From positions 1-27,661 of IMG/VR virus record IMGVR_UViG_3300045588_000057: DNA of 27,661 bases. The stretch is one strand, 5' to 3'. This DNA is from a virus. The notes under the pieces were generated by a model. The model did not search any database, was not told where the DNA came from, and saw only the letters and a program-made list of their open reading frames with translations. Shown here piece by piece: positions 1 through 27,661 of the stretch (the stretch's first letter is position 1; every line of letters starts with the position of its first letter). The translations under genes and the position numbers were made by a program.

Positions 1-413
1 AAAATCTATATTTCTACGAGAAAGGAACGGACAACGCGCCGGGCGGTTTGGCTGTAGTCGACGAGAAAGGCGCGGAAATTATTACGGACAAACACGGAAA
101 TATTAAAGAAGTAGGCGCGGGCAAAGGTCCACGTTTTACGATGCTAGACAAAGGCGACAAAGTTTACAACGCTACAAAGTCGGCGGCGGTATTTGATGCA
201 ATCGCAAACGCGGACAAAATGCGACCAATGGACAGCGCGGGAAATAGCTTCGATTTAATGCAGCTAAACGGCTCGCTTTTGAATATCGAAAAGGCTATTA
301 AAAACCAGCCGACAAGCTCGACAGAATGGGGCGGTATTTTGGCAGGAGTCGGCAAAGTCATAGAGACCAAAACAGTAGGGCGTTCACGGATCCGTAACAC
401 ATTCGAATTATGA
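1..413 (+). CDS. Phage tail tape-measure protein, C-terminal fragment (5' end outside window)
   Basis: The frame is open from the first bases of the window (first full codon at 3), so this is the C-terminal part of a longer gene, and the TTG at 48 is not a real start. The visible protein has the pattern YEKGTDNAPGG followed by VVDEKGAEII and a conserved KGDKVYNA stretch. The GT(D)NAPGG...GE.G.E(I/L) pattern is the usual C-terminal signature of tape-measure proteins, which set tail length and span the tail lumen. The stop overlaps the next start by 4 bp (ATGA), placing it at the head of a tail operon. The call rests on this motif and on position just before the tail-tip genes. Confidence 0.7.
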   Translation, partial: NLYFYEKGTDNAPGGLAVVDEKGAEIITDKHGNIKEVGAGKGPRFTMLDKGDKVYNATKSAAVFDAIANADKMRPMDSAGNSFDLMQLNGSLLNIEKAIKNQPTSSTEWGGILAGVGKVIETKTVGRSRIRNTFEL

Positions 414-2116
414 TTAGGTACATATTAAACGGCAACGAGTGCAACCCGTCAAACAGGGACGAAATAGAGTACGTTTTTAACTTTAATGACAGAAAAGTGC
501 GCGAGCTGGAGCTTTCCGTTTCGTCGCTCCGTTTTGTTATGGAGGATTTCGAAGCTATACAGCAGTGGCGCGCTACAAATGGCGATTATTTAGGCATGCC
601 GCTATCAATTGAATACAGCACGGGCTTAGTAATTAATTACTATTTGGACTTTTCGGACGCGTCGATGCGTATAACTGACAGATCTATAGAAGTAAAATTA
701 ATAAGATACCAAGGTATAGACAATTTCTACGACAACGCAGAAGGGCTTTCTTTTGGCTCTATGGCGTGGACCGCTAACGACTTTAGTTACGTCGATTACG
801 TAGTAATTCCAGAAAATCAATTTTCCTATTTTATGTCTTTGGCGCTTGCGACTTTTGCACTTGCGCAGGAGCTGGGCAAATCTATACAAGAAATTCAAGA
901 AGGCGTTGCGGACGTAGTAAAAGCAAGCGTTCCTGTAGGCGCGCCTATTCCTGCACCAGATTGGGGCGCTATTATTGTGGCGGCTATTAAACTAGCGGCC
1001 CGCGTAGCTTATGCGCTTTTTATAGCCGTGGCTCTAATTAAAGTTATTACTGAATTGCTTAATTTGATTTTTCCCCAGGTGCGCCAGTTTAAGTGCGTAA
1101 AGTTAAAGCGATTAATCGAAAAGGGCTGCGAGCATTTAGGCTATACGTTACAGTCTACGCTTTTGGACGAGCTCGCAAACGTGGCAGTGGTGCCCGTTCC
1201 TTTGCGCGCTAAAGATCCGTCTTTGTTTTTGGAGCTTTTCGCGCCTATGTCTTTGGCTTATACGAATGGTTATCCAAGCGTGCGCGACAGCGTGCCAACG
1301 TTGGGCCGCGCTCTGCAGGCAGTGGAAACGTTAGGAAATGCAGAAACGCGAATAGTCGGCACGACTGTAGTACTAGAAAACGAGCTGTATTTTGAACAAA
1401 ACGCCAGCGCGTCAGTATTGGAGGCCTTTAATATGCAGCAGGAACTAAACACAGAAAGCGGCATAAATTCAGACGAGCAGTATAAAAGAATAGTAGCGCT
1501 GTACCAAGTGGACGGCTCCGACGTCAACACGTTCGACGACGCAAAGGGCACGCTGTACGAAAATAGCGCCGAAATTGTCGCCTCTACGGGCGTGAATTAC
1601 GAATTAATACGCGGTATTTTGACTATTAACATACCTTTTGCACGCGGTACGCGCAAAGGATCGTTAACTTTTGTAGAGAAAGCCGCAGAGTTTTTGGCCG
1701 AAGCAATTGACACTTTCACGGGCGGCAACCTTTCGGGGCTTATTGCTTCGCGTGTAAACGTTATGCAGCTATCCAGTCAATACTTTAACCAAACAAAGCT
1801 CGTAGTATTAAACGGCGCGCGATTAAATGCAAATCAAAACAATTTAATAGGCTGCGACAAAATCGTAAATAACTACTACAGCAGCCGCTTTTTAACAAAT
1901 AATCAAAAATCTGTTTTTCCGCCTATGAAATTAGCGGCAACGGAACCAGAAATTTTTACATTATTGGCGAATAATTTTGTAATTTTGGAAAACGGTAAAA
2001 CGGCAAAAATAACAGATCTACGCTGGAGCGAAAAAACAGCTATCGCACAAATTAGTTATACCGTCAGAAAACAAGCAATTAACGAACAAATAAGTGTAGT
2101 AAATAATGGATATTAA
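410..2116 (+). CDS. Putative tail-tip/baseplate structural protein (568 aa)
   Basis: The function is inferred from position directly after the tape-measure gene, where distal-tail and baseplate-hub proteins usually lie. Residues 1-110 look like beta-rich structural sequence. A strongly hydrophobic, alanine-rich segment follows at about 186-221, with a weaker one at 139-152. Such segments would be unusual for a simple tail protein and might interact with the host membrane during DNA entry. The rest is mixed alpha/beta without a motif I recognise. The start ATG overlaps the tape-measure stop (ATGA), so translation is probably coupled. No catalytic motif was seen. Confidence 0.6.
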   Translation: MIRYILNGNECNPSNRDEIEYVFNFNDRKVRELELSVSSLRFVMEDFEAIQQWRATNGDYLGMPLSIEYSTGLVINYYLDFSDASMRITDRSIEVKLIRYQGIDNFYDNAEGLSFGSMAWTANDFSYVDYVVIPENQFSYFMSLALATFALAQELGKSIQEIQEGVADVVKASVPVGAPIPAPDWGAIIVAAIKLAARVAYALFIAVALIKVITELLNLIFPQVRQFKCVKLKRLIEKGCEHLGYTLQSTLLDELANVAVVPVPLRAKDPSLFLELFAPMSLAYTNGYPSVRDSVPTLGRALQAVETLGNAETRIVGTTVVLENELYFEQNASASVLEAFNMQQELNTESGINSDEQYKRIVALYQVDGSDVNTFDDAKGTLYENSAEIVASTGVNYELIRGILTINIPFARGTRKGSLTFVEKAAEFLAEAIDTFTGGNLSGLIASRVNVMQLSSQYFNQTKLVVLNGARLNANQNNLIGCDKIVNNYYSSRFLTNNQKSVFPPMKLAATEPEIFTLLANNFVILENGKTAKITDLRWSEKTAIAQISYTVRKQAINEQISVVNNGY

Positions 2117-2327
2117 GGGACTGCAGGATATACTACAGAATAAACTACCAGAGGCGCTGCGCAGTTTTGGATCGCTAGAGCAAAGCATAGCGCCTTTGCT
2201 TTCACAAATGCAGCAGAATAGGGACAAAATAAGCCCCGAAAATGCGCAAGCCTTTGACGACGCTTTGCGAAGTATAGAGGACGCTAAAAAACAAATGCGA
2301 GAAAATGGCTATAAAAATAACAAGTAA
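2106..2327 (+). CDS. Small helical hypothetical protein between tail genes (73 aa)
   Basis: This 73-residue protein is predominantly helical and rich in Q, K, E and A, without signal peptide or membrane segment. It overlaps the upstream gene by 11 bp and the downstream gene by 23 bp. That tight packing supports it as a real gene translated with its neighbours. The family is not recognised. A small tail-assembly or baseplate accessory role is only inferred from position. Confidence 0.6.
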   Translation: MDIKGLQDILQNKLPEALRSFGSLEQSIAPLLSQMQQNRDKISPENAQAFDDALRSIEDAKKQMRENGYKNNK

Positions 2328-5157
2328 GAACTACAGCACGCGGGGGCACTCTGCGGGTAACGCTTTTCCACTTGCAAACGTGGGGCAGCTAGTTACGGAC
2401 GTTTTGGAGTTTACAGTCGGCTACGATTTCACCAGTACAGCGTCCATGCAAGCGCAGTTTTTAAGCGAGTTTTCGCTGCGTATAATTGGCGCGGACTTAT
2501 CGACGTTCGGCTGGACTGTAGGCAGTACTTTAGATTTTACGGGCACAATTGACACGGGCACTAGCTCCGTATCTTTTACCGCTATGGCTAAAATAATCGA
2601 CAGCATAAGCGGCGACACTGTAACGTTTACGACTACTTTAGACCCTGCGAGCTCTGGGCTTGTTGTCGGTGCGATCATGCCTATGACTGCAGGCGGCGGA
2701 GCTGCGAACACTGTACTACTTTTAGAGTCATCTATTTCAAGCTCTGAATCTATAGAAATATATCATAACCAAGTAGAAAACGCAAATGCCGGCACGCCCT
2801 TTTCACTGTTTGACGGCGAAGTAAACCGCTTTGAATTTACGGGCGTTAACGCGATGATCGTAACAGATACGCTAAACGGCATACAAATAGGCAAAAAATC
2901 GGGCGGCTCGTATATTAGCGCCGTTTTGGAGCGACTAGCTGACGCTGGAGGGCTTAAAAAATACAGTATTACATTTGTTTACGCAAACCCGTACCAATTT
3001 TTAGAGGCAGATTTTAGCACGCCTGCGCCTTTTGTAGCTTCAAAAAGTTTAAAACCGTTTTATACTATTCAATGTTTTCCTGTAGCGAATGATCCAAACA
3101 GCGCCCTGCAATTAGATTACGCTAATACGCTCGGAAATATAGGCTATTTAAACGAAAATTATAACCAGGGGCCTAACGATTTTACAGTCGAAAGCGTAGT
3201 TTTTACAACTTTGGCGGGCGACCCGCTTACAGTCGTCGATTATAACCAAACTACGCACGTAGTCGCTACGGTTTCGGGTCCTGCAAACTTTGCAGACTTT
3301 GCAGAGTTTCAATTTAACTTAATACCAGAAATAAGTACAGTTAAAAACCAATTAGCGCGACAGCTAGATATTATTTGCCTTTCAAACTGTTTTGTTGAAT
3401 TAAGCCCCGCAACGGTTATAAGCCAGGCGTTCGGACAAAGCGGCGCAGAGCTGCTAATCGACAACGCAGGCGTAACTATCGGAACGTCAGAAATTACGCT
3501 AGAGTTTGATCTAGTGCCGTCCGTAGAGTTTACCGCTTACGTAGACGCTATGCCTGCAGACGCTAGACTTTACAGACTTGCGGCGACTGTAGAAAGCACC
3601 GGCGGGACAACAAACGAAAACAACGCCGTAACGCTTACACTTTCACAGGGCACACTAGAGGCGGCTCCTGTAATTGGCGGGCCTTACGATAATGTTTCGT
3701 TTAATGGCTTTTTCAATCATTCGCAGCCAATAGACGGCGTTTCGGAAATAGTTTACAACGGATGCACAGAGGACGATTTTTTGTATGTTTCGCGTTTCAA
3801 TCTTATTAAAAACGAAGCCTGGACTAATTTAGAGGTATCTGTCCGCGTAGTTAATGACTCTAGCGGCCAATATTTCGAATTATTAAGCCGAAACGTACCT
3901 TTCAGCCCTTACACTACTGACCTAGACGGCGTTATACATATTAACTTTAATGAGGCAATAGGGCAAGCCCTAGACTCTACCGACCGAAATAAACTAGAAG
4001 TAAAAAACACGGGCACAGATACGGCTACAGATTACGAGGTGCAAATCATTTGGTCCTTAATGGCAAATTGGCGCTATTGGATCGCACAAAATAACGCTTT
4101 ATTAGATTTCTTCGACACTGGGCTGCCTCAAAACGGACTTAACGCAGAATGGATGCGGTACTTACGCGAAGCGGGCTACTCTTTAAAGGTACGTTGTACG
4201 CTTACGGATAGCGCAGGAACTTCTTATTATTGGGGCTCTGGTATTAATTTACAAGACTATGACGCAGACGAGCTTGTAACGTCAGTAATTAAGTACTACG
4301 ACGCGGACGACGTAGAGCAGGCGGCGCTTATTAGCGGGCAAATCATGCGAATAGAGGCGACGCACACGTTAAGCGCAGGAGCGTGGGACGTGGGTAACGT
4401 ATGGGGCTGGATAGGTTTTAGACCTTTCGAGGCAGAAGTAATGCGCCGTATCGGGACCGTTTGGACGTGGACCAGTCAAAACTTGCCGCTGCGTCCATTA
4501 AGCGGCGAAACAAAAGCCGTTTTATCTTTTCCCTCTGCAGCGGTTGCTGTAGTAGAGTGCACCATAGACACGACGCTTTTAAACGTGAACAACTATACTG
4601 CAGTTTCGCGCATAGAGTCGCCCGTTTACCCTAGCTGTGCCTCGCCTATAGACTACCTTTTCGACGCAGTAATAGCTGGATCCAATTACGAAAGTGAATA
4701 CGTTAGTGTTTTAGAGAAATTTTTAGATAACGGCCTAGACGTAACGCACGCAAACATGTGCTGCCCTACGTGCGTAATGACTAGCGAAGTAGACGGCCTA
4801 GACTATGAGCTATGGGCTTTCGGCTCTGCGGCGCTTGTCGCGTCTTTAGGTACCCGTTTTGTAACAGAATACTGCTGCCGCGACGAGTACGACACTGTAG
4901 GAGCTTGCGAGGCGACGTTTGACGATATACTAGACGCGCTTTTTGATGAATTAACGGGCGATATTACGGCACTAAAAGCGCCAAAACCTACTCAATCGAA
5001 TTATTTTAGTGGTAACGGCATGCAGAAACTTTCGGACAGAATTATAGCTTTAACTACCGACGAAGTTATAAGGTACAATATTTTAAATATGCTTATACAG
5101 AAAGGCGTGCAAGCGTGGTGCAGAGAGGACGGCGTTAAAAGAATCGCAAAAATTTAG
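2305..5157 (+). CDS. Large tail/baseplate structural protein with Cys-rich C-terminal region (950 aa)
   Basis: This is the largest gene of the window and lies in the tail-tip block. The sequence is dominated by Thr/Ser/Val-rich beta-strand-like segments (for example residues 60-150 and 330-500), as in baseplate and fibre proteins. Near the C terminus there is a cluster of cysteines: one at about 777, CCPTC at about 820, CC at about 857 and another at about 868. That is striking in a protein with few other cysteines and suggests metal binding or disulfides. It overlaps the upstream small gene by 23 bp and is followed 12 bp later by the next structural gene. The exact role, baseplate versus fibre base, cannot be told. 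Confidence 0.6.
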   Translation: MAIKITSKNYSTRGHSAGNAFPLANVGQLVTDVLEFTVGYDFTSTASMQAQFLSEFSLRIIGADLSTFGWTVGSTLDFTGTIDTGTSSVSFTAMAKIIDSISGDTVTFTTTLDPASSGLVVGAIMPMTAGGGAANTVLLLESSISSSESIEIYHNQVENANAGTPFSLFDGEVNRFEFTGVNAMIVTDTLNGIQIGKKSGGSYISAVLERLADAGGLKKYSITFVYANPYQFLEADFSTPAPFVASKSLKPFYTIQCFPVANDPNSALQLDYANTLGNIGYLNENYNQGPNDFTVESVVFTTLAGDPLTVVDYNQTTHVVATVSGPANFADFAEFQFNLIPEISTVKNQLARQLDIICLSNCFVELSPATVISQAFGQSGAELLIDNAGVTIGTSEITLEFDLVPSVEFTAYVDAMPADARLYRLAATVESTGGTTNENNAVTLTLSQGTLEAAPVIGGPYDNVSFNGFFNHSQPIDGVSEIVYNGCTEDDFLYVSRFNLIKNEAWTNLEVSVRVVNDSSGQYFELLSRNVPFSPYTTDLDGVIHINFNEAIGQALDSTDRNKLEVKNTGTDTATDYEVQIIWSLMANWRYWIAQNNALLDFFDTGLPQNGLNAEWMRYLREAGYSLKVRCTLTDSAGTSYYWGSGINLQDYDADELVTSVIKYYDADDVEQAALISGQIMRIEATHTLSAGAWDVGNVWGWIGFRPFEAEVMRRIGTVWTWTSQNLPLRPLSGETKAVLSFPSAAVAVVECTIDTTLLNVNNYTAVSRIESPVYPSCASPIDYLFDAVIAGSNYESEYVSVLEKFLDNGLDVTHANMCCPTCVMTSEVDGLDYELWAFGSAALVASLGTRFVTEYCCRDEYDTVGACEATFDDILDALFDELTGDITALKAPKPTQSNYFSGNGMQKLSDRIIALTTDEVIRYNILNMLIQKGVQAWCREDGVKRIAKI

Positions 5158-5169
5158 TAAATTTACAGC

Positions 5170-6240
5170 ATGGCTAGAGAAGTACATAAACAAGAAGTTT
5201 CGTTAATAGGGCTCCCCTCTGACGCAATAAGCGAGGACAGAGGCCTGCGAAATTGTGCGGTGCCGCAGTTAGTACTTGCGTCCCAAACAGACGCGGCATA
5301 CTGGAAAAACGACCGTACAGCAATTGCTTACAAGTTTGACAGCATGACTGTAGAGCTAGAGAAAGGCAGCACGACTGTAGCAGCGCCAGGCGTTGAGGTT
5401 TCTTTTCCGTGGCAGTCGGACGCTGTGGGCTTTATTATCGACTGGCGACAAGTAGAAGCTTACGGCTGTTACAGGGTAAAAATAACCTGGGAACTGGGCG
5501 GCAACTCTGGCAGCTTTTACTATGGCAGTTTTAACTACTTAGACTATTCGCCATTTAATGCGCGCGGCACGGTCCGCCTATTTGTCGTATTAAACGACGT
5601 AGTGCGCCGCCACGGTATAAATTACAAAGACTCTGGCTACGCTGGAACGGTCCGCTTTAAAGGCATGTTTGGTTTTATGCAGCCTAACTATGACACTGAA
5701 AACATTACATACAGCGACAGACAGCGCCAAAAGGTCCGCATTGAAGCGCTGCGAAGCTACGAGCTGCACACAAACCAGCTTTTGCACTGCATGACTCGTT
5801 TAATTGACGAGCAGACGCTGCTAGCTGCAAATCAAATATACGTTACGGATCACAACGCTACAAACCACAGACAGGACTTTTACGATTTTCCCGTAATACT
5901 TTCGCAGGACGAAAGCCCCGCGTTTTCATATAACGAGGGCGTTTTTGCGAGCCTTACTGCAGTGTTTTTGGACAAAGTAGCGGCCCACGAATCGAAATAC
6001 GACGGCGATATTAAAGGCAGCGACAATTTAATTTTATCTTTGCCGACGGTCGTAACTACTACGTTGCCCTGCGCAGATGCTACAGTAAAAAATTCAGATG
6101 ATACATATTTGGAAACTGTAGTAAGCGGCGGCACTTTAACCGTTCCAGATACAACCTACAATTTTATAGTAAATGCCGTTACGACGAGCATAACAGTACC
6201 GAGTTTAACAGATCAAACATTTAACGTAGTATGGCAATAA
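5170..6240 (+). CDS. Tail structural protein with C-terminal beta appendage (356 aa)
   Basis: The first 250 residues look like a globular beta-rich structural domain (several aromatic-rich strands around 90-180). The last 60-70 residues carry a pattern, PCADATVKNSD then SGGTLTVPDTTY, that I associate with appended beta domains on structural proteins of Bacteroidota phages. It sits between the 950-residue protein and the fibre gene, with its stop overlapping the next start by 10 bp. The start has an A/T-rich leader (AAATTTAC) and no Shine-Dalgarno. A tail-tip or adaptor role is inferred from position. Confidence 0.55.
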   Translation: MAREVHKQEVSLIGLPSDAISEDRGLRNCAVPQLVLASQTDAAYWKNDRTAIAYKFDSMTVELEKGSTTVAAPGVEVSFPWQSDAVGFIIDWRQVEAYGCYRVKITWELGGNSGSFYYGSFNYLDYSPFNARGTVRLFVVLNDVVRRHGINYKDSGYAGTVRFKGMFGFMQPNYDTENITYSDRQRQKVRIEALRSYELHTNQLLHCMTRLIDEQTLLAANQIYVTDHNATNHRQDFYDFPVILSQDESPAFSYNEGVFASLTAVFLDKVAAHESKYDGDIKGSDNLILSLPTVVTTTLPCADATVKNSDDTYLETVVSGGTLTVPDTTYNFIVNAVTTSITVPSLTDQTFNVVWQ

Positions 6241-7763
6241 TAGATATAAATATACCAATCGAGGACGCTGTTACAGACGGCAGTTTAAACCCAGTAACGA
6301 GTAACGCCGTTTTTGACGCGATTAGCGGACTTGTACCCAATACGCGAAACCTTACCATAAACGGCGTAACTTACGACCTAAGCGCGGACCGCAGCTGGGT
6401 AATTGCAGCGACCGCTTCGACACTTCAACACGAAGTTAAAGCGGGCGAGGCTATGACAAAAGGGCAGGCGGTTTATGTTAGTAGCGCAGACGGTACAAAT
6501 ATGATCGTTTCTAAAGCTTCAAATGCTACAGAGGCAACTTCTAGCAAAACAATGGGGCTAATTATCCAAACTTTAGCTACTAACGGGCAAGGTTTTGTAA
6601 TTACAGAGGGGCTTTTAGCAGGTTTGGACACGTCGACAGCAACTGCAGGGGACCCTGTCTGGTTAGGAACAAACGGCGATCTAATTTACGGACTAATAAA
6701 TAAGCCTGCAGCGCCTGCGCATTTGGTATTTATCGGTGTGGTAACGCGCGCAAACATAAGCAACGGCGAGATTTTTATAAGGGTACAAAACGGTTTTGAG
6801 CTGCAGGAGCTTCACAATGTGGCTATCGCTTCGCCTACTAACGGCCAAACACTGACGTACGAAAGTGCAACTTCTTTATGGAAAAATACTACGCCAGCGA
6901 CAGGCATAACGATAGGCACGACTCCGATAACAAGCGGCACAAATGGGCGCATATTGTTTCAAGCGGGCGGCGTAGTCGAACAGAGTTCGCTTTTATTTTG
7001 GGACGACGCAAATAAACGTTTAGGAGTCGGCGCGCCTCCAGCAAGTACTGTAAGACTAGACGTAAGGGCACAAGGCGCACTTTCTACAGATGTAGCGTTT
7101 AGGATAAGAAATAGTGCGAATACTACAAATTTTTTAGAAGTAAACGGCAACGGAACTTTTTTCCTTTCCGCAAATGGTGGCGCTTTGGATAAATCTTTTT
7201 CGTATTTAGCGGACGGAAGGCTTTTTATGGCTGAATCTGGGGGGAATTTTATAGAATTAAACCCAAGTACTACGAATAACCGAATTTACGGGGGCGCTCA
7301 TGGGTGGGAAATTTCTACGACTTCGGCAACTAAAGTAATAGAATTAAGAACAGCTGCTACAGCTTTGCAGGTTTACGGTGGCTCTGTTCAATTAGCAAAT
7401 GGATTAAACGCCGCAGACGGTACTAATGTGTTTTCGATTACTACCGGAACGCCTCCAAGCGGAAACTATGCCGATAGCTTTAAATTATATTCTGCAGATA
7501 TTGCAGCAGGAAACGCAGCACCACATTTCAGAACTGAAAACGGCACAATTGTAAAGCTATACCAAAATGCAGCGGTAACAAGCGCGCAAGGAATAGCGGA
7601 CGCACTTACTAATTTAGGCGTACTGGCTTCGTCGACTATAGCGGCTTCTATTCCAACGCACGACGGGCCGACCTATGACACAAACGCAATACAGACGTTA
7701 ACGGCTGCAGAATACGCAGCAATAGGAACGCCAAACGCAAGTACTTTATATTTTATAGTGTAA
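6231..7763 (+). CDS. Tail fibre protein (510 aa)
   Basis: The N terminus (residues about 12-31) contains AVTDGSLNPVTSNAVFDAI, a phrase seen near the start of many phage fibre proteins. It is followed by low-complexity beta-repeat sequence rich in T, N, G and A. Blocks such as LFWDDANKRLGVG (about 258-271), followed by an RNSANTTNFLEVNGNG-like stretch, are typical of fibre shafts in Bacteroidota phages and host tail-spike-like proteins. No chaperone/peptidase domain is seen at the C terminus. The gene overlaps its neighbours by 10 bp upstream and 1 bp (TAATG) downstream. It probably forms the shaft of the host-recognition fibre, trimeric by analogy. Confidence 0.72.
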   Translation: MAIIDINIPIEDAVTDGSLNPVTSNAVFDAISGLVPNTRNLTINGVTYDLSADRSWVIAATASTLQHEVKAGEAMTKGQAVYVSSADGTNMIVSKASNATEATSSKTMGLIIQTLATNGQGFVITEGLLAGLDTSTATAGDPVWLGTNGDLIYGLINKPAAPAHLVFIGVVTRANISNGEIFIRVQNGFELQELHNVAIASPTNGQTLTYESATSLWKNTTPATGITIGTTPITSGTNGRILFQAGGVVEQSSLLFWDDANKRLGVGAPPASTVRLDVRAQGALSTDVAFRIRNSANTTNFLEVNGNGTFFLSANGGALDKSFSYLADGRLFMAESGGNFIELNPSTTNNRIYGGAHGWEISTTSATKVIELRTAATALQVYGGSVQLANGLNAADGTNVFSITTGTPPSGNYADSFKLYSADIAAGNAAPHFRTENGTIVKLYQNAAVTSAQGIADALTNLGVLASSTIAASIPTHDGPTYDTNAIQTLTAAEYAAIGTPNASTLYFIV

Positions 7764-8632
7764 TGAAAATCGGAACTTTAGACGTAAATAACTGCAAAAT
7801 AGGCGGCGTTCAAGTGAACGAAATAAGAATAGGTGCTACACTTGTCTGGCAGTTTGCTTCTATTGACCCAGACGCGGCCGCCTTTTTAAGTGCTGCAGGC
7901 ATAACGGACCCCACAATAAGCAGCGCGATTAATACGCTTGTAGTCGACTTGAAAGCGGCTAGTATTTGGTCCAAAATGAAAGCGGTTTATCCTTTCGTTG
8001 GCGGCACAGCGTCAACGCATAAATGGAATTTAAAAAACCCACTAGATACAGACGCAGCGTTTAGGTTAGTTTTCAACGGAGGCTGGACCCATTCAGCAAA
8101 CGGAGCTTTGCCAAACGGGACAAATGGTTACGCAAATACATATTTAAACGCTTTTATTGATTTACTTCAGTTTAATCATCATCATTCATTTTACCATAAT
8201 ACAGATAACGTTGGTACGGCATCAAGGAGTTTTGGAGGAGCTCAAGCGTCTGGTTCATCAAATTTCAGGACAACACTAGAAAGCTCTGCGACTCAAATAA
8301 CATTCCGAGATTTGGGAATTGTTAATACAGATTCTGGATACACAGCTTCTACTTTAAAAGGTTTTAGGGCTTCGTCTAGAATTGCAAATGATAATCAATT
8401 CCAAATTAAACAAGACGGTACGTCAACAACACCCACAACAGCTGTGCCGACAGCTTTACTTCCTGTTTTACCTTGTTATTTAGGGGCAGAGTCAAACGTT
8501 TCGGCTCCAGGAAGATATGCCATAATGCAAATAGCATTTCACAGTATAGGCGAAGGCCTATCGAGTGCAGAGGGGTTAAGTCTACGAAACGCTGTACAAA
8601 CATTTCAAACAACTTTAGGCCGTAACGTATGA
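7763..8632 (+). CDS. Putative receptor-binding/fibre-tip protein (289 aa)
   Basis: Placed directly after the fibre shaft gene (1-bp TAATG overlap). It begins with a short strand-forming segment (IGTLDVNNCKIGGVQVN), then a domain beginning KMKAVYPFVGGTASTHKWNLKNP (in two parts here: KMKAVYPFVGG and STHKWNLKNP, about 72-92). I associate this domain with distal tail proteins of Bacteroidota phages. A His-rich patch (NHHHSF) lies near residue 135. The middle of the gene (about 8160-8520) is noticeably more AT-rich than its neighbours, as often seen in exchangeable receptor-binding regions. Receptor binding is inferred from position. Confidence 0.55.
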   Translation: MKIGTLDVNNCKIGGVQVNEIRIGATLVWQFASIDPDAAAFLSAAGITDPTISSAINTLVVDLKAASIWSKMKAVYPFVGGTASTHKWNLKNPLDTDAAFRLVFNGGWTHSANGALPNGTNGYANTYLNAFIDLLQFNHHHSFYHNTDNVGTASRSFGGAQASGSSNFRTTLESSATQITFRDLGIVNTDSGYTASTLKGFRASSRIANDNQFQIKQDGTSTTPTTAVPTALLPVLPCYLGAESNVSAPGRYAIMQIAFHSIGEGLSSAEGLSLRNAVQTFQTTLGRNV

Positions 8633-8877
8633 AACTAGTACAATTAACACTTGAAGAAAAAACTATTTACGTGGGCCTTTTAACAATAGAACAAAAGGAC
8701 AGTTTAGTAGGGCAACTATACGCGCCAGATAGTTATTTCAATCCTATCCAAGACGCAAACGATAACTGGATAATTTCAATTGAAGAAATAGAAAACAATG
8801 AAAACCCAGCTTTTGAATGGCTGCTAGATTTGGAAATGATTATTTTTGTACCTAAAGAAAATACAGATTTATTATAA
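8629..8877 (+). CDS. Small acidic protein after fibre genes (82 aa)
   Basis: This 82-residue acidic protein has an ATGA overlap with the preceding gene, which implies coupled translation. The C-terminal half is rich in E, N and W (IISIEEIENNENP, then AFEWLLDLE). It has no signal peptide or membrane segment. Small genes in this place often encode fibre-assembly helpers, but I do not recognise the family and the role is speculative. Confidence 0.55.
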   Translation: MKLVQLTLEEKTIYVGLLTIEQKDSLVGQLYAPDSYFNPIQDANDNWIISIEEIENNENPAFEWLLDLEMIIFVPKENTDLL

Positions 8878-8908
8878 CAATAATTTTTTAACTTTACAAA
8901 TAAAAATC

Positions 8909-9208
8909 ATGGGCTTAATTATCGAAGGTAAAATTAAAATTGTAGGCACTGAAATAACACTAGAAAGCGTTTACGGCAGAATAGAGTTTGCAGGACGTGC
9001 AGACGGTAAAACGCTAGAGGTCGCAGTAGCTACGTATGCAAGTAAAGCCGCTTTTGAAAGTGGGGCTTCTATACTTTCTACAGATGTGCAGCAGGGAACG
9101 TTTAATGCAGAAATTCTGCCTACAGAATTACAAAGCATTGATACCGCGCACGAATACGGTAAAAAAGCATTTGAGCAATTAGGATACACAGTTGTAATTG
9201 ATATGTAA
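8909..9208 (+). CDS. Hypothetical protein (99 aa)
   Basis: An upstream in-frame ATG at 8846 lies inside the previous gene. The ATG at 8909 is preferred because it follows an A/T-rich leader (TTTACAAATAAAAATC) like other starts here and gives a sensible N terminus (MGLIIEGKIKIVG). The protein starts with beta strands, followed by EVAVATYASKAAFESG and a helical C terminus. It is similar in general character to small phage proteins of Bacteroidota found between fibre and holin genes. The stop overlaps the holin start (TAATG). Function unknown. Confidence 0.6.
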   Translation: MGLIIEGKIKIVGTEITLESVYGRIEFAGRADGKTLEVAVATYASKAAFESGASILSTDVQQGTFNAEILPTELQSIDTAHEYGKKAFEQLGYTVVIDM

Positions 9209-9624
9209 TGACTTTTAAAGATCAATTAACAAATTCAGTGTTTCATACTTTGCCAATTGTCGGAGCTTTCTTTGCGCCTGCTATTTGGGTGGCGGCCCTT
9301 GTGTTTATTTTTGTTATTGTCGACACTTATTTGGGCCGCAAAGCTGCAAAGCGCAAAGGCATAGAATTAACGTCTAATAGATTTTCAGATATATTCGCAA
9401 AGATAATAGGCTACGCTGTATTTTTAACGGTTGGGCTTTTAATTAATGTTATAACGGGCTGGGCTTACGGCGTTTGGCTTTGCGCTGTAGTTCCTATCTA
9501 CACAGAAATAACTAGCATAGACGAAAACCAGAAGGCACTAGGCAAAAAAGGAATAATTACGCAAGCCGAGGACGTTTACAAATTCGCTTTGAAGATTAAA
9601 AAGAAACGGGACGAAATAAGATGA
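9208..9624 (+). CDS. Phage holin (Phage_holin_4-like, 138 aa)
   Basis: The protein has hydrophobic segments at about residues 12-42, with a second pair of hydrophobic stretches at about 65-96. These are followed by the conserved tail IYTEITSIDENQKALGKKGI, which matches the 'E.tSI.EN...lG' pattern of the holin 4-type family. The C terminus is basic ([10 protein letters not shown]). Holins assemble in the inner membrane and time lysis by releasing or activating the endolysin. It is the first gene of a lysis cassette and overlaps the spanin-like gene by 4 bp (ATGA). Confidence 0.85.
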   Translation: MTFKDQLTNSVFHTLPIVGAFFAPAIWVAALVFIFVIVDTYLGRKAAKRKGIELTSNRFSDIFAKIIGYAVFLTVGLLINVITGWAYGVWLCAVVPIYTEITSIDENQKALGKKGIITQAEDVYKFALKIKKKRDEIR

Positions 9625-10160
9625 AAAGACAGATCTTCACAGCGGTACTTTTGGCAGGCGTTGCGCTTGCTTCGTGCTCCGTGGAGCACCATTTGCAGCA
9701 AAGCGAAAAGCATATTAACAAGGCAAAGGCAAAAGGCTTTAAACCTACGCGCGAAATAGATACGACTTACATTACGAAAATAGATAGCGTCTGGAATGAT
9801 TGCACGCAGACGTTTATAAAATACAGCGTAATTACAGACACGGTTTACACGGAGCGCGAAGTTTACAAATATATGTCGCGCCAGGAGCGCAAACACTTGC
9901 GCGACTCTGCAGCGTTTGCCCTTCGAAAGCTCAAAGAAGAAAACAACTTCGCTTTGAAGCTTAAAGACAAAGAAATAAAACAACTTAAAGCGCAAAGCAA
10001 AGCCGACGACAGCGCAAAAAAGCTGGAAAACAAAGGCGTAAAAATAGCCGCTAACAAATGGATCCGTGCGGGCTTTGCTTTTATGTTCTTTTTTATCGCT
10101 ATTTTAGTGTTATTCCTAATTATAAAATACATTAAAAAATGCTTTCTACCAACGAATTAA
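9621..10160 (+). CDS. Lipoprotein with C-terminal membrane anchor; likely unimolecular spanin (179 aa)
   Basis: The N terminus is a lipoprotein signal peptide: basic MKRQ, a hydrophobic core, then the lipobox LASC with the acylated Cys19. Ser20 at +2 agrees with outer-membrane sorting. A periplasmic region follows, with a charged, coiled-coil-like helix at about 84-140 (RQERKHLRD..., [17 protein letters not shown]). A single hydrophobic segment lies at about 150-170 and is followed by basic residues. Outer-membrane lipid anchor at one end and inner-membrane segment at the other is the architecture of u-spanins, which fuse inner and outer membranes in the last step of lysis. Position between holin and endolysin supports this. 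The alternative is an Rz1-like lipoprotein unrelated to fusion. Confidence 0.72.
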
Positions 10161-10594
10161 TTGCAAAATACGGAGCGCCAAACGAAGCAGGGACCTATTT
10201 AAAAACGATCGTGCTGCCTTATGCTTTCCTATACGACGGCAAGCCCGTTACAAAAATGCGCTGCCATAAACTTGTGGCGGATAAATTCCTGGCAGTTTTT
10301 ACGGATATTTTAGCGCACTACGGCTTAGAAGAAATAAACCGTTTAGGCATTAATAAATACGGCGGTTGCTTTAACTATAGATTAATGCGAGGCGGCACGC
10401 AGTTAAGCCGTCATTCTTGGGGCGTTGCTATAGACTTAGATCCACAGCGCAACCTATTAAAAGAAACGTCTAAAACGGCGCGCTTTGCAAGACCCGAATA
10501 TAAGCCTATGATTGATATTTTCTACAAACACGGCTTTTTATCTTTGGGCCGCGAAAAGAACTACGACTGGATGCACTTTGAGATCGCACAATAA
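10139..10594 (+). CDS. Endolysin, M15-family D-Ala/L-Ala carboxy- or endopeptidase (151 aa)
   Basis: The protein carries the zinc-binding pattern of M15 (VanY/Peptidase_M15_4) enzymes: [13 protein letters not shown] at about 90-102, giving His92 and Asp99, and DWMHFE at about 143-148, giving His146. The upstream GGCFNYR (75-81) also fits the family. It cleaves peptide bonds in peptidoglycan. There is no signal peptide, so export through the holin is expected. It overlaps the spanin gene by 22 bp and is the last gene before the terminator. Length (151 aa) matches single-domain M15 endolysins of phages infecting Gram-negative hosts. Confidence 0.9.
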
Positions 10595-10645
10595 AATAAG
10601 CCCGTACAATTTGACACTTGACTGCGTTAAATTCACAGGCAGAAA

Positions 10646-10669
10646 AAAAAGGGCTTAGCGGCCCTTTTT
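10646..10669. terminator. Bidirectional intrinsic terminator between late and early transcription units
   Basis: A perfect 9-bp stem (AAAAAGGGC / GCCCTTTTT) with a 6-base loop lies exactly between the convergent endolysin and the last early gene. It has T-runs on both strands, so it can stop transcription from either side. Confidence 0.85.
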
Positions 10670-10676
10670 GATTTTA

Positions 10677-10988
10677 CTATAATTTATATTTTGGTCCTTT
10701 CTTTAAAATGTATCTTTCTTCGCCTGTAAGTGTTTCGGCGCTGTAGTCGTTTTCGAAGTAGCCCGTAAGGTTTGACACTTCGCGCGCTTTTACGTTCGCC
10801 TGTGCCCTTTTTAGCTGCCTCTGGCGGTGCTTTTCGTGTTCTATTATTTCGTCGATAAACTCGCAGACACGAGACGGCCACAGATTAAATTTAAAAGCTA
10901 TTTCTGAAACGGTCGCCGTTTTCCACATGGCGCGAATTTCCCGAGCTTCGCCTATCGTTATATCGTGCAGGCTTCGTCTATTATTCAC
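10677..10988 (-). CDS. Small HTH-like protein, last gene of the early operon (103 aa)
   Basis: The preferred start is the GTG at 10988, whose GTGA overlaps the stop of the upstream gene. An ATG at 11156 in the same frame would nearly cover that gene and is rejected. The region ITIGEAREIRAMWKTATVSEIAFKFNLWPSRVCEFI (in parts: EAREIRAMWKTATVSEIA and FNLWPSRVCEFI) at about residues 11-45 has the spacing of a helix-turn-helix. A basic helix, KHRQRQLKRAQANVKAR, follows. It may bind DNA and act as a regulator, but the family is not identified. It ends 8 bp from the shared terminator stem. Confidence 0.65.
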   Translation of the reverse strand: MNNRRSLHDITIGEAREIRAMWKTATVSEIAFKFNLWPSRVCEFIDEIIEHEKHRQRQLKRAQANVKAREVSNLTGYFENDYSAETLTGEERYILKKGPKYKL

Positions 10989-11209
10989 AGTCCTGCAGCT
11001 AAACTTTGGATAAAATGCTGCTGTGAAAGCGTCAAACGTCCGCGAGCTTCGCCTATTTTGTGGAGTGCTATGTAAAGCGCTTCGTCTTTGTCCGATAGTT
11101 TCGGCTCGAGCTCTGCTAAGTAAGCCTTTAATTCGCGCATGTCCTGCGCGTCGCACGCGTCCACGAAGTCGATAGGATCTATTTTTATTTCTTTGCTAAA
11201 TTTTGGCAT
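10985..11209 (-). CDS. Small hypothetical early protein (74 aa)
   Basis: The start is taken at ATG 11209 (MPKFSKEIKIDP), which follows an A-rich leader and avoids overlap with the methyltransferase-like gene. The ATG at 11257 would overlap it by 28 bp. The protein is helical and acidic in the middle (DMRELKAYLAELEP), with no recognised motif. Its stop overlaps the GTG of the next gene, so the two are probably translationally coupled. Confidence 0.6.
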   Translation of the reverse strand: MPKFSKEIKIDPIDFVDACDAQDMRELKAYLAELEPKLSDKDEALYIALHKIGEARGRLTLSQQHFIQSLAAGL

Positions 11210-11229
11210 TTTGTTTTCGTTTTGTCGTT

Positions 11230-11883
11230 TTACATTAATTCTAAAAAAGCACCCCACTGCGCGGCGAAAGCCTCCGCGGTCCCTTTAAAAGTTTTAGACG
11301 CTAGCCCGCTTCTTTCCTTGGGCGGTTTTGTTCTTATTTCGTACATCCATTTTTCCATGCGTTTCTGTTTTCCCGTTCTTTTATCGACCCATGTGTGATA
11401 TTGCATTTCGGGTTTAACTGTGCAGCAAGGCACTAGCAGGGGCAGACCTTTGAGCCATAAACATGTGCTTTTGCTCGCAATGTCGCCAAAGTGCCACGGC
11501 TGTATTATTTGATCGGGTTTTCTTATTTGGCTACTTATCACCCCCACAGGGTTTTCGATAGCTATAAATTCAATGGGCGCCGACAACAAAGCTTTGACAA
11601 AATCTAGCGCGCCGTTTTGGTTTTTCGCCCTATTTTCGTTTACAGTGCCGTCTTTGTTATACATAGCCCACGCGCCAGCAACAGACAGAAAAGTACAGGG
11701 CGGGTGCGCTATCATGGCGCCGTATTTTCCGCTGTAGGCTTCTTTTAAAGCGTCGCCTTGTATATGCCATTCGGGGCGGCCGCCGCTACACGGCAAAAGG
11801 TCGCAGCTGTATGCTTCAAAGCCTGCAGCTCTAAACGCTTTTGTCGTGGCTTGGCTTTCTTCGCAAGCTATTAATATTTTCAT
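11230..11883 (-). CDS. DNA cytosine methyltransferase-like protein (217 aa)
   Basis: The N terminus MKILIACEESQATTKAFRAAG followed by CDLLPC resembles the SAM-binding loop of phage C5-cytosine-methyltransferase-like proteins. IAHPPCTFLSVAG at about 58-70 contains the Pro-Pro-Cys of motif IV (catalytic Cys63). IENPVGVISS at about 109-118 corresponds to motif VI (ENP). The conserved KPDQIIQPWHFGD and TCLWLKGLP blocks are characteristic of this phage subfamily. At 217 residues it is short compared with full MTases and lacks an obvious target-recognition domain. Likely role: cytosine modification of phage DNA for protection from host restriction; a role in base hypermodification cannot be excluded. 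Confidence 0.75.
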   Translation of the reverse strand: MKILIACEESQATTKAFRAAGFEAYSCDLLPCSGGRPEWHIQGDALKEAYSGKYGAMIAHPPCTFLSVAGAWAMYNKDGTVNENRAKNQNGALDFVKALLSAPIEFIAIENPVGVISSQIRKPDQIIQPWHFGDIASKSTCLWLKGLPLLVPCCTVKPEMQYHTWVDKRTGKQKRMEKWMYEIRTKPPKERSGLASKTFKGTAEAFAAQWGAFLELM

Positions 11884-11885
11884 GG

Positions 11886-12110
11886 CTATTCTGTTATTTC
11901 GATAACTTTAACGGGCTTCGTGTACAGCATTTTTGCGCCGCCTGCTATTCTGCGCCCTTCGGTCGTATAGTGTTTCGTCCCGTGGCTTTTAAAATAGACG
12001 TGCACGAGTCCTTTTACAGTGGTCCCGCCTACGGTGCCGTGCCCTAGTTCTACGTCCCAAACGTCTGCGCCTTCGCGGTACGGGTTGTAAGTGTTTTCTG
12101 CTTTGCTCAT
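11886..12110 (-). CDS. Small beta-rich phage protein (74 aa)
   Basis: The core, VWDVELGHGTVGG followed by VHVYFKSHGTKHYTTEGR, has the pattern 'v.D...G.GtV......v.V.F..G...Yt..Gr' common in small SH3/KOW-like phage proteins. It lies 2 bp upstream of the methyltransferase-like gene in the same operon. The molecular function is unknown. Confidence 0.6.
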   Translation of the reverse strand: MSKAENTYNPYREGADVWDVELGHGTVGGTTVKGLVHVYFKSHGTKHYTTEGRRIAGGAKMLYTKPVKVIEITE

Positions 12111-12113
12111 AAC

Positions 12114-12365
12114 TTATGAATATTTTTGTGTTAAACTGTCCCAAAATTCGCGGCCTTCTGGACTTTGCCCTAGTGGAAATGCGCCGCTAAAAAAGTCCGC
12201 CATAGAATCGCACGGCTCGTTTAAGTATTTACTGAAAGCGTTAATCGGTTGCGCGCTTTCTATTCTTTTGCCGTAGTCGATAAAATTTTGTATAAAAGAC
12301 TCGTGCTCTGGCTGGCTTAGTTTTTTAAACCAAAAAAGCCCTGTTTGCTGTGCTGTGTTTTCCAT
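12114..12365 (-). CDS. Hypothetical protein, first gene of the distal early operon (83 aa)
   Basis: This 83-residue protein contains aromatic residues spread through FWFKKLSQPEHESFI and FWDSLTQKYS. No family is recognised. It is the first gene after a well-formed promoter (TATATTTG at 12392-12399) and has a leader containing GTAAAACAG, shared with other early genes. It is followed 3 bp later by the next gene. Confidence 0.6.
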   Translation of the reverse strand: MENTAQQTGLFWFKKLSQPEHESFIQNFIDYGKRIESAQPINAFSKYLNEPCDSMADFFSGAFPLGQSPEGREFWDSLTQKYS

Positions 12366-12391
12366 GTTTCTGTTTTACTGATTAACTCCGA

Positions 12392-12437
12392 CAAATATAC
12401 AACGGTTTTTTTTGAATAAACAATAGATATTTCAAAA
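12392..12437 (-). promoter_or_regulatory. Early promoter with dyad operator upstream of the 12365 operon
   Basis: Reading the minus strand, a perfect Bacteroidota -7 box TATATTTG (12399-12392) lies 26 bp before the start codon. An ATTG at 12424-12421 gives a possible -33 element at 21-bp spacing. Overlapping it is the perfect dyad TTTTGAA-N14-TTCAAAA (12437-12410), 10 bp upstream of the -7 box. The spacer contains one ATAAACAA on the plus strand (12416-12423), the same 8-mer clustered in the putative origin. Confidence 0.8.
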
Positions 12438-12488
12438 GCGTTAAGAATTTCACAAAGTAGCTAAACGGCGTTAAAAACTAAACACTAA

Positions 12489-12514
12489 AAAAGCGACTCC
12501 TAAAAGCCGCTTTT
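12489..12514 (-). terminator. Probable terminator after the SNF2 helicase gene
   Basis: On the minus strand a 7-bp stem (AAAAGCG / CGCTTTT) with a 12-base loop ends in a run of six T. It is 50 bp after the helicase stop and just upstream of the next early promoter. The loop is long and the stem short, so strength is uncertain. Confidence 0.5.
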
Positions 12515-12563
12515 CTACTTGTAAAACCTAACCAACATTGAAAGAATATCTACGCAAATATAC

Positions 12564-13952
12564 TTAAAAATTCTTAACGTACTGCTGTATTCGATATTTT
12601 ACGGCCTCCATTAGGCTGGACTGCAGCGCGTCCTTGCGTTTCTGTGCTGCGATTACGTCCTCGTCCATAGTGCCAGCGACTACTAACTTATTGATGATTA
12701 CGTTATTTTTTTGGCCTGGTCGCTTTAGGCGTCTGTTTAGCTGCTGCTCTAGCTCTAAGTCCCACGTATTGCCGTACCAGACAATTATATGGCCGCCCGC
12801 CTGTAAGTTAAGCCCGTGGCCGCCGCTTGCTGGGTGCAAAAGTAGCATTTCAATTTTGCCGTTATTCCAGTCGATTATGTCGCCGTCTGTTTTCAATTGT
12901 CGCGGGCTGTATTTTTTAAACGCCTGCTGGATCCGTGCAAGGTCCGACTTGAAAGTATAGGCGACAAGTACAGGCTTTCCCTGCGCGGCCTCCATAATGT
13001 CCGCCAAAGCGTCCAGCTTTAAGTCGTGGACCTCGTGGAAATTCTTGTCTACGTCGTAAACTGCGCCGTTTGCATACTGCAGGAGCTTAGAATTTAGCGC
13101 CGCAGCGTTTGCCGCCGTTACTTGCGTGCCGTCCTCCGCGAATAGCTCCAGGACCTTTTCACGTTCAAAGGCTTTATAGTCGCGCGCAACGTCTGGCGGC
13201 ATTTCGATTTTTACTATATTCTCGATAAATTCGGGCAGGTTTATATAGTCCTCCTGCTTCATGCTTATAACTACGTCCGAAATTAAGTCCGTTATTCGCT
13301 CGCGTTGCGGCTCGCTGCAGCCGTATTTATACACAATCGCACCGTTTTGCGCTGCGGCATAAAAAAACGCCTCCCTGTATGCCGTTATCGTTTTGCCAAG
13401 TCGTGCGCCTCTGTCCAATAGATAGATTTGCGGCCAAAGATCAATCATGCCGTTAGGCGAGGGCGTGCCCGTTAAGATCACAACGCGACTAAAGGACGGC
13501 TGCACTAATCGCAAAGCCTTAAAGCGTCCGCTGGCGTGATTTTTAAAGCTGCTGCTTTCGTCAATTACTAGCATGTCAAAAGGTAAACTAGAGCCGCCGA
13601 AAAGGCCACAAAGCCAGCTTATATTGTCGCGTGAAACTAGGTAAACGTCCGCCTCTACTTTCAGAGCTTCGGCCCGTTGCTTTGCATTTCCTGCGATTAG
13701 TGAAAAACGTAAGTGCTTTAAGTGCGCCCACTCCTGCGCTTCCTGCCGCCAGACGCTTTCTATTACGCGTTTGGGTGCTACAATTAGCACTTTTTGCACT
13801 GCTAAGTCCTCGTAAATTAGCGTATTTACAGCCGTTAACGTCGTGGCGGTTTTACCTAGGCCCATGTCAAGAAATAAACCAAAATGCGAATTTTCGAGCA
13901 GCAAGTCGATGCCTGCCTTTTGATGCTCGTACAGATCTTCGAAACTACGCAT
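12564..13952 (-). CDS. SNF2-type DEAD/DEAH superfamily 2 DNA helicase (462 aa)
   Basis: Two RecA-like domains are visible. The first carries Walker A DMGLGKT (29-35), motif Ia LIVAPKRVIE (56-65), motif II DESS (131-134) and motif III TGTP (161-164). The second carries GGHGLNLQAG and the arginine-finger motif VI NRRLKRPGQ near residues 375-410. This is the standard SNF2-like helicase/translocase of phage replication modules, acting in ATP-driven DNA or DNA-protein remodelling. It overlaps the VRR-NUC gene by 8 bp, and that adjacency is commonly seen in phages. It ends the operon beginning at 17282. Confidence 0.88.
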   Translation of the reverse strand: MRSFEDLYEHQKAGIDLLLENSHFGLFLDMGLGKTATTLTAVNTLIYEDLAVQKVLIVAPKRVIESVWRQEAQEWAHLKHLRFSLIAGNAKQRAEALKVEADVYLVSRDNISWLCGLFGGSSLPFDMLVIDESSSFKNHASGRFKALRLVQPSFSRVVILTGTPSPNGMIDLWPQIYLLDRGARLGKTITAYREAFFYAAAQNGAIVYKYGCSEPQRERITDLISDVVISMKQEDYINLPEFIENIVKIEMPPDVARDYKAFEREKVLELFAEDGTQVTAANAAALNSKLLQYANGAVYDVDKNFHEVHDLKLDALADIMEAAQGKPVLVAYTFKSDLARIQQAFKKYSPRQLKTDGDIIDWNNGKIEMLLLHPASGGHGLNLQAGGHIIVWYGNTWDLELEQQLNRRLKRPGQKNNVIINKLVVAGTMDEDVIAAQKRKDALQSSLMEAVKYRIQQYVKNF

Positions 13953-14226
13953 TTTGAAGCGCCTTTATAAGTTGATCTATTTGCTCTTTTGTGTCAATTA
14001 CGCGCGTTTCGAAGCCTTGTTTATTTAGTTCCTGCATGTAAACGACCTGCAGCGGCCGCGCTTCTTTGCCTTCTTTTTTTAATTCGACAAAAACAACGCG
14101 GCCCTTGTACAAAATTTGCCTGTCTGGTATGCCGCTTTCGAATGTAGGCAGCATTTTAATGCATTTGCCGCCTATTTCACGCACGCGCTTTTTTAGATAA
14201 TCTTCTATTGCTTTCTCTGGTTTCAT
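13945..14226 (-). CDS. VRR-NUC domain nuclease (93 aa)
   Basis: This is a stand-alone VRR-NUC domain of the PD-(D/E)XK superfamily. GIPDRQIL (32-39) supplies Asp35, and VVFVELKKEGK (44-54) supplies Glu48 and Lys50, the E-x-K of the active site. The N-terminal helix EKAIEDYLKKRVRE also fits. Such stand-alone domains cut DNA at branched or flap structures and typically precede a SNF2 helicase in phage genomes, as here. The leader includes GTAAAACAG (14242-14234). Confidence 0.88.
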   Translation of the reverse strand: MKPEKAIEDYLKKRVREIGGKCIKMLPTFESGIPDRQILYKGRVVFVELKKEGKEARPLQVVYMQELNKQGFETRVIDTKEQIDQLIKALQNA

Positions 14227-14245
14227 CTGTTTACTGTTTTACTTG

Positions 14246-16594
14246 TTAATCAATGCGCTCAAAATAGCGCTGCGTGCCGTACATTTTAAAATTCTTTGTT
14301 GAAAGGTGCGCTTTCCAATTTGGCAAAGCCTTCATTATATCGTTAAGGTCCTTTGTATTGTAGCGGCTCATTTCTTCTTTTGCCTTGCCTAAACATTCGC
14401 ACCATAACTCGGCTATACAGACGTATTTACGTTCGTTTGTGCCCGTGCCTCCGTTATCTATAAACGTGCGGCGGTCGTATTGGTCCAATTTGTCCCAGTT
14501 TTCGGGCAGCAACGTGTCAAGGTAGCGCGTTACTAAGCCCGTGCGCTCGTCTGTTTCACTGTGCAGGCTTTGCTCTGTTCGTGCCATTTCTTCGACTTCG
14601 TTAGACAAGTAAAGCGTTTCGCCATTTCTGTAAAGTTGTACAGCCTCCGCCCAGATTTGGTTTACTTCGTCCTCTAGGTCCTCAAAAACTGACTTTGTAA
14701 CCATGTCGCGGTTAACGTCCACGGGTAAAAATCGACGGTTTCCTGTAGGATCGCGCAAAAAGTCTTTATTGTTGGTCGTGCCGACAAATATACACTGGCG
14801 CGGGTACGTTTCCGACGTGCGGGCGTATGCCGGTCTAAATTGGTCCTGCTGCTTTGTTATAAAGTGTTTCACGGCTTCGACTTCGGCCTTTCTAAGCCCT
14901 GCCAGCTCTGCAATTTCAATGATCCACGCGCCCTGTATTTGCTCCAGCGCGTCCTTTCCCTGCACGCTCATAAACGTATCGGAAAACCAGTCGCGGCCAA
15001 GTATGTTAAAAAACGTCGATTTGCTGCTGCCCTGTCCTGGATCCACAAGGACCAAAACGTAATCAAATTTACAGCCAGGGCGAAAAATACGATTAACTGC
15101 GCCCGCTAAAGTTTTGCGCATAGCGTGGCGGGTGTACGCGTTATCCGGTGCGCCGAAATAATCTACTAGCAAAGTTTCAATTCGTGGCACGCCGTCCCAG
15201 TGTAGCCCGTTCAAATAGTCTCTTATTGGGTGCCAGGTGTTACGCTCTGTTTCAAGTGTTAAACTATCTTCAATTTTCGGCTGCGAGCTTATGCCGTACA
15301 TACATTCGATATAGTTTCTAATTCCCGAATAATCTACATTTTTAAGCGGCTCTGGCTTTGCAATTTTTCGCCAAGGTAGGGACCGCGCAACGTAGCGTTT
15401 TCCGTCAAATTCGTTATTTCGAAAAGTGCTTTTTAGCAGCGTATCGTTTTGAAAAATGGCGTTAATATTTCCCGCCGTGCTTAGATATTCGCCGCGGCTG
15501 TTTATTTCCAGTGCAGCCATCCAGTCTATATTTTCGTCCAGTAGCTCGATATCGTCAGAAAACGCCGCCTTTGCCTCTGCAAAATTTTCGTGCGCCAAAG
15601 TTTTACGCACTTCGATGTCCTCTTTTGCTAGATCCTCCATTAAAGAAAACGACTTTTTGCTGCTTTCGTTTTGGTCCAGGTGCCCGAACTTATGAAGGCG
15701 CACAAGGTCGAAAGCACTACATAGTTTGCCGCCTGCGGGGTCCGTACCGTGGTGCGAATAGCCGTACATGTCGTCGTAAACGACTAAGCCGCTAGAAGTC
15801 GACCCCTGCGTATAAGTGTAACGCCCGTCTGTGCCCTCGATATAGATTTCTGGCAAGTATGCCGCTATGGCCTCCGTTAGTGAATAGGTGCGGCAAAACG
15901 CGCCGACTATTCCTTTTTTTAAATAAGGATCTTCTTGTTTCTTTGCAGCTTCGCCAATTTCGCGCAGCTTTCTGTCCGCTGTAGGCCAAAGGCTCGTATC
16001 TTTCCAGTCCTTATAAGTCGCCAGCGTTTCGTCGACTGACAAAATAGGGCCTTTCTGCTCGTCGCAATAGTACTCTACGTCTTTAGGGTGCGAAGGCCAA
16101 AACATAAGGCGGTTAACTTCAAACGTAGTATTGTCAAACATTTCTATTCCTATTTCGCCCGCTATGCGTCGAGCTACAGCGCTATATTCGTCTGCAGAGG
16201 CTCCGCGGTCAATTGGAATTAAAAGCCTGTAGCGTGGATCCGTTGCGCTGTGCTTATGCGTGGCATGGATAAACGCCGCGCAGCTGTATAGCATTTTGAA
16301 GTCCTCGAAAAAATCGGTATTTGCGAAGTCTACGTCAAGCGTTAAAACGGAACGCTCCACAACGCTGGAGGGGCTGCGCTTGCCGTTACGCAAATAGCCG
16401 CCCACGTAGCCGCCAACGTCCTTAATGTTTTTTTGGTCGTCTTTTGTGGCCTGTATAAATTCCTTTAACGTTTCGCGGGTTTGCACGCTTTCTCGCAGCC
16501 TATCGCAAAACTCCGACCAAAGCATATTCGAGTTTTTCCAAACTTTCGAGTTTGCGCTTTTGCCCGTTGCTATGGCTAATTTGATGTCGTGCAT
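14246..16594 (-). CDS. Primase-helicase: AEP-like primase domain fused to VapE-type SF3 helicase (782 aa)
   Basis: Numbering is from ATG 16594, chosen because it overlaps the small upstream gene by only 19 bp; ATG 16639 is in frame and would add 15 residues. The N-terminal part has LDVD (86-89), THKHS (112-116) and RYRLLIPI (about 121-128), the acidic and basic motifs of AEP-like primases associated with Bacteroidota. The C-terminal part has Walker A GQGSSKST (520-527), Walker B AWIIEIAEL (556-564) and a sensor segment FVGTTN (about 603-608), followed by NRRFLPV, as in VapE/DUF5906 helicases. It likely unwinds the phage origin and primes synthesis for the family A polymerase. No separate DnaB-like helicase gene is seen. 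Confidence 0.88.
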   Translation of the reverse strand: MHDIKLAIATGKSANSKVWKNSNMLWSEFCDRLRESVQTRETLKEFIQATKDDQKNIKDVGGYVGGYLRNGKRSPSSVVERSVLTLDVDFANTDFFEDFKMLYSCAAFIHATHKHSATDPRYRLLIPIDRGASADEYSAVARRIAGEIGIEMFDNTTFEVNRLMFWPSHPKDVEYYCDEQKGPILSVDETLATYKDWKDTSLWPTADRKLREIGEAAKKQEDPYLKKGIVGAFCRTYSLTEAIAAYLPEIYIEGTDGRYTYTQGSTSSGLVVYDDMYGYSHHGTDPAGGKLCSAFDLVRLHKFGHLDQNESSKKSFSLMEDLAKEDIEVRKTLAHENFAEAKAAFSDDIELLDENIDWMAALEINSRGEYLSTAGNINAIFQNDTLLKSTFRNNEFDGKRYVARSLPWRKIAKPEPLKNVDYSGIRNYIECMYGISSQPKIEDSLTLETERNTWHPIRDYLNGLHWDGVPRIETLLVDYFGAPDNAYTRHAMRKTLAGAVNRIFRPGCKFDYVLVLVDPGQGSSKSTFFNILGRDWFSDTFMSVQGKDALEQIQGAWIIEIAELAGLRKAEVEAVKHFITKQQDQFRPAYARTSETYPRQCIFVGTTNNKDFLRDPTGNRRFLPVDVNRDMVTKSVFEDLEDEVNQIWAEAVQLYRNGETLYLSNEVEEMARTEQSLHSETDERTGLVTRYLDTLLPENWDKLDQYDRRTFIDNGGTGTNERKYVCIAELWCECLGKAKEEMSRYNTKDLNDIMKALPNWKAHLSTKNFKMYGTQRYFERID

Positions 16595-16740
16595 TTTTCG
16601 CGGTATTTTTTCAACGTTTTTTGTATTGCTGCTGTGCATGCTTTTAAATGCTCTTTTGGCACTCTGTAAGATCGTACCACGTACGGCACGCCTTTCGGTC
16701 CTGTGTTTTTGCGTGCGCCGCCGCTACCTTTTCCGCCCAT
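16576..16740 (-). CDS. Small basic protein between pentapeptide and primase genes (54 aa)
   Basis: The minus strand encodes 54 residues starting MGGKGSGGARKNTGPKG, followed by YVVRSYRVPKEHLKAC and a basic helix (KTLKKYREK). The start shares a TAATG junction with the pentapeptide-repeat gene, and the end overlaps the primase start, so it fits exactly in the operon. The 'R..(G)P.......YRVP....' layout resembles small DNA-binding-like proteins common in phages, but the function is unknown. Confidence 0.68.
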   Translation of the reverse strand: MGGKGSGGARKNTGPKGVPYVVRSYRVPKEHLKACTAAIQKTLKKYREKCTTSN

Positions 16741-17282
16741 TATTTTTTATATTTTAAATATGCTTTGTAAGCCTCGTAAACTGCTCGAATCTGTTTAAAC
16801 TCTGGCGTGTTTCGCTCCGTGCTTATCACTTCGTCCGACTTAAAAAAGGCGTCCCACCCCTTAACTGTTCGCTTTTCACAGCCTATGTGCACAAGATTGC
16901 CGCCAGTTATGCCGTGCGTCCATCTGCAGTGCATTGGTACTTTTTGAGCACGCGATAAGTTGGCACGCGATAAGTTGGCATCCGATAAGTTGGCACCGTA
17001 TAAGTTGGCATCCGATAAGTTGGCACGCGATAAGTTGGCATCCGATAAGTTGGCACGCGATAAGTTGGCACCGTATAAGTTGGCACCGTATAAGTTGGCA
17101 TCCGATAAGTTGGCACGCGATAAGTTGGCACCGTATAAGTTGGCACGCGATAAGTTGGCACCGTATAAGTTGGCACCGTATAAGTTGGCATCCGATTTCA
17201 AAGCGTTTAAAACCGTTTCGCGCATCGTTTCGGCGTTATCTTCAAAGATAGTTTCGCCGCTGAATCTGTTTAAAATTTTCAT
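16740..17282 (-). CDS. Pentapeptide-repeat protein (180 aa)
   Basis: Residues 32-111 are 16 tandem pentapeptides of form ANL(YG|SR|SD), giving a right-handed quadrilateral beta helix that can mimic DNA. The N terminus (1-31) is a short non-repeat cap. The C-terminal 69 residues (HCRWTHGITG, VHIGCEKRTVKGWDAFF, VYEAYKAYL) form a conserved tail I associate with phage pentapeptide-repeat proteins. Its function is unknown; some relatives protect or inhibit gyrase, which is a possibility here and not shown. It is the first gene after a strong early promoter and lies directly upstream of the primase-helicase genes. Confidence 0.9.
   Translation of the reverse strand: MKILNRFSGETIFEDNAETMRETVLNALKSDANLYGANLYGANLSRANLYGANLSRANLSDANLYGANLYGANLSRANLSDANLSRANLSDANLYGANLSDANLSRANLSRAQKVPMHCRWTHGITGGNLVHIGCEKRTVKGWDAFFKSDEVISTERNTPEFKQIRAVYEAYKAYLKYKK
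16950..17189 (-). repeat. 16 tandem 15-bp repeats encoding pentapeptides
   Basis: Each unit on the minus strand is GCCAACTTA followed by one of three codon pairs: TACGGT (Tyr-Gly), TCGCGT (Ser-Arg) or TCGGAT (Ser-Asp). The first ten bases (GCCAACTTAT on the strand read for YG, GCCAACTTAT/C as the pair begins T) are invariant, including silent third positions, which indicates recent expansion or continuing homogenisation. Variant order from the N terminus is YG, YG, SR, YG, SR, SD, YG, YG, SR, SD, SR, SD, YG, SD, SR, SR. Confidence 0.95.
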
Positions 17283-17302
17283 GTTTTTCTGTGTTGGTTC
17301 GT

Positions 17303-17345
17303 CAAATATAACGCTATTTTTGAATTAATGCGTATTTGTTCAAAA
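17303..17345 (-). promoter_or_regulatory. Early promoter with dyad operator upstream of the pentapeptide/primase operon
   Basis: The -7 box TATATTTG (17310-17303) lies 20 bp before ATG 17282. Seven bp upstream is the dyad TTTTGAA-N14-TTCAAAA (17345-17318). No canonical -33 TTTG is found at the usual distance; the dyad is centred there instead. It shares a further stretch, AATTCAAAAATAG, with the promoter at 20550. Confidence 0.8.
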
Positions 17346-17349
17346 GTTT

Positions 17350-19287
17350 TTAATCTTTCTTGTAAAAGTCGCAGAGGTAGCCGTCTGCATTAAGCGGCAA
17401 GCCTTGCGCCCAGTCTGGGGTGTGGCCCATAGCGTCGCACAGTATATCAAGGCGAAGCTCCGCCGCGTCCGCGTCAACTTCGCAGACGACCTCATCATGT
17501 ACGTGCATAACTATTTCGTAGTCCGTGTCTAGTGCGTGCATGCTGTGCAGTAGTAAGTCCCTGGAAACGGCCTGCACTATGTTTTCAGTCAATTTGCCGC
17601 CGTATGTGTCCTGCCAGCCCCATTGTTTTGTCAAGGTGTTAACGCCCATGTAACGCACCGTTTCACGTCCAAATCTATTGGCTGCTATTTGCGCGCTCCA
17701 ATAAGTTAAGCTGCGGCCGCTGGGTAACTCTACGCATAAACTGCCTGCGATCATTCGAAACGTAACGCCGCAGGATAGTTTTATTTCCTTTCTGAATTTT
17801 ACGCAGTTAATCGCCGCTTTGCCGAGGTCCGCCCAAAACTGTGTTATTTTAAAGTTTGCCTTGCGCCAGCGTTCGACAATTTGCTCCATGTCCTGCATGG
17901 AAAGGCCCATTTTTGCCCCGCCCATTGTTTCAAGTGCCGAAGCCCCGCCCTGGTAACCTAGCGCAAGCTCCGCGACTTTGCCCTTTTGGCGTAAGTCGGA
18001 TCCTTTGCCTATTTCGTCCAGCGGCACGTTAAACATTTTAGAGGCCGACGCTTCGTAAATTTTGCCATGCGTTGCGAAAACGTCTAGCCGCCACTGTTCG
18101 CCAGCAAGCCACGCCAAAACGCGCGCCTCGATTGCTGAAAAGTCGGCCACGGCAAACAGTTTGCCCTTGCTAGGTATTAAGGCCGTTCGTATAAGCTGCG
18201 AAAGTGTGTTTGAAATGTCATAACAAAGCCCGAAATAGTCGGCCGAATAGTTGCGCAGTAAGTCGCGCGCGTCTGCCAGATCTAAAATGTAATTTCTAGG
18301 CAAATTTTGCAACTGTATTAAACGGCCCGACCAGCGCCCCGTCCTGCCAGCTCCGTAAAATTGGAAAACGCCGCGCGCTCTACCGTCGGAGCCTACGCAG
18401 GACTCCATAGCCGCGTACTTTTTAACGGACGTTTTGCTGGTGGCTTGTCTTAATTGCAGCACCTCCCGAACAACGCCCGCGCTAGTCTCGTTTATTAGGC
18501 CCTCTATAGACTCTTTGGCTAGTGAATTGATTTCTTTGCCTGTTTGTTCTTGAAGCCATTTTAAAAGCTGCGCGGGGCTGTTTGGGTTGTCTAATTTCGT
18601 TAACTGTTTGAGGCGGTTTTTCAATGCCTCCATATTTGCGCCGTCGGCCTCTATTGCTTTACGTGCTAGCTTTTCGTCGATTAATACGCCGCGGTCGTTT
18701 ATTTGCTGGTCCAATACATAGGCCGCCCACTCTGACGCTGGCATTTTAAACGGCGCCAGGCGTTTAACTATTTCGCGCTCCGCCTCTACGTCGTTTTTAC
18801 AGTACTGCACAAAATCCGCCCACTTTTCGGGGCTGTTCTGTGCAGTGTTTCGCGTGCGGCCTCCGTTGGTTTTTGTCGGCTTTACTGGCATGCAAAAATA
18901 GCGAATAAGCGCGGACCCCGTGGAAAGTTTACCTTTTGCGCCTAAGTCCAGGGCTTTTGTAACTTCGCCCAAACTCATAGGCAGGCCACAGTATGCCGCT
19001 TTTATAGCACTACAGCGCCACTGCTCTGCGGGCACGTCGTAGTCCATTCTCGCAAAACATATACGCTCAAAGGCTGCATTGTGTGCTATCTTAACGACTG
19101 ACGGATCTAAAAGCATGTCAAAGAAACGCTGCGGCAATTTGTCCCAGTCGTAGCACTCCACTGGCTTTTTATCCGCTGCAAAAGCTACTATTAATATTTC
19201 GAAGTCTGCAGACGCGGCGTACTTATACGCGCCCGCGCTTTTAATATCTACAGAGCTGAACGTTTCTATGTCTACGTGTAATGTCAT
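17350..19287 (-). CDS. DNA polymerase I-type (family A) with 3'-5' exonuclease domain (645 aa)
   Basis: The start is ATG 19287, which overlaps the upstream stop (ATGA); an earlier in-frame ATG at 19329 would overlap more. The exonuclease domain has VDIET (5-9), HNAAFE (69-74) and YCKND (162-166), the DEDDy acidic residues. The polymerase domain has motif A DFSAIEAR (382-389), motif B RQKGKVAELALGYQG (433-447) and motif C HVHDE (595-599). All catalytic residues appear intact, so it should be a proofreading replicative polymerase for the phage. It lacks the 5'-nuclease domain of bacterial Pol I, as is usual for phage enzymes. Confidence 0.93.
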   Translation of the reverse strand: MTLHVDIETFSSVDIKSAGAYKYAASADFEILIVAFAADKKPVECYDWDKLPQRFFDMLLDPSVVKIAHNAAFERICFARMDYDVPAEQWRCSAIKAAYCGLPMSLGEVTKALDLGAKGKLSTGSALIRYFCMPVKPTKTNGGRTRNTAQNSPEKWADFVQYCKNDVEAEREIVKRLAPFKMPASEWAAYVLDQQINDRGVLIDEKLARKAIEADGANMEALKNRLKQLTKLDNPNSPAQLLKWLQEQTGKEINSLAKESIEGLINETSAGVVREVLQLRQATSKTSVKKYAAMESCVGSDGRARGVFQFYGAGRTGRWSGRLIQLQNLPRNYILDLADARDLLRNYSADYFGLCYDISNTLSQLIRTALIPSKGKLFAVADFSAIEARVLAWLAGEQWRLDVFATHGKIYEASASKMFNVPLDEIGKGSDLRQKGKVAELALGYQGGASALETMGGAKMGLSMQDMEQIVERWRKANFKITQFWADLGKAAINCVKFRKEIKLSCGVTFRMIAGSLCVELPSGRSLTYWSAQIAANRFGRETVRYMGVNTLTKQWGWQDTYGGKLTENIVQAVSRDLLLHSMHALDTDYEIVMHVHDEVVCEVDADAAELRLDILCDAMGHTPDWAQGLPLNADGYLCDFYKKD

Positions 19288-19571
19288 TCTATAAGGTTTA
19301 AATGAATGCGCAATAATTCGATAAAACAAACGTCTGTGTGCATTTTGTGGCCGCCGTTCAGTCCCTTTTTAGTCTCTACGTACTCGTCCAGGTCGTACTC
19401 GTTTCGCAAGTGCTGCAAATCTTTTTCTATTGTGGATTTACATACGTTCGCGTCAACAGAGGCGCAAACTTTATAGTGCAGCCTTTCGTTACTTACATAC
19501 TGGTTTTTATAGTCTCGCAAAATACGGACTATCGCGCTAAGTCTGCGCAATTGTGTTTTATTAATTGGCAT
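19284..19571 (-). CDS. Winged-helix DNA-binding protein (95 aa)
   Basis: The pattern RLSAIVRILRDYKNQYVSNE, then CKSTIEKDLQHLRNEYDL, then KKGLNGG matches the N-terminal HTH_11/DeoR-like winged helix seen in WYL-type regulators ('R...I..iL.......s...L......s..Ti.rDl..Lr.e.......'). No effector domain follows, so it would be a bare DNA-binding protein. It might regulate the early promoters or act in replication. Its stop overlaps the polymerase start. Confidence 0.68.
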   Translation of the reverse strand: MPINKTQLRRLSAIVRILRDYKNQYVSNERLHYKVCASVDANVCKSTIEKDLQHLRNEYDLDEYVETKKGLNGGHKMHTDVCFIELLRIHLNLIE

Positions 19572-19574
19572 AAT

Positions 19575-19901
19575 TTAGCAGTATATTAAGTCGATAGTTC
19601 GGAGGTCGTCAATTGGCAGTTTTCCGATTCTTGCCAAAATTTGACGCTTTTCTGTTTGGTGTATTTTAGTCGGATATAAAACTATTTCGCTTTCTACAGT
19701 TTCAAAAACAACGCTTAATTTTCCCTCTGGCGTATCTGTGTCTAATTTATGCGCTTTTTCCAGGTCCTTTTTTGTTTTCTGAATAGCTCGCAGCATTTTG
19801 TTTTCCTCTGCTGTCTTTTCTATATTAATGTATCGTTGCTTACTTTCGTGTAGAGTTGTGCCGTCTGGGCTTGTTACTGTAATTACTGCTATTACGTCCA
19901 T
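19575..19901 (-). CDS. Hypothetical early protein (108 aa)
   Basis: This protein begins with a beta-strand-rich segment (DVIAVITVTSPDGTTLHES), then a charged helix (KMLRAIQKTKKDLEKAH) and a mixed C terminus. No motif is recognised. It lies 3 bp upstream of the winged-helix gene and about 30 bp downstream of a strong terminator. No clear promoter of its own was found, so it is probably reached by partial read-through. Confidence 0.6.
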   Translation of the reverse strand: MDVIAVITVTSPDGTTLHESKQRYINIEKTAEENKMLRAIQKTKKDLEKAHKLDTDTPEGKLSVVFETVESEIVLYPTKIHQTEKRQILARIGKLPIDDLRTIDLIYC

Positions 19902-19935
19902 GCTTTCAAATTGTTTAAAGTTTACAGCCCAAAAA

Positions 19936-19959
19936 GGCGGACCCGTTTAAAAGTCCGCC
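19936..19959 (-). terminator. Strong intrinsic terminator after the DUF2815 gene
   Basis: On the minus strand GGCGGAC-N10-GTCCGCC is a perfect 7-bp GC-rich stem followed by five T. It lies between the single-strand-binding protein gene and the downstream polymerase operon, so it should make the upstream genes more abundant than the polymerase genes. Confidence 0.85.
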
Positions 19960-19980
19960 GCTTTGGTGTTTGCTTAATTC

Positions 19981-20511
19981 TTAAAGCATGTCGTCGCTTG
20001 CCAGTCCGAAGTCGCTTGCCGCTTCGTTTTCTGTATAGCCTCCGCCTAAGCTTTCGCCGTCCGCTGTTTTCTGTACAGCGTTTAGTCCTGCAGCTATGCC
20101 TTTGGACCCGTTCGAGTTGTAAGCGAAGAAATTTACACTTACACGTCCAAAGCATCCGCTGTAAACTTCGCGACTGTCTAGAATTAAGTTGCCGTTAATG
20201 TCGACAATTACGGGTTTTTGTTTACTTGACGCGTTAAAGAACATGTGCCCCGCATACGCTTCGTCGTCCTTTTCTGTGTCCCCGTCGCGCAGTGGCATTT
20301 TAAGCCCTGCAATTTTGCCGCCGAACTTCGAAGCCTTGCCTTCGTCAATAGTTGCCTGCACGGCTTTGTTGATTGCTGCGATTGTCGCAGTGTCGCTTTT
20401 TGGGATCAATACAGAAACACTGTATTTTGCGTCGCCGCCTTCTTGTGAAGCTCTAGCTTCGAAAATGTTGCAATAGCTTAAACGTGCTTTGCCTGTTACT
20501 ACTTTAGCCAT
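19981..20511 (-). CDS. DUF2815 single-stranded DNA-binding-like protein (176 aa)
   Basis: The features match the DUF2815 family: VTGKARLSYCNIFEA near the N terminus, YSVSVLIPKSD (about 30-40), KMPLRDGD (about 71-78), AYAGHMFFNASSKQKPVIVD and SVNFFAYNSNGSKGIAAGLN (about 124-143). DUF2815 proteins are OB-fold proteins thought to be phage SSBs and are regularly encoded next to DUF2800 nucleases, as here. The acidic C-terminal tail (DFGLASDDML) resembles SSB tails that recruit partners. It has its own dyad promoter, placed between it and the nuclease gene. Confidence 0.85.
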   Translation of the reverse strand: MAKVVTGKARLSYCNIFEARASQEGGDAKYSVSVLIPKSDTATIAAINKAVQATIDEGKASKFGGKIAGLKMPLRDGDTEKDDEAYAGHMFFNASSKQKPVIVDINGNLILDSREVYSGCFGRVSVNFFAYNSNGSKGIAAGLNAVQKTADGESLGGGYTENEAASDFGLASDDML

Positions 20512-20549
20512 AATTAACTGTTTAACTGTTTATACTTATTTAACTTTAG

Positions 20550-20592
20550 CGAAGATACTACTATTTTTGAATTATTCGCTATTTATTCAAAA
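20550..20592 (-). promoter_or_regulatory. Early promoter with dyad operator upstream of the DUF2815 gene
   Basis: The -7 box TATCTTCG (20557-20550), one mismatch from TAnnTTTG, lies 38 bp before ATG 20511. The dyad TTTTGAA-N14-TTCAAAA (20592-20565) is 7 bp upstream. The leader has two AAACAG copies. Confidence 0.72.
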
Positions 20593-20597
20593 ATATT

Positions 20598-21791
20598 TTA
20601 ATTAAAATCATTTGCGGCGTTCGCTACGGGGTCAAACGCGGGCCTCTTGTCGTCTGCACTTACTAGCGTCGGCTTGCCTGCTGGTTTATCTACTAAAGGC
20701 CCTAGCACTTCCTCAAATCCTTTCTTGCCTAAAACCTTTTCAAGTGCTGTAATGCCTTGCAGCTCCGACTTCATGTACTGCGACGCGTCCAGATCTGTAG
20801 CCTCTAGCCTTGCTTTTGCCGCCGCTTTGTCCGTTAGTACTCTATTACTGCGGCCCTCTACTAGTTTATAGCCGTCCCAGCTTTTGCCCTCTAGCGCTTC
20901 GCTTAGTAGATAGTCGCCGAGTCCAGACAGCCAACGCGTTAAACGGTCCGCCATGCCGTACACTTCTAATATTTGCGCGTCTGTTAATATGCGCGGGTCT
21001 GCAAAGTCCAAGGCTGCCACTGCGTGCGCTTCTTTAACTAGTGCAGCGCATTTGTTCTTTGCCTTACAAAAGCCACAGTGCGCGCCTGTTACTAGCGGGC
21101 CGTTTCCTGCCATAGCTTCGGCAGCTTTCGGCATAACGTAAACGTGGCCCCAGCTTACAAGCTCCGCAGCGCTTAACTCGAAAACGCTTACAGCGTCCAG
21201 GCGGGGCTGGTGTATATGCAGTCGCACCGTTTCAATGTCGTACAGAATACTGTAGGCCTCCAGGGCGCCAAGTGCGTAAAGTTTCAACTGCGAATTATCG
21301 ACCGCCGAAACGCGAACGCCTTTACCGTATTTAAGGTCTATAATATCTAAAACGTTGCCCCCTATTACGGCGTTGTCGACTGTGCCGAAACCTTCCGGTA
21401 CGTACTTAGTAAGATCTACGCGCACCTCTGTAAACACTTCGGCTAATCGGTCGCGCTCCACAGCTTCGGCGTGCACTTCTTTAATGTAGTCGACGTACAT
21501 ATCTGTACAGCTTTCCATTTCTTCGTTAAAGTGCTGGCTTTGCGCCTTAAAGCCTCGAATTTTCGCAGCAAGTGCTGGCTCGTTGCCGTCTTGTTCGAAC
21601 GCATAGCGCAGTTTAAGCTCCGCCAGTTCGTGCGCTGCTGTGCCCTCGTCAGCAAATACGCTGGACGTATTAGGGTAAACGCTTTCGAGCTGTGCCGAAG
21701 GTGTACACGTCAGCCAACGCGAGGACCCAGACGCGGACAGCAGCGCGTGCGCTCTGTCCTTGTGGTCTATTGGTGTTTCTTTTTTCGCCAT
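20598..21791 (-). CDS. DUF2800 RecB/Cas4-like nuclease (397 aa)
   Basis: This matches DUF2800, a PD-(D/E)XK nuclease family. Visible motifs are EGTAAHELAE (49-58; His54, Glu57), GTVDNAV (136-142; Asp139), IIDLKYGKG (150-158; Asp152, Lys154) and NSQLKLYALG (166-175; Gln168, Tyr172), the RecB-nuclease series. Cysteines at 29, 239, 242 and 248 (N-terminal Cys plus C-x2-C-x5-C) fit the iron-sulfur cluster of Cas4/AddB-type nucleases. The likely role is end processing for recombination or replication with the DUF2815 SSB. It is the third gene of the operon starting at 22410, and 1 bp separates it from the gene before it. Confidence 0.85.
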   Translation of the reverse strand: MAKKETPIDHKDRAHALLSASGSSRWLTCTPSAQLESVYPNTSSVFADEGTAAHELAELKLRYAFEQDGNEPALAAKIRGFKAQSQHFNEEMESCTDMYVDYIKEVHAEAVERDRLAEVFTEVRVDLTKYVPEGFGTVDNAVIGGNVLDIIDLKYGKGVRVSAVDNSQLKLYALGALEAYSILYDIETVRLHIHQPRLDAVSVFELSAAELVSWGHVYVMPKAAEAMAGNGPLVTGAHCGFCKAKNKCAALVKEAHAVAALDFADPRILTDAQILEVYGMADRLTRWLSGLGDYLLSEALEGKSWDGYKLVEGRSNRVLTDKAAAKARLEATDLDASQYMKSELQGITALEKVLGKKGFEEVLGPLVDKPAGKPTLVSADDKRPAFDPVANAANDFN

Positions 21792-21792
21792 T

Positions 21793-22218
21793 TTACAACG
21801 TATCTAAAAAGCTGTTAAATGCGTCGAAGTCTGCAGGATCCAAAGTTGAAACGCTAGCGGCTCCGAAAGTAGATAGTGCGGCCTTAATTGCTTCGCGTGT
21901 TTCTGGGCGCGTCTTAATAAAGCCGCCAACGCGTCCGCGCAAATGTTCAAGGTCTAGGCCCTTGATTGTCGTTTTTTCCTTTTCTACAGGTGCGGCTGGC
22001 GCCTCTATGGTTTCCGACTTTTCAACTGCTTCCTGGTTTTCTATGATTTCGGCTTTCTGTGCTTTGGCCTTTTCTACTTTTAACGCTTTAGGCTTTTCTG
22101 CTGGCGTCTCTGTAGCTGTTACGCTTTGTCCGCCTAGTGCGTGCATAAAGTCAATGTATGCCTGCAGCTGTACTGGGTCGCATACGTTAATACTGCATGA
22201 AATGTTCATAATTTTCAT
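21793..22218 (-). CDS. Hypothetical protein with conserved C-terminal helical domain (141 aa)
   Basis: The N terminus has a short beta region with CSINVCDP, followed by a low-complexity Lys/Ala/Glu linker (about 40-88). A C-terminal domain (about 89-141: LRGRVGGFIKTRPETREAIK, then STFGAASVSTLDPADFDAF) follows. That C-terminal pattern is seen in several small phage proteins encoded near recombination nucleases, possibly as binding domains, but the function is unknown. The linker suggests a flexible tether. Confidence 0.65.
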   Translation of the reverse strand: MKIMNISCSINVCDPVQLQAYIDFMHALGGQSVTATETPAEKPKALKVEKAKAQKAEIIENQEAVEKSETIEAPAAPVEKEKTTIKGLDLEHLRGRVGGFIKTRPETREAIKAALSTFGAASVSTLDPADFDAFNSFLDTL

Positions 22219-22410
22219 TTATTTACTGTTTAATTGATTACTGATTGGAGCCGCCTGGCGCGGGCTGTTAATTAATACGCGGCGGAATTGGTCCGCCAGG
22301 GCTTTGTTGAAATTGGTAAAAAAAGCCGCCCTTTCTTCGTCGCTGTAATTGTGCCAAGGTGCCGCGGTTGCGGGGTCGTTTGGCGTTACTGTTTTGGATA
22401 TTCTTAACAT
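22219..22410 (-). CDS. Small hypothetical protein, first gene of the early operon (63 aa)
   Basis: This 63-residue protein contains WHNYSDEERAAFFTNFNKAL. No family is recognised. The start lies 75 bp after the -7 box at 22485, with a GTAAAACAG element in the leader. It adjoins the next gene directly, with no intergenic space. Confidence 0.6.
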   Translation of the reverse strand: MLRISKTVTPNDPATAAPWHNYSDEERAAFFTNFNKALADQFRRVLINSPRQAAPISNQLNSK

Positions 22411-22484
22411 AGTTTTGAGGTTTTAAATGCGTTTTTTACTGTTTTACGTGTTAACTGATCTACTTTTTTACTGATTTCTTGAAG

Positions 22485-22529
22485 CAAATATACTGTAAAA
22501 CTTTTGAATGGAAATAGTAAATTTCAAAA
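22485..22529 (-). promoter_or_regulatory. Early promoter with dyad operator upstream of the leftward operon
   Basis: The -7 box TATATTTG (22492-22485) and the dyad TTTTGAA-N14-TTCAAAA (22529-22502), 9 bp upstream, lie 75 bp before the first start codon. No canonical -33 element is seen. Confidence 0.78.
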
Positions 22530-22530
22530 A

Positions 22531-22546
22531 TGTTAAGATATTAACA
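22531..22546. repeat. Palindrome TGTTAA-N4-TTAACA next to the early promoter
   Basis: Perfect 6-bp arms (7 with flanking A/T) directly upstream of the early-promoter dyad. The same palindrome recurs at 27011-27026 in the portal/protease intergenic region. Probable operator; the protein is unknown. Confidence 0.6.
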
Positions 22547-22606
22547 TGTTTCTGTTTATTTGTACGAAAATTAACGGTATAGGCCATTTGTTAAAATATG
22601 TTAAAT

Positions 22607-22896
22607 ATAAACAAGAATTGGCGTTTTATAAACAAGAATAAACAAAGGTTGTTTATGCTGAAAAGCCGCAGCAGTAAAGGGCTGTAGTGCTGTATAAACA
22701 ATATAAACAATAATATATATAAAACACTATATAGAAATAGCATAGGGAAATACAGAACTACAAATATACACTACGCGGATTCTAGGGTATTAGTGGGAAA
22801 AACTTGTTTGTTTTGTTTATAATTTGGCAAAAAATGGGCTGTAAGTCAGTCGCAGTGCGGTTTTATGAAATAAACAAGAAAAAAAGCCTTGTTTAT
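22607..22896. repeat. Cluster of nine ATAAACAA repeats (iteron-like)
   Basis: ATAAACAA occurs at 22607, 22628, 22638, 22694, 22703 and 22870 on the plus strand and as TTGTTTAT at 22649, 22813 and 22889. Copies 22638/22649 form a palindrome with a 3-bp centre. Copies 22870/22889, extended by one base to 9-bp arms, form a hairpin with a 9-base loop. The density far exceeds chance and resembles initiator or regulator binding sites. Confidence 0.72.
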
Positions 22897-22940
22897 GATT
22901 TGATTTTGTGCCGAAATGGTGTATAAAAATGGATTCTGTA

Positions 22941-22969
22941 TTGGATTTTCATATTAAGTTGTATATTTG
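22941..22969 (+). promoter_or_regulatory. Rightward promoter for the terminase module
   Basis: TTG (22941-22943), 18 bp, then TATATTTG (22962-22969) matches the Bacteroidota consensus. The box ends only 4 bp before ATG 22974, so the transcript may be leaderless or nearly so. It has no TTTTGAA dyad, unlike the leftward promoters. Confidence 0.7.
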
Positions 22970-22973
22970 CTTC

Positions 22974-23201
22974 ATGGAACGCAGTAATAAAAGCCTGTAC
23001 GATATACGCTACGAGCGAATAGGCAGGGCTGTAGCAGCAGAACTACAGAGAAACAGACATTTCCGCAGGGAGGTGGCAAGGTTGCCTTTAGGCAGCAGAA
23101 TTTTGCAGCTTGTCGATAGCGGCTACGACGCAAAAACGGATAAACCAAAAACAAAACTGCAGCGCTTTTTTGCGTTTGTGGGTAAACTTTTCAAAGGATG
23201 A
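22974..23201 (+). CDS. Small basic hypothetical protein (75 aa)
   Basis: The start ATG 22974 is chosen because the promoter ends immediately upstream; an in-frame ATG at 22908 lies before the promoter. The protein is strongly basic, with a helical region (YDIRYERIGRAVAAELQRNR) and a hydrophobic, basic C terminus (RFFAFVGKLFKG). No family is recognised. It begins the rightward operon leading to terminase and overlaps the next gene by 4 bp (ATGA). Confidence 0.62.
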   Translation: MERSNKSLYDIRYERIGRAVAAELQRNRHFRREVARLPLGSRILQLVDSGYDAKTDKPKTKLQRFFAFVGKLFKG

Positions 23202-23464
23202 AACAGGACAGCAAAATAAAAACTTTCTTTTTAACCACGGCGGGGCTTTTGCTGGTCGTGTTAATGTATTGCATTTTTGTAATTGATAAGGCCCTCTGCG
23301 TTTTTGCGGTTGGTCCGCGTATTGGTTTTCGCAAATGGCTGCATAACCCAAGCGTTAAAGTTTTACGCCAGGACGGCGAAATAGATCATAACCTGCAGAC
23401 GGTTTCAGTTTTACGCGTTGCGTTTTTTGGCCTGTGCTACTTTGTTTTTACACTGATATGGTAA
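23198..23464 (+). CDS. Small membrane protein (88 aa)
   Basis: Two hydrophobic segments are visible, at about residues 9-29 (FFLTTAGLLLVVLMYCIFV) and 72-88 (VLRVAFFGLCYFVFTLIW), on either side of a polar loop of about 40 residues. It is likely an inner-membrane protein; whether the loop faces outside cannot be told. It starts within the stop of the preceding gene. Superinfection exclusion or a host-takeover role is possible but unsupported. Confidence 0.6.
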   Translation: MKQDSKIKTFFLTTAGLLLVVLMYCIFVIDKALCVFAVGPRIGFRKWLHNPSVKVLRQDGEIDHNLQTVSVLRVAFFGLCYFVFTLIW

Positions 23465-23631
23465 CGGCTGCATATATACTGTTAACGCACGAAACGGACC
23501 CGCAGGCCATTGATTCGCCGCTATACGAAACGGCTGTTAACGCACTTGCGGACCTTTGCGCAAAGCTAGAAACTGAAAAGCACCCGGACGAGGCTATTTT
23601 TTCACCTAACGGGCTGCAGCATGGCACGTAA
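23458..23631 (+). CDS. Small hypothetical protein (57 aa)
   Basis: The start at ATG 23458 gives a 7-bp overlap with the membrane-protein gene; an upstream ATG at 23434 overlaps it further. The protein is acidic and helical (ETAVNALADLCAKLETEKHP). No motif is recognised. It overlaps the next small gene by 11 bp. Confidence 0.5.
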   Translation: MVTAAYILLTHETDPQAIDSPLYETAVNALADLCAKLETEKHPDEAIFSPNGLQHGT

Positions 23632-23794
23632 AAGCGAAGGTTTCGGCGACGACGTAGAGCGCGCGCTTTCAGTTTTAAGGCTCAAAAAGATAGCGGCGCT
23701 TATTGTGGGGCCCGACTGCCAGAGCTGCGCACAAAGACAAAAGCGCTGGAATGATCCACAGTTAAGAATTAATCAAATTTTGCATAAAAAATGA
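23621..23794 (+). CDS. Small Cys-containing protein just upstream of terminase (57 aa)
   Basis: A 57-residue frame begins ATG 23621 and ends TGA 23794, overlapping the terS start by 4 bp. It reads as a helical N-terminal half (GFGDDVERALSVLRL), then DCQSCAQRQKRWN. The 'GfGD.ve......gi......DC..C..R....N' layout is that of a small protein family often found directly upstream of terminase genes in Bacteroidota phages. The Cys pair suggests metal binding; function unknown. Confidence 0.68.
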   Translation: MARKSEGFGDDVERALSVLRLKKIAALIVGPDCQSCAQRQKRWNDPQLRINQILHKK

Positions 23795-24363
23795 TAACAG
23801 ACGACAGCGAAACAGGTAAAAACTTAACGCCAAAACAGCGTATTTTTTGCCATGAATATGTAAAAGACTGGAACGGCACCAGGGCGGCACGCGCGGCAGG
23901 CTATAAAGACATTTCTGCTACTAAAGTGGCCTATGCAAATCTGCAAAAGCCAAACATAAAGGCCTATATTGAGCACATACAGGCGGACCTTGCCAAACTG
24001 TCTGGCATTTCTGCTGTTAAGATTTTGGACGAACTTTCAAAAATTGCATTTTCTAGCATAGCGCAGCTGCATAATAGCTGGATAGAATTAGAAGCTTTTG
24101 AAGCTTTAACAGACGACCAAAAAGCAGCGATCGAGTCAATAGACACAAAGACAGAAACAAAGGACCTGGCAAACGGTGGCACTAAACGAGTCGACTATGT
24201 TAAAATTAAGCTGTACAACAAAATTGCAGCGATTGAAAGCATTAATAAAATGCTAAGCTATAATGCGCCAACGAAAACAGATCTAACTACGAAGGGCCAA
24301 GCCATAACGCCAGGCGCAGCACTTACGCAGGATCAAGTAAACAAGCTAATTGAAAAGCTGTAA
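23791..24363 (+). CDS. terS: Terminase small subunit (190 aa)
   Basis: The N-terminal half has the Terminase_2 pattern: LTPKQRIFCHEYVKDWNGT (12-30), ARAAGYKD (33-40), then ANLQKPNIKAYIE (48-60), a helix-turn-helix that recognises phage DNA ends or pac sites. The rest is helical with a C-terminal tail. It overlaps the upstream small gene and the large-subunit start (TAATG). It should bind the packaging site and recruit the large subunit; no pac/cos site could be identified in the sequence. Confidence 0.85.
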   Translation: MITDDSETGKNLTPKQRIFCHEYVKDWNGTRAARAAGYKDISATKVAYANLQKPNIKAYIEHIQADLAKLSGISAVKILDELSKIAFSSIAQLHNSWIELEAFEALTDDQKAAIESIDTKTETKDLANGGTKRVDYVKIKLYNKIAAIESINKMLSYNAPTKTDLTTKGQAITPGAALTQDQVNKLIEKL

Positions 24364-25709
24364 TGCACGAAAGCGACGAGCTTAAAGAAGTATTAAGGCA
24401 GGCTGCAAAGAGTAATTTTGTAGCCTTTTGCTATTACTATGACTACGGCTTTTTTAAACGCCGTCCATTTCTCAAAGACATAGCGCTGGCGTTCCAGGAC
24501 ATAGCAGACGGCAAAATATTAACGCTTGCCGTATCGTTGCCGCCGCGTGCGGGCAAAAGCTACATAACGACATTATTTTGCGCGTGGATCCTAGGACGTT
24601 TTCCAGAGGACAGCGTAATGCGTAACACATGTACGGCCCGACTAGCTGAAAAGCTAAGTTACGACGCGCGCGAAGTGGTAAAAAGCGAAAAGTTCGCCGC
24701 CGTGTTTGAGGACGTGCGACTGTCCGACGACCGCGCAGGCGTAAACGGATGGAACACGAACAAATCTAAAAACGTGGGCTATTTCGGCCAAGGCGTTGGC
24801 GGTACAATTATTGGATTCGGAGCTACAAAAGTGGCCATAACGGACGACCTTTTTAGAAACATGGAGGACGCTATGAGCGAAACAATAAGAGAAAAAACGC
24901 ACAGCTGGAAAGAAGCGACGCACGACAGTAGAAAAGAAAGCGGCTGCGCGGAAATCGACATAGGCACGCGCTGGACCAGGGACGACGTAATAGGCAAAAA
25001 CAGCGAGGGCGGACACTACGACCGCGAAATTATTGTGCCAGCGCTGGACGACAAAGGGCAAAGTTTCTGTGAAAACGTAATGACAACGGCCGAGTATTTG
25101 AAGAAAAAAGGCAAAACGCGCGCAGAGATTTGGGACGCAGAGTATATGCAGCAGCCCGTCGATATTAAAGGCCGACTGTTCACGGATCTAAAAACGTTTA
25201 CAGACTTAGACGCCGTACTGAAAAACTCGGAGGGCTGCGTCGCTTACGTGGACGTAGCGGACGAAGGCAGCGACTATTTGTGTGCGCCTTTCGGGCACAT
25301 AGTAGGCGATCTTATTTACATAACCGACGTAATGTACACGAAGGCGAACACAGACGTAACTACGCCGCAGCTCGCGGGCCTTTTGAATAAATATAAAGTT
25401 CGCTATACTAGAGTAGAAACTAACGGCATGGGGGGCATATTTATAAAAATGCTGCGCAATTTAGTTACAGATACGTCAATAATTGGCATACATAACCGCC
25501 AGAATAAAATAACGCGAATTATAATGAGCAGCGACTACGTGCTGCGCCGTTTCCGTTTCCTGGAGACAGACGAAGGCGAATACGGACAGTTTAAACGCGC
25601 CCTGCAGTCATTCCAAAAAGAAGGCGTAAACAAAAACGACGATGCGCCCGACGGTATTACGGGGCTGGCTGTAATGGTCCGCGGGTTTTTCCCGCACTTA
25701 GACGAATAA
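24363..25709 (+). CDS. terL: Terminase large subunit (448 aa)
   Basis: ATPase motifs are Walker A PPRAGKS (60-66), Walker B VAITDD (157-162) and motif III GTRW (201-204). The RNase-H-like nuclease has AYVDVADEG (294-302; Asp297 and Asp300 candidates), VETNGMGG (351-358) and DDAPDGITG (426-434; Asp430). It follows terS by a 1-bp overlap. All functional motifs appear intact, so it should power DNA packaging and cut concatemers. The next gene, portal, lies on the opposite strand, which is unusual for this pair. Confidence 0.92.
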   Translation: MHESDELKEVLRQAAKSNFVAFCYYYDYGFFKRRPFLKDIALAFQDIADGKILTLAVSLPPRAGKSYITTLFCAWILGRFPEDSVMRNTCTARLAEKLSYDAREVVKSEKFAAVFEDVRLSDDRAGVNGWNTNKSKNVGYFGQGVGGTIIGFGATKVAITDDLFRNMEDAMSETIREKTHSWKEATHDSRKESGCAEIDIGTRWTRDDVIGKNSEGGHYDREIIVPALDDKGQSFCENVMTTAEYLKKKGKTRAEIWDAEYMQQPVDIKGRLFTDLKTFTDLDAVLKNSEGCVAYVDVADEGSDYLCAPFGHIVGDLIYITDVMYTKANTDVTTPQLAGLLNKYKVRYTRVETNGMGGIFIKMLRNLVTDTSIIGIHNRQNKITRIIMSSDYVLRRFRFLETDEGEYGQFKRALQSFQKEGVNKNDDAPDGITGLAVMVRGFFPHLDE

Positions 25710-25713
25710 AAAA

Positions 25714-25733
25714 GCCCCGCATTTCTGCGAGGC
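25714..25733 (-). terminator. Terminator for the inverted portal gene
   Basis: On the minus strand GCCTCGCA-GAAA-TGCGGGGC (8-bp stem with one mismatch, 4-base loop) is followed by six T. It lies just beyond the portal stop, immediately after terL. In the plus direction there is no T-run directly after the stem, so it acts mainly on the portal transcript. Confidence 0.75.
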
Positions 25734-25765
25734 TAAGCCATGCGATAGAACGCAAAAGCGATTTT

Positions 25766-26959
25766 TTACAAATGCAAAATAAGTTTTTTCTCGTCGTCTG
25801 TCAGTGTTAACTGCTGCGCGATTTTTTCTAGTGCCTGCGCCCTACTAAGTAACGCCTGCGCGTCCTTGTTTTTGTCCTGCTGCAGCACACTGATATGTTC
25901 AAACGACGGCGTAAGGTACAGCCCTTCTTTGTCAAGGCCCAGCTGCTTAGTGATTCCGTCGTACATTATTTCCGTGTCCGGAATAATTGTACTATTGTAG
26001 GCCTGCTTTTCGCCCATTTCCACGTTTGAGAAAGTAGAGCCTGCGCCCGTAGGGTTTCCAAACATGTTAACATTCAATCCAAAATGATCTATTAACGCCA
26101 CTTTGTCGGCTGTCAGTTCTTCGAAAAGCATTAAGTCTTTTGTAGGAAAACTCATAGGCTCCCAGCGCATACGTTTATCGGTTACGGCAACCTCGCCGCT
26201 GTGCCTTTGCTTTAAATCGTTTAATATTTCTTTTTTGCCTGCGCTGTCTAAAGGTAGTGCGCCCTGCATATCGTTTGACTCTGTAGACAAAATACCAAGC
26301 GCAAAAAGGTTGCGAAGTAGTACGTTTCTTTTGGCATACTGCGCCCCTATGTTTGACAGCGGATAGCGCAGGGCCTGCAGTTTCGATTCAGTATTAAACA
26401 AGCTTATGCCGTCGGGGTCGCATAAATAAACCATTTCCAAAGGGTCGAAGCTCTGAAAAGTCGACGTATTGCTAACGGGCACAAGAAATTCCTTAATAAA
26501 ACCGTCGATAGTTGTCTGGCGAAGGTCCTTGCCTGTGCCTTGTACCTTTACATTATTCCAGGCTATAGGCGTTAAATTCTGGCGATTGCCTAGGCTGCCC
26601 TTTGGCGCAAAGATTAAAGCGTTATTTGTGAGTGCTTTGTTTATTGCTGTCATAGTCATAACGTCGCCCCAGGACTGCATAGCGTTTGGCCTGTCTATTA
26701 ATTCAAAAATCCAGTGCCCGTTTGGATCCACAACCGCGCCCATTTTGTCGCGAACTATTGGGTTTGCGCTTGCTACCATTTTGGCGTAACGGTTTATAAC
26801 TGTATTTAGTTCTGGAATTTCTCTATAAAGTACCCAAAGGTCCGAAGTATTTACCCAGTCGGGCACTGTTACGCCTAGTTGCTGCGTTGTAAAGCTTCTT
26901 TCGTAAAAGCCGTCGAAGCCTAAAAGGCGACCTATAAAGCCCGTTAAATCGTTTTTCAT
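25766..26959 (-). CDS. HK97-type phage portal protein (397 aa), on the opposite strand to terminase
   Basis: The sequence has the body of a Phage_portal (PF04860) protein: an N-terminal segment around LWVLYREIPELNTVINRYA, the middle DPLEMVYLCDPDGIS, and a conserved AAA-free stretch GLNVNMFGNPTGAGSTFSN (in parts: GLNVNMFGNP, GAGSTFSN) followed by EKQAYNSTI and a helical C terminus. It forms the dodecameric channel through which DNA is packaged. It is transcribed leftwards from its own divergent region and ends at its own terminator, while terL and the protease on either side run rightwards. Confidence 0.85.
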   Translation of the reverse strand: MKNDLTGFIGRLLGFDGFYERSFTTQQLGVTVPDWVNTSDLWVLYREIPELNTVINRYAKMVASANPIVRDKMGAVVDPNGHWIFELIDRPNAMQSWGDVMTMTAINKALTNNALIFAPKGSLGNRQNLTPIAWNNVKVQGTGKDLRQTTIDGFIKEFLVPVSNTSTFQSFDPLEMVYLCDPDGISLFNTESKLQALRYPLSNIGAQYAKRNVLLRNLFALGILSTESNDMQGALPLDSAGKKEILNDLKQRHSGEVAVTDKRMRWEPMSFPTKDLMLFEELTADKVALIDHFGLNVNMFGNPTGAGSTFSNVEMGEKQAYNSTIIPDTEIMYDGITKQLGLDKEGLYLTPSFEHISVLQQDKNKDAQALLSRAQALEKIAQQLTLTDDEKKLILHL

Positions 26960-26973
26960 GTAAAATATTTTAC
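26960..26973. repeat. 14-bp palindrome GTAAAATATTTTAC directly before the portal start codon
   Basis: A perfect palindrome adjoins ATG 26959 on the minus strand. It could be a DNA-binding site or, in the mRNA, a small hairpin at the ribosome entry point. Confidence 0.5.
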
Positions 26974-26984
26974 CTATGATTCAA

Positions 26985-27026
26985 CAAAAATACAAATAAA
27001 AGTGTAATTTTGTTAAAATCTTAACA
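26985..27026. promoter_or_regulatory. Divergent promoter region between portal and protease, with operator palindrome
   Basis: A -7-like box TATTTTTG faces the portal (minus, 26992-26985) and TAATTTTG faces the protease side (plus, 27005-27012); neither has a clear -33 element. The palindrome TGTTAA-N4-TTAACA (27011-27026) overlaps the rightward box and matches the one at 22531. Confidence 0.5.
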
Positions 27027-27033
27027 GATTAAC

Positions 27034-27123
27034 ATGAAAAACGAAGCGACCCCTGCAGAGATCAAAGCGGTTAAAGCGGACAAAGAAACAGCCGTAAAAG
27101 GTGCAAAACTCGTTAAGAAATGA
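27034..27123 (+). CDS. Very small ORF upstream of the prohead protease (29 aa)
   Basis: A 29-codon ORF, Lys/Ala/Glu-rich (MKNEATPAEIKAVKADKE...), whose stop overlaps the protease start (ATGA). Close coupling and a promoter-like box 21 bp upstream support translation. It could be a leader ORF for coupling or a tiny head-assembly peptide. No family recognised. Confidence 0.45.
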   Translation: MKNEATPAEIKAVKADKETAVKGAKLVKK

Positions 27124-27661
27124 CTATAGAGGAAATTCTAGCAAATAGGGAACTGGCTACGCTAAAGAAAAAAAGCGAGGTCCAGAAGTCAGACCTTTCG
27201 GCGGTTTTATTTGACGCAGTTAGCAAAGCAGCGGCCGACAATATTACGGCCCTGGAGGTGCTAATTTACGAGGCGACAGTTTCACGTAAACGCAACGAGT
27301 TTATGTTTGAGCAGTACAAAAATGGCTTTGTACTTAATCATTCAGTAGGCATGCGATACGTAAAGATATTTTTCTGTTACGATAACGACGCGCCAGAGTA
27401 TGCAGCCGACAAAGAAAACTTCGACAAATACTATCCGCAAATTTTGAACAAAGAAGCTGCAGACGCTCGCAGCTATTTCTGGGCCATTACAGAGGCAAAA
27501 AATATAGAAGGGTCCGCAGTCGTTAAAGGATCTAACTTTTTAACGCCTGTACTATCCGTCGAAGTAATCGACGAGGACACAATAAAGGTAAAATGCGCCG
27601 TAAGTCCCAGCAATATTTTAGATTCACACGGCGACGTGCATATTCCTGGTATTTGGAAAAA
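27120..27661 (+). CDS. HK97-type prohead protease, apparently circularly permuted (N-terminal 180 residues; 3' end outside window)
   Basis: Starts at ATG 27120 and is open to the window end. After a leader (MTIEEILANRELATLKKK) comes RNEFMFEQYKNGF, NHSVGMRYVK (about 73-82; Ser75) and FWAITEAKNIEGSAVV (about 121-136; Glu130), the catalytic Ser and Glu blocks of U35 prohead proteases. VSPSNILDSHGDVHIPGIW (about 161-178) follows, a block that normally comes first in the domain. The catalytic His block is not seen before Ser75. The enzyme matures the capsid by cleaving the scaffold. Whether it is a true permutation or a duplication depends on sequence beyond the window. Confidence 0.78.
   Translation, partial: MTIEEILANRELATLKKKSEVQKSDLSAVLFDAVSKAAADNITALEVLIYEATVSRKRNEFMFEQYKNGFVLNHSVGMRYVKIFFCYDNDAPEYAADKENFDKYYPQILNKEAADARSYFWAITEAKNIEGSAVVKGSNFLTPVLSVEVIDEDTIKVKCAVSPSNILDSHGDVHIPGIWK

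Follow-up and report, generated by a model that had tools for sequence, protein, structure and literature searches.

In HK97-type phages, the prohead protease gp4 (Peptidase_S78/U35, PF04586) is encoded between the portal and capsid genes and contains inferred catalytic His, Ser and Glu residues, the last of them in an E-x-S-x6-N spacing. All prohead proteases studied cleave an N-terminal propeptide off the capsid protein (PMC7411985). A Ser/His mechanism and a fold common to these enzymes, herpesvirus assemblin and T4 gp21 (the procapsid protease superfamily) have been proposed in work cited in that paper, a likeness that comes from the literature and not from sequence. The prohead protease is one of the four head genes that PMC12451611 gives as hallmarks of Duplodnaviria. 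The closest named relatives of the protein described here are three ordinary-order "structural proteins" encoded between portal and capsid genes (Danklef_1, QQV90521.1; phi19:1, AGO47377.1; and that of Flavobacterium phage tooticki, QHB41040.1). These three and the clade described below have in common both core halves, the catalytic His/Ser/Glu, an N-terminal helix, a C-terminal tail and the gene position, but in the clade the two core halves stand in reverse order. Natural permutation of a phage enzyme is also known from the circularly permuted phage DNA adenine methylases (PMC7824862), which are unrelated in fold and function.

The window, that is, the whole stretch of DNA analyzed here, is an entire IMG/VR record of 27,661 bases, and the record holds no sequence past its end. 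The following features were located in it:

23791..24363, plus strand: small terminase subunit (PF03592, E 1.2e-28)
24363..25709, plus strand: large terminase subunit (phrog_38, E 5.7e-70)
25766..26959, minus strand: portal protein (PF04860, E 2e-23)
27120..27659, plus strand: putative permuted capsid-maturation (prohead) protease, 5' 180 codons; the ORF, the last gene of the window, runs off the contig end
27120..27209, plus strand: N-terminal helical segment, MTIEEILANRELATLKKKSEVQKSD..., at the same place in permuted and ordinary relatives (canonical HMM, alignments)
27252..27560, plus strand: Ser/Glu half of the core (residues 45-147), which comes first here and forms the C-terminal half in ordinary relatives
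27342..27344, plus strand: Ser75 of HSVGM, putative catalytic serine, aligned with HK97 gp4 S114 via the ordinary family
27507..27509, plus strand: Glu130 of E-x-S-x6-N, putative third active-site residue, aligned with HK97 gp4 E141
27561..27590, plus strand: new internal junction, residues 148-157 (EVIDEDTIKV), predicted beta hairpin
27567..27659, plus strand: beginning of the His half, IDEDTIKVKCAVSPSNILDSHGDVHIPGIWK; second here, with the catalytic His past the contig end

In the relatives, the protease gene adjoins the portal gene, and the major capsid gene follows it immediately downstream. The window contains the neighbouring portal gene, and the position of the capsid gene falls beyond the contig end. 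Full-length homologues of the protein are mostly 253-277 aa. Glu130 sits in EAKNIEGSAVVKGSN (the EGSAVVKGSN block), and SNILDSHGDVHIPGIW occupies residues 164-179, after the Ser75 and Glu130 blocks. This order had been read in an earlier note and was confirmed, although the third block ends at 179 and not at 178 as given there. At the junction, the old C-terminal strand meets the old N-terminal strand with almost no linker.

The nearest relatives of the window protease (L002, L003 and L005; 97 % protein and 93 % DNA identity) read through the point at which the window breaks off. They continue as ...DVHIPGLWKKAVNEGQYDLLLQEHEMEFDKVITDSVSGDLKVYTENIPVKELLSRF..., and after a short tail the proteins end at 259-267 aa. 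The LLLQEHEM within these three proteins carries the catalytic His195, which is invariant in the family, and no second Ser/Glu block follows the His half. The earlier note had proposed either a permutation or a partial tandem duplication, to be decided by the sequence past 27661. When this check was run on the relatives, the His block was followed by the end of the protein without a second Ser/Glu block; it is therefore the permutation that stands, and the duplication was dropped.

A canonical HMM of 277 positions was built from ordinary-order sequences only. It matched the permuted proteins as pieces with exchanged coordinates (E-values of about 1e-44 to 1e-56 for one piece and 1e-19 to 1e-26 for the other), and judged by these matches the swapped block order is far beyond chance. 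In L005, model positions 139-243 were found at residues 46-150 (E 2.8e-53) and positions 59-130 at residues 150-223 (E 2.2e-24). L084 gave three pieces, namely the N-terminal helix (model 3-47 at residues 4-48, E 4.8e-7), the Ser/Glu half (model 138-243 at residues 59-164, E 9.6e-52) and the His half (model 60-135 at residues 165-242, E 2.6e-26). The last two matches abut at residues 164/165, leaving no linker at the new junction. Since the pieces in L084 cover most of the model, nearly the whole ordinary core is present and the losses are variable linkers.

In alignments, the N-terminal helix (MTxEEILANKEL..KK..) stands at the chain start in both forms; the profile matched it clearly in L084, L085 and L090, and weakly in the remaining permuted proteins. 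Among full-length proteins, 25 of 35 permuted and 52 of 62 ordinary ones have an EPxxxTQ-type C-terminal tail motif within their last 60 residues; elsewhere in the chain the motif is rare. Because helix and tail keep their chain positions, the reading of the earlier note can be refined: the catalytic core alone is permuted, and the N-terminal helix and C-terminal tail are in place. Both tails are thus joined to the opposite core halves relative to the ordinary form. Fixed tails with swapped halves would fit a core that was duplicated in tandem between the tails and then lost its outer halves.

The relation to HK97-type proteases was examined by profile-profile comparison. A collinear match was obtained between the ordinary-order family and HK97 gp4 with eight of its relatives (probability 94, E 9.8e-8), and Danklef H110/S171/E226 fall on HK97 gp4 H65/S114/E141 with the E-x-S-x6-N spacing common to both. 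The order that the earlier note had given for the family, His block before Ser/Glu block, is accordingly the normal one in the wider family and in HK97 gp4. HK97-type proteases differ from the window clade in being unpermuted, and the similarity is remote and at profile level only. The PF04586 cut-off was reached neither by the window protein (no match) nor by the ordinary relatives (best E 0.073). The permuted profile aligned with the HK97 profile through the His half only, which now lies on the C-terminal side. When the halves of permuted proteins were rejoined in silico, the HK97-profile score was not raised and the match was not extended. Sequence searches of the PDB returned no related protease.

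Scans of viral contigs, with the window protein and alignments as queries, found the Ser/Glu half followed by the His half in 43 other distinct IMG/VR contigs from 29 metagenomes (contig names were counted by hand from the lists). In the window and in all 43 contigs of this clade, both halves are homologous to those of the ordinary family and their linear order is reversed. Every other relative examined, whether from viral contigs, named phages or prophage-like regions of Bacteroidales, Flavobacteriales and Chitinophagales genomes, has the His half before the Ser/Glu half; the proteins of Polaribacter phage Danklef and Cellulophaga phage phi19:1 are among these. The earlier note had allowed that the permuted order might be the normal arrangement in relatives, and this was not borne out. 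No permuted copy was found among named phages. No intermediate of a permutation (A-B-A, B-A-B or A-B-A-B) was seen among all loci scanned.

For the phylogenetic tree, the halves of 30 permuted and 37 ordinary representatives were aligned separately and put into one order. The permuted proteins form one side of a single branch (100/99 support; 200/200 bootstrap trees). They are nested among ordinary lineages, which occupy all deep branches, so a single event is the simplest reading. The tree is unrooted by itself, and this leaves room for the opposite polarity, with the permuted order ancestral and the ordinary order derived. We consider that polarity highly improbable, because the ordinary order is also that of HK97-type proteases and the permuted proteins make up a single nested clade. 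Identity inside the permuted clade falls to about 45-55 %, and the permuted form is therefore old and stable.

From these results, we propose that an ordinary chain of N-helix, His half, Ser/Glu half and C-tail became one of N-helix, Ser/Glu half, His half and C-tail. A tight turn would connect the old core ends, and the new ones would lie in the variable loop between the halves. The event may have begun with two tandem copies of the core flanked by the tails, from which the leading His half and the trailing Ser/Glu half would then have been lost. We expect the core to fold in the ordinary way, with His, Ser and Glu meeting in a single active site; the part cleaved by the protease would be the N-terminal region of the major capsid protein, whose gene is adjacent.

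Several observations bear on function. The permuted group shows no variation, where covered, at Ser75, Met78, Tyr80, Glu130, Ser132, Asn139, Asp168, Asp172, His174 and His195. His195 lies off the window's end, and Ser, Glu and His are kept in every permuted protein that covers them. Pairwise dN/dS was 0.03-0.25; for the window compared with its nearest relatives it was 0.04. Nine clade genomes of 34-42 kb contain one match each to the permuted profile, which is the sole protease of this kind detected in them; none of the nine (0/9) has a PF04586 match. The capsid proteins belong to PF05065 where detectable, and in the permuted as in the ordinary group their N-terminal region comprises about 105-120 residues. 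HK97-type proteases remove a capsid N-terminal region of this kind.

Structure models were built with AlphaFold2 on shallow alignments. The mean pLDDT was 59 for the permuted L005 protein and 37 for the ordinary L025 protein, too poor for superposition. The best part of the L005 model comprises strands 141-151 and 154-161 with a tight turn at the new junction (block pLDDT 82-85). Compared with PDB structures, this low-confidence model gave no convincing match: the best Z was 3.9, to a non-protease, and the hits were weak ones to PII-like and LepA folds (Z < 4).

We conclude, with a probability of roughly 0.9, that the gene product is a working, circularly permuted capsid-maturation protease, that its core was permuted once, and that it belongs to a tailed phage which probably infects Bacteroidota. 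The competitor that retains most weight, unlikely as it is, accepts the order as real and holds that the protein is no longer a protease but a structural or scaffold-like remnant, with another protein performing maturation. The relatives in named phages are indeed annotated only as structural protein, in the case of phi19:1 by mass spectrometry. Against such a remnant stand the invariant His/Ser/Glu and the strong purifying selection, and also the long N-terminal region that the capsid protein retains and the lack of PF04586 in the nine genomes of 34-42 kb. The permuted protein is most likely the maturation protease itself, with fold and active site that would be unchanged.

A partial tandem duplication, in which a second Ser/Glu block or a complete second copy follows a first copy without its N-terminal half, is the usual intermediate toward circular permutation and would be compatible with the window sequence by itself. 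It is very improbable, as all closed permuted relatives stop after the His half and no duplicated arrangement occurs among all loci scanned. Even less credit is due to an assembly chimera at the junction near 27560. Chimeras do occur in such data (L162 has a fold-back piece in an ordinary-order protease), but the same junction is present in 43 other contigs from 29 metagenomes, in a group that has diverged to about 45-55 % identity. The recurrence of one order across these contigs means neither assembly error nor duplication, and the assembly error that the earlier note had named as able to overturn its reading is excluded by 43 independent contigs.

A Bacteroidota host is probable, judging from the ordinary-order relatives. 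The assignment comes from relatives because neither bacterial genomes nor named phages yielded a permuted copy: the first scan of genome contigs was empty, the second gave ordinary-order relatives only, and none was present among 395 genomes of one phylum.

It is uncommon for a single-domain enzyme to be circularly permuted in nature when its catalytic residues lie to either side of the cut. No earlier report of a permuted prohead or capsid-maturation protease was found in full-text literature searches, whose coverage mostly excludes subscription papers; by their titles and abstracts, matches for the permutation term appear to mean genome ends or other proteins. Very probably, a phage lineage of Bacteroidota type replaced its essential capsid-maturation protease by a circularly permuted one in a single ancient event with the tails fixed, and this would be the first such case described in the procapsid protease superfamily within the literature searched. 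The permutation hits a viral enzyme that is normally very conserved. Apparently the fold can accept new chain ends in the loop that separates the His and Ser halves, and the tails would act through their terminal position and not through attachment to a particular half. Homology-based annotation and collinear alignment cope badly with permuted proteins, and the window protease is named by neither Pfam nor PHROGs.

Individual loci showed further peculiarities. In L082 (1315-1974), the permuted protease is nearly identical to that of L056 over the common part and has about 40 residues missing after the catalytic His block, which may be a deletion variant or an assembly error. In L052, two matches each to portal and capsid genes, on opposite strands, surround the permuted protease; the contig is possibly chimeric. 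L162 (4660-5600) was considered as a split or intermediate form and rejected, as it has an inverted fold-back piece and the gene in two frames and looks like an assembly artefact. In the ordinary-order proteases of one subgroup, L015 (5878-6792) and L025 (5848-6765), the Glu block is separated from the C-terminal tail by a CxxC...CxxC (zinc-ribbon-like) insert.

The portal gene of the window lies on the strand opposite to the terminase and protease genes. A minus-strand portal was also found in the rest of the window group, L015-L030, L118-L125 and L130, and a plus-strand portal in L010, L055-L082, L126-L128 and the deep ordinary lineages. As its orientation varies among relatives, the portal gene was inverted or exchanged more than once. 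Between portal and protease, a 29-codon ORF (MKNEATPAEIKAVKADKETAVKGAKLVKK, 27034-27123) overlaps the protease start as ATGA, and a tiny annotated gene is found between portal and protease in Danklef_1, phi19:1 and tooticki as well. Elsewhere in the window, a minus-strand ORF of 180 aa (16740-17282) contains a run of pentapeptide-type repeats (NLYGA/NLSRA/NLSDA).
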